Assembly (NCBI GenBank): GCA_025201365.1
Contig: JAIXMF010000001.1
Span: forward strand, 2,542,001-2,606,000
Length of the DNA: 64,000 nucleotides
Source: Syncephalis plumigaleata
Taxonomy: Eukaryota > Zoopagomycota > Zoopagomycetes > Zoopagales > Piptocephalidaceae
Direction of reading: 5' to 3'
The position numbers were made by a program, and so were the translations under genes. Under the pieces are notes generated by a model. The model saw only the letters and a program-made list of their open reading frames with translations. It did no database searches and had not been told where the DNA came from. This document shows positions 1-64,000 of the stretch, piece after piece; the stretch's first letter is position 1; every line of letters begins with the position of its first letter.

Positions 1-3000
1 AGGTGACGGCCAAGACAACCCGCCAGTCTGCCGCATTGCAGACATCCGATGCCTCCACTGGTAGATTGGAGGATGGCACGCCAGTTCCATCGGCTATCCC
101 GTTGACTATGGCCACCTCATCGTCGCGTTCTATCGATGAAGCAGAAGAAGAGGACGAGATGGGCGATGAAGAAGGTGAAATAGAGGCGATGTACGGACAA
201 CGATCATAGAGGAAAGGCAGCGATCTATGAGTGCTACGGCAGTCACGAGTACTACGACAACAATGGTAGAACAAGATAATCCGATCAAACCATGGCAACT
301 TCAATGGTAGCATCCTCTAACTATCCAGGTAAGTTATATTAGTTTGATATACGTGTATATTAATGTCCCTTTATTTGTATAGATACAAGTAATTATTCGC
401 TATTACCCTATCCAGATGATATGGATACCGATGATGGTGGTGGTGAAGATGAGGAGAAGAAGACGAAGAAGGTCTCCTATTGAGTACAGGTGGACATCGT
501 GCAAGCAACTCGCGATTAACCGCACGATGGACGGAGGGTGATCGATTAACGGCGCTCAAAGCGTATCAGCAGCATGGACGTGATTTCGAGGCAGTAGCAC
601 GAATAGTAGGCACGAAAACGGAAGGACAATGCCGTAACTACTATCATAACTATCGACGTAAGCATGGTGTAGCAGCATCTGAAGGTTACGCCTTGCTCAA
701 ACGAGCAGGTAAAGTGCCCGGTGTAATATATGATGATGAGATATAATTGCTGATCAAATGATGCAAGAAGAGATGGAAGACGACGAGTTGAAACAATTAA
801 CGAACAAGGTAATTGATGTGTATTAACAAATAGAATAGAATGATGAACTAACTAAACAATATTCTATAGACGAGGGATTAGGTCATTTATTGGGAGATGA
901 TATGGAAGAATCCGAGATGCTACTACCGTTGAATGGCGACGACCTTGATGATCCTAATAGTGTCGAGGCAAGATTAGCAGCAGTTGCCGAGATTGCTCAA
1001 CAGCAACAACAAAGTAAAGGTACCAGCAATGCTGTCACGACATCTCGTAAACCACAGAGTAGAGCAAGATTCCATAGAAAATCATCTACTCCTACCGCAA
1101 CTACTGCCATTGCAACTAATACAACTACTGGCAATGATGGTATGGACCTATTACCCGATACAAATCATCCTCGAAGCAATAGTTATCAACGTGGTAGAGG
1201 ACGTGGCCGTGGTGCTAGTAGTAGTAGTAGTATCAACAGCAATGTCGTTAGTAATAGCAGCAGTAGTAGCAATAACAATGGTGGACGTCGTGCTTCTGTA
1301 ACACCACTTCAAGTGGCTAATCGACTACGACATAGTGGCATATCATCGGCTGCCTCTGAAGTGTTGGCTGAAATATCACCTGATATACTACCAGAGATGA
1401 TGTCAGGTTATTATGAACGGGAAGTGGTACGCTCACCATCTAAGGAACGAACATTCATCATCATCATTATTATTACGCAATGACAACAATGACGATAATG
1501 CTAATAATGATTATGACTATTCGAATCCCATTGAAGCATCCAATACAAATATCATACCAACCCCATCCTCGCCACCTGCTCATGATCCTATGGCAGCATT
1601 GGCAGCAGTAGCGGCAGCTCGTAGTCTTATGGAGGATACACCATTGGCATCAGTAGTAGCGGCAGCAGCTGCAGCAGCAGCATCGACATCATCGACATCA
1701 TCTACTACGAATACACATGGTGTACCTAGTAGTGACAAGCCACGATCTGTAAAAAGAGGTCGTCCCTCGGAAGACATGTCACACATGGGAGATCGATCAT
1801 CTGATGGAGTTGTAGCAGGCAACATTACAGCACATAAAAGCCCCATTTATGATCAACAGCCACAGCCACAGCCACAGCAACAGCAACAACAGCAATCTCC
1901 CATTACTAATTCCGCTACATTAATGGATGATATGGCAGGAGCACAAGTATTGGCACAATTAGCAGTATCATTACAGCAACAACAACAGAAACCACAATCT
2001 ACCTCTCAACCCATTGATTCTACACCTGCCACTACCACTACCACTGCTACTACTAGTGCTACTACTACTACTAATGATACACAACCACAAGTTACGGGTA
2101 ATCGTAAGAAACGTCGAGTCCGTGTACCAAATCCTTTAAATACATCGGGTAATGCCGTATCTAGTGGTCAGCCCTCATTACCTGGATCGGAAATGAGCCC
2201 AGTATCATCTACTACTAGTAGTGGCAATAGAAAACCTACCTATTCCTCATACTGGTCGGTAGCGGAGAAGAGTAATTTCATGCAATTATTAATGGTATAC
2301 GGTCGAGATTTCGCTAGTATCTCACAAGCATTAAAGACAAAGACCATCATTCAAGTGCGTAATTACTATCAAAGCCATGCGGAACAATTGGATCTAGAAA
2401 GTATTACGGCACAAAGTGGTAATCAGTCAGCATCAGCATCATCATCATCGCTCGCCAATAATGCAACAACTACTGCAACATCACATAAACAATCGAATGC
2501 ACCTGTTGTAAATAAGGAACGCGATACAATGAAAGCGATGATGTCACGAGAAACAGATATGTCACATCCTCCTCCTCCTCCTCCTCATCATCATCATCAT
2601 CATCCTCATCATGTAGCATCATCAATGGTACAGAGTCCTGATCTTCCAGTGAGTGCACTCATCGGTCCACGTCCAGGTTATTTCTCAGTAAATACTACAA
2701 CTAGTAGTAGCAATAGTGGTAATAGTAATAATGTCAATCATCATTATATACCATCCAATGAAGCAATGACTACTACTACTGCTACTGCTATTGCTGCTAC
2801 TAGACCATCATCACCTCCACCATCAAGAAGTATTTCTAGTATTAACGCCCTACTTAATAATGAAGAACCACCTATTGATCCACTGTTAGGAGATGATGAT
2901 GATGACAATGATAGATTAGTTAATAATCGACATTATATTACTAATAGTAATAGTAGTACCACTGCTACTCGTAATATTCCATCATCTACCTCAATGATGA

Positions 3001-3845
3001 CTACGAATACTGCTGCACCTCCAATGGCTCATTATACAAATACGACAAGTCATCATCACACGATAACTAATAATAGTAATCCTGTTACGAATACACCTGG
3101 TAATACTGCGTATTTATCACATCAACAATATCAACAATATCAGCAGTATCAGCATCAACAGCATCAGCAGCAACATCATCGTTCAATGTCATCAACAATG
3201 GTAGCTCCACCTACACCACAACCCTCCTTGGCTGGTTATCATGCATATCATGGATCTACGGTTATGCCACCACACTCACCTGCTCATCCACATCATAATC
3301 ATCCACATCATATGAATCAAGCAATGGCAACATCGTATAACCCTAATAATCCTACTAACAATCCAAATACTAATCATCCATTACATTATACGACATCATC
3401 CATGTACCCTCCTCCTCCTTCCCCTTCCTCTTCTTCTACGCAACCCTATCCTACATCGATGGCACATCCACCACATACTCCTACTGCAGCTTATTATTAT
3501 AGTACATCAATGGGTACTGCACAACATACAACACATGGTAGTGCTAGTGGTGCTGCTGGTGGTAATGGCTATCTAGCATCACCATCTCATCGATTAAGTA
3601 TGAGTGGTGGTAGTGGTGCAGCAGCTGCTGCCACACCCTCTCCACATTTATCACATCCAATGTACGCCAATATGAATTCACCCTCGCTTCCTACAATTCA
3701 TCATGCTAATCCATCTATGAATCATCCACATGCACCATCATCGATGCTTAGAGCACCACCACCACCACCACCTACTACGAATACGAATACAAATACGACA
3801 CCAGGTTATCATCCTCATCCACATTCTCATTCTCATCCATATTAA
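1..3845 (+). CDS. SNT1: Two-SANT-domain co-repressor protein, Snt1/NCoR-like (5' partial)
   Basis: This is probably a scaffold subunit of a histone deacetylase complex (Set3C/NCoR type) acting in the nucleus. Two SANT domains are visible. The first (about 515-670) contains ARWTEGDRLTALKAYQQHG and ends in TKTEGQCRNYYHNYRRKHG. The second (about 2,250-2,400) contains SYWSVAEKSNFMQLLMVYGRD and TKTIIQVRNYYQSHAEQL. The spacing and the TKTxxQ(C/V)RNYY signature are typical of Snt1/NCoR/CoREST SANT domains. The rest is low complexity: acidic at the start, an RGRGRGRG run near 1,195, then Q-, T/N-, H- and P-rich stretches to a His/Pro-rich end. Introns are visible at about 331-383 and 811-870. The true start lies off the window. 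The frame is lost by one base near 205, 312, 480, 745, across the second intron, and again near 1,450; see the finding on single-base deficits. It converges on the eRF3 gene. Confidence 0.75.
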
Positions 3846-3980
3846 GTTGTTTGCATTCATATGTTATAGCTGTAAAATAAAAAAGTATTACTATCTGTAT
3901 ACAAGTGTTAATGATATATAGACATATTTCTATCTATTCAAGAAAATAACATCTTAATGATGATGATGATGGTTTATTAT

Positions 3981-6371
3981 TTACTCAATGTCCAGCAACT
4001 TGGTTACTTTACCAATAGCCACCGTTTTACCTAATGACAGCATGTCATTAATCAATTAATCATTAATCAGTTAAAGAGAAAGAGGAGGGAAACTTACCTT
4101 CATCACGAAGTGTGAATCGACCTAATTGTGGATAATCCTCAAAGGTTTCCACACAAATGGGCACGTTCGTTTCAATACGAACAATCGCCTTCTGTCCCTT
4201 CTTAATATAAGGTGGTGGTCGCTTTGATATACGATTTGTCTTTTTATCAACCAGATGCAATAGACCCTGTTATTAATAAAGTATTAGTATTTGTTACTTG
4301 TACAGATATACAATGTGAATGATATTGATTACTTACACTTAGAGTGATTTCCTCGACAACAGAATGAATATGCATTACTGCACTATAACCTGCGCAAATG
4401 ATATTTTTATGATCTAGAATGGCTAATTGTGCCTCAAATCGTTGTACAGCATGTGCTGGTTGTTTAGATGAACATAGAATGGATCCAATAGCGATATCCT
4501 ATTATTATTATTATTACAGTTATTATACAGTAGTATACTCGTTTATTCATCGACTTACCTCTTCTTCAACACCGCGTATACGTAAACGAACATTATCACC
4601 TGATACGGCAGCTTCTACCTCATCCTCTTCTATATGAATGCTCGTAATCTCTACTGATTTCTGTATAATGAGAGATATCAATCAATATTAATTATCAAAT
4701 GGATACTGCTATTGCTGTTGCTATTGCTACATTACCTTGCCTGGCATGATGACAGCGCGTTTACCCTTCTTGACATGACCTGATTCAATCTTGCCAGCAA
4801 TGGTGGTACCCATTTCCTAATTGCATATATAACAAGTATTAGACATGAATGAATTCATAGTGTTTTGAAAGTAACCCTACCTTTGATTTATCCGTAATTG
4901 GCATCATAAGTGGTGCATTCATTTTACGCTCCAACATTTGCATATTGTCAAGGTATTGCAAAAGAGAAGGACCCCTAACGGTAGATGTAACATTAAGAAG
5001 GTAAATAACATACAATGTGATACACTATTCATAAAAATAGATACTTACTCATACCACGAGCATACATCTTTACTAAGTGGATCCTTTAGATTGGCACCAC
5101 TAAAGCCGGAGATAGGCATAAAAGTGATATCTAATGGAAAGAGAGAGAGAGAGCAATAATCATTTAACATTTTATATTATATTATACATACTTTGTATAA
5201 CTTGTTACCTGTCTTTGGATTGTAACCGGTACCCTTAAGGAAAGGAGTCAACTTGGAGACACATTCATCATAACTAATGATTACGTCGATAATATGTTAA
5301 TATGCTTATGTTAGATCGAGTAACTATATTAATAGTAACTTACCGCTCCTTGGACCATTGTACAGTTGGATCATCCATCTTATTAATCACTACGACAATT
5401 TTATTGACACCATTCGTCTTGGCTAATACAGCATGCTCGCGTGTCTGACCACCACGTTCAAAGCCAGTCTCGAATTCACCCTTACGTGCCGAGATTACCT
5501 AATAATAATAATAATAATAATAATATCAAATGATTACTAATATTAATATCATGATAGTTAGACGATCTTTACTATTCTACATACGAGAATGGCTAAATCT
5601 GCTTGTGATACACCACCAATCATACTGGGCACGTAGTTCTTATGGCCCGGAGCATCTAGAATGGTGTAGCGACGTTTATCGGTCTCAAAGAAGGCTCGAC
5701 CGCACTCGACAGTCTTGCCCTTGTTACGCTCTTCGGCGCCCGTATCAAGAGCCCAAGACAAGTACCAGGACTCGCGATTAAGTTCACGGGCTTCCTTCTC
5801 GTATTTCTCCATAGTACGCTTATCGACCATACCAGTGAGGAAAAGGATATTACCACCCATCGTTGATTTACCAGCATCTAATGGATCAATGTAAGAATGT
5901 AATCGTAAACTACTACAATCATCACTTACCAACATGACCAATAAATACAATGTTGATATGTTCCTTGAACATCTCGCCTGAGAACTCATCGTTATCATCC
6001 TCCTCTACTGCCGGTGCTGGTGTAGGTTCTGGCGCCTGCTTAGGAGTTTCAGCTTTAACTGCTGGAGTGACTGGAGTGACTGGAGCTGCTGGTGCCGCAT
6101 CAGTTGTGTTGGGCAGTGGCGTAATTGGCGTGGGAGCTGGTGTCGCGGTAGATGGAGGAGAGGCAGCTATAGTGATCATATATATTTTGTTAGTACAAAT
6201 AGTCTATCGATAATGGTGTTATAGCAAGATCATACCTGCAGGTTCATCTTGTTTCATCCAGCTTGGTACGAATGAGACTGCATTGGCATTAGGCACGAAT
6301 GAAGTCGCATTAATATTCAGCTTGGTCTTTAGCTGTTCAGTTAGATTTTGTGCTTCGTCGTTACCGGACAT
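3981..6371 (-). CDS. SUP35: Eukaryotic peptide chain release factor GTP-binding subunit eRF3 (Sup35/GSPT1)
   Basis: eRF3 is the translational GTPase that acts with eRF1 at stop codons. About 11 exons read in frame. The N-terminus has the overlapping pair of poly(A)-binding-protein (PAM2) motifs known from human GSPT1: LNINATSFVPNA followed by NAVSFVPSW. A short Pro/Ala/Thr-rich linker follows instead of a Q/N-rich prion domain. GTPase motifs are visible: G1 GHVDAGKST split over an intron, G3 DAPGHKNYVPSMIGG, and G4 NKMDD. The C-terminal beta-barrel domains include ERKMNAPLMMPITDKSKEMG and GSILCSSKQPAHAVQRFEAQ, typical of eRF3 rather than EF-1A or HBS1. The last exon ends KVTKLLDIE. No frame breaks were seen. 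The start at 6,371 gives the expected PAM2-bearing N-terminus. Confidence 0.93.
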
Positions 6372-7606
6372 GGTCGTGTAATCAAAGAGAAAGAGATCAA
6401 AAAAGGGTAAAGAAAGAGAGAAATACTCACAAGTAGCGCAATTGACTATAGAACGCTATAACTAGTATCCAGAATCGTGCTACTATGGCCGTACTTGTTT
6501 ATAGAGCCACGTATAGTATAAGAAAGCTGCCACGACAAAACCAAGTGAAGCGAAAGAGGAGACGGTTAGACGACGAATATTAACATCGACAGAGAGCACT
6601 TTGTTCGTTCACGTCTTTTCATTATGATGGAAAAAATCATAATTCATATTAGATCGAATCCGCTCAAGTCGAGTCAATTTCAACAATTTAGTTGTAATAA
6701 TGAAGGCAAGACCAAATGACATTGAACTAAAATCATTTTACGGGTCTTCTACTACCATCGTCTACCACAAGCACTCGTATTTATGGCTACTTTTATTACT
6801 GTTTCATTTGTTTATATCTTGATTTCATCAAACTAATGTTAATATTACATCGATGATAATGGAATGGAATGATTATGCAAATGTTATTGTCATCATCGTG
6901 GTATGGATTAATTTACATTCAACTATACTCATACACATAATGTTTAATACAATCATTTCAATAGAATTTGACTAGTCATGATGGTTGTAACAGGTATACT
7001 CGTCATCATTGATGAAGTATTCTGAAATGATGACGATGTGTAGATTCAGACAATTGACAGACCATGCGGTTACACGACATGACAGGCATTCATTCATGCA
7101 TCTAATTGGTGCTAATCTGCTCTGTATACTACCTACAAGCAATGAATTGACAATGCAGTCATACCAATATCCACTACTGATTTGCATAATGCTGTTGGAA
7201 CAGTATTACCCTATCATTCAGATAGCAAATCTACTGGTCAATATCCACATGGATGGCATGGTAGACGTGCAGTCCGATAGATGTTCCATCATTCCGAGTA
7301 CAATCCATGTACAGAGGAGAGTATCGTATGGAGATAGTCTGACTGTGGTCTATGACCGTCTTATTATGCTCACTAGGAAGATCCGCCATCATCACTATCA
7401 TCTCGGCTATAAATCAAGCACATTTTGACACCCTCGACTTGCCATCTTCATACTCGCTCTTCTATTCTATTCTACTCTAGCTACTACTACTATCACTACT
7501 CGTATATACCACTGCCTTATATTATCGTTCTATTCTACTCTCACCACTTTCTGCTCTCGTTCTAGTCAGCTTATCTGTCTATCCATTCCACTAGGCCAAC
7601 ATCAAC
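6372..7606. other. Intergenic region; divergent promoters of eRF3 and the micro-exon gene
   Basis: This stretch lies between the eRF3 start and the micro-exon gene start. I see no supported gene. A 139-codon open frame on the plus strand (7,009-7,428) has no recognisable protein features. The distal part (about 7,430-7,600) is rich in CTATTCTACTCT-type pyrimidine runs, as often seen in fungal 5' leaders. Confidence 0.5.
7408..7414 (+). promoter_or_regulatory. Candidate TATA box of the micro-exon gene
   Basis: TATAAAT lies about 200 bp before the ATG at 7,607 and is followed by a pyrimidine-rich leader. Similar TATAAAT boxes precede GFA1 and the secreted-peptide gene at 26,344, also a few hundred bases before the start codon, suggesting strongly expressed genes. 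Confidence 0.45.
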
Positions 7607-10600
7607 ATGAAGTTCTCTGCCATTATCGCTATTGCCGTCGCCGTTGTCGCTGTCGCCAGTCTGGTCGCCGTTGAAGCCAAGCCCGCATTGGCCCGTCGTG
7701 GTATGTCACAGGAACAACAAGAACAATGATAGTAATGGACACTAACTGACTCATTAATAATTGCTCGATAGCTGGCAAGTCTACCATTTGACCACAATGT
7801 CCCGTGTATTAACCATGCTGTAACACTATTTGTACATTTATTCCGTCAATAGTTGGTATGTTGTCAGTGTAATAATGATCCGATTCGATGTGCTAACTGT
7901 ATTATAATCATGCTCAATCCTCATATATATGTGTGTGTGTGTCTATTCCGATAGTCGAACGTAGGTTTGCCAATAAATAAATAAACCACCTGACATGCTA
8001 CTAATCATACTGCCATATCGACACGGTACATGGATCAATAGGCCGTAAGTAGTAGTCATGTCATGCTGACCATACCATTCAATGAGCTAACACCATACAA
8101 ATGGAATTATTCCACAAATAGGTGGTACGTATGACTACTATGGCCATGTCGATTGATGTACTAATCGTAGTCTATTGTTTCATTGTTCATTGATGATTGC
8201 CGATAGCTCGTAAGTTCATGTATATTAAATGGTTGTTTTGAGGTGCTAATCATATTGTAATGTTTATTTTAGCTGTCGAAGCAGACGTGAATGCTAGTAA
8301 GCTGTACCATTGACTGTAACGTGTATTGTGCTAATTGTAGTGTAAATCAATATCATGTGCGGCTACCATTTTCAAGAGGAAGTAAGTCACCATTCTGACT
8401 GCTGTTTACAGTATACTAACCTCACTATAACGCACGGTCTACCTATGTTCCTTATGATAGGGCGTAAGCTATTATTATGATTATAATTTATGAGTGTACT
8501 AATTACAACATGACATATAATTTACACATTTTTCTATACAATAGAAAGTAAGTTGCCATTCTGACTCTTATGAATGACGTACTAACAACGATGTAATTCA
8601 CGATTCATTTGTGATTAACAGAGTGTAAGTCAGCATTCTAATCGTAACATTTAACATGCTAAACATAATTTGGTACACAACTTGTCCATGGTTATACGCG
8701 ATAGGACGTAAGTCAACACTCTAGTCACAATAGATAATGCGCTGACGGTGATGTATGCCACACGATTTACACGTGATTACTTGTAATAGTCTGTAAGCTA
8801 GCACGCTAATCACAATACACATAATACGCTAATAACAATGTTGTACGCAATCCACGTATATTCACATGCAATAGTCTGTAAGTTAGTATCATTATTGCAA
8901 GATGTAGTACGCTAATGACAAATGGCACTCGGTCCACGCATGACTATGCATAACAGGATGTATGTTAGCATTCCAATCATAATATTAATGGTACTAAATG
9001 CAGTATGGTACACGGATTACGTACGTTTGTGCATAAACAGGAAGTAAGTTATTACTCTGGTTGTAATGAATGGATGTACTAATCACGCTATGCCATATGA
9101 TTCACATATATCTTTGCCTACACTAGCCTGTAAGTTATTATTTCTGACTGCAATGTATGCTTACTATTCACACTATGGCGTATAATCCACGTATGTTTGT
9201 ATACGATAGAGTGTAAGTTGACATTTCAATCGTAATATATGGCGTACTAACCACAGTATCGGCACGTAATCCACATATGTTTCCGTGTAACAGGATGTAA
9301 GTTGTCATTCTGACTGCAATGAATGGATGTACTAATTATGATATAACACATGCTCCATACATCTGCCTACACCAGTCTGTAAGTTGTCATTTTGATCGTA
9401 GTGAATGGTGTACTAATCACGCTATGCCATATGATTCATATATATTTTTGTTTATGATAGGGTGTAAGTAATTATTTTCACCATAATGAATGGATGTACT
9501 GATTATGATATGCCATATGATTTACATATATCTTTGCTTACACCAGTCTGTAAGTCGTCATTTTGACCGTAATGAATGAATGTACTAATCACGCTATGCC
9601 ATATGATCCACATACGCTCCTGTATGATAGGATGTAAGTCGTCATTTTGACCGTAATGAATGGATGCACTGATTATGATATGACACATGCTCCACGTATG
9701 CTCATGTATGATAGCATGTAAGTAATCATTTTTACTGCAATGAATAGATATACTAATAATACTGTGACACATGATCCACATATGCTCCTGTATGAAGGGT
9801 GTAAGTAATTATTTTGATTGTAGTGAATGATGTACTAATCACAACATGGCCCATGATCCACCTATGCTCCTGTATGATAGCTTGTAAGTAATTATTTTGA
9901 TTGTAGTGAATGAGTACTAATCACGCTATGCCATATGATTTACATATATCTTTGCCTACACCAGTCTGTAAGTTGTCATTTTGATCGTAGTGAATGGTGT
10001 ACTAATTACACTATGGCATATGATTCACGTATGCTCCTGTATGAAGGGTGTAAGTTGTCATTTTGATCGTAGTGAATGATGTACTAATCACAACATGACC
10101 CATGATTCACGTATGCTTCTGTATGATAGGGTGTAAGTTATCATTTTGACCGTAATGAATGAATATACTAATAATACTGTGGCACATGATCCACGTATGC
10201 TCATGTATGATAGCATGTAAGTAATCATTTTTACTGCAATGAATGGATATACTAATAATACTGTGGCACATGATCCACGTATGCTTCTGTATGATAGCAT
10301 GTAAGTTACCATTTTGACCGTAATGAATGGATATACTAATAATATTGTGGCACATGATTCATGCATGGTTGTGTATACCAGCCTGTAAGTTAATATCGCG
10401 ATGATGTCGTACGGTGTACTAACTACATTTTGGCACATGATCCACGTATGTTCGTGTATGATAGCATGTAAGTTGTCATTCTGACCATAATGAATGGATG
10501 TACTAATCACGGTACGGTACACAATCCATACATATTTTTGCATAACAGGGCGTAAGTGCACACTCCAATCGTCATTTACGCTATGCTAATCACAATACAA

Positions 10601-10634
10601 TCTATATTAATTGATTGAATAGCCACAAGGTTAA
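7607..10634 (+). CDS. Secreted peptide gene made of micro-exons, 26 of them consecutive single codons
   Basis: Exon 1 (7,607-7,700) encodes a signal peptide, MKFSAIIAIAVAVVAV then ASLVAVEA, followed by KPALARR. Further exons are 7,772-7,774; 7,853-7,855; 7,955-7,960; 8,042-8,044; 8,122-8,124; 8,207-8,209; 8,273-8,296 and 8,377-8,381, adding AVVERRAPVEADVNAKE. Then come 26 exons of exactly 3 nt (first 8,461-8,463, last 10,549-10,551), read in phase 0 as one codon each. They start G-K-S-D-S-S-D-E-P-S-D-S and are rich in Ser, Asp, Gly and His. The last coding exon (10,623-10,634) adds PQG and TAA. The lengths sum to 234 nt, giving 77 residues. Each junction shows AG, three bases, then GTAAGT (or GTAAGC/GTATGT), and nearly every intron has a (T/G)NCTAA(T/C)-like branch site. 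Intron 2 uses a GC donor. ARR and ERR are candidate Kex2-type cleavage sites. The exon 8/9 boundaries are the least certain, since an alternative donor exists at 8,287. Function is unknown; the peptide is presumably secreted. Confidence 0.72.
8382..10622 (+). repeat. Tandem array of about 27 related introns with a period near 84 bp
   Basis: Units are typically 81 bp of intron plus a 3-bp exon. Copies share the order GTAAGT, then a TCATTTTGACCGTAATGAA-like segment, GTACTAATCAC branch site, a CATATGATTCAC-like segment, and TATGATAG acceptor. Copies from about 9,300 to 10,550 are closely similar; those nearer the 5' end are more diverged. Donor, branch and acceptor sites are kept while the spacer drifts, arguing that splicing is under selection. 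Because the period is a multiple of three, long antisense open frames run through the array; these are shadows. Confidence 0.9.
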
Positions 10635-10993
10635 GCGGTAAGTAATAATCCAACAAACCATACTCATACTAATCCACTATGATTACAGGACAAGCCAAGG
10701 ACATCATCAAGTAGATATTATAGGTATTCAAGTCAAGAATGGATTGGTGCAAGCCCCTTTAGTGTTCATGTCATTCAAGTCATTATTCCTTGGTACAACA
10801 GCAACAAGTATATCTACAAGATCATTCAATCATTTATTGAATAAATATGTCGTATTCTGATCATTATAATTATTGTTAGCAATGCATTAATAACTTATTA
10901 TTGCAACTAATCAATCAATCGACATTCCGTTGGCTATGTAAAGCATCATGTAATATCCCAGTATCATATTCGTCTTTCTATTTATTCATTCAT
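10635..10993 (+). other. 3' untranslated region of the micro-exon gene
   Basis: The exon holding the stop codon ends at about 10,637 and is followed by one further intron (10,638-10,688, with a TACTAAT branch site). A terminal exon then carries AATAAA at 10,840-10,845. The stretch to 10,993 holds the converging end of the next gene and nothing else I can support. Confidence 0.55.
10840..10845 (+). terminator. Candidate polyadenylation signal of the micro-exon gene
   Basis: AATAAA lies in the last exon, about 150 bp downstream of the final acceptor at 10,688. Convergent with the minus-strand coiled-coil gene, whose stop is at 10,994. Confidence 0.45.
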
Positions 10994-11933
10994 TTATATG
11001 TCAAGCTTACGAATAAGATCGTCAAGCGCATTACGAATATCGCCCGCATCAGCATTCATTTTATCGTATATCGATTCACCTATTGCATCCGATTAGTTTA
11101 ACCGATCAAGTAGAGATGAGATCTTACTTACGCGGAATGATAGGTTTAACGTCTTCGTAAGCTGGTAATTCGGTATTCGCCGTGTTCTTGATGGTTTCCA
11201 CTCGTTGTTGAATGACACTTGCAATGTTACGATGAGCCTCGGCCAGCTGATGATGCACTTCAGCGAGACGACGATGAAGGAGCATTTTCCGCAGCAATAT
11301 ATGAACTTCCGACTCCATGGCGGCTCGTACTCGTTCAGATGCTCGTTCTCGACTGGCCCGTGCGTGTACACGCGCCCTGTGTCGTCCATCGCTACTTTCG
11401 CACACGTACTCTTCCATGTCTGTCATTTCGACCGTCATACTGCTATTGACTTGACTGCCATTGAGCAACTCGGATAAAGTAGTATTCGATATAGTCGCTT
11501 GTTCAGAACCTGTTATTGAAGTATCCCCCTCCTCTTTGTTACAAATAATAATAATATCTGACAAGTTCTTTGGTCACTTACGAGTATGCGACGTATGTAT
11601 ATCATCATCACCACCATCGTCATCATTGTTTGAGATCATTTCCACGTCACGACCGGTGTAACTGTATTCGTGTAGAAATAGCATTTCTTGATGGTTCGCC
11701 ACCAGTGTCCAACGGGAGCGTTCGATGGCAGCGGCTAATCGTGCATTACGACTTTGTTCTAGTTCAATATCGATACGTCGAATCCGATTATTCAGCATGT
11801 TTACCTGGCGTTGCAAGTATAGTACATTCTGCTGTAGAGCATTCTGCTTTGTTCTAAATTGTTCCTCAATAGCCTGTGCCCATGCAGGCAAGATAAAATC
11901 CGTAGTCGTTGGTAGCATCGCTATTGTAGACAT
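10994..11933 (-). CDS. Coiled-coil protein of unknown function
   Basis: Three exons (11,933 to about 11,577; 11,533-11,132; about 11,080-10,994) join in frame with normal GTAAGT donors. The N-terminal exon starts MSTIAMLPTTTDFILPAWAQ and continues into a likely coiled coil (EEQFRTKQNALQQNVLYLQ, then RRIDIELEQSRNARLAAAIE). After an acidic linker (NDDDGGDDD), the second exon has an Arg/Glu/His-rich helical stretch (RLAEVHHQLAEAHRNIASV). The third ends ALDDLIRKLDI. I do not recognise the family; no signal peptide or membrane segment is seen. It is divergent from UBA1 across about 670 bp. Confidence 0.65.
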
Positions 11934-12606
11934 GAATGATGACGGATACGGCCATCAGTTATGGGTATAGAGTTTTCTCGTTTACGTAGCAAGAAGGATG
12001 TTACCATGTATTAACCAGTACAATAGAAAAGAGTCGATCTACGTAATAACAACTAATGGTATTCAACGGGGGATTTATTGGTTTTAAACATGACCGAATA
12101 ACAGGACCAAGTGACTGACTACTTGACTGACTGACTGACTGACTGACCAATTGGTTTATTGGTTTATTGGTTAATCTATGTTTTATATTAGACATCATCT
12201 TAATTATTGACATCTACATGGTAACCAATCTCTTCTCTACATATACGTCCACATTGCTCCAATTGTAATCGACAGTATTGTTAATTAGAATTGAATTCGA
12301 TAATAACATTGTTATAATGACATAAAATTATGCCGCTTTTTTAAAAACAATTCTAGTATATTAGTAAACAAGTGAGCAAGTGTGCGAATTGTGATGTAAT
12401 GGCCGATGCGTCATCCTACCGCATATTTATTCGTCCTACATCATCTATTCGTTCTCCTCGCTCTACAACCTCTTTCACTTTTCTACACTTCACAGCCATC
12501 CTCAATCTCTTTGGCAGTATTATCAAGTAGCAAGTGGTACTGCTTCTGTTTATTTCCTATTGATTTCCACGTCATATAGTCGTATATACGAAGGTGCAAT
12601 CTCATC
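11934..12606. other. Divergent intergenic region between the coiled-coil gene and UBA1
   Basis: No gene is supported. It holds a short GACTGACTGACT tandem repeat near 12,112-12,148 and a pyrimidine-rich leader before UBA1. It presumably contains both promoters. Confidence 0.5.
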
Positions 12607-15600
12607 ATGTCCAGCGTTGTCAATCCCAAGATGGACGTCGATAAGACGGAAACTGCCATCGATGAAGCGCTTTACTCTCGTCAGTTATACGTGCTTGGAC
12701 ACGATGCCATGCGTCGTATGGGTGCCTCCAATGTCCTTATCGTGGGATTACGCGGCCTAGGTATTGAGGTAGCCAAGAACATTGTACTCGCCGGTGTCAA
12801 GAGTGTCACTCTCTACGATCCTCAACCCGTAGCCCTTACTGATCTGTCTACTCAGTACTTCCTACGTCAAGAGGATATCGGACAGCCGAGAGATCAGGTG
12901 TCGGCACCTCGTCTCGCCGAACTCAATCAATACGTGCCAGTATCGGTGATGAGCGGTGAACTAACACCGGAGGCACTCGCTCCCTTCACGGCGATAGTTG
13001 TTACGGACATGCCATTGGAGCGTCAACTCGAGTTAAGCGACTACACGCATGCTAACAATATTTATTACATCTCCACGGAGACAGCCGGTCTATTTGGGTG
13101 AGTAGTACGATGTGCTCTATATAGCTACTATCGATCTATTGTATTAATAATAATGTTGATGATAGATATGCATTCTGTGATTTTGGCAAATCATTCCAAG
13201 TTATCGATTCGACGGGTGAGAACCCGCTTAACGGTATGGTGGCAGCCATCGATAAAGGCGCCAGTACGGTTGTTACCTGTGTTGATGAAACACGCCACGG
13301 CCTAGAGGATGGTGCCTACGTCACTTTTAGCGAAGTAAAGGGTATGGTGCAGTTGAATGGATGCGCGCCACGTAAGATCAAAGTACTCGGACCGTACACG
13401 TTCGACATTGGCAACACGTCCGACTATAACGACTATGAAGGAGGCGGTGTCTTCACGGAAGTTAAAATGCCCGTCTCCTACGATTTCAACTCATTGCGAG
13501 AGCAGCTAAAGAAGCCGGAATTCTTGATATCGGATTTCGCCAAATTCGATCGTCCAGCTCAGTTGCACATTGGTTTCCAGGCGTCGCATACCTTTGCCAA
13601 GACACATAATGGCGAACTGCCAAAACCACGCAATGACACCGATGCTCTAGAGGTCGTGTCGATTGCTAAGGAAATCAATGCATCATCGATGACGGACAAG
13701 GTAGAGGAAATTGATGAAAAGCTAGTCAAGGAACTCGCCTATCAGGCACGCGGTGACCTTGCACCGATGACCGCATTCTTTGGCGGTCTTGTTGCTCAAG
13801 AAGTGCTCAAGGCGTGTAGCGGTAAATTCACACCTATCCGACAATACCTTTACTTTGACGCGTTGGAAGCACTACCCGCGAGTGTCACCTTGACCGAGGC
13901 ATCCTGTCAGCCAACGGGCTCTCGATACGACGGACAGATTGCCGTGTTCGGTCGTGAATTCCAGGAGAAGATCGCCAATACACGTGAATTCCTCGCGGGT
14001 GCCGGTGCCATCGGTTGTGAAATGCTAAAGAACTGGGCCATGATGGGATTGGCATCGGGCGAGCGTGGTCACATCTACGTCACCGACATGGACACCATTG
14101 AAAAGTCCAATCTCAATCGACAATTCCTGTTCCGTCCCAATGACGTTGGCAAGTTGAAGTCGGCTTGTGCCGGCGAAGCGGTAACACGAATGAATCCCGA
14201 TCTTGCCGGACACATTACAGCGCATCAGAATCGTATTGATGAAAAGACCGAGGACATCTACGGGGATAGTTTCTTTAATAGCATCGACGGTGTTACCAAT
14301 GCTCTGGACAATGTCAAGACACGTCAGTACATGGATAGACGCTGTGTCTATTATCGCAAATCCCTATTGGAGTCTGGTACCCTTGGTACTAAGGGCAACA
14401 CCCAGGTGGTTATACCATTCCTTACTGAATCCTACTCATCGTCGCAGGATCCACCCGAGAAGTCGATTCCTATGTGTACACTCAAGAGTTTCCCCAATGC
14501 CATCGAGCATACCATTCAGGTGAGTGTCTAATGTGGTAGCAACACAACGTGCTATTGTAATTAATGATGTGTATCAATATAAATTAGTGGGCACGCGATT
14601 TGTTTAGTGCACTATTCGCATTGCCCTGCGAGAATGCTAATTTGTATCTAACACAACCAAACTATGTTGACTCGATAATGAAGCAGACGGGTAGTCAGGT
14701 AAGCCAATTGGCATATTCTAACTATGTCACTATGAGACTAACAATGATAACAATGACAATAGAAAGAGACACTCGATGGTGTATTAAAGTATCTGTCAAC
14801 GGAGAAGCCTATTAGCTTTGAGGAATGCGTCGTTTGGGCCCGTCATCGATTCGAGGAATACTATAACAATACGATTCGTCAATTGTTGTATAATTTCCCT
14901 AAAGATTCGGTAATTATAATGATACCTGGTGTATGTAACTGATAGTAGAATACTAATTGTATATGAATGAATCATGATGATAATAGCTTACATCATCAGG
15001 TGCACCATTCTGGTCTGGTCCCAAGCGAGCACCCGATGCCATTGCCTTTGATGCCGACAATGTAAGTGACTAGAGTTTGATGATACGTGTAATTGGTAGT
15101 AATCTTGTCATGTAGGAACTTCATTTGGACTTTATTCTAACTGCTGCGAATCTACACGCATTCAATTATGGACTCAAAGGTAGTGTTATATGATTACATT
15201 ATGATATGATGTAGATATCTATACTAATATTACCTATATAATAATAATAATAATAATTATAGGCGAAACTGATCGTAATAAGATTCGTCAAATGGCCATG
15301 GATGTCATGGTACCAGAGTTCTCACCGAAATCAGGCGTTAAAATCCAAGTACAAGAGAATGAAACAGTTAATGCACAAGCACCAGGTATACAAATTATTA
15401 CAACAACAACAGTAGCAGCAGCAGCAGTACTAGTTTATTAACTTGCTTGTTTATTATAGATGAAGAGGAATTGCAAACTATCATTACTTCACTTCCATCT
15501 CCTAAATCATTAGCAGGTTACCGATTAACACCAGCAGAATTCGAAAAGGTAAACAATATAAATACATATAGTGTAACAAGATCTAATACAATAATACATT

Positions 15601-16506
15601 GATTAGGATGATGATACAAACTTCCATATTGATTTCATTGCTGCTGCATCCAATCTACGTGCCACCAATTATGGTATTACTCCCGCTGATCGTCATAAAA
15701 CAAAGTTCATTGCAGGCAAGATTATCCCGGCCATTGCCACTACCACATCATTGGTGACCGGTCTCGTATGTCTTGAACTTTACAAGGTAGATTAATCATT
15801 CATTACATGTATATGTATATGTATATATACTCATGATGTACGTACTATTTATTAGGTGATTGATGGCAAGCAGAAATTGGAAGATTACAAGAATGGATTC
15901 GTCAATTTGGCATTACCATTCTTTGGCTTCTCTGAACCAATTGCCGTACCTAAACTCAAGGTAAATACAGAACAGCTGAATGATTGATTAATAGTGTATT
16001 CATACTAATTGTATGTAATTGATGTTATTTCCAATGACTAGTATAATGATAAAGAGTTTAGTCTATGGGATCGATTCGAGATTGAAGGTGATCTCACCTT
16101 GCAGGGCATTATTGATTACTTCAAGAATGAGCATCAACTAGAGATTACCATGTTATCCTCGGGCAACTCTATGATTTATTCGTTCTTTATGCCAAAGAAG
16201 AAGCTTGATGAACGTCTACCATTCCCGTAAGTGACATTACTGCTTGTATTGATCACAAGTAGTTATGCAGTACTAATACTAATACTAATACTAATAATCA
16301 TGACTTGATATAGTATCTCACAAGTGGTTGAGACAGTATCTCGTAAACCTATTCCTGACCATGTCAAGTCATTGGTACTTGAGATTTGCGTAAACGATAA
16401 GGATGGTGAAGATGTTGAGGTGAGTAACACTACAGATATATATATTCTTACAATATACTGATTGTATTATTAGGTACCATATGTTCAAGTTAAAATTCGA
16501 CCATAA
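12607..16506 (+). CDS. UBA1: Ubiquitin-activating enzyme E1
   Basis: E1 adenylates ubiquitin and carries it as a thioester before passing it to E2 enzymes. About 12 exons read through without a frame break, giving roughly 1,020 residues, the normal E1 length. The first half-domain has the inactive ThiF fold ([13 protein letters not shown]). The second has the nucleotide-binding loop [16 protein letters not shown] and the ATP-binding arginine region [13 protein letters not shown]. The catalytic cysteine lies in [15 protein letters not shown] at about residue 601, matching Cys600 of yeast Uba1. The adenylation domain ends [16 protein letters not shown], and the C-terminal ubiquitin-fold domain ends [10 protein letters not shown]. 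The start at 12,607 gives [13 protein letters not shown]; two in-frame ATGs are close together. It works upstream of the E2 gene at 57.8 kb. Confidence 0.96.
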
Positions 16507-16896
16507 TCACCAGATTAATGAATAATAGTTAATCGATTGATTCAATCAAATAAACGACATCTTTATCCTACTACTTAGTAATGAAAATGATTAATTAATA
16601 GTAAATGAATGTGCAAGTGTTTATTAATAAACTGTAAATGTTAAAGGAGAAATGCGCTAATTGGTTGAGAAAAACACTGTATTCATCACATTTCTTCATT
16701 TCATTGTAGATTATAAATCATATCAATCTCTCTCCGTTATCTATCTATCTCTATCTATTACGCTTCTTATACGACAAGTATAAAGGCCGTTTGTTGTTAG
16801 GGGTAATCACTGTCCTGTGTTACGCACTTGTTGGTACGCCTTTCTTTCTTTCTTTCTTTATCTCTTCATTTTCTTCTTTTCCTTCTTCTCGTAATT
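16507..16896. other. UBA1-NAMPT intergenic region
   Basis: It holds the UBA1 3' end, a lone terminal-inverted-repeat-like segment (separate entry) and the NAMPT promoter with TATAAAG at about 16,779-16,785. No gene is supported. Confidence 0.5.
16640..16679 (-). repeat. Solo copy of a Tc1/mariner-like terminal inverted repeat
   Basis: Read on the minus strand it begins CAGTGTTTTTCTCAACC, then AATTAGCGCATTT and CTCCTTTAAC. This matches the left end of the element at 54,042 with one gap and a few mismatches. The outer end abuts TA (16,680-16,681), the target dinucleotide of this superfamily. No partner repeat was found nearby, so this is a relic or a solo end. Confidence 0.5.
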
Positions 16897-19162
16897 ATGT
16901 CAGGACCATTTGGTATTCCTTTAGCGGTGCTTACCGACTCGTACAAGGCCACCCATCCATTCTTATATCCGGATGCAGCACAGGCAAGTTGTACACTAGC
17001 ACATAGGATATTAGCGTGTACTATTAATACCATTATTACACTGTTATCCATTTGCAAAGAGATTAATGGTTAATTTATTACGTATATCTAGATGACAGCC
17101 TATGGTGAATTTAGATGTTCCTATAATAATGATAAAGAGGATCATCGTATTGTATTCTATGGTATACGACATATCATCGAGCAATTGGTGGTGAAACCAT
17201 GGACCGAACTGGATGTTCAACGAGCGGATGACTTCTTTAAAACGCATAACGCAGGATTTACTCCTTTTCCATTTCCTAAAGATTTATTTCTAAAGGTGAG
17301 ACATTGATTGTATCTATGATGTCATTAGATGTACTTGCTAACTTGTTCATGGATTATCCTAGTTTATACGCGAGCATAATGGCTACTTTCCCGTAAAGAT
17401 TGAGGCATTACCCGAGGGTACAGTATGTCATCCACATACACCGGTCTATCAAATCACCACTACTGGTGACTATGCACCGCTAGCCACATTCCTAGAAACT
17501 ATTCTTACGATGGTATGGGTAAGTAATAATAAGAAAGAAAGCAAGAAATATATATATTAATATGTATATATTAGTATCCATCAACAGTGGCTACTTTATC
17601 TCGTCGTGTACGTGATGTCATTGAACAATTCTACGAAGAAACCGTTGATGAAAAGGATTACGGATCATTAGAAAGGTAATTCATACTTGATATATAATGA
17701 TGATATGAGATCATTTATTGATATTTATCTAGTCGATTACATGATTTCGGTTTTCGTGGTTGTACAAGTGTTGAACAAGCAGTAATTGGTGGTGCTGCTC
17801 ATTTGGTAAGTGAACTACTTGAATATGTCATCCGATTGATTGATTGATTGAATGATTGATTGATTAACGGATATAATAGCTTAATTTCCGTGGTACTGAT
17901 ACATTACCGGCTGCTTATCACGTACAATATCACTGGAATGAAGGACAACCGATTGGCACGTCTGTTCCTGCCACTGAACACTCTGTGATGATGTCCTATG
18001 CCACGGAACGAGTAAGTAGAGCATTAGAGGAAGTAAACATGCTCATTATAATAATGATAAATACTAGGAAGCAGTATTGCATATGATTGAAAAGTTTGGT
18101 ACAGGTGCATTTGCTTGTGTACTTGATTCTTATGACTATGCCCGTGCATTATCCGAGATTCTTCCGTCCATTGCTACGGAGAAACTATCAAAAGGTGGTT
18201 TCATGGTACTACGCCCGGATAGCGGTGATCCTATTGAAGTAGTGCTTATGGCATTACGGTAAGTGTACACGTTTATTTGATGTCTATTGCATTGATGCTT
18301 ATTATCGGGATGTAGAGCGGGAGAGAAAGTATTTGGTGTCGATATCAATAGCAAGGGATATAAAGCAAGTATAATGTTAAACGATGCTGCAATTGATACT
18401 AATCTATGGTATATACATATATAGGTATTACGTGGTTGTGGTGTTATTCAAGGTGATGCTGTTACCTATGATTCACTACAACATATACTGGCAGCTGTCA
18501 AGGGAGCAGGCTATGCTACGAATAATGTAGCGTTTGGTATGGGAGGTGGTCTACTACAGGTAATGTATTATCATAATACTACTAAGCTAGATACATCTAT
18601 CTATCTATCTATCTATTTGTATATTAAATGGTAGTCATCATTAATTAGCGTATGAATCGAGACACAATGGGATTTGCCACGAAACTAAGTCATATCGTCT
18701 ATCCGGATGGTAGTGATCGGTAAGTGTACTAGTATAGCGTATTGACGACAAGCATTTTCCTTATTGATTGTTATAGTAATGTCATGAAAACACCTAAAGA
18801 AGCACGAAGTAAAACAAGTCTGCCGGGAGAGTTTTACGTGAAACGTGATGAACAACAGGTGAGTTAACTGTTGTGTAATGCTACTACTGCTACTTACCAT
18901 TTTTATACGAGTGTAGCGTATTAAGGTATATCCAAAATCACGCACTCCTAATGCCGTAGTACCCGATGACAATATATTCGAGGTCGTCTACGATCATGGC
19001 CCGGTAGCGGATCATCATTGGGACACGTTCAATGTGGTGCGTGAACGAGTAGCTACGCAATGGTCGCAGGCCCCGAAACAACACGATCCCATTAGTGATG
19101 CCTTGCATGAACGCATTATTAATGTGGAAGCAGTGCAAGCACAGAATAGAACTCGTATATAA
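16897..19162 (+). CDS. NAMPT: Nicotinamide phosphoribosyltransferase (NAMPT-like)
   Basis: NAMPT joins nicotinamide to PRPP to give NMN, the first salvage step to NAD. About 11 exons join in frame to roughly 490 residues, the usual length. Visible family motifs: LTDSYKATHPFLYPDA near the start, LHDFGFRGCTSVEQA, NFRGTDTLPAAY with the nicotinamide-site Asp, VPATEHSVM with the catalytic His, the PRPP-binding RPDSGDPIEV, and IQGDAVTYDSLQHI with FGMGGGLLQRMNRDT. The first intron has a GC donor (GCAAGT) instead of GT. The C-terminal region (TPNAVVPDDNIFEVVYDHG) is less like animal NAMPT. Budding yeast instead uses nicotinamidase plus Npt1. A bacterial-type relative cannot be excluded, but the intron density shows a settled nuclear gene. 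Confidence 0.88.
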
Positions 19163-19670
19163 TCGCATATATGATATATAGATATATGTATATGAATGAG
19201 AGCCTAGTACATAGCCAATAATGGTAATGTAATAGGCAATGTCGACGAGTGTCATCTCAACATGTGTGTCATTGGACTAGTATGAGCTGTGTGCTGATTG
19301 GCTAATACGACACATCACCTTATCATCGGAGCCATCATTCGATGAACACAGACATGAATAAAGAAAAATGTCAATGCAGTCACATGGAGTACATTACAAT
19401 CTGTCGAATAATGTAACAAAACATAGGCACAGATATAGACACGCGTATGTATCCGTACCTACATTCGCATGAACGAGCGAGCGTATACAAATAGAGCGAG
19501 CGAGCGAGAGAGGACGACCTTTTGTAGAATAGCTTCTTTTGTTTCCTTAAGCTACTACGAAACTATCATAGTTCTAATTGTTATTAGTCGCTATTAGTTA
19601 CTATTGTATTGTCTACTATCACTACTCTATACCTAGTCTAGTACAGAATCATTCTATTTCTACTACTACA
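19163..19670. other. NAMPT-ERG1 intergenic region
   Basis: No gene supported. It contains a short GAGCGAGCGAGCGAGAG run near 19,495 and a pyrimidine-rich leader before the ERG1 start. Confidence 0.45.
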
Positions 19671-21862
19671 ATGTCGCCGCGTGACTATGACGTTATTGTT
19701 ATTGGTGCTGGTGTATTGGGAGCAGCCTTAGGCACGACACTCGGTAAACTAGGACGTCGTACTTTAGTATTGGGTAATTACTACACTAGTGACATACTGA
19801 ATGAGACATAAAGACTAAATGAACGAAACGAATATAGAGCGTGATTTACGAGAACCAGACCGTATTGTTGGTGAATTACTCCAACCTGGTGGTTATCGTG
19901 CACTACAAGCACTTGGCTTGCAAGGTGAGTACAAGCATTCTATGAGTATTACAATGAGTATCGAGTGTAATAATGCTCCGTGTCATTTGCTCGTAGATTG
20001 TACCGAGGATATCGATGCCATTCCATGTCATGGCTATCATATACAGAATGCCGTTCAACAAACGGTTACCATTCAGTATCCGGTGATTGACCCCATATCG
20101 GAGACGGAAAAGGAGGAAAGACCGCGTTATCATGGTAGATCATTTCATCATGGTAGATTTGTTAATAAGTTGAGACAAGCATGTCAACGCACATCAAAGT
20201 AAGAATGCTAGCTACAAAGATGTATTGATATTGGTACGATGCTTATTAACATTAAATGCTTAGTGTATCACTAGTAGAAGCAACTGTTAGTGAATTATTA
20301 CGCTGTCCAGTAACACAGCGAGTAATTGGTGTGAAATGTTACAGTAAATCAAGTAGTACATCTGAAGATCGATCCTATTATCAGGTAATGATGATGTATA
20401 GCGTATGGACATTAATGTGCTAATGAAGTGTGTGTATATATATACATTGATTGCAATTAGTATTATGCGCCATTAACGATTGTTGCCGATGGATGTTTCT
20501 CAAAGTTCCGTAAAGAATGTGGTGCACTTCAACCGTATACAGTGTCACATTTCTGCGGGTAATACACTTTTATTTAACATATTGCCATTGTTATTAACAG
20601 TGAATGAATTGCTAGGTTTATACTACGTGATTGTAAATTACCATCACCACAACATGGCCATGTTCTTTTAACGCCAGGTGCACCATACTAATGTATCAGG
20701 TAAGTGGCATTGCTATTACTACTGCCATATTAATGAGCTAACACGTAACAGATTGGTACGCATGAAACACGAATGCTTGTCGATATACCGGGTAAACTAC
20801 CAAGTATCGGTAATGGTGATATGAAGGTGGGTAGACACCATTATGAAGTAGATGTCAACTTGCTAAACATATGATAATGCAGAGATATTTGGCCGAGAAT
20901 ATCACACCGTATCTTCCATCATGTGTTACGGTAATGCTTAGTTGAATCAATAATCATTGTTGGTGCTCCTCAGCTAATGCGTGTTCCATTTTTAGGCTAG
21001 CTTCCAAAAAGCGATAGAAACGGAACGATTCCGAGTAATGCCTAATAGTCGACTTCCCGGTCATTTGAACCAAGATGACGGTGTAATGATACTGGGTGAT
21101 GCATTGAATATGCGACATCCATTGACAGGCGGTAAGTAACGAGTAACGCGTTATTATTCAATAGTATCGTAAATTAATCGTGCTGCCGTATTGTACAGCT
21201 GGTATGACGGTCGCCTTGAATGATGTACTACTACTACGCTCGCTACTGTCACCGAAAAACATTCCCGATCTATGGGATGACGTGGCCATACATCAATGCA
21301 AACTGGCACTGCATACCGGGCGTAAATCGTATGCTTGCGTACTAAATGTGTTGGCACATGGATCTACACTATATTCGCCGCAGATCCCAGTGAGTAGCGT
21401 GTATATCTTTATTCTCATGCACGGTATACTAATTTAATCTATGAATGCATTCTCCTGTCAATACACCCTAATAGATGACCCACAAATGAAGGTGATGCAA
21501 CAAGGCTGCTTCAACTATTTCAGACTCGGTGAGAAATGGTATGATGGACCAGTAGGTCTACTTGGCGGGTAAGTGATCATCGATAGCAGCGTAGTAGTGA
21601 TAGCTAGAGTACACTTATGATTAATATGAATGCTTAGTGTATATCAAAGTCAATGGCTTCTACTCGGCCACTTTTATTCGGTGGCCATGTACGGATTATG
21701 GCTCGTTCTATCGGGACAGACGGCATTGAACCATACAGGTTCACGACCATCCATGCTTGCCTGTTTACTTGCACTTCCCTAAATATAGTGAGATGCGTTA
21801 TCGTGTTATGGGCAGCATCATGGCTACTATTACCGGCTATGTTGGCCGAGTTCTTGGCTTAA
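19671..21862 (+). CDS. ERG1: Squalene monooxygenase (squalene epoxidase)
   Basis: This FAD enzyme makes 2,3-oxidosqualene from squalene at the ER, the committed oxygen step of sterol synthesis. Exon 1 has the Rossmann motif DVIVIGAGVLGAALGTTLG, followed by RDLREPDRIVGELLQPGGY. Later exons have GRSFHHGRFVNKLRQAC, YYAPLTIVADGCFSKFRKE, IGTHETRMLVDIPGKLPS, the second FAD motif GVMILGDALNMRHPLTGG, and MTVALNDVLLLRSLL. The C-terminal part is hydrophobic, as expected for a membrane anchor. A one-base deficit is needed near 20,690 (before LMYQ), near 21,373 (before AADP) and near 21,779 (before the final NIVRCVIVLWAAS segment). With these the protein ends at 21,862. Without the last one another frame would end at 21,796. 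Function is certain; the exact C-terminus is not. Confidence 0.85.
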
Positions 21863-22165
21863 TTATTATTATTTGTTGCTATTGCTATTATTATTATTAT
21901 TTGTGACTGGTGGTAATGCTCCACTACTTACTAATGCTTTCTTTTTGATCTATAATAAATTTATTCGAATATAACCAATGTAGAAAGATCGATTGTTGTT
22001 ATTGCTAAAAGCACAACTGTTCATGTGCATCACTTGCAATTATCACGTATATGTATCGTTAGATGATGGTAAATACTAATTAGAAATGAATGTAGAATGG
22101 CTCATTTTTATTATTACTCATATTAAAGAGTATAGTTCTATCTATAGAATTAGCAAGCGTATATC
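21863..22165. other. Convergent gap between ERG1 and the oligopeptidase gene
   Basis: AT-rich ATT repeats and AATAAATTTATTC near 21,955 probably serve as 3' ends of both genes. No gene is supported. Confidence 0.45.
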
Positions 22166-24660
22166 CTACGGTAACAAATAATAAACAGGTCTAAGATCGG
22201 ATTGATGTTTAAGCACCTGAAGTGATTTCTCCAATTTATCTATGGCAAATGCAATGTCGGTAGCTTTATCTTCAATAATTTTGTTCTTTTTAGCTGATCC
22301 AACTGAACGGAATAGATTAGCTCGCTATAGAAGCAACAGAACATACTAATAAACGAATACTTACAATGACCAGATTCTGTATCGGTCAGCTGAAGGATGA
22401 CATGTGGCTCCGGATCTTGTGGTCCACCGGCAACACTACTTGCTCGTAATCGAGCCACCCATTTGGACGGATCTAGTTGATTACATTATTATTACTATTG
22501 TCATTATTATTATTGCTACGGGAATAGCTTACCCCAATAAGGAACTCGTTGATCTTTTATACCCACACGAACCAACATGTTGGGGTATTTCACGTTGACC
22601 TTGATGTTGTCATAGGGCGAGTAGGATTTGATAACGTTGAAATCGTCCTTGTTAGTAGGATTTCCCCATTCAGGATACTCGCCTTTCGTCAACGGGAGAT
22701 TAGGGTTCATCATCGTATTCAATACATCTACGAAGGGTGCTTTGTTTATCGCATGTGAATTTACCGTTCATTCGATTGATAAATATTAACTAGACCACTT
22801 ACAATAGGTAACGGCTACTTTGGCGATATTTGGCATCTGATTCATGACCGCTCCCACTAGCATACCACCGGCACTATGTCCCTCGATGACCAGCAGTTCA
22901 TGTCGTGTAAGTTTAGCTTGAACAAGTTGAAGTGCTGCCGCGATAAAATCATTAAAGCTATTCTGCTTGTTGTGTAGTCGACCACCATCCGTCCAAGCAT
23001 CGCCCAGATCGCCACCACCTCTAACGTGAGCGATTGCATAGACGAAACCACGATCTAGCAGTGAAATGATATTTGGATCAAACTTGGGAGTTGACGTTTC
23101 GCCATAGGCGCCATAACCATGTAACCATGCAAAATTACTACCATCCCAGTTTAGTTTATCATTTCGATAGGCGATGGTGATGGGAACTTGAACAACATTA
23201 GGCTGACCCGAATTCGGTCGACTACGAGATGTCGCGTGGATTCGAGTGGTGGTGTACAACGCTTGATTGTAGTTGGCTACATCTTGCTGGAAGATGAGAC
23301 GACATTGGCCTATGGCCATATCGCAATCATACTGAGAGATTGGTACGATAAGGCTTTCAACGGCGATCCGTAGGATATTGCTCGTACGAGATGGTTGATG
23401 CGACATCGGTGCTACATTATAGGCGGTGAATGGTATATTTATGACACGATACGGCAGGGCATTCGAGTTTAGCTTGCCTTCACCATCAAGCTTAAATAGT
23501 TTAATGGCGTTTATCCCGTTAACCTGCTCGAATACCGCCATATATTGCGATGCAGCCGTGATATATTTAACATTGGTGTGTACGACATTGTTAAATACTT
23601 TTCGCCAGAATCCATAGTCGCATTCATCGATATCGTCGCACACGTAATACTGCTGCACTTCGCTAAGCATTCCCTTCTGGTCCATGTTACTTATAATGAG
23701 AAACTGGCCGTTAAAATGATCCACACTATACGCATGATTCTCTTCACTGAGCACGAAGCGTTGCAGGTTCGTCATCTCTCGATCCATGTAGTAAACGTCA
23801 CTGCTATAATAATCCTCGGATTCAATGAAAATGTACTCATCACTTGATGATCTCTTGATTTTAATCTCTCTTTCTTCGTTCTTCTCCCGATGAAGGACAT
23901 CTTCTTTAATGCCACTCTTCGTAAGAAAACGACGTTTCACATGGTTTATACCATCGTAATAATGTGCGTAAATGATACTTTTGCTATCTGAATGCCATTG
24001 AAATTGCGGGGCAGCATCATTAATGGTGATGTGACTGAGCAACATATTGGTGGCAAGATTCACCACATAAATATTGTAGGCATCGGTGCCTTTTATGTTC
24101 GCGGCAATACCAATGTGCCTTTCATCCGGACTTACTTGTACGTAAAGAATTTTGACGTAGTTGCTACCAAATGCATTACCATCAAATAGCAGTTGCTCCG
24201 GTTGATTAGGCTGTCGCTGATAGCTTCGATACAGTGCGGTAAACTCTTTACCCAGTGGATATCGAGTGTAGTATTTGTAATCGCCCACGAATTGTACCAA
24301 TGATGGATCCTCACCCGAAGTACGCTGACGTATCTCGCTGGCAATCATTTGTTGAAGTTGACATAACGGTGCTAGCATCGTGTTGGCATAGTTATTCTCC
24401 TCTTGTAAGTGTTTCTGCATCTCCACGGATACACCACGGCTATTCTGCATCCAGTCATACGGGTCGAGATGCGGTCTTTGATGATAGGTGCGGGCATATC
24501 TGACTGCCGGTGCTATCGGTGGAGATAGGTGATGTCCACTAGAACGCTGACAAAACCCTGGTTTAGGATTAGGCGATGCGAGCGAGTCTTTAATTCTGCT
24601 TGTATATCCAAAGAGTAGCAGTATCGCCACAGTTACATGGAAAAATCGTATAGTCATCAT
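22166..24660 (-). CDS. Secreted oligopeptidase B-like serine peptidase (family S9A)
   Basis: This is probably an extracellular or vacuolar protease cutting peptides after basic residues. A large first exon (24,660 to about 22,801) begins with a signal peptide (MMTIRFFHVTVAILLLFGY). The N-terminal propeller start is PAVRYARTYHQRPHLDPYDW, as in oligopeptidase B. The hydrolase domain has RGGGDLGDAWTDGGRL and the nucleophile motif EGHSAGGMLVGAVMNQMP. Later exons give SPFVDVLNTMMNPNLPLT, EYPEWGNP, SYSPYDN, the catalytic Asp in KDQRVPYWG, and the catalytic His in TESGHR. Length is about 740 residues with no frame break seen. Typical oligopeptidase B is cytosolic, so the signal peptide is unusual. 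It could be involved in maturing or degrading secreted peptides such as those nearby, which is speculation. Confidence 0.85.
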
Positions 24661-25285
24661 TCTATCATGTATAGCGTACGTTCTAATATCGTAATGCGAA
24701 TAGAGGAGGGGGAGAGAAAGAGGAAGCTAAAAGTTATAAAGCACCATGTGCATGCATATGCGGATTTATGTCAATATCCAACATCAGTTCTGCTTACTCC
24801 TTGAAATGAGAAAATGTCACAGTCTTCCATTTATACTATCGAATTTCACATTCTGCTCCTGTTTGGCATTCCAGTTTTTTCTTCAGACCTTTATATTTCC
24901 ATTCCTAGTACTCGAAATAAAACTGAGCTCGTTTAACCACAGTTAGCGTTGAATGGTAGTTGGTAAGCTTGACGCAAAAGAAAACATAATTTTATATTGG
25001 TTCATAATCCATGCAAGTTATACCGATGTTGTACTTACTAGTGATATCATGTAATACCTAGTTAATGTCATGTACGGTAAGCTAATGGCAAGTCATACAA
25101 ATTCATCTTGCCAATCAATCTTTGCCTCTTGTCCATATTCCATTTGACTCCTTTAGAACAAGTATTCTATACTCTCGTCGTTCATTACTGTCATTACACT
25201 CCTTTATTCCAATATTACTTTTATTCGTGTTTATCGCTGCTTTATACATTCGTGCTAGTCTGCTTGTTTATCACATAAAGTTAAG
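24661..25285. other. Divergent intergenic region before the small peptide gene
   Basis: No gene supported. It lies between the oligopeptidase start and the peptide gene start and presumably holds both promoters. The last 100 bases resemble the leader of the micro-exon gene in being rich in TATTCT/CTT and containing GTTTATC/CTTATCTGTC-like motifs before the ATG. Confidence 0.4.
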
Positions 25286-25504
25286 ATGAAGCTCTCCACT
25301 ATTATTGCTACTATTGCTATCACTGTTGTAGCTAGTCTGGTTATAGTTGACGCAAAACCCGCTAGACTACGTCGTGCTGTCATACAACGTCGTACTCTGG
25401 CAAAAGAAGGAGTGTTCGCCATTACTCCCAGGTGCTCGCAACTCTCTCCCGCACAAGTTAAAGCGCATATTTTTTGTAATCCCGCCCAGCAGTTAGAGAG
25501 ATGA
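25286..25504 (+). CDS. Small secreted peptide, paralogue of the micro-exon gene
   Basis: A single uninterrupted frame of 72 residues. The signal peptide is MKLSTIIATIAITVVASLV followed by IVDA. The mature part begins KPARLRRAVIQRRTLAKEG. The micro-exon peptide reads KPALARRAVVERRAP and later AKEG, so signal peptide, both dibasic sites and the AKEG block are shared. The C-terminal half has two cysteines (PRCSQLSP, HIFCNPAQQLER) and differs from the Ser/Asp/His tail of the paralogue. RR pairs suggest Kex2-type processing. Function unknown; a secreted effector or signalling peptide is possible. Confidence 0.72.
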   Translation: MKLSTIIATIAITVVASLVIVDAKPARLRRAVIQRRTLAKEGVFAITPRCSQLSPAQVKAHIFCNPAQQLER

Positions 25505-25717
25505 ATGAGCGAGCCGAGTAGATGCAAATAGCTAATGATACATTGATATAAAGGCATTAGAGACGTATATTGATATTGTTCAAGTAGAGCTATAAACCAA
25601 TATATAGATTGTTACATAAATACCGCATCGTATTTGATGCTATTTGCTCAACCATTCAGGTTCATTGTGAATAAAGATACAGTATTATCTATTCTTTTGT
25701 TACATGTGTCAATCAAG

Positions 25718-26051
25718 ATGAACGATAAAAGTAAGCCTGCACTAGAGGCATACACGTGTGGTGTGCTCAGTTGTCGTATTGACATTGACCAGTGATCCCA
25801 TGGAATTACTGAAATTACCATCATGGCAAAAGGAGCATTATCAGTAATGGCTGTACTAATCAGCAGATACTGATCACTAGATCGTAAGTAGTGCGTGACA
25901 TTGTAGTGAAAGTAGCAGCAGTATAACTGAATCTATTCCTATAGCTGGAGTATACGTACTATTGCTGTCGACATTTGATAAGGGCACACCATCATCGTTT
26001 AAACTAACGATTACATCGAATCAACCTGGAGTACAAGTCATTAAACTGTAA
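25718..26051 (+). CDS. Possible 40-residue gene with a second 3-nt exon; calpain domain III-like end
   Basis: A model of three exons fits: 25,718-25,730 (ATG AAC GAT AAA A), 25,881-25,883 (ATC) and 25,945-26,051. The introns have GTAAGC and GTAAGT donors, and GTACTAAT is in the first. The joined frame is open to TAA and gives MNDKNPGVYVLLLSTF then DKGTPSSFKLTITSNQPG and VQVIKL. The GVYVLLLSTFDKG..SSFKLTI pattern resembles the strand pair that ends calpain C2-like (domain III) modules, but the rest of a calpain is absent. It may be a short real gene or the last exon of a lost larger gene. The 3-nt exon has the same AG-NNN-GTAAGT layout as the micro-exon array. Confidence 0.35.
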
Positions 26052-26116
26052 TGCAACAACACAATAGATACTAAGCAGCAATACGGGTAATCAAGTTTAT
26101 TGTGATAACGACTTCA

Positions 26117-26344
26117 TCACTCCTTTTTACAGGTACCACCCATAACAACAGCTCCACCCATGCCTGCACCACTATGATTTGCTTTAATTTCGCAGCGAGT
26201 TCCTTCTTCGCAGTCCTTCCAAGTTATGCTGGTACAGTAACCGCCTTCGGGAATCCTTCCTCGACGCTGAATAATTGCAGCATCAGTGAGTACCGCACAT
26301 GATGATGCTAGAGCGACAATGGCCAGGATGATGGAGTATTTCAT
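26117..26344 (-). CDS. Small cysteine-containing secreted peptide
   Basis: A single exon of 75 residues. The start at 26,344 was chosen because it opens a clear signal peptide (MKYSIILAIVALASSCAVL, then TDA). The mature part begins AIIQRRGRIPEGGYC and includes four cysteines (GGYC, KDC, TRC, GTC) in a Gly-rich context, ending GGTCKKE. The signal peptide and QRR dibasic site recall the peptide gene 600 bp away. TATAAATAG lies about 170 bp upstream of the start. Function unknown; it could be a small disulphide-stabilised secreted protein. Confidence 0.65.
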   Translation of the reverse strand: MKYSIILAIVALASSCAVLTDAAIIQRRGRIPEGGYCTSITWKDCEEGTRCEIKANHSGAGMGGAVVMGGTCKKE

Positions 26345-26512
26345 GATTGAATCGGTTAACTTGATTGAAAGATATCGGCTATGGATGTTGAAGTTTGACG
26401 AGAATGACTTGATGTATACGCCTAGCACAGCTAAGGTGAACAATAGTAGAACAATTGGAAGATGTGAATGTGAATGTGATGCTTGTACTCGAGACTATGC
26501 ATTTGTAGATGG

Positions 26513-26521
26513 CTATTTATA
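26513..26521 (-). promoter_or_regulatory. Candidate TATA box of the small cysteine peptide gene
   Basis: TATAAATAG on the minus strand, about 170 bp before the ATG at 26,344. The spacing resembles that of the other TATA-containing genes of this window. Confidence 0.4.
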
Positions 26522-27261
26522 CACTCGATGAACTAGTAGCAGCAAGTAAGCAATTTACTACAATAGTACAATCGAATGATCCTACATTATACGAATCAGG
26601 ATATCATTGCATTTCTGATACTGTTTCAGGTATCTCATTTGATATCTCTCATTGCATTATTATTGACATGTACAATCTATAGTAGAATAGTATCGTATAC
26701 CAATCATTTGATCATTCTCACAATATTCGCTGATTCATTGTCAATCACAAACATATATAGACATCATTATACCTGCTATAGAAGTAACAAACGAATGACT
26801 ATGGCATTAATTAGCGGAATACATACTAATAATAGAATTGAATACTTTTGGATGTCAATATTCCATATTCGTTATTGCGGAACTTGAACTACGGAGACAA
26901 TAGGTCGATACATGTTACAAGTAATCGATTAAGGCAGCATTGCCCGTTATTATTAGACAGCGAAATATTCGTATCATTCGTCAATGCAGTGACAAGAATA
27001 GCAAGTATCAATGACTGATATGAGAAGTTGTCATTACAAACAAGTCAGGTAGGAGCAAATGCAATCCAGTACACTACATCAATATGTGTCGTCTATTTCC
27101 GTATCATCATACTCGATGGGTATCACGTATGCAATAATATCACATCTCGTTGACTGATATACGATAGCGTGTAGAATGCTACCATTTATTCAGTATACTA
27201 GGACAAAATAAAGCATCTTGATCATGATGGATTATCGAAATGCAAGCGTGTACTACTTGTA
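26522..27261. other. Region without a supported gene
   Basis: AT-rich DNA with no exon-like segment, signal peptide or repeat that I can support on either strand. Confidence 0.4.
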
Positions 27262-27398
27262 TTATTTCTTGCTTTTGTTATCCATCTCGACATAACACTC
27301 AGGAATGCCATAGCTTGTCAGTATCCGTTTGACTTTGGTTACATGATCACCCTGTACCATGATCTCTCGTGCATCCTTTTTACCAGCTACTGGTCCAA
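27262..27398 (-). pseudogene. Isolated exon resembling the SUI1 end of eIF2D/Tma64
   Basis: The exon follows an AG acceptor and reads GPVAGKKDAREIMVQGDH, then VTKVKRILTSYGIPECYV and EMDNKSKK, then TAA. The (I/V)MVQGDH...L...YGIP pattern followed by a lysine-rich end resembles the C-terminal SUI1 domain of eIF2D/Tma64. I could not find the preceding PUA, SWIB and SUI1 exons in the 1.5 kb upstream. It may be a remnant, or part of a small unrecognised gene together with the exon at 27,765-27,945. Confidence 0.4.
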
Positions 27399-27764
27399 CT
27401 ATCGTGTAGAGTGGCAGTTGTTAGTAGCAGGTAGTTTCATCTACATGAATAATCAACTACATTTATATCACTAGTGTAATGATCAATACGACATATTTAT
27501 TCAATAAATGACTGATATTTATGTAATAGGACCATGAATTAGTAGCAATATAGTTTTACTCATAAACTGCTATTACGATACAAGTACGAGAAACCATTTT
27601 AGTATCAAATGGCATGGTGTAAAAGACCATTTAAATAAAAGTTAACACCAATCGCTTGCCATAATCGTCCCCCTTTCGTAGAGATATTTATTTTTAGCTA
27701 TTGGCAGATCTCCTATGCTAAATAGAGTAGTTCATCACATCGTTATAGCCATGTTAATGGACTA

Positions 27765-27945
27765 CTAGTTCAATGGCCACGTTGTCGTTAAACGTACATC
27801 ACATGGCGTAGTATCAATCAGTTTATTAGTCCGCTTTTCCGTTATAAACTTCGAGATGCGCTCGATTGAAGCTGTATTAAAAATAGATTCCGATTGATAC
27901 AATGTTAATTGCCACTGTTTAACATCGCCATCGTCATTGTGAATA
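27765..27945 (-). pseudogene. Unidentified exon or gene fragment
   Basis: An open stretch of 60 codons follows TTACTAAC and an AG acceptor 20 bp later. It reads IHNDDGDVKQWQLTLYQ, SESIFNTASIERISKF and ITEKRTNKLIDTT, and ends TTTWPLN before TAG. The composition looks protein-like rather than random. I do not recognise the family, and no convincing upstream exon was found. Confidence 0.35.
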
Positions 27946-28930
27946 CTACCAAGGTAGATGACAAGTTAGTAAAGTATCCATGGAAACATGCCAATATTCT
28001 ATTCTATTCGTTAATAATTGATAGTAGTAATAGGTTGACGTCTTTCACTATAGCTATCTATGCTGTCTAGCAATATTCTACATCTTGACAACTACGACTA
28101 CTCATACCGCGTGTTAATGACAAGCCAGTATTAACTGACCGGTTTCAACCTTAATCGCCACATGTCACATCTTGTCTGACATGTGTACATGTTCACTTTA
28201 TCATCGGATATCGCTTATGCCACGCCACCTACGCTAAATGGCTGTACGAATTGGATGACACTACGAAGTTTCTTCTAATTTTACCTTACCTATTTGACAA
28301 GGGGGAGCGAGTAGAGGAGTAGAAGTGGAGCGGGCTTATCAGTCCGATCAAAGCACCGCTATATTTATCCAATTCCTATGAACGATGATTGGCTAATGGC
28401 CATAGTGTTGCTACTCACAATCATGTGTGAACACTATGCCATTTACAACCATACACACACATCACACATCACACATACACGCACACACATGTATCCACTT
28501 TCATTTATCCACACAAGTGTCCATTATATTTCCTATTAATAAACTGCGCTAACATACCATTCACAGTTACCACCCGTCGTTTCTCACATGGCATCTGCTT
28601 GGCCTGGCGCTATAAATAGTCATTCGTTCGCGACATCAAGGACATTTGCTTCTTCTCCGGTCCATTCTACTACTGATTTATCTATCTCTCTCCCACTCTC
28701 CCACTCTCAGTCTCTATCTATCTCTCTTCACTGCCTATCCACGCTCGTATATACATAATATACACGCGTGAGACACTGTTTACTCTTCACTTACATATCG
28801 CTGTTGTCATTGCCGTTGTTGCTGTTGTTTCTACTACTACCATCTTTTGCATCGCCTATATTCAATAAAAGTACCGCTGTCTTTTCTGCTCTCTCTCTCT
28901 CTTTCACTCTCCCTTTCACTTTACTTCATC
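27946..28930. other. Upstream region of GFA1
   Basis: No gene supported. It includes an ACACACATCACACATC-type run near 28,453-28,490, a TATA box (28,610-28,618) and a pyrimidine-rich leader of about 300 bp before the GFA1 start. Confidence 0.5.
28610..28618 (+). promoter_or_regulatory. Candidate TATA box of GFA1
   Basis: TATAAATAG lies about 310 bp before the GFA1 ATG, followed by a CT-rich leader. Confidence 0.45.
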
Positions 28931-31425
<2,495 letters not shown>

Positions 31426-31732
31426 TATATAAGCTTGTTTCTATGCTATGCTATGCTATGCTATGCTATGCTTGTGTGCATGCATGTATGTCTCTGTGTG
31501 AGTTGTTGAGGGAAATGCTACAGTGTTTACCTCATAATAAACATTATCATTGGTATATATTTGCAGTATTATTTCGTCATTAATCATGTTACAAACACGT
31601 TGTGCACATTTGCCATCTTTTCATCAAGTATAGATGTAATGTAACATGAAATGCATTCCTTGTCATCTTTAGATCTTTGTATGTATTTAATATTTTACTA
31701 CTAAAATCATCATATTCTTAGTATTCGCGTAG

Positions 31733-33727
<1,995 letters not shown>

Positions 33728-33946
33728 GGTGAGAGTAATCCACGTAATACGTACAAGTAAATCAAATGGTGTAAAGAAAAACACGCGAATAAATGAATAA
33801 GAAGTTAGGAGAGGAGAAAAACACAGGAATGATACTGACACTGACACACAAAATGATATCATTGTCGTCATAGGATTATTTTATCATGGCAGTAGTAGTG
33901 AATAGGCACAGAATCTAGAAACTATACCTGCATAGCTTCTTCTCTT

Positions 33947-33981
<35 letters not shown>

Positions 33982-34019
33982 TGCTATATTGCTATTTATT
34001 AAGCTATTTGATATTCCTT

Positions 34020-35924
34020 ATGGCAGAAGAGTCTACAAACCATACGGCATTTCCCTGGCGGGTGAACCCTACAACGATGACGGTGCACCCACTGATACTT
34101 CCTATAGCCAGGTAAAAGAATAAAAAATGGAATGCCAGTTCTATGGGCAACTAGTTCGTAACACGTCATTCGTTGATAGGCAAACACGGAGGAACTCGTA
34201 GAACATGCCTATGCCGGTATATATGAGCAGTTGGATAGTCATGGTCAAACAATACAGTAAATATCCAAATGATAATGATAAAATAATAATTATTAACCAT
34301 TTTGCTTATGTTTAGACTATATCGTTCGTTACATCAACAATTCCTGCGTAAACATTTGAATAGATTAAGTTGGCACTTTGAAGTATTGGATGCCAGTAAA
34401 CCATGGTTATGCTTCTGGATAGTTCATTCACTACATCTACTCGATAATAAAGATGATAATAAGCAGAGTAGTCAATCTACTACTCGAGGAGAGTTTTCGC
34501 TAGATATGGATCTTAAATTACGGTAGTATTAACCATCATCATTATCATCATTCTCAAAACAGTAATTAATGTAAATAATTAGGATAGTGAATACACTGGC
34601 TGCATGTCAACATCCAGATGGTGGATTTGGCGGTGGACCGGATCAACTGGCACACTTGGCACCAACCTATGCGGCAGTAGCGACTATCGCCACCATTGGC
34701 GTGGGCTATGACATGATTCGTAGGTGAGTATATTCAATTCTGTATCGAGTGACTATTATATAGATTAATGACATATTGTGTCCTCTTTATTATTATTATT
34801 ATTAGGGAACAATTGTATCAATGGTTACTTCTGTGAAACAAGCGGACGGTTCATTTCTTATGAGTTATGGTGGTGAAATTGATGTGCGGTAAGGAATGAT
34901 CATACCTCATGTACAAGTGTACTATAGGAATGACCTATCGCTTACTCTATTCTACGTCTAGAGGATCGTATTGTGCTCTTACGGTGGCATCATTACTAGG
35001 CATAATGAGACCGGAACTATTAGAGAATTGCGGATCATTCATTAAACGGTAACTAATCGATGATTACATGTAGATCATGTCTATTGTCCATAGTAGACGA
35101 CTAATTGATGTAGATGTCAAACCTACGAAGGTGGTTTAGGCAGTCGACCAGGTGTCGAGGCTCATGGTGGATATACGTTTTGTGGACTGGCTGCTATGTT
35201 ACTACTCGAACAAGAGCAGCAATTGAATCTACGTGCTTTGACTGTAAGAAGTGTCGCTACACCAATGTAATGACATCCCATTAACAGTATGTATATTAGA
35301 CATGGGCTAGTCAACGACAAATGTCATATGAAGGCGGCTTCCAAGGACGTACCAATAAGCTAGTGGATGGGTGCTACGCATTTTGGTGTGCCGGGCTTTT
35401 CCCATTACTATATCATGCAAATATCGGTCGTACGCATGGTCTCTTATTGAATCGTGGTATGTAAATCATAATTGATACGATGATCATTACCATTACTAAT
35501 TATTAGCTGATATTAGAGGCATTACGTGATTATATGCTCTATTGTTGTCAGTATTTACGCGGTGGTTTAATCGATAAACCAGGCAAGTAAGTGTGAACTA
35601 GTCATGTATACACGCACATTATATATACGATTATTACTATTTGTACACTAGGCGACCCGATTTCTATCATACTTGCTACGGTCTAAGTGGACTTGCACTC
35701 GTGTTCTATGGCGAGGCAGCCCTTGATGCATCGAAAGATGATCCACAAGCACATCGCTCGCAACAAATGCTAGGTCCATTCAAGGTAGGACACAACAGTA
35801 AACTAACTAATTAGTTGATTGATTAATGATATCTCTTCTTTAGCGTGTACATCCTATATTCAATGTTGATGAGCAACAAGTTACTAAAATGCAACGCTAC
35901 TTTAGTAACAATGACGACGTATAG
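34020..35924 (+). CDS. RAM1: Protein farnesyltransferase beta subunit
   Basis: This subunit, with RAM2, attaches farnesyl to CaaX cysteines of Ras and fungal mating peptides. Visible motifs: FEVLDASKPWLCFWIVHSL, CQHPDGGFGGGPDQLAHLAP, GSFLMSYGGEIDVRGSY, TYEGGLGSRPGVEAHGGYTF, the zinc ligands in LVDGCYAFWCAG, and the third zinc ligand in YHTCYGLSGLALV. The ATG at 34,020 gives MAEESTNHTAFPWRVNP; a one-base deficit near 34,075 then links to YNDDGAPTDTSYSQ. A second deficit near 34,830 lies before VKQADGSF. About nine exons. An upstream start in the other frame has no ATG, which favours 34,020. Confidence 0.86.
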
Positions 35925-36987
35925 GCAACGCAACCCTAGTGACCGTCATCTGCAATACAAAATAAAAATCCATCAATTTCCACGGAATTCCATGTTTGCA
36001 AGATTGATGAATGCTATTTTCTCATTTAGCTATTATTCTATATGCAACAGGATCATGCATTACATATGTTACGCACTAATAAATACACATTTATACGAAT
36101 ATATCATTAGCATACATGTTTATTAATGTTCTATTTATTATATTAGCTATTTATTTATCATTGAGATATAATCATGAAAGGGGAGAATAAGAATAAGAAG
36201 GGTAGTTATTATCGATGAGAAGGGGAGAGGGGAGGAGGAGGGTAAAGTGAGCGAGAGATTCGAAAGGAAAGCGAGAGAGAGAGAGAGCGAGAGATGACGA
36301 TAGCCAATCAGGAGTGATGGGATAATAAAACTTTTCGGTGTAGCAATCGAGCCGCCGGCTTCCTCCTTCTCGCCAGCATCTCTCCATCTTACCCCATCTA
36401 CTCGGGTACTGGAAAACCACTTCTGCAACGCAAGGATTATGTGAGTAGCTAACGGGTCAATGAGTAAATGGAAGCATCAGTATATGCATGCATCCATCCA
36501 TCCATCCATTGATCTATCCTATGATATAGATAATAAGCAAGATGGATGGATGGATGGATGCATACATATACTTATAGCATATGTGTAAGGAATGTGTAAA
36601 CAGTGTAATATATATGTGCATACTCTAGTGTGCAGCAGCATATTAGTAAAACCAACTATAGTCTACAAACAATATAGTAGCATAGAGTATAGTAATAGGT
36701 ATGCTACTATTGTCATCATTATAGTATGCTTACTTTTCCTAGTGTTTCTAAGAAGGAAGACAAAGACAAGGAGCATATTATATAGATGACAATAGTAGTA
36801 ACAGCACCAGCAGTATTGTTACTCAACTGAAAAGGGGAGAGAGAGGGGAACGGTTATGTGTTTATTGATTGGCTGGCTAACTGACATCAGATTGCGTGGC
36901 AACTGGAACTTTTGGACGCGTGTTATTGTATACGTGATATCTGAATCCGTGTACATCTAACGCGCTTTACCAACGCTAATATAGCAA
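35925..36987. other. Intergenic region between RAM1 and RPS2
   Basis: No gene supported. It contains purine-rich runs near 36,190-36,290 (AGAGAGAGAGAG type), a near-perfect inverted repeat at 36,481-36,570 (separate entry) and the RPS2 promoter. Open frames across 36,147-36,428 are products of the GA-rich composition. Confidence 0.5.
36481..36570. repeat. Near-perfect inverted repeat able to form a long hairpin
   Basis: Two 30-nt arms (36,481-36,510 and 36,541-36,570) are complementary at 28 of 30 positions, separated by a 30-nt loop. The arms are TATATG, then ATGCA, then repeated CATC/GATG tetranucleotides. It lies 420 bp upstream of RPS2 in non-coding DNA. Confidence 0.85.
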
Positions 36988-38226
36988 ATGGCTGACTCTG
37001 GACCGGCCGATAGTCGCGGTGGTAAGTATTAACATGCTACTATGACTATGAACATAGGTAGAGATACGCCCACTCTATTCTATGAGCGTATAGAGTGTAG
37101 TGAATAGTCATAGATCATATACATACATTTAGATGATATTATCCACTAGGCTACATCCAACTGGTTAGCTAATCGTGATAATAATGACATACGATATTCA
37201 TCTTGATATCTATATACATTAGCTTATATTTATTACTTGCTTTCTATATGTCATCTATGATCTATGACAACATTATTCACATATACTCTACGCTACTCGA
37301 TCTCATTATATTATACGACAATGGCTAATTACATTACCATTTGTGCTTGCTTACCTTATAGGACGCGGCGGTTTCGGACGCGGACGCGGTGGTGACCGTG
37401 GTCGTGGTCGCGGACGTGGTCGCGGACGTGGACGTGGTCGTCGTGACGAAGAGAAAGAATGGGTCCCCGTCACCAAGCTAGGTCGTCTCGTCAAGGAAGG
37501 CAAGATCAAGTCTATCGAGCAAATCTATTTGTTTTCGCTTCCCATCAAAGAGTATCAGATTGTTGATTTCTTCCTTCCTAAACTTAAGGATGAAGTTATG
37601 AAGATCATGCCAGTCCAAAAGCAAACCCGTGCTGGTCAGCGTACTCGCTTCAAGGTAAGGCTTCATTCATTTGTTGTTTGTTTGTAGATATAGTATAGCT
37701 CCTATATTACTTGCTTACCTCATCTATCTAGGCTTTCGTCGTTATCGGTGATTCCGATGGTCATGTCGGTCTTGGTGTCAAGTGCGCCAAGGAAGTCGCC
37801 ACTGCCATTCGTGGTGCCATCATCTTGGCCAAGTTGACGGTCATCCCTGTCCGTCGTGGCTACTGGGGCTCTGCTCTCGGTGCTCCACACACCGTGCCCG
37901 CTAAAGTCACAGGCAAGTGCGGCTCCACTCTGTGCCGTCTCGTCCCTGCCCCGCGTGGTACCGGTCTCGTGGCCGCTCCTGTGCCCAAGAAGCTCTTGCA
38001 GCTCGCTGGTATCACTGACTGTTACACCACCTCTCGCGGCTCTACCCGTACCCTAGGCAACTTTGTAAAGGCTACCTTCGCGGCTATCGGTAACACGTAC
38101 GCCTTCTTGACCCCGGATCTCTGGGCTGAGACCAAGTTCACCAAGGCACCATACCAGGAATTCACTGATCTCTTGGCTAAGCCAGCTGAGAAGAAGGTGC
38201 GTGCCTATGAGTCCGGCAAGTACTAA
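36988..38226 (+). CDS. RPS2: 40S ribosomal protein uS5 (S2)
   Basis: A component of the small ribosomal subunit near the mRNA entry site. Three exons (36,988-37,021; 37,362-37,654; 37,732-38,226) give 273 residues. An N-terminal [10 protein letters not shown]-type RGG region, typical of eukaryotic uS5 and a target of arginine methylation, precedes the conserved core: [75 protein letters not shown], and [19 protein letters not shown]. Intron 1 is long (340 nt) after a very short first exon, as in many ribosomal protein genes. Clean frame, GC-richer coding bias. Confidence 0.97.
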
Positions 38227-38671
38227 GTACTGCTTACCACTCTACCACACCACAAGAAAGAAGTGTGTTCTCGCTATGTCCTTGTCTTCTTGCGTTTTCA
38301 CTTTCTATATACGGCATATATTTCCATCATTTATGTCATTTCTTCAATGCATAATATAGCTGCTGTTGATCCATCTTTACACTTTTGTCTCTGATTGGCA
38401 TTCATATATTGTCTTGATTTCACTCGTCCATATCGACAATCACGATCTACTGTCGTCAGAATACCGTCGTGTTATTTGTGGTTTATTATGCTTTTTTTAT
38501 CTGCAGTGGACGAATAAATTTATCTGAAACTGTTTGCCAGAGAAAAACAATTACTTGTATGTAATAATGTATCATGTATCATTCATATTCATTCATAGTA
38601 TTAGAGGGAAAGATAGAAATATGGACAGCACAATTAGTCAAACAATACGACAACAGGTTCATAGTTCATCT
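38227..38671. other. Convergent gap between RPS2 and PRE7
   Basis: AATAAATTTATC near 38,513 may be the 3' end signal of RPS2. No gene is supported. Confidence 0.45.
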
Positions 38672-39752
38672 TTAATCTTTCTTCAATGGATGCAATTGTG
38701 TATCTACACCATCTCTGGTAATAACATGCAATTCGATATAGTCACCCGTGTAGATGTCACGTTCAGTCGCCGAGGTAAAGGCATCCTTCACGATACGAAT
38801 GGCTCATCCTTGGACATTGGCCTTGCCTCCAAACTATTCTGTCCATTCAGCATTACCTAATTGTATTACAATGTTGTATAATAGGGTTATCAATTATTCC
38901 AATAAAATACTATCCATCAATAATAACAGCAATGCGCTCTACTTGCCTGATTGTCCAAGAAGGGTTGCACTAGATTCTGAGCTGATCCTGCGGCACGACA
39001 CTTGTATCGTTCGAATGAACCCACTGGATCATAACCATACACGGCACCTTTACCTATTTACCATTTATTATTTTATTATCTATTATATATGTATACATAT
39101 GTAATCGCTTACCTTCAGCATCTAGTCCACCTACAATACAGAATGAATAGTATGGGAAGAATCGTTTACCATATAGAATGGTGGCTAACATTTGTGCGAA
39201 TGCTGATGTCGACATATCCTTTTCATGAGCATGTCGATACCACTACAAATAGGAATCAAATAGATAGTAAGCATGTATAATCTCGCTTGTTCCTCTTCAC
39301 TCTTCTCTTACCTCAATGCGCTGATTCAATCGTTTGGCCAATGTAACACCATCAGCGTGGAATCCACTATTGGCTAATACCACGTTATTCTGCCTGTATA
39401 TCATATAACATACCAATGTATAATATATGTATATATTAATAAATATGCTTATTAGATGAACATGTTCATCACTACATTACATTTTAAATACTTTGGGTGC
39501 ATAACGTGAATTGATAGAGTAGCCTTCACTTTGACGAGTATCACCGGCTACGATACAAAAGTCATCACCTGCTATGGCTAGTGTCGTACTAATAGTAATA
39601 GACGTTAGTACTTAATCGTATTAACTATTCATAAACTAATCTAGCTTTTAATCTTACCCGCCATTATCGGCATAAGGATCAAAACGATGCTGGATGGCAC
39701 CTTCAGTCATGGGTGCATCACTCGATGGAAGTGGTGTAGCGTAGTATGCCAT
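38672..39752 (-). CDS. PRE7: 20S proteasome subunit beta-6 (PSMB1/Pre7)
   Basis: A non-catalytic beta subunit of the 20S core. About seven short exons give [117 protein letters not shown], and [11 protein letters not shown]. The last exon continues [15 protein letters not shown], then [20 protein letters not shown], and ends LHPLKKD. One base is missing near 38,796 between KDE and AIRIV. The order and motifs match beta-6 rather than other subunits. It is transcribed away from PRE2, which starts 350 bp away. Confidence 0.9.
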
Positions 39753-40101
39753 CCTATTCAATAGCGATAATAACAATAATAGTGACAGCAGTCGAATAAC
39801 TTGTTCCTAATCAACGTGTACTAGAAAAGAAACAAGAGAAAGGAATAAGAAGCAAAGAAGTGTAGATGTGGTGCAAACGGTGATGATATAGTGAAGAGTA
39901 GAGAGAGAGAGGAAAAGAAGAGCCACGTCATCCTGATGATAAATTGATAATACGCTTTATGCTGCCATTCAATTTAGTGGTTTATTCTCGTTTATAACAA
40001 GTCGCTATTGATAGTATATACACACTACTTCTTACCTTCTTTCGCTTGTTATCGCTGATCTCTCTCTTTTCTCTCTCTCTCTATATCGTCATCTATCAAC
40101 T
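39753..40101. promoter_or_regulatory. Shared divergent promoter of two proteasome beta subunit genes
   Basis: The 349 bp between the PRE7 and PRE2 start codons must hold both promoters. It contains GTGGTGCAAACGG near 39,870, one base short of the yeast proteasome element GGTGGCAAA, and GCCACGTCATC near 39,922 with an ACGTCA half site. These assignments are tentative. Confidence 0.5.
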
Positions 40102-41218
40102 ATGAATTCATTTGTGGAACGGTTTACCTCTGGTAGTGATCTGTTAAGCACTCATCGTAAGGGTTTGCTCTCCGGTAATCAGGAAGTACTAGGCCAATGG
40201 GATGCGGCAGAGGAATTTGCTATGCCACAGTTTGAACTGCCACAGTGCGCAGACCCGATAGCCTTTCTGCAACGACAGACTGATGACAATCTACAAGAGG
40301 ATTGTCGTATCAAGATTCAACACGGTACTACTACACTTGCCTTCAAGTTTGCACAGGGTATTATTGTAGCAGTTGATTCTCGTGCCACTGCTGGTGCCTA
40401 TATCTGTAAGTAGTGATCATTTATATAATTAATCAGTATATAATGAATTATCTATTATTGTATAATAGCACGCAAAGTGTAAAGAAGGTCATTGAGATTA
40501 ATCCATATTATTGGGTACCATGGCCGGTGGTGCCGCTGATTGTTCCTACTGGGAGCGTGAATTAGGACGTCGTTGCCGGTTAGTAGATTATTTATTATTA
40601 GTATAATGGGCACTTGGCTAAGTAATCTATCGATCTAATTATCACTGTGAATGTACAATTAGATTATACCAACTGCGTAATAAGGAGCGTATCTCGGTGG
40701 CTGCTGCCTCAAGATTCTATCGAATATCGTATACAGTTACAAAGGCATGGGATTATCCATGGGTACAATGATTACTGGTTGGGATAAGACAGTAAGTAAT
40801 GCATACATGTATAATAGATGATTAATATGGTTATTGCTCTTATTAGGGTCCAGCCTTGTTCTACGTTGATTCTGATGGTACTCGGTTAAAGGGCTCATAT
40901 TCTCTGTGGGATCCGGTTCCACCTTTGCCTATGGTGTCATGGATAGTGGCTATGATTATGACATGTCAGTGGCGGATGCTATCGAATTAGGACGTCGTTC
41001 CATTTATCATGCCACACATCGTGACGCATACTCTGGTGGTGTTGTCAATGGTAAGTAGAAATACGTTAGTATCTACTAGTATAATAACAATATGTTCTTT
41101 AGTATATCATGTTAAGCAAGAAGGCTGGGAATACAAGGGCCGTACTGATGTTAATGATCTACACTACGAGTATCAAGATCAAGCGAAATCAATGCATGTA
41201 CCGGCATACACGCTCTAG
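40102..41218 (+). CDS. PRE2: 20S proteasome subunit beta-5, chymotrypsin-like (PSMB5/Pre2)
   Basis: The catalytic beta subunit with chymotrypsin-like activity, made with a propeptide. Exon 1 has the propeptide and the mature start [20 protein letters not shown], where the Thr after HG is the nucleophile. It is followed by [74 protein letters not shown], and [20 protein letters not shown]. Three single-base deficits interrupt the frame (near 40,515 after NPYY, 40,710 after AAAS, 40,895 after LKGS). Each is repaired by restoring one base in a short run of T or A. Because every residue around them is conserved, sequence error is likelier than a pseudogene. Confidence 0.88.
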
Positions 41219-41445
41219 TCAATACGCGTACATTCAACTATATATACATATATATATATATACATATACATATATATGCCATTCAATCCTATTCTACAAC
41301 AAGCACTACATTAATGGATCTATTCCATTTGTAAATGTAGAATTTATACTTGAATAAAGTGATTATGATTCAATGATATTCATAGACACACACACATATA
41401 TATATATATATAATTTAATCTTTGTTATCATGATTACACGTTCAA

Positions 41446-44400
41446 TTAACGCTTAATACTCTCCACTGGATAGGCTAGATCTTCCAGTAAATTTGTCTCA
41501 ATGGCTGTCATGTCCGGTTTAGCGAGAGACAATGTCATACGACGTGTGTGTTCACCTATTTGACGGAAGAACGCACCCAACTCGCGTAGATCATCAATGC
41601 GATGCAACGATATCATAGGACGCCGTTGTAAGCAATGTGTCGATTCATAGGGTCGAGTAGTGACAAGCTAATCATTATTTATATAGTATTAGTATTAGTA
41701 TTACAGTATACATTTGTGTATTTGTATTACTACTTACGAAATCTGCCTCTGATGGTATACTCGATGAGTATCGCTTAGCTAATAAATCGAATAATCCTGG
41801 TTGTTGCCATGATTGACTATTATTATTATTAGTAGTAGCGGTGGAGTTCCTCTCTTTATCTGCACCATCGACTTGTCCATTGATTGCATCTGATTCCGCG
41901 ACAAATATCCATTGATGACTAGTATGTATCAATATATTAATATATCAATATAGTATCATGAGTAGTTGCTTGTCACTTACATGCGAAACTCTTTAGGATT
42001 AAGCGAGAATAGTAAATCGATGAATTTACATGCAGCCAACACGACATTCGTCAGACCTATATCGATCTCCTTATCCAAATAGACTTGCAGGAATAGACGT
42101 CTCTAATGATGTGCACGATAGATGATGCTTAATATAAGTGTAATCAATGAGTATTAGTATAAATATCAATTACCGTTTCTGTAATAAGTACTGGTAAAAA
42201 GTTGGCTAGATTCTGACTGGGAATACGACAGAATAATACGCTTAGCACAAGGTACATCTATACATTATTGTTTAGCAATCTATCGACGATATTATATATA
42301 TATATATATATAAACTTACCTCAACATGTACAATATTATTACTGGGTAGTTTCATTAATTCAACTAGTTTCTCTTGCATGCTAGGCAATTGCGGTAGATA
42401 TTGTCCTGGTTTGCCGCAGTAAACGGCAAATGCAAATCTACGTAATGCTTGAGCACGTCCCAATGCCTCCGTCTCCCGATTGGTGAATAGTGTGGTGGCA
42501 CCGCTAAACGTCGAGATACGACCTAGCAACTCGGTGATACGTTCTCGTTCACTCGCCATTAACCTGCCGATAATACGCGTCCATCGTGGTGCCGCTGTCG
42601 TCGTTGACATTGGGAAGAAACTATTATCTAGGAATAGATCCCATGCATCTTTACGTAATACTTTAATGCCTTGTGGATGCTGACTAATACCGACTAGTGC
42701 ATCCAAAGCAGCATCCTTCTGTCCACTATTAACACGTAGATAGATAATAGATAGATAGAATGTTAATCAATGATAAACAAACATGCTTTTACTTGCCTTG
42801 TTCCCTTACGAAGAATGGGTAGAATGGCTTGATGTAAGATAAGAGCTAGTGTATTATGTACGCGTTCTTGATCATTGAATCGTTCAACCATAGCTGGTAA
42901 TAACACTTGTGATACGAAATAGAGCAACTAATAGCATCGAGTTAGTAGATGACATTCATCAATAGTTCACATGTTGCTAATAGTCATGTCCTACCTTGGA
43001 ATCAATATCTGAACCATGTAAACGATAGGCTAATCGTTTCTCTAGTATAGTACCACTCAATGCTGGTCTCAACATATCATCTATACCATTGGTAGCAGTA
43101 TTAATATCACACATTGACTGTATGCATTCTCATTTGTATCAATTCTATTTACCATCAGGTGAGACAGCTTCCTCATGATGATGATTACGACGTTTCTGTG
43201 ATGGTGGCACCGATGATGATAACAAGCATATCTCCACTAATCGTATACATAAATCCTAGTAATATATCAAATAATCATGATCAACTATCATTTACTAATA
43301 TATACATATCTTGTTATCCTACCTCTGCAGCTGATTGTAATTGTGTTTCTGCTGTGGCATTAGCATGTCCTACACTGGTGGATTGATTCGTCTTCTCCCA
43401 TGCCGTAATAAAGTATTGTAGACATGCAATCCAGAATGGACGTGTCCTATTGCCTTGACTAATCAATTCACGTATAAATTCAATGGTACGTGGCCATAGT
43501 ACAGCCCATTCACCCGTCTCTACTAGTAGACAGTAGCGTGATAGAAAGTCAAAACATACAACAAATGAACTAGTAATAGGGTATTATTTGTCAGTAATAC
43601 TAATATAATACTAGCTAGATAGTTATCGTCATTACTTACCTTGCTTCATGATAATGACTTGCATTATGACGTTGATGTGATATCGATGCAGATGTCGATG
43701 TCGATGTCGGTGGTTGCTGTAGTTGCTGTGCCGGTATCATTGGACTATGATGACTGGGAGATCCACTTGTATTGTTCGCATGATTACCGCTACTACTGCC
43801 ACTACTACCACTTGTACCATAATGGCTTGATGTTTTAATCCGTTTGAATAGTTTCTTAAATACGAATGCTGGTCGTATACTAGTTAACTGACTAGTAATT
43901 GACATGACATCCTCTCCTATGGCATTACTATTATTCATAGACCATACATCTAGTAGGGCACTTGTGGTGGGATCACGACATAACACGCCCAAATGTTCAA
44001 TGAAACTTAGAATACGATTCCGTATACGTTGACTCTGCCATGGCATTAATGTACGTGATTTCGTGGCATCATGCATGGCCATCGATATCATAGTCAGTTG
44101 TAGGCTAGATGCTGCCGAGGATCGTCTACGTGTCGGGCCTTCCTTTTCCGTCTTTTGTTCATTAACCGGTAGCCAGCCTCCTATTGTTTGCCATACATCG
44201 ATGGCTACTTGAATAACCACAGGTAATTGTGATAGTACAATATCTCGTAGCTGTATATATATATATATGCATTAGGGTTAGTACTTGCTATTATTCATAG
44301 ATAATAACATACCTTATCAGATGATGCATGTTGCTGCTGCTGTTGTTGTTGTTGTTGCTGTGCAATTGAGCCATCTATAATGAATGATCATTAGATTGTT

Positions 44401-47400
44401 ACTTAGTGGATATACTAACAATAACGACTTACCATTAGATAGTGATGTGTGTAGATTAGAAGATAAATGAGCATAAGCAGTGGATGTGACCGTTTCATCG
44501 AGACAACCGACGACAAACTCTTCCAATCCATCTAGAAGTGTATCTAGATCCCAACTGGAATCGGTACCAATGTTCTCTGCCGTTTGACTGGATGTCCTAG
44601 CCAATTCTTGACAGAATCGATTCAACGATGGCAATACTAGATTGACCTTGGCATCTTCATGCAATCGAGCTGCTTTAGGAATGAAGTCTATCCAATTCCT
44701 TAGTACACTTCTTGAAGCGGGACTAGCAATGGCTTCAAGAGCTGCCTGCGAAAGAAGCACCATCCATTCCAAGGATACCACACCATTATATTCGTCTACA
44801 CCATCATGCTGATTACCATTACTCTGTTGTAATAATTGAAGCATCAGTCGTAACAACAATGGCTGTTGACTCTGTTGTTTGCCATGACTAACATGTCGAC
44901 TAAGCGTGGATGCCACTTCATATAACGCAGTGGGTAGTAATTGAGTAGTCGCTAAGCGTTCACTCGTTTGACGGGTTAACAACAATGCTAATTGTAAGGC
45001 ATACGCTTGAATGGGCTGCAATTCCGGATCTTGATCCAATAAACGTGCCCTAGTCCCTATACAATATCTAATACATATGTATATATATCAGCTATAGTAA
45101 TCATTATAGATCAGTAGTAGCATTACTTGAAACTCTGTGCTAGCCATAGATCAAAATAGGTCGATGGACTAGTTTTATCTTCTGTCTTATCTATTATAAC
45201 AAAGCATTAGTAATAGATAGCTACGATGAGTACTTCATTACCTTGTTGATGTTCATGTCTAGTTGCTCTTTGTAGTACTTGTGAGGTAACGCGTCGATGC
45301 ATCATCATCATCATCATGTCGCCGTTTAACTCGGTAGATGCCAGTAACTTGCCTACCAATCGAAAGGCATAAGCCACTTGAGCATCATCAAAACTGAACT
45401 CGGTAATCTCTCTTGAATGGCCTATCGGGGAACCCTTTGATGATATGCCACCACCACTATAATGCTGATGACTCTCGTCAATACGTCGCCAATCATCCTC
45501 GGCATCCATTAGTATGAGTAAGAATGGATCTAGCCAACTAGTAATGACACAATAGAATGATTAGCAATCCTTGATCACTAACAATAGAGAATCACTCACC
45601 AATGAGCATTCTCTAGATTTGCTTGCAACCATGATTGTGCTGCATGTCGTAATCTAGCATCAACATGATGATCGTATACTCGATCTAGAATAGAGAATAG
45701 AACCGTTTGAAATGATAGTTGGGGTAAATGCTGATCACCTATAGTGTATACAATATTGTTTAATATATGCATATATATATGCGCAGTTAGTCAACCTACT
45801 TGATAATCGCCAGAATACACAGAAATGTGACAATGCCACTACTTGTTGTTCAATCGATGATGCTGACTGAATAAACGGTAATAGAATGGCTTCAACCGCC
45901 GATGATCCAACTAGATCAACATAAGTCCATATCAACTGAATTGCTCGTTCATGCAACCATAGTTGATTAGGTGATAGGAATGACCATAACTGCATTTATA
46001 GGAATATGTATATACAAATCACATTGAGTAATTCAGTATAATTAGCATGTATATATAATCTACCTTAACAATGGCCGATCCTAACCATGGCATACTTGTA
46101 TTGTTCAATACATCGACGTAATGCTCTTGTACCATCACTGATGCTACAGATAATGCAGCAGTAATGGAATTAAACTCTGACATCTAGTATACAGTATAGT
46201 AAATAGTAAGTAACATCCAGTTATAATTCCTCGTATATAACCCACCTTACAACTAGTATTGATTAGCAGTAAGAATAATGCATCTTGACGTCGTTCAGTA
46301 AGCGATTTCAATGGTAATCGTCCATGATGACGTAGATTACGCTTTGACTGATGCTGCTGCTTATTACCATTGCTACTTGATAGATCAGATGGCTCATTTT
46401 CTTCCACAGTAGTGATAGATCGACGATCACTCTCCACTAGTTGACCACGCATCTTCACTAGCCATTCATAGGTTTGACATAGTCCTACGAATAAATCACT
46501 CATTTTAAGAGAATGCTGATTAGATTCCTTTGCTGTTTCTGTGGATATTGTATGTTGATCGAGTACTACTGCCATCACATTAACCATGGTAACACGAGTA
46601 TTTTGCTCATTATTCGATGATGGCTCATATGCCATAGATCGACTACATAGACTGGTAAGTAATGCCTCCATACACTGTAATGCCATACGAAGTAGGGTAA
46701 CACCATCGGGTAGGGCAATCTGACTAGGATCGGTGTCAGCTTGATAATACGCCCATAATCCATCAAATATATCCTGAGCACTATGCCATGTAGTAGGTGA
46801 AGCAACCGCCGTATGATCATTGCTATTGATACTAGTCGAATCTTGTTGCTGTTGTATTTGTGTTTCCTTTTGCGTAACTAGTTTGGCCCAATCACCAGAT
46901 CCAGTGGTTCGTTTAAAAGCATTCACAGATACACGACCGATCAATTGAGCAGCTAATCGAGATAGATTACTCGCCCCTGCTAAATCAAATCCTGGTGTAT
47001 CTACCATCACCTATAGTATGTATCGTTTCTATTAGTGTGAATAGCATTGATTACATATTGCATTACTTACCGATAATTTACATAGAACAAATAATACCAT
47101 ACATGGTAGTTGTACATCGCGTATCTCAGGATCAGCTGTATTCAGCATAAGCAGTAAGAACTCGATAACATGTATCCACTAACATTGACAATGATATTAA
47201 TCGAGTGATGTCATTCATATTGCAACAATTTAATAGTTACCTCTTTATTGACGTGAGCCGTTTCATTTGCATTAACTAGACGTGCAATGGTGCTCCATAT
47301 CTGCCATGGTTCCAATACATCAAATAGCATGTTTGCCGTTTTAATCAACTATTATACAAGATTAAATACGTATTCCATCATAATAATACTAATAGTAATT

Positions 47401-49003
47401 CCACTTACATTGGCTTCCTCGTCAGTTAGCGTGGATTGACTAGTGACGTGTAGTCGCAATGATATCATGACATCTAATAGAGTCTCCTTAACCATAGGTT
47501 GACCCAGTTCCCATTTATCAAGCAGTGATATAATTATCTTAAATGGTCGTTGTAATGTGGTTAAATCCTCCTCCGCGTAAAGTAATTGCTAGTAATCATG
47601 ATTACACTTGTATAAGATGTGGGTCATGAATGTATTAATTCAAGTCATCTTACCGATAATGCTTTACTCGCAGCTTTACGAGCATACGTGTCGAAATACA
47701 CCTGTTGCTTACCCCGTTCCTCATCCGATCCTAATAGCCAGGTGTATAGTCGTCGATTCAATGACATATCCCTTCTTAGTACGGTACTAAGTGCGGCAAC
47801 CATTAATGCAGTCAATTGTGCTTCATTAAATAATCTATATCACATTATTATTGTTACTATTAGTGTGGCTGTTAGTGAAACTAATCCATTACTTACTGTC
47901 GATGTAGAGGAAATCGATTAACTAGTAGATCCAACATGCCACGCTGTACCAATGTGTCCGTGTCCACCAATGATGCCTCAATGGCCCGTACAACCAATGT
48001 CATATCATGTCCAAGATAGGTCATCACCTCTAATCATAATATTCAATTATTATATTCATTAATATTGACTGTAATGAATAGTATCTATACATGTATTGAC
48101 CTACCCTCTCCATGTTCTAGTTTTGGTAGTCGACGTCCCAAGTAATGAAGCCCTGAATTACGACATTGATCTGAAGCGAGTAGACAATGCCATAGTGCTT
48201 CATAGAACATCGATATGCCTACTTGTTTAGCTATTTTATCAAACAGCGTCATTACCTATACATCATTGATGGTTACTAGTCATCTTCTAGTGGGATATCC
48301 AACTTACTTGAGGAAAATACTCGCTACCCTCCTCATCTAGACCGGGTAATAATGCCAATAAGAGACTTTGTAGACAAGGACATAGATGTTGACCTAATGA
48401 TAGGAAATACTCGCTGAATAGGTTCAATAATTGTGGCTATCAAATAGAGTGTACATGATTAATTACCCATTATTGTCATCATAATAGATAGGCCTACCTT
48501 TACTGAAGTAGCAGCATGTTGCAAGAAAGGGAATAAACCATAAGCATAGAGTGATAAATCATAGGCCAATTGATCTGGCTAATAACAATGCATGATATTC
48601 ATCATACGCGTTAAACAGAGAGTAGGAATGTCACTTTGTTATCCACTCATACTTACACCAATCTTCTTCAATATGTACGCGTATACTTCAAGTGTCTTCT
48701 GATGAACACCCGTAGGTAGAGCGGGATTCAAGCACTGTGCCAAACGTTTAGTCACTACAAGTTTATGCGGAATAACTGGGAATTCAAACGATTGAAATGC
48801 CTAGTACAGATTGTATTAGCATACACGCGTATATATATACATATATACGGGCAATAACTTACTTTTAGTAGTTTGCCTAAGAACGAGATAACATCAGCCC
48901 ATTCACTAACTGTATCGAACGATTGTAGGTTACGTTCAACCAGCTGAGCATAGCGGTTAAATTTAGATTCTGACGCATATCGTATTTCAATGGCACTTTG
49001 CAT
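41446..49003 (-). CDS. DOP1: Dopey family protein DOP1
   Basis: DOP1 is a large Golgi/endosome protein working with the Mon2 and Neo1 flippase complex in membrane traffic. The gene spans 7.5 kb in many exons on one strand. The N-terminal Dopey domain is visible: [35 protein letters not shown], then [49 protein letters not shown], and [20 protein letters not shown]. The C-terminal conserved block is [40 protein letters not shown]. The middle is poorly conserved, with polyQ and Ser/Thr-rich inserts. The last exon ends [13 protein letters not shown]. An in-frame Ser/Asn-rich stretch precedes the chosen ATG, so the true start could lie in a further upstream exon. Confidence 0.87.
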
Positions 49004-49322
49004 ACTGCTATTACTACTGCTATTACTGCTACTGTTACTACTACTACTATTTGGTCTACTAGTGTATTAACAGTAGAATATGGAAATACGAGAAATAAAG
49101 ACACAGTGAAATAAACAAGAACGTGTTGGATGGAATAGAGAATGGACAAATGGCGTATTAATGATTTGATGACTATAAGAATACACACAAACACGCTGAT
49201 TGATATAAATATGATACACCATCATTATTACATTCTAATGACAAACACATCAACATTCATTTATTTATAATAGCAATAGTAGTAGTAATCATAGTAGAAT
49301 TGCACTGTTATTCATATGCAAT
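49004..49322. other. Short gap between RMD1-family gene and DOP1
   Basis: Both genes are on the minus strand, so this holds the DOP1 promoter and the 3' end of the next gene. No other gene is supported. Confidence 0.4.
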
Positions 49323-51317
49323 TTAATGTCGTGGTATTACTTTACGATCTGTAAACACTTCTAGACTAATTGTAATGAGACCGATAACAATCTCCAATGC
49401 TGTATCATATAAATGTGTCATTATTAGATGATATGAATAAATAATATAATCATTGTAATTACACTTACCAATGAGATAAATAACAATCCATTCCAATCGT
49501 TCACCTATAATGATAGCAATATTAGTAGTATATATATGTATATCATTCTCTCTATTCTTACCATGACGACTATTTAAATGTTCTCGTAACATATCCAATA
49601 GATCACTAATCACTGTCACTCGTTGATTTAATAGTTCTACACGTTGGCTAATCTCCAAATAGCCTATCATTCATTATGAAGTAGTAAGTTATCTTACACC
49701 ACTGCTGTTAATATGTTTTTTGTTCCTTACCTTTAATTGCATCGTATAATGGTTGGAAGGCTGGTTCTGACCAGAATATCTCGGGTGTATCAAGTACATT
49801 GCTAACTAGATTCACATTGATTCTCATAATAAACAACTATGCATGATCATTTGTGTTATTAGCAATGATTGAATTAGTTAAAAGGCAACTACTCACCTGT
49901 CCTATCTTCTTTGAAATGGCCGTTCTAGTCATATTGGAATTGCCGGTACGTGCCATCTCCCATGGAATATGCTTCGTAGTATCGATGGTATTGTCAACTA
50001 GACCCTCGAACAAGGCTAATTTAGTCGATTGAGCTACAGCATGCGAGATAGTCAGCTTGGCCATATAATTGGTAGCAGAGCGTAGGGTAATGATGTCATT
50101 GTAGATACTATCAAATAAAGAAAGAGGAGAGCACACATGTTAGTCATATCTATCAATTGAGTTGAATAGTAGCAATCGTATTACCGTGGTTGACCCTCCT
50201 TATTGTAATAAAAGTGGAACTCCTCCAATTCAATCTCATCAGGTGCTAACATTAGTATGGTTATTGGTATGAGCGAGCGTATATCCCAATGTAATAATGA
50301 AAGGAGTACTTACGCAGTTTCTCATCTTCGAATGGCGCTAGACGAAGTAGCAATTGACCTTCTTGCTCACGAGTGAATCCCCATAGAACAATAACGCCAT
50401 ATCGAATACGAATATTTCACCAAGTGGCTCACTGGCATCATCATCGGGACGTGCATTCGGATCAATCGGTGATGTTGGTGACGTCAATGGCATTGAATCC
50501 GATGTCAAATGGCCACCATTCGCTGCATGACTACTGGTACTTGGTGCATTATCGTCATCGATACGACGAGTAAATGAATAGGGCGAATAGAGACTAGATT
50601 AACGTGAGATAATGTAGAAGTGTAAGCATACCTATTACAATTTGTATTCACTATCGATTATTACCATTCATCGAATAATTTGGGTGCAGTACTATGATTT
50701 ACTTTAATTGATTGGAAATGCTTAAATAGTTGATCTAATCGATATGAACTATACAATCATGTCAGATTCATTGCTCTTGCATTGATGTCTTTCAAGCGAC
50801 TTACGATGCGGTACAATAGGCTGTCATTCGTGGTAGACTGCTACGATCCAGTTGTCGTAACTGCTCGACATCCCGTTTCACCGTGCCTTGCGGTAGACGG
50901 GCCACTTGATCGTATACAGGTCGATCAGCGCCCGACATCTCATCAAATGATCCGTAAGCATTGTCCTCGTCCACGGGGAACAAAGCCATCTTCTGAGATG
51001 TACGTGACTAGAAGGATACATATCATCAAATCAGATCAATGCTTCTAGGCGTATCACCAGTTCACTACCGTACGACTAGGCTTTATCTTTGAACGACCAA
51101 CACTGGTATTCATTTGATTACGCGAATTGTGTATACGGGCAAGTGGCGAGGACGCCTCATTGCCACCGGGATAAGACACACTTCCGGGTGAGGCATTGGG
51201 ATGGAAGCCTATAACCCGGTTGGAAGGTAGGTTGTCTATACTGCCGTCTTCACCTACTAATAGCGAGGCATACTCGCTTGCCAGCTTATTAGGCTGTCGA
51301 CGGTGTGGACGCTGCAT
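49323..51317 (-). CDS. RMD1/RMD8 (DUF155) family protein
   Basis: Members sit in mitochondrial or other membranes and are needed for sporulation or mitochondrial translation in yeast. About nine exons. The N-terminus is Ser/Asn-rich (MQRPHRRQPNKLASEYASLL). The conserved DUF155 domain begins with RMTAYCTASSYRLDQLFKHF and continues GEIFVFD, VIVLWGFTREQEGQLL, EIELEEFHFYYNKEGQPRIY, IITLRSATNYMAKLTISHAV, AQSTKLALFE, VNLVSNVLDTPEIFWSEPAF, YLEISQRVELLNQRVTVIS, and LLDMLREHLNSRHG. A C-terminal membrane segment ALEIVIGLITISLEVF follows ERLEWIVIYLI. A one-base deficit lies near 50,402 between VFD and YGVIV. Best compared with Rmd1, Rmd8 and Rmnd1. Confidence 0.88.
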
Positions 51318-51677
51318 AATGAAAGAACGAGGAAGCTCGCGGTTACGATAGACTATACGATACCTAGAGTAGCTGTAGCTAGAGTAGTAGTAGTAGTAGT
51401 AATAGAGCCAAGCTGTAAGCTGATAGTAAGATAATGAAAAATGAAAAACATAGGTGAGTTACTACAAAGACGATGCATTTTTAATATACTCTATTTATAG
51501 CAGCGATAGTCATAAGAAGGTAATGGTAAAAAATGACGAAACACTCGATTGATTTGGAAACATGTGATGGTTCCAGATTATGCAAATACTGGTTTTCAGC
51601 CGATTAGCGCTGTTAGCCTTTAACATTGATAGGATAACAATTATCAACTAAAGCAATTCTAATACAATATTCATTTA
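51318..51677. other. Intergenic region with a decayed inverted-repeat end
   Basis: Besides the TIR-like segment at 51,589-51,624 it holds AGTAGTAGTAGT-type repeats near 51,387 and the RMD1-family promoter. No gene is supported. Confidence 0.4.
51589..51624 (+). repeat. Degenerate copy of the Tc1/mariner-like terminal repeat
   Basis: The segment CTGGTTTTCAGCCG, ATTAGCGCTGTTAGC, CTTTAAC follows a TA. It resembles both the 16,640-16,679 relic (ATTAGCGC, CTTTAAC) and the right end of the 54-kb element (GCGCAGTTAGC). No partner end was identified, so the boundaries of any element here are unknown. Confidence 0.35.
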
Positions 51678-52791
51678 TTACCAATAGGCCAGATATGTTC
51701 TAATGAGTGGTTGGGCTTGGAGGTACATATGGCGGAACTGGATCAGTAGCAGAAATAGAGCCGCGTCGACTGCCAGGAGGGAGGAAGAGAGGCATGGATA
51801 TCTCATATCCTTAATGATATTATTTACTTGGGTATTAAGCGTATTAGGATCAATCTGATTATTAAATGCCAATCTGATGAGAGCAAAAAGTAACTTGCGA
51901 AGGGAGTATAGATTCCGTTTGTTGGTTGTTGCCTGCTGATTAAAGCAGCCATATGTTGTAATATCAGCAACTCCCCATAGGCATCGAAGCACATGTCTAT
52001 AGCAAGTGTTCACGTTAGCTTGATGCGAACACAATCAATTGAGAATAACTTACTACGTGGATGAATGATATATAGAAAACCTTTGACCTTTGCATATATT
52101 AAGGCTAATTACAAATGTTAGCATAGTGTAGAATACGTATAATTACATTGCCAAATTTACCTGCAACGATTTGAGTAAGAGTCTTGTCAAAAGATTCCTC
52201 TTCCATGGACACCATTTTGCTAAGGTTCGCTACATGCTGCTCGTAGGTGTATTTGCATGCATTATCAATGACATAGCATTGTTTTCCAATGGCGAGGGAG
52301 CGGCTACAATATAGCCAAAGTATTGCCTCCTTGGATAGCTCGATAGTCAACCCTATCTGGGTTAATTGGTAAATGATGTTGCTACAATACTTCTTGTTAG
52401 CACCAGGCAGAATAACTATAATTATTGAATTATTCACTTACCTCATAGAATGATTGAACGATTTTTCCTTCTGGTTGATTCAAATCTGGACATATAACAG
52501 TGGCAGATTACCTTCCCACTTTCCTTCCAGATAATGAACAGGACCTTCCTGAGAAATAACCTTGACGAGTTCTAGATTTGACAGGCCAAATGCATCCTTT
52601 TTGCTTATCGTTTTACCTTGATACACAACTTCGCCTCTTCGATCTACATTCAATTAGCATACCGATAATAAATGTGATAATACGTTGTACTTACTGCCAA
52701 ACAAACGCATCATACTCTCGGCTGATTCGATCGAGGCTAGAAGCAGTGCAGCAACTGCGGTAATACTGATAATATTCATATTGAGATGCAT
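51678..52791 (-). CDS. Secreted protein of unknown function
   Basis: The first exon (52,791 to about 52,696) encodes a clear signal peptide: MHLNMNIISITAVAALLLAS then IESAES. Later exons read NRRGEVVYQGKTISKKDAFG, LVKVISQEGPVHYLEGKWE, LNQPEGKIVQSFYE, KYCSNIIYQLTQIGLTIEL, CKYTYEQHVANLSKMVS, SFDKTLTQIVA, LIYAKVKGFLYIIHP, CFDAYGELLILQHMAALI, RNLYSLRKLLFALIRLAFN, NQIDPNTLNTQVNNIIKDM, and a hydrophobic end. Introns with GCTAAC branch sites support the gene. One-base deficits near 52,485 and 51,920 are needed. Without the latter it would stop at 51,824. An intron just before KYCSN has an uncertain acceptor. About 300 residues with several cysteines. I do not recognise the family; a secreted effector-like protein is possible. 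Confidence 0.55.
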
Positions 52792-53436
52792 GATAAATGA
52801 CAGATCTCTCGTGGTGTAGTCTTGTAATCGTAAGTAAGCAAGTATCGTTAGGCGAGCGTAGTAGAAAGCAATGAAAACGAGGATATAGATTATGTGGACA
52901 TATTACTTGGAAATATCCCATGTATTTATAATGACTGCCTACTCAATGACCCATGTATTTCCAAGTTGAATTTGTTTTGTAGCAGCATGATGCTACCATT
53001 CCTCTGTTACACCGTGCCATGTGGTTATTACCAGTATACAGCGAATTTATGTAAAGTACCTTTCACGTATTCGCCTTTCGTCGTTTTAGCGAGTTCCAAT
53101 AGCTCAGACGACTACTAGGGTTCTCCTTCAGTAATTTCGTGTATCCATTTTACTTGCAATTCAATATAGATAACTCCAATATCCATTATTGAATACAGTT
53201 GATTAGCCATTCAATACATTAGAAATCCTTATCTTTTATCAATAAAAGTATTTTACTCATGTCCAATATAAAGTGAACTGGAAAAGCCATACAATCAAAC
53301 CTTATCACACCATCATCCATCTATTGGAGTTCTAGAACTTAATTAGGAATAACAAAATAAATACCCTAATGGAATGGTGTACCCATTTAGGAATGTGAGC
53401 ATGCAAACGTATAACAATAACTTCACGGCTCAATCA
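52792..53436. other. Region without a supported gene
   Basis: It should contain the promoter of the secreted-protein gene. A 74-codon plus-strand frame (52,894-53,118) has no recognisable feature. Confidence 0.4.
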
Positions 53437-53770
53437 TTACTTGTTGCACTGTTTCTTCACTCCTTGGATGTTTAGAGGTAACGACACTTGCTGGAACCTC
53501 ATTATTTGATTAGATGCACACATCAGAATTGTAAAGATGACATGAAGGTAAGGATTCGAGTATCGTGTATGGAATCGGGATATGGCAGCATGTCTGACTT
53601 TATTCAGATTATTCTCAGTCTTCGCAATGGAAACGATGTTCCAACACAACTACATCAAAGTGCCATTACTTCTAAACGCTCAAGGAAGGAGGACAAGGAC
53701 ATCGAAGAACCAAACAACAAACAACAACTTGCCGTGATGGTTATTGCTTTCACCTCTAAATATATAAATT
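53437..53770. repeat. Diverged duplicate, unit A
   Basis: It shares TTGCACTGTTTCTTCACTCC, a GATTCGAGTATCGTGTATGG and GACAAGGACATCGAAGAACC with unit B inside the element at 54,042-55,116. In unit A the two homologous blocks are contiguous; in unit B they are about 400 bp apart. No intact protein is evident on either strand, though antisense frames share a QV(S/L)LP...K.QCN-like end. Confidence 0.6.
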
Positions 53771-54041
53771 TAATTATGTGGATCACTGTATTTGCAAAGG
53801 ATATTGCGTAAATCTATTGATATATAGATTGATTAGATGGGAAGCAATATGCCACGATTTTAATGTAGCTTATGCAGCTATTTATATATATATATATATG
53901 CACAAAAATTGACGAATAGTGTATCCGAAGAGAAGAACGTCATAGATACCAAGTCATTTACAATAACAGTAACGACAACAACAATAGCAGTAACAATAGC
54001 AGTAACGATGACAACAGCTCCTTTGCTAAATGAACCAACTA
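53771..54041. other. Simple-repeat-bearing spacer
   Basis: TATATATATATA near 53,883 and AACAATAGCAGTAACAATAG-type repeats near 53,960-54,010. No gene. Confidence 0.4.
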
Positions 54042-55116
54042 CAGTGTTTTTCCATCCAATTTGCGCATTTATCCTTTAACGTTTGCTTTTTATTAATAAA
54101 TAGATTTACACAATGTTAACACCGTCTTCGCATTGCTATTATTACTAAGTAGTTGTCATTGCCTAGCAGTTGAGGGAGATGTTAATGACCGTGATATCAT
54201 ATGTTACAATTAGTGATAATTAATAATAGACATGTTGATAGAACTCACATATCTTGGATGCAAAGTGATAACAATTACGGATAAGTTATTTCTTGTTGCT
54301 TAGTTCCTCGTTGTTGCACTGATCCTTCATTTCTTGAACATCTGAAGGTAGCAACACTTGATGAAATATATCTATGGTATACGTAATCCTTTCTGAGATG
54401 CGCTCCTTATTGCTCCTTATTACCACCTGTCACTCCTGCATCATGATATTGGTATCTATGCTGGTATTACAGCCATGTCCCTTCAACACTCACCATAGTT
54501 TCAATATTGAATAATGTTACATTATCCACTATAAATATGGGTCCTATTTTGTACAATTGAATAAACTTATCTTACCTTCCAGTTCAATCGTCCTATTACA
54601 CTCTACTCACACTACCTTATCGTATATCGCCTACACATTGTGCTTGAGCAAATCGAGCAACCATAGCTCCCACACTATCAATGAGAAAGTGTCCTACTAC
54701 TTGTCATGATCCCTTACGGTAAGTATAACTCATTACACTTTGATATTTATTACAGTATACTAATTCATTATTCTATTAGATGCACACATCGAAACAATGA
54801 TTAAGAGGACATGCAAGTTAAAGGATTCGAGTATCGTTTGTGGAATCGGGTTATGGTTGCTCGTCTGGATTTCATTCAAATCACCAACTGCTTCGTAGTG
54901 GAACGATGTTCCAACACACCCTCATCCAAGTGTCATTGCTTCCAATCATTCAAGACAAGGAGGACAAGGACATCAAGGAACCAAACAACAAATTACAATT
55001 CATCCGTGATAGTTATCGCTATCTACACCCCAAAATACAGGGTAATTGTAAGTGTTAAATATTATTTATTCGTAAAGACAAAAAGCTAACTGCGCAAATT
55101 GGATGGAAAAAGCCTG
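54042..55116. mobile_element. Tc1/mariner-like non-autonomous DNA transposon with TIRs and TA target
   Basis: The left end (54,042-54,071) reads CAGTGTTTTTCCATCC, AATTTGCGCATTTA. The right end (55,087-55,116), reverse-complemented, reads CAGGCTTTTTCCATCC, AATTTGCGCAGTTA. They agree at 27 of 30 positions, with a perfect 21-bp core. Both ends are flanked by TA (54,040-54,041 and 55,117-55,118), the target duplication of Tc1/mariner elements, whose ends often start CAGTG and contain TTTGCGCA. The 1,075-bp element has no recognisable DDE transposase. It carries unit B (about 54,290-55,050). Two relics of the same end occur at 16,640 and 51,589. Confidence 0.72.
54290..55050. repeat. Diverged duplicate, unit B
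   Basis: Block 1 (about 54,310-54,365, TTGCACTGATCCTTCATTTC) and block 2 (about 54,770-55,040, GATTCGAGTATCGTTTGTGG ... GACAAGGACATCAAGGAACC) match the contiguous unit A. The 400 bp between them is absent from unit A, so either an insertion in B or a deletion in A occurred. Short plus-strand frames of up to 92 codons have no known family. Confidence 0.55.
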
Positions 55117-55299
55117 TATTAAATGGTAATGGCTACTTACTCATTTGGATTCAGCTCCTAATTACCGTTACTGGCTAACACGCAAATTCCTTTATTTTTG
55201 TTTACTCAATAAACAGCCTTTATATCTTTCATATCTATCCTCTTACCATGTCTTCTAAGGTAATGCGATAAAGAAACAGAGTATGTAGCTACTGACCGA

Positions 55300-55965
55300 A
55301 TGAACAAACAGACAGGACCACAATACACGCATGAGTTTCTTATTTTGGAGGGAAAGCAAACTATGAAGCAAGAGGGAGCGAATGAGTTAAACTCAAAGGA
55401 AGAAGAACAATCGGTGGATGAAACAATGCTTAGTAGGATGTTACAGTTTGTGGAGGAAAAGGATCAGTTAAAAGATAAACTGCTTGCATCAAAAGATGAA
55501 CTACTTGCGTCAAAAGATAAATTGTTTGCATCGAAAGATGAGTTGCGTGCATTGGAAGACGAGCAGATTAAATCGATGAAGACCATTGGTGAGCTGTGTT
55601 GCGAGAATGTTCAATTAAAGGAGCAACTAGCCATGGCTAAGGAAACAATCAAGGAGCAGGCTAGTCGCATAAATCAATTAGAAGAGGAGAGGAATCAGCA
55701 ACAGCAGGAAATGAATAATATTAGGTTTAGTACGCAGCAGCGATTATTGGATCATGCTACTAAACAGAATGATATTAACGATATGGAGAAGCAACTGCTT
55801 CGAGAAAAAGAAGAACTCAAAGAAGTACAAGAGAAATATGCTAAAGCCGAAGAGGAGCTCAGACAGAAACAGCTGGAATTAGACAATCGTGCAAAGGAAG
55901 TGAAGCAACGAGAAGAAAGATTAAATAGGCACAGGAAACTAGCGCGGCCATTGAAGAAGCTATAG
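55300..55965 (+). CDS. Long coiled-coil protein of unknown function
   Basis: A single exon of 221 residues, almost entirely helical and charged. After MNKQTGPQYTHEFLILEGKQ the protein runs into near-identical heptads, KLLASKDELLASKDKLFASK, from an internal 21-bp repeat. It then continues as classic coiled coil (ENVQLKEQLAMAKETIKEQA, LLREKEELKEVQEKYAKAEE, AKEVKQREERLNRHRKLARP). No signal peptide or membrane segment. The family cannot be told from coiled coil alone. It lies just outside the right end of the DNA element. Confidence 0.6.
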   Translation: MNKQTGPQYTHEFLILEGKQTMKQEGANELNSKEEEQSVDETMLSRMLQFVEEKDQLKDKLLASKDELLASKDKLFASKDELRALEDEQIKSMKTIGELCCENVQLKEQLAMAKETIKEQASRINQLEEERNQQQQEMNNIRFSTQQRLLDHATKQNDINDMEKQLLREKEELKEVQEKYAKAEEELRQKQLELDNRAKEVKQREERLNRHRKLARPLKKL

Positions 55966-56338
55966 GCTAAACCTATAAGGAATGTAGCGATGCATAGGGA
56001 AGCCTAGACAATAGGAAGAGAGAATTGGATACACGCGAATAGCATTTGTATGGAAAAATCACGCATAAATAACATTAATTAACTTATTAACACTTTATTA
56101 ACAACTATTAGTATCTTTATCATCTCGCTGATAAAGATGATCTTGTTTACATCAAAGAAATGATTAAGCAATCATACGTCACTTTTTACTCCTTTTCCCG
56201 TTCTTTCTTTCTCTTATGCGATTTATCAATGAGCATTTGTAGTTTCCTTGGTTCTCTTTCATATTGATAAACAACACGTTATTTCCCTTTCAAACTATTA
56301 GAATCAAACAAGCTCGCATTTCAGTTTAGCTTATCGCC
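55966..56338. other. Intergenic region before the histidinol phosphatase gene
   Basis: No gene supported; AT-rich with TTAATTAACTTATTAAC near 56,075 and a pyrimidine-rich leader at about 56,190-56,220. Confidence 0.4.
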
Positions 56339-57429
56339 ATGCCCTTCACATTACATACTCATTCGGGACAGTTTTGCTATCATGCACACGGGACACTCGA
56401 AGAACTGATCAAGGCGGGTGTAGCAGCTCGATTAACTTTCATGGGATTATCCGAGCATATGCCTCGTACGCGTGCTATCGATTTATATCCGGAAGAGTTG
56501 GAGGTAAGTCTCATATAATATGTATATATCTATATATCGTTATTAATCTAATAATGACTAGGCTGATGCCACACCAACCGATTTATCAGTTCGTTTTACT
56601 CAATATGTCGCTGAAGCACGACGGTTACGCGACCTGTATCGTGAACAATTACCCATACTTATCGGTATGGAGACGGAGCATATTTATTCAGCGCAATCAT
56701 TAGAGGTTAGTTCACTATGTAGAATGCACGAATTGGACTACGTTATTGGATCGGTACATCATGTTCATGGACATCCCATCGATTTCAACCAAGAAATGCT
56801 CGCTCAAGCTCAAGCGGCGAGCGGTAATAATGGCACGGTAGATGATTTGGTACTTGATTATTTTTAGCACAATTTGAGATGTTACAACAAGTTAAACCGG
56901 AAGTAATTGGGCATATGGATCTTATACGTCGTCTCCTACCGATAGATTTTACCTGGTCGTCTGATGTATGGAGACAAATACGTATCAATGCAAAGTTGAT
57001 TGCTAGCTATGGTGGATTAGTAGAGATCAATACGGCAGCATGGAAGTACGGGCTTACTGAGCCATATCCACAATCTACGGTCATTAAGGTAATGAATAAG
57101 TATAGCTGTAGATTCACACCATGATAATAGCTAATAGAGAGATGTACAACTATTAGATATTACAAGAGGAAGGCTGCCGATTTACCATTTCAGATGATGC
57201 ACATCATCCGAATCAAGTGGCCGTCTTTCATAACTATAGACTACGTGATTATCTACAGCAATGCGATATTACTACAATATACGGACTTGAACCAAAAGTG
57301 GTTGATGCATCATTGAATGACGATACCGATAATGATGATGATAAGTCAACCTATACGCCTTTTACTAGAGTTCAGCCTGTAGCCTATAATAATATACATG
57401 AACATAAATTCTGGCAATTTAATTCATAG
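56339..57429 (+). CDS. HIS2: Histidinol-phosphatase, PHP family
   Basis: This removes phosphate from histidinol phosphate in histidine synthesis; animals lack the pathway, fungi have this PHP type. The metal-binding start is MPFTLHTHSGQFCYHAHGT, followed by LTFMGLSEHMPRTRAIDLYP, ILIGMETEHIY, and LDYVIGSVHHVHGHPIDF. After a one-base deficit near 56,865 it continues AQFEMLQQVKPEVIGHMDLI, LVEINTAAWKYGLTEPYP, and FTISDDAHHPNQVAVFHNY, ending HEHKFWQFNS. Four exons. The HTH, H..H, E, H and D-H ligand pattern of the family is present. The C-terminal part has an acidic insert (DDTDNDDD). Confidence 0.9.
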
Positions 57430-57750
57430 TTATAATACTTCACTAACACACGAGTAGACAAGCCTGTAGTCTATTGATTGTGATATTCTCTCTAATTTGT
57501 ACAAATCAATTAATAATGGAAATGATTATGATTATGATTAATAATAATAATAAAATCTGAATTGTTTAATGAATACACATACACACACTCATACTCACAT
57601 TCACATACGCACATCCCCTAAACAAACTCATCTTCTTTCCTTGCTCTTCTGTGTCATTTTTTGAATCGATTTTTCATTGGATACTCCATCACTTATACTA
57701 TCGCAGCGCTTGCTTGAATCTGCTTATTGTCTGTTTACATCTGAACCATC
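57430..57750. other. Intergenic region before the E2 gene
   Basis: ACACATACACACACTCATAC-type repeat near 57,572-57,610 and a pyrimidine-rich leader. No gene. Confidence 0.4.
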
Positions 57751-58472
57751 ATGGAGAATGGACAAGCTGCCTTGTTGCTTCAGCGTCAGTTACAAGGTGA
57801 GTGAGCGGTCAGTGTAGATATTCTCGAGTATCAGTTTGAGTAGCATTGCTGAAAGTCATATTACAGAGCTGAACAAGAATCCCGTCGAGGGTTTCTCGGC
57901 CGGTCTTGCCGACGACAATATATTCGAAGTAAGTTTACGTCTTTGTAGTCCATCTATGGTGAAGAGGATGATGATGATAGCAGAGTAATTAATACATTTG
58001 TATACGATATCCAGTGGGATGTATTGATTATCGGTCCACCTAACACACTCTAGTAAGTAACTGCGAAGTAGTATATATATATATATCTAGTTCACAACTA
58101 TACTGGTTGTGTCTATAAGATTCAGTGAATAAGTCAGATTACCATGTTAATTAATAATTTATTCGTATTTACAGTGAGGGCGGCTTTTTCAAGGCACGCT
58201 TAACTTTCCCCGAGGTAAGAGCACATGATGTATTCTTATGCTATAGAATATAGAACATAACTGATATCTATGTATTTTACTTGTTAATGCTTACTAGACT
58301 TACCCGATACAACCACCGAAACTACGGTTCTTATCAAAGATGTGGCATCCTAATGGTGAGTATTCAGATGTGTGTGTGTATGCTTCATTTATTTCTAATA
58401 TATTATGTGTAACATTCTATCATATTAGTCTACGAGTCCGGTGAGGTTTGCATCTCTATCTTGGTAGGTTAT

Positions 58473-58508
<36 letters not shown>

Positions 58509-58875
58509 AGTAGTAGTAGTAGTAGTATAGTAGTAGGCATAACATACGGTAAACTTGTCATTATTAATTACTACTATTGTTATAGCATCCACCAGGTGAT
58601 GACAAATGGGGCTACGAGAAAGCGAGTGAACGCTGGCTACCTGTACATACGGTAGAAACTATTCTTATTAGTGTTATTTCCATGCTTTCCAGTCCTAATG
58701 ACGAATCACCGGCAAATATCGAGGCTGCAGTAAGTGTTGATCTACGAGGAATACACCATACTCAATGACTAATGCACCCGTACAATTACAGAAAGAGATG
58801 CGAGAAGACAACGAGGCATTTAAGAAGCGTGTACGACGTATTGTACGCGAGTCAGCCGATTTCTGCTTCGATTAA
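57751..58875 (+). CDS. UBC7: Ubiquitin-conjugating enzyme E2, UBE2G1/Ubc7 type
   Basis: An E2 that in yeast and animals serves ER-associated degradation. Eight exons join cleanly: [93 protein letters not shown] (catalytic Cys), [38 protein letters not shown], ending [13 protein letters not shown]. The acidic-loop insert after the active site (HPPGDD..) identifies the UBE2G/UBE2R group. One intron carries an AGT microsatellite (58,469-58,530). About 165 residues, a normal length. UBC7 versus a UBE2G1 orthologue name is not resolved. Confidence 0.93.
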
Positions 58876-59317
58876 GATGTTGGCGATGTCGTTGAAGATG
58901 ATGAAAACCTGATATTAGTAGCAATGCTACTATGATTAGTAATAAATAAACTATGATTGAAATGAAACAAGTGCATATCATGGATATGCAAATAATAACA
59001 AATAGGTGTTGTTGATTGATTATTACCATCAGTGGTGATGTCTAGCTAGTTTTTTCATTCTTGCCCTTTTCTTTTTTGAATCACACGCGTGCCAACACAC
59101 ATATAGCAGCATTACAATGAAAACGTCTGACAACATATATTCACCATGTCTACACAGAATATACGAGCAAATATCGCAAGGTTAAGTTGTCTACTTCGAC
59201 ATTTCGTCCAAGTGCAATGTTATGCGATGCTATGTATTTCACTATTATCGACTATGATAAATTTTTTTTTTTATTGGTCAATAAAACATTATTTCTTCTT
59301 TTTTGAATAAAAATAAT
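58876..59317. other. Region between the E2 gene and SmG
   Basis: A possible first exon of the SmG gene could start at the ATG near 59,146 (MSTQNIRANIA), but its link to the next exon is unclear. Otherwise AT-rich with nothing supported. Confidence 0.4.
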
Positions 59318-59749
59318 ATGGAAAAAAGCACCAGAATGAAAAGTGAGTATGTCAAGTTAGTGCTATGTATATAGTGATGGAATGAGCAGATCTACTATTA
59401 TTCAACGTAAAAGTGAGATATATATATGTACTAATAATGACAACAATAACCGTATAGATATATGGATAAGCGTTTGCTTATTCAGCTCAATGGCACGCGT
59501 AAAGTGACAGGAGTATTACGTGGCTACGATCCATTCATGAATATTGTATTGGACGAGGCAGTGGAAGAGGTGTCATCCTCTGAGCGTAATAACATTGGTA
59601 TGATTGTAAGTATAATCGACATATATGAATATGAAGCACGCGTATCTAATATATACATATATATATATATACGCACATCATCATTGTGGATGTAATAGGT
59701 GATTCGTGGCAACAGTATCGTGTCTATGGAAGCATTGGAGCGTATCTAA
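59318..59749 (+). CDS. SNRPG: Small nuclear ribonucleoprotein G (SmG), 5' end uncertain
   Basis: SmG is one of seven Sm proteins that ring the snRNA in the spliceosome. The exon at about 59,459-59,607 reads YMDKRLLIQLNGTRKVTGVL, RGYDPFMNIVLDEAVEEV, NNIGMI. After an intron the last exon reads VIRGNSIVSMEALERI. This is a full Sm1 and Sm2 motif pair of SmG type. The preceding exon near 59,327-59,341 appears as AAGCACCAGAATGAAAA. Expected is KAPELKK, so one or two bases are missing there and the start codon is not settled. Confidence 0.85.
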
Positions 59750-59982
59750 AGTGATTGATAATCCATACGTCGTAGCGTAGACTATCAATACGGATGATGA
59801 TGATGATGATGATGGTTAGCGGGAATTGCCATTCAACGTCGTAATAAATACTGTTTATTCAGAGTAATATATTCAGAGTAATGTAGTATAGAAGATTGAT
59901 GATCAACTCTTACATCATCTATGTATGTATATAGGTATAGGTATAGTTTATTCATTCTTTCATAGAGTATAGTAATCACACG

Positions 59983-61798
59983 TTAAAGCACAAACAAGAA
60001 GCGTAAATCCTCTTCGGTCAGACGAGCAAGCGCCTTTTCATCCTTGCCTATTGTACTTTGGAATAACGCTTGCTTCTTCTCTTGTAACTGTACGATACGC
60101 GACTCTATCGAGTTCTCTACGATAAGTCGTGTCACACGAATAGGTCGATACTGGCCTAGACGATGAATACGATCCATGGCTTGCTCCTCTACGGCTGGAT
60201 TCCACCATGGATCCATGATGAATACTTGACTGGCTTCCGTAAGATTAAGCGCAATACCACCCGCCTATAGCATGATATTACAAGCAAGCAAGCGAGTAAG
60301 TAAGTAACTTGTTATTCTATACGCATCACTATAATAGAGATGCTATCGCACACGCAGGCACACGTTACCTTAAGACTAACGAGGAATACGGTAAGTTCCG
60401 GCTTACTCATAAATCTGTAAATACGTGCATGTATCACGAGGGTATAATTAAAATAGGCCGGATTAGCAACCTGATTATTATTACTAACTAACTAACAAGC
60501 TATTGCTCTGCAGGATACTTACGCTTGAATGACGGCATCTCGTTGCATCGGACCCATACGTCCATCGAGTCGACAGCAACGATAGCCTGCCCTATTTAAA
60601 CGCCATTGCACTAGATCGAGAAATCCGGTAAACTGACTGAATATCAGACTTTTCAGCGAGGTGTCACGACGACGTAGCGAGTCAAGTTCCTCGACGAGTG
60701 CTTCAATCTTGGTGGATGATCGCCAATTATTCATGTCAATCTCATTGACGATTGATTTCCTGACGGTGTTGGCACTTTGTACCGGCATCTCATAGGTTGG
60801 CTGGGATAGATCCAGAGTAAGTCTGGCATAGCATACGGGACATAATGGCAATTCATCGATACAACTTGAGATGTATTGATGAGCATCCTAAGTAACAATA
60901 TTAGTAATGTATAAATAACTATTAATAGCAACTATATTGCGTTAATGAATTACCTCACGACAAAATACATGTTTACACTTGGATATGATCGGGTCTTCAG
61001 GCTTGAATTAATACAATGATATGGTTATCTATTATTAGACAAGATACGTATCATAATGCATAGTAATGACTTACTTCATCGTTGCAAATACCGCACACGA
61101 GTGTATCCTTTCGCTTGTTGACTCGAATCAATTCCGGATGATTAGCGGCCAATCGCATTCTTGATAGCAATTCAAAGATATGCGCATAGTTATGTAGTAC
61201 GGTGCCTGCCTCAACATATGTATTGAATTTACGTGCAATGTCCATATACAACGATTGGTAGAAATCATCCTCTTCCTCACTGAAATAATCACGACGAATG
61301 GTGACCGTTTTAGGTGGTAATCCCAAGTCATCCGCTCGTTCATTCTTCGTACCTAATCAACATTATAATAATAATAATGAGTATCTTGACTATCTAACAT
61401 AGTTAATGAGTGTTATAACTTACGTCGTAGCATGATACGATCAAGTAGTTTGCCTAGTTTCTTGTAACCTTCAAGACCAGGTCCTTCAGCACCAAACTTT
61501 TGAATTGGCTTCAGAATCTCATTATTCCACCAACAGAAATGGCTAACATCAATAATGATTAATTAGTTTAATATGCATTAGATATTACAGGTACACTTAC
61601 GACATGCCATGATGTCCACAATCATCACAGTTTTTCCTATCACTAAACTTCCATTGTAAGCTTTTACAACTGCATTTACGACAGAAATAATAACTATATG
61701 GTTCCTATTTATAATAAATAGTAATGATTAATATTGATCAATCTAATACTATTCTATAGTTATGCTTACAATACGCATATAGCGAATAAGTGAATAGA
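59983..61798 (-). CDS. RAD16: RAD16-like SNF2/RING helicase, 3' half only
   Basis: Rad16 acts with Rad7 in global nucleotide excision repair. What remains on the minus strand starts in the middle of the ATPase domain ([27 protein letters not shown]). It continues [36 protein letters not shown], and [20 protein letters not shown]. The inserted RING finger is CGICNDE ... [17 protein letters not shown] ... CPVC. The helicase C-terminal domain has [58 protein letters not shown], and the family-specific end [17 protein letters not shown]. All exons here read in frame. The N-terminal half is cut off where the LTR element begins. Whether it continues beyond the element cannot be seen in this window. 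Confidence 0.9.
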
Positions 61799-61982
61799 TG
61801 CAACGCGGTAGCCCACGTTTACATTAATCCCAATTCGCGTTCCCATTTAACTATCTGTACTACACAAAATCTTAATAAAAAGAGAGCTCCTCGCCACATT
61901 ATGTGGGAGGGACACCTACGTTTTCACTTCAAAAACCCTAGCGGCAGTTATCTTTATTCAGTGTGTGCTTATACTTGTTTCA
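61799..61982 (+). repeat. Candidate 5' LTR of a Ty3/gypsy element
   Basis: RAD16 homology stops at about 61,798. A segment that begins TG and ends CA follows, and TGGTAGCAACGGAGG begins one base after its end. It contains AATAAA-like TTAATAAAAAG near 61,870. The boundary is inferred; the matching 3' LTR lies outside the window. Confidence 0.45.
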
Positions 61983-61983
61983 G

Positions 61984-62000
61984 TGGTAGCAACGGAGGAT
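61984..62000 (+). other. Candidate primer binding site of the LTR element
   Basis: TGGTAGCAACGGAGGAT lies one base after the proposed LTR end. It would pair with a tRNA 3' end ending ...GTTGCTACCA, whose A1-U72-like acceptor end recalls initiator tRNA-Met. The tRNA identity is an inference. Confidence 0.4.
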
Positions 62001-62022
62001 ACGCAACTTCAGTCTGCGTTAA

Positions 62023-63690
62023 ATGAGCACCAGATATCAATCAGCAAGGGAACGCAGAGCCAATCAGTCACAGCAGTACCAGCGGCAGGATTCAACAGAG
62101 AATCAATCGTCAGATAATACAGTTGTCGAGCAACAATCACCACCATCGTCAGACACAGAAGTTTACTACGACACAGAGGCAGAACTTACAGTTACATACG
62201 ACTCGGAAGAAGAAAATACGGCTACGACACCCCCATTAACAGGCACTAGCACGTACCGCGTCCCAAGTACACCATCATCAGAAGGATCAATCAACATCGA
62301 CTTCCTCCCGGAGACTCACCGGGAATCAGACCTATCGCCTGCCCTAGATCAACGGCTATTAACAGCGTCATCACACACATCATCACCAGTACCGCGCTCG
62401 TCGTCATCGCAATCGAACAACACCGAAATAGTAGACACGAACATGGGAGACCCAGTAGATATTCGTGACCTCATCCGCAACCTTATGCAGGAAGCACTAC
62501 AGGATATGCGTGCAACCATCGCCCACGACATGCAAACGGAGTTACAACCTATACAACAACAGTTAAACGACGTCACAAACCCTAATGCGGCGACACACGC
62601 AACAACCGTCGATCCCGCAACACCACAACCAATCAATCACGACGCGTTAGTCGCCGCTATCACGGCAGCAGTCAATGCTAGTAATCACGGACGTTTAGCC
62701 GGTGGCCACCGCGACTTGTGGTTATCGCCGAAGGCACCGGAATATCAAGGCCGCGACAGTGAGGTACCCTTCAATATATGGTGCAGGATGATATCGGACG
62801 AGGTCAGAATGTACGCCGATTGGACAGAGGAGCAGAAAGTGTGGGCAATCACTCGACAATTGAAGGGTGAAGCCGCCACGTGGTATCAGTTCTATGCAGA
62901 ACAGGCAGATGCCGGTCGCCCAGGTTACACGCCAATCACCACTTGGGAACAGCTGCAAGCGGCGTTACGTAACCACTTCCATCCCAGGGAGCAAACACAC
63001 GTGCTGCTAACTCGATTCGACAATCTCAGACAGGATCGGCGGCCACTATCCGCGTACCTCACGGAATTCCAACAGCTGGTGATGCAACTTCCGGAACTAC
63101 CCGAGGAACTCAAGATACACCGTTTCCGCAGCGGACTATCCATATCCCGCTGGCAAACAGAGTTCAACATCCGCAATCCGACCACATTGAACGAAGCCAT
63201 CGAATTCGCTATGTACCTGGATTCAACACGATCCAACAACAATAGCAACAACAACAACCGCTATAGCCGACTCACCTACCAACCGCAACGCTCCGCCCAA
63301 CCACTACAATACCGCGGACCGCAGCCGATGGAACTCGACGAGATGGCGTTTCAACCGGGGCCAAACGACTGTTTTAACTGTGGCCAGCCTGGTCACCGGC
63401 GTTTCGAGTGCACCAATCAGTCGAGGTGCTACAACTGTGGTCGTCACGGTCATACGACACGCAATTGTACGCAGAATCGACCCCACGCGCACCGAGCACC
63501 CCCAGCCAACCGTCCCGCCGCCACAATGACACCTCGTCAAGCCCCCATCGCACGGGCCGGCCAACGCGCAGCTCAGCCAGCCCATCGTCGCCCGCGGCTA
63601 AATAATGTTGAGTTCGGCGAAGGTGCGGTACCAACCGCCGACATCCACGAATACGAAGCAGATGCGGAGGATTTTGCCGCCGACCAGTAA
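62023..63690 (+). CDS. gag: Gag polyprotein of the Ty3/gypsy element
   Basis: An open frame of 555 residues belonging to the LTR retrotransposon. Order of parts: a Ser/Thr/Glu-rich N-terminal region; a capsid-like retrotransposon Gag domain with GEAATWYQFYAEQ, TWEQLQAALRNHFHP and PLSAYLTEFQQLVMQLPE; an Asn-rich linker; then two CCHC zinc knuckles (CFNCGQPGHRRFEC and CYNCGRHGHTTRNC) and a Pro/Ala-rich tail. The knuckle pair and capsid pattern fit Ty3/gypsy Gag of fungal elements. The codon and base composition is GC-richer than neighbouring host genes. Confidence 0.9.
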   Translation: MSTRYQSARERRANQSQQYQRQDSTENQSSDNTVVEQQSPPSSDTEVYYDTEAELTVTYDSEEENTATTPPLTGTSTYRVPSTPSSEGSINIDFLPETHRESDLSPALDQRLLTASSHTSSPVPRSSSSQSNNTEIVDTNMGDPVDIRDLIRNLMQEALQDMRATIAHDMQTELQPIQQQLNDVTNPNAATHATTVDPATPQPINHDALVAAITAAVNASNHGRLAGGHRDLWLSPKAPEYQGRDSEVPFNIWCRMISDEVRMYADWTEEQKVWAITRQLKGEAATWYQFYAEQADAGRPGYTPITTWEQLQAALRNHFHPREQTHVLLTRFDNLRQDRRPLSAYLTEFQQLVMQLPELPEELKIHRFRSGLSISRWQTEFNIRNPTTLNEAIEFAMYLDSTRSNNNSNNNNRYSRLTYQPQRSAQPLQYRGPQPMELDEMAFQPGPNDCFNCGQPGHRRFECTNQSRCYNCGRHGHTTRNCTQNRPHAHRAPPANRPAATMTPRQAPIARAGQRAAQPAHRRPRLNNVEFGEGAVPTADIHEYEADAEDFAADQ

Positions 63691-64000
63691 ACACCGGCAG
63701 CTTACTGGTCCAAGCCCCCACCTTGCCGGACCCCCCTCTCCTCGCGATCTCTGCACTGCTGAATTGTAACACACATTCCGACCCCTCTACCCACACACAT
63801 CCCCTCCTCACCCTGCCATGTACTATCAATGGCGTTCCGGCACGCGCGCTCGTAGACTGCGGTGCCACAAACAACTTCATAGATACACAGCTAGCCCGCC
63901 AATTCCCCTCTCAATTCATGCCTTACAATTCCAACGGTCCTAAAGTTCGGTTAGGAGACGGCTCGGTCCGTCCGGTTACTGGGTTTGCAAAGAATGTCAC

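Follow-up and report, generated by a model that had tools for sequence, protein, structure and literature searches.

A secreted-peptide gene on the forward strand of the 64-kb stretch of Syncephalis plumigaleata DNA analyzed here (the window; gene at 7607 to 10637, ATG at 7607) is best explained, with a probability of about 0.88, as a member of a large secreted-peptide family of this species in which the C-terminal part of the product would be encoded at one codon per exon, the short introns would be removed by stepwise intron definition, and the genes would grow and shrink by whole units. The gene anatomy, the near absence of stop codons, the grammar shared at both gene ends, and the intronless joined copies were observed directly. 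S. plumigaleata is placed in Zoopagomycota, Zoopagales, Piptocephalidaceae, and Syncephalis is a parasite of other fungi. The species is named in PMC7865070.

The window gene comprised 36 coding exons with lengths, in order, of 94, 3, 3, 6, 3, 3, 3, 24, and 5 nt, 26 x 3 nt, and 15 nt (Table 1); 31 of the 36 were 3 nt long and 26 of these were consecutive (8461 to 10551). An earlier note on this DNA had proposed the run as part of a single gene, and each of its coordinates proved exact under the pattern AG-NNN-GTA[AT]G[TC], the five further 3-nt exons that it placed upstream (exons 2, 3, 5, 6, and 7) were borne out, and recomputation returned the same coding total of 234 nt including the stop and the same 77-residue product (MKFSAIIAIAVAVVAVASLVAVEAKPALARRAVVERRAPVEADVNAKEGKSDSSDEPSDSGSDHGLSGGHHPHGPQG). 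The introns were 63–99 nt long (mean 79.8) with GTAAGT as the donor in 26 of 35, and 34 of the 35 contained a branch-like site of the loose form [CT]T[AG]A[CT]. The second donor was GC, and AAG rather than YAG acceptors preceded two exons of the run (9798 and 10047) and likewise the 5-nt exon (8377). Exon 1 encodes MKFSA..., with a signal peptide recognized by eye rather than by a predictor. The frame was set by the 5-nt exon AGGAA followed by a single codon in each exon, and the peptide appears to be built one amino acid per exon along the run; an alternative reading of exon 9 is the 3-nt GAA with acceptor AGAG. The later part of the run formed an 84-nt tandem array with a 249-nt higher-order period, so that its one-codon exon copies are not independent events. 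Elsewhere in the window, a low-complexity ORF of 810 aa, in which a SANT-like stretch can be made out by eye, lies upstream of the gene (1413 to 3845, + strand), a 555-aa ORF (62023 to 63690, + strand) has CCHC-like zinc knuckles by eye resembling an LTR retrotransposon gag, and the GC content is 54% between 62001 and 64000.

Table 1. Coordinates of the one-codon-exon gene and its flanking elements in the window.
Feature	Position	Strand	Remark
TATAAA element, possible promoter	7408..7413	+	upstream of the gene; seen in the sequence, role inferred
Exon 1, 94 nt; holds the start codon, the signal peptide, and the first RR; phase 1 at its end	7607..7700	+	signal peptide judged by eye
Exon 2, CTG, 3 nt; GC donor follows	7772..7774	+	joined in intronless L075 and L081
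Exon 3, TTG, 3 nt	7853..7855	+	joined in intronless copies
Exon 4, TCGAAC, 6 nt	7955..7960	+	joined in intronless copies
Exon 5, GCC, 3 nt	8042..8044	+	joined in intronless copies
Exon 6, GTG, 3 nt	8122..8124	+	joined in intronless copies
Exon 7, CTC, 3 nt	8207..8209	+	joined in intronless copies
Exon 8, 24 nt	8273..8296	+	near-identical exon in L042
Exon 9, AGGAA, 5 nt; intron phase 1 to 0	8377..8381	+	possible AGCCC counterpart in L042
Exons 10–35, one-codon run, 26 consecutive	8461..10551	+	pattern and genome-wide tests
Run starts, exons 10–22	8461, 8545, 8622, 8705, 8790, 8875, 8957, 9041, 9127, 9210, 9294, 9376, 9461		
Run starts, exons 23–35	9547, 9631, 9715, 9798, 9881, 9965, 10047, 10130, 10214, 10298, 10382, 10465, 10549		
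Tandem array, 84-nt unit of intron plus codon, 17.3 copies, 74% matches	9063..10510	+	later part of the run
Terminal coding exon, CCA CAA GGT TAA GCG, 15 nt	10623..10637	+	TAARCRGTAAGTAATAATCC matches genome-wide
Last intron, within the 3' untranslated region	10638..10688	+	missing at 35 genomic sites
3' untranslated exon, AATAAA at 10840–10845; end approximate	10689..10870	+	

The three-base spacing of the splice-like motifs is not due to chance. Within the window, [CT]AG and GTA[AT]G[TC] were separated by 3 nt at 27 sites in the gene and six elsewhere (+ strand), and every other spacer from 0 to 30 nt gave at most six sites per strand. Scans of the whole assembly (32.6 Mb, 383 contigs), with the reversed pattern as control, yielded 1,057 matches to the strict motif TATRAYAG-NNN-GTAAGT compared to two in the control, and zero matches (control 12) when four bases replaced the three. 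Consecutive 3-nt exons (GTAAGT, a gap of 50–80 nt, YAG, NNN, GTAAGT) numbered 1,036 + 905 = 1,941, against 31 + 16 = 47 in the control. None of the 1,057 strict genome-wide motifs held an in-frame TAA or TGA, and TAG was absent from the 85 TRK matches of the strict motif, all of which were TAT, TGT, or TGG.

Among the fetched loci, a single stop (in L062) was found in 537 strict exons where column shuffles predicted 13.3, and a permissive set of 609 units contained four stop triplets, three in g1412k and one in L062. Across 427 adjacent pairs the shifted readings gave 43 stops in phase 1 and four in phase 2, and the antisense reading of the strict exons had four stops in 537, such that stop avoidance clearly separates phase 0 from phase 1 only and the case for phase 0 over phase 2 leans more on both gene ends than on the stops. 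The run being a recognizable 84-nt tandem array, in which repetition alone multiplies motifs, it might instead be a non-coding repeat within a long intron or 3' region, the splice-like motifs being relics and exon 1 (or exon 9) joining the terminal exon or the transcript stopping early. This was judged very improbable, as nothing evident would hold such a repeat to exactly three bases or keep it free of stops, and the lack of in-frame stops in the strict genome-wide motifs argues against it, as do the gene ends and the intronless tails described below.

The observation of the earlier note holds, but the gene belongs to a family spread over the genome and does not stand alone. A signal-peptide protein query against the assembly gave 149 matches from the 150 scored of 166 candidates, 148 of them covering the signal-peptide exon, a figure that is a lower bound because scoring was limited to those 150. 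The terminal-exon pattern TAARCRGTAAGTAATAATCC had 120 genomic matches with up to two mismatches (control 6), of which at least three of those listed lacked the TAA. As haplotype-like contig duplicates (e.g., C186/C362) and the signal exons of intronless copies are included in such counts, the gene number is inexact and the family probably comprises about a hundred genes. A protein search with the 77-aa product returned seven matches at E up to 1, all from Syncephalis plumigaleata.

A frame-free parser revealed a common grammar in the paralogues, with a 94-nt signal exon ending in phase 1 (94 nt in most parsed paralogues), small phase-1 exons (typically 3 and 9 nt), usually one 5- or 2-nt exon that shifts to phase 0 (present before the run in most others parsed), the one-codon run, and a terminal exon of 9–15 nt of the form X...TAA GC[AG]. 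After a rule for the 5-nt exon was added, the parser reached the terminal exon in 22 of 29 loci and failed to do so in seven; nine of the 22 were fully open (L006 and L044 only through the added rule), two ended at a TGA there, and 11 were not open. In the nine parsed loci the terminal TAA exon closes the frame opened by the 5- or 2-nt exon, and this opening and closing on both sides counts against a non-coding repeat. The parser follows the runs, but in several loci it wrongly set the short exon preceding them; the window gene itself was among the 11 because the parser chose GAA over AGGAA and missed two AAG acceptors, and its model required a hand choice at 8377 and those two acceptors. A frame-constrained parser was dropped after running past the terminal exon in many loci.

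L042 had the same layout of exons 2–8 as the window gene, with a 5-nt exon possible at the same position (CAAG|AGCCC|GTAAGT). The parsed loci L045, L061, and L062 showed no clear shift exon of 5 or 2 nt, and g1383k and L039, with first exons of 91 and 92 nt, gave no open model in the parser. Further loci were also observed. The ~7 kb g1412k (C1:1411281-1418351, minus strand) has roughly 55 one-codon-exon sites and the family 3' end, with no standard signal-peptide start within the stretch examined. In L043 (C1:2254800-2257200), a start that resembles a signal peptide but differs from that of the family precedes four one-codon-exon signals in a row; the introns are by eye unlike the family unit, and the locus is possibly an independent case. 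In L054 (C13:662600-666800), the array gene is followed downstream by a second ORF that looks secreted and contains a long repeat of the GFGATSPGIGGGL type.

Parts of these runs also appear in deposited gene models. In BDF22DRAFT_685685 (P0003), 38 residues corresponded to L050 single-codon exons in genomic order with two genomic ones skipped (longest unbroken run 26), and 24 consecutive residues of the partial BDF22DRAFT_685769 (P0009) corresponded to L049 single-codon exons. The two exons omitted from the L050 model were GGA (GTGAGT donor) and CCT (GTAAGT donor), and by eye a 9-nt exon and TGC were also left out. Also by eye, P0003 reads into the last intron at its end and P0005 into an intron, so these models look like automatic prediction. 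In the annotation examined here, the large secreted family is often truncated or omitted.

The omissions from L050 could also mean that the exons are real but included partially and under regulation, each gene giving rise to a mixture of peptides. All run exons are symmetrical single codons, so skipping any of them always keeps the frame, and a preference for symmetrical micro-exons is described for the schistosome micro-exon genes (MEGs), in the newly described members of which 26 of 33 (79%) micro-exons shorter than 36 bp were symmetrical according to the consulted portion of PMC4671649. Regulated inclusion is a tentative second reading, since the omissions from the deposited models may be prediction errors and the mostly GTAAGT donors of the run favor constitutive use.

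Intronless genomic copies of the family suggest that the introns would be removed from the mRNA. Fusion of TAAGC[AG] to AACAAGACAAGGACATC, with the last intron missing, was found at 35 sites (up to two mismatches; control 0). Reading 21 of these sites together with L056, L064, and L065 gave 24 intronless copies, of which 21 retained the start motif; in 14 the frame stayed open up to the expected stop or close to it, and the others were broken or lacked the start. L075 and L081 contain a 28-nt string equal to the end of window exon 1 plus exons 2–7 with nothing between, and L072 carries the same joined string minus one base. With this exact joining of exons 2–7 and the counterparts of the gene model, frame, and terminal TAA exon in paralogues, the earlier interpretation of the window gene is supported at the level of sequence; the data being genomic, splicing of its own 26-exon run is argued from the family. 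Three codon-string patterns from the intronless tails were searched for an intron-containing parent and had no match, and as no array parent was found for these strings, the evidence of exact joining covers exons 2–7 and not the 26-exon run.

The intronless tails, up to about 50 codons long, shared the synonymous codon usage of the one-codon exons. For 13 tails (338 codons; 13 of the 14 open copies, L080 excluded, with L067/L078 and L070/L084 being related pairs) the correlation was r = 0.79 with the one-codon exons (55 codons) and r = 0.00 with ordinary genes, and family exon 1 showed the reverse (r = 0.20 and 0.58, respectively). Long tails with this usage would not be expected from a non-coding repeat. 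In 19 intronless copies compared, similarity extended upstream to about −190 or further in eight and stopped at approximately −70 to −170 in the others, and no poly(A) tract was present in the 40 nt past the alignment end of the copies compared. The copies are therefore not plain retroposed, which suggests an origin by cDNA-mediated intron loss rather than plain retroposition. Reverse-transcriptase-mediated intron loss has been inferred for 1-nt exons among the plant microexons, in the part of PMC8831610 available.

The lack of poly(A) in those 40 nt and the upstream similarity in eight of 19 copies would also suit the opposite direction, with the intronless genes ancestral and introns inserted between codons by an introner-like gain, involving neither unit multiplication nor cDNA-derived copies. 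This is unlikely, because the units follow one another head-to-tail and each includes its codon, insertion would have had to strike every codon boundary in one phase, and the tails match the one-codon exons in codon usage instead of ordinary genes. A difference of whole units between copies also counts against intron insertion, as the similar copies L008 and L087 are distinguished by a 996-bp block, equivalent to about twelve 83-nt units.

Nearest-neighbor unit pairs showed an exon divergence about two to five times the intron divergence, and the exons exceeded all 45 held-out intron control triplets in each of four divergence bins (in the closest bin, 0.287 per site vs. a control mean of 0.079). 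In 125 close unit pairs, 56 had the same codon, seven a synonymous one, and 62 a non-synonymous one. Four haplotype-like pairs differed at 0/108, 5/54, 0/45, and 2/54 exon positions and, in the same order, at 11/3544, 39/1776, 16/1363, and 55/1804 intron positions, with an exon excess in the second pair only, whose alignment contains a 996-bp gap. Since constraint on the introns or concerted evolution could account for some of the exon signal, positive selection is not claimed, and the pattern is taken as fast turnover at the unit level. Synonymous codon usage of the one-codon exons was uncorrelated with that of ordinary genes (r = −0.03; stretches of the window served as ordinary genes), and splice-site context may lie behind it.

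The introns had the features of U2-type splicing, namely a GT(AAGT) donor, a CTRAY branch site, and a YAG acceptor. In 275 training introns the length was 79.7 nt (sd 3.7), and CTRAY was present in 236 with the branch A on average 42 nt from the intron end; as these introns were picked by AG-NNN-GTA[AT]G[TC], their donor consensus is partly by construction, and the donors of the 609 permissive units were also strongly GTAAGT-like. With a length of ~80 nt, strong donors of the GTAAGT type, and a branch site of the CTAAY type lying ~42 nt ahead of the AG, the introns could each be recognized singly by ordinary U2-type intron definition. Three exonic bases leave hardly any room for binding at both splice sites, which makes intron definition with stepwise joining most likely. 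The two introns beside a 3-nt exon could not be processed at once and would be taken out one after the other: a codon would first be ligated to the upstream exon, forming its new end, and the donor that follows would come into use only then. A strong donor would offset the free choice of exonic bases. Unequal exchange of the 80–85-nt intron-plus-codon unit would then add or remove single residues with the frame intact.

The family peptides are very variable and combine a signal peptide with dibasic RR sites and, in several, a C...CC...C pattern. Each Cys is its own exon in several loci, including L006 (CTGVCCNVGKDGCQGWMRDW), L058 (CQFDINGMCCHSTPDGNFSC), and L059 (CEWDYNGYCCHSTPGGGFSC), and the intronless L065, the 3' part of which is without the family junction, has a contiguous C...CC...C pattern (CDKEKCCIMDSDIC); the window peptide has no cysteine. 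A Pfam search with six family peptides gave no match above the cut-off and two weak sub-threshold matches, neither of them to a MEG. The family peptides are probably effectors or antagonistic peptides against host fungi.

In the general sense the window gene is a micro-exon gene, having its signal peptide in a long exon 1 and 3 nt in 31 of 36 exons. The Schistosoma MEGs likewise encode small secreted proteins of a parasite from a long signal-peptide first exon, central, mostly symmetrical micro-exons, and a long last exon (PMC4671649, in excerpt). In S. plumigaleata every exon of the run has exactly 3 nt and is in tandem with its intron, and the likeness considered here is one of architecture. 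The aphid bicycle genes also form a sizeable and rapidly evolving family, the products of which are putative secreted effectors; nearly all of their many tiny internal exons share one phase, mostly phase 2, the genes average about 17 exons, and protein length follows exon number (PMC9168663, in excerpt). The S. plumigaleata runs differ in being in phase 0 (window model and nine open paralogues) and at one codon each, with 26 such exons in the window gene and about 40 in L050, and in belonging to a fungus instead of an insect. Plant microexons of 1–15 nt share real spliced exons down to 1 nt and intronless copies, whereas they are mostly single, conserved, and in conserved genes, with no long runs or tandem units described in the accessible part of PMC8831610.

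In recursive splicing a piece is ligated to the exon before it, after which a 5' splice site located at their junction or close to it can become usable; such RS-exons serve a choice between skipping or including a longer exon, as far as the excerpts of PMC6224609 extend, whereas every 3-nt piece in S. plumigaleata would stay in the mRNA. The SP7-like effectors of Glomeromycotina, with a family signature and a conserved intron before the repeats, were considered by partial description only. In the literature searched, with subscription papers and bioRxiv mostly outside its scope, no account of one-codon-exon runs or of this S. plumigaleata family was found. The family is regarded as an extreme form of micro-exon genes and not as a member of the MEG or bicycle families, the available descriptions of which lack the serial one-codon limit and the tandem unit.

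Serial in-phase single-codon exons test the shortest exon that the spliceosome passes and whether stepwise work is obligatory, and the one-codon-exon genes would offer a natural system for minimal-exon splicing while pointing to gene growth by single residues. For S. plumigaleata, the observations somewhat favor a codon-by-codon modular peptide system in which about two thousand one-codon exons in approximately a hundred or more genes would act as one-residue cassettes, dozens of 3-nt exons being joined serially in a transcript, and in which unequal exchange and possibly frame-safe skipping would provide the mycoparasite with a retunable peptide repertoire.
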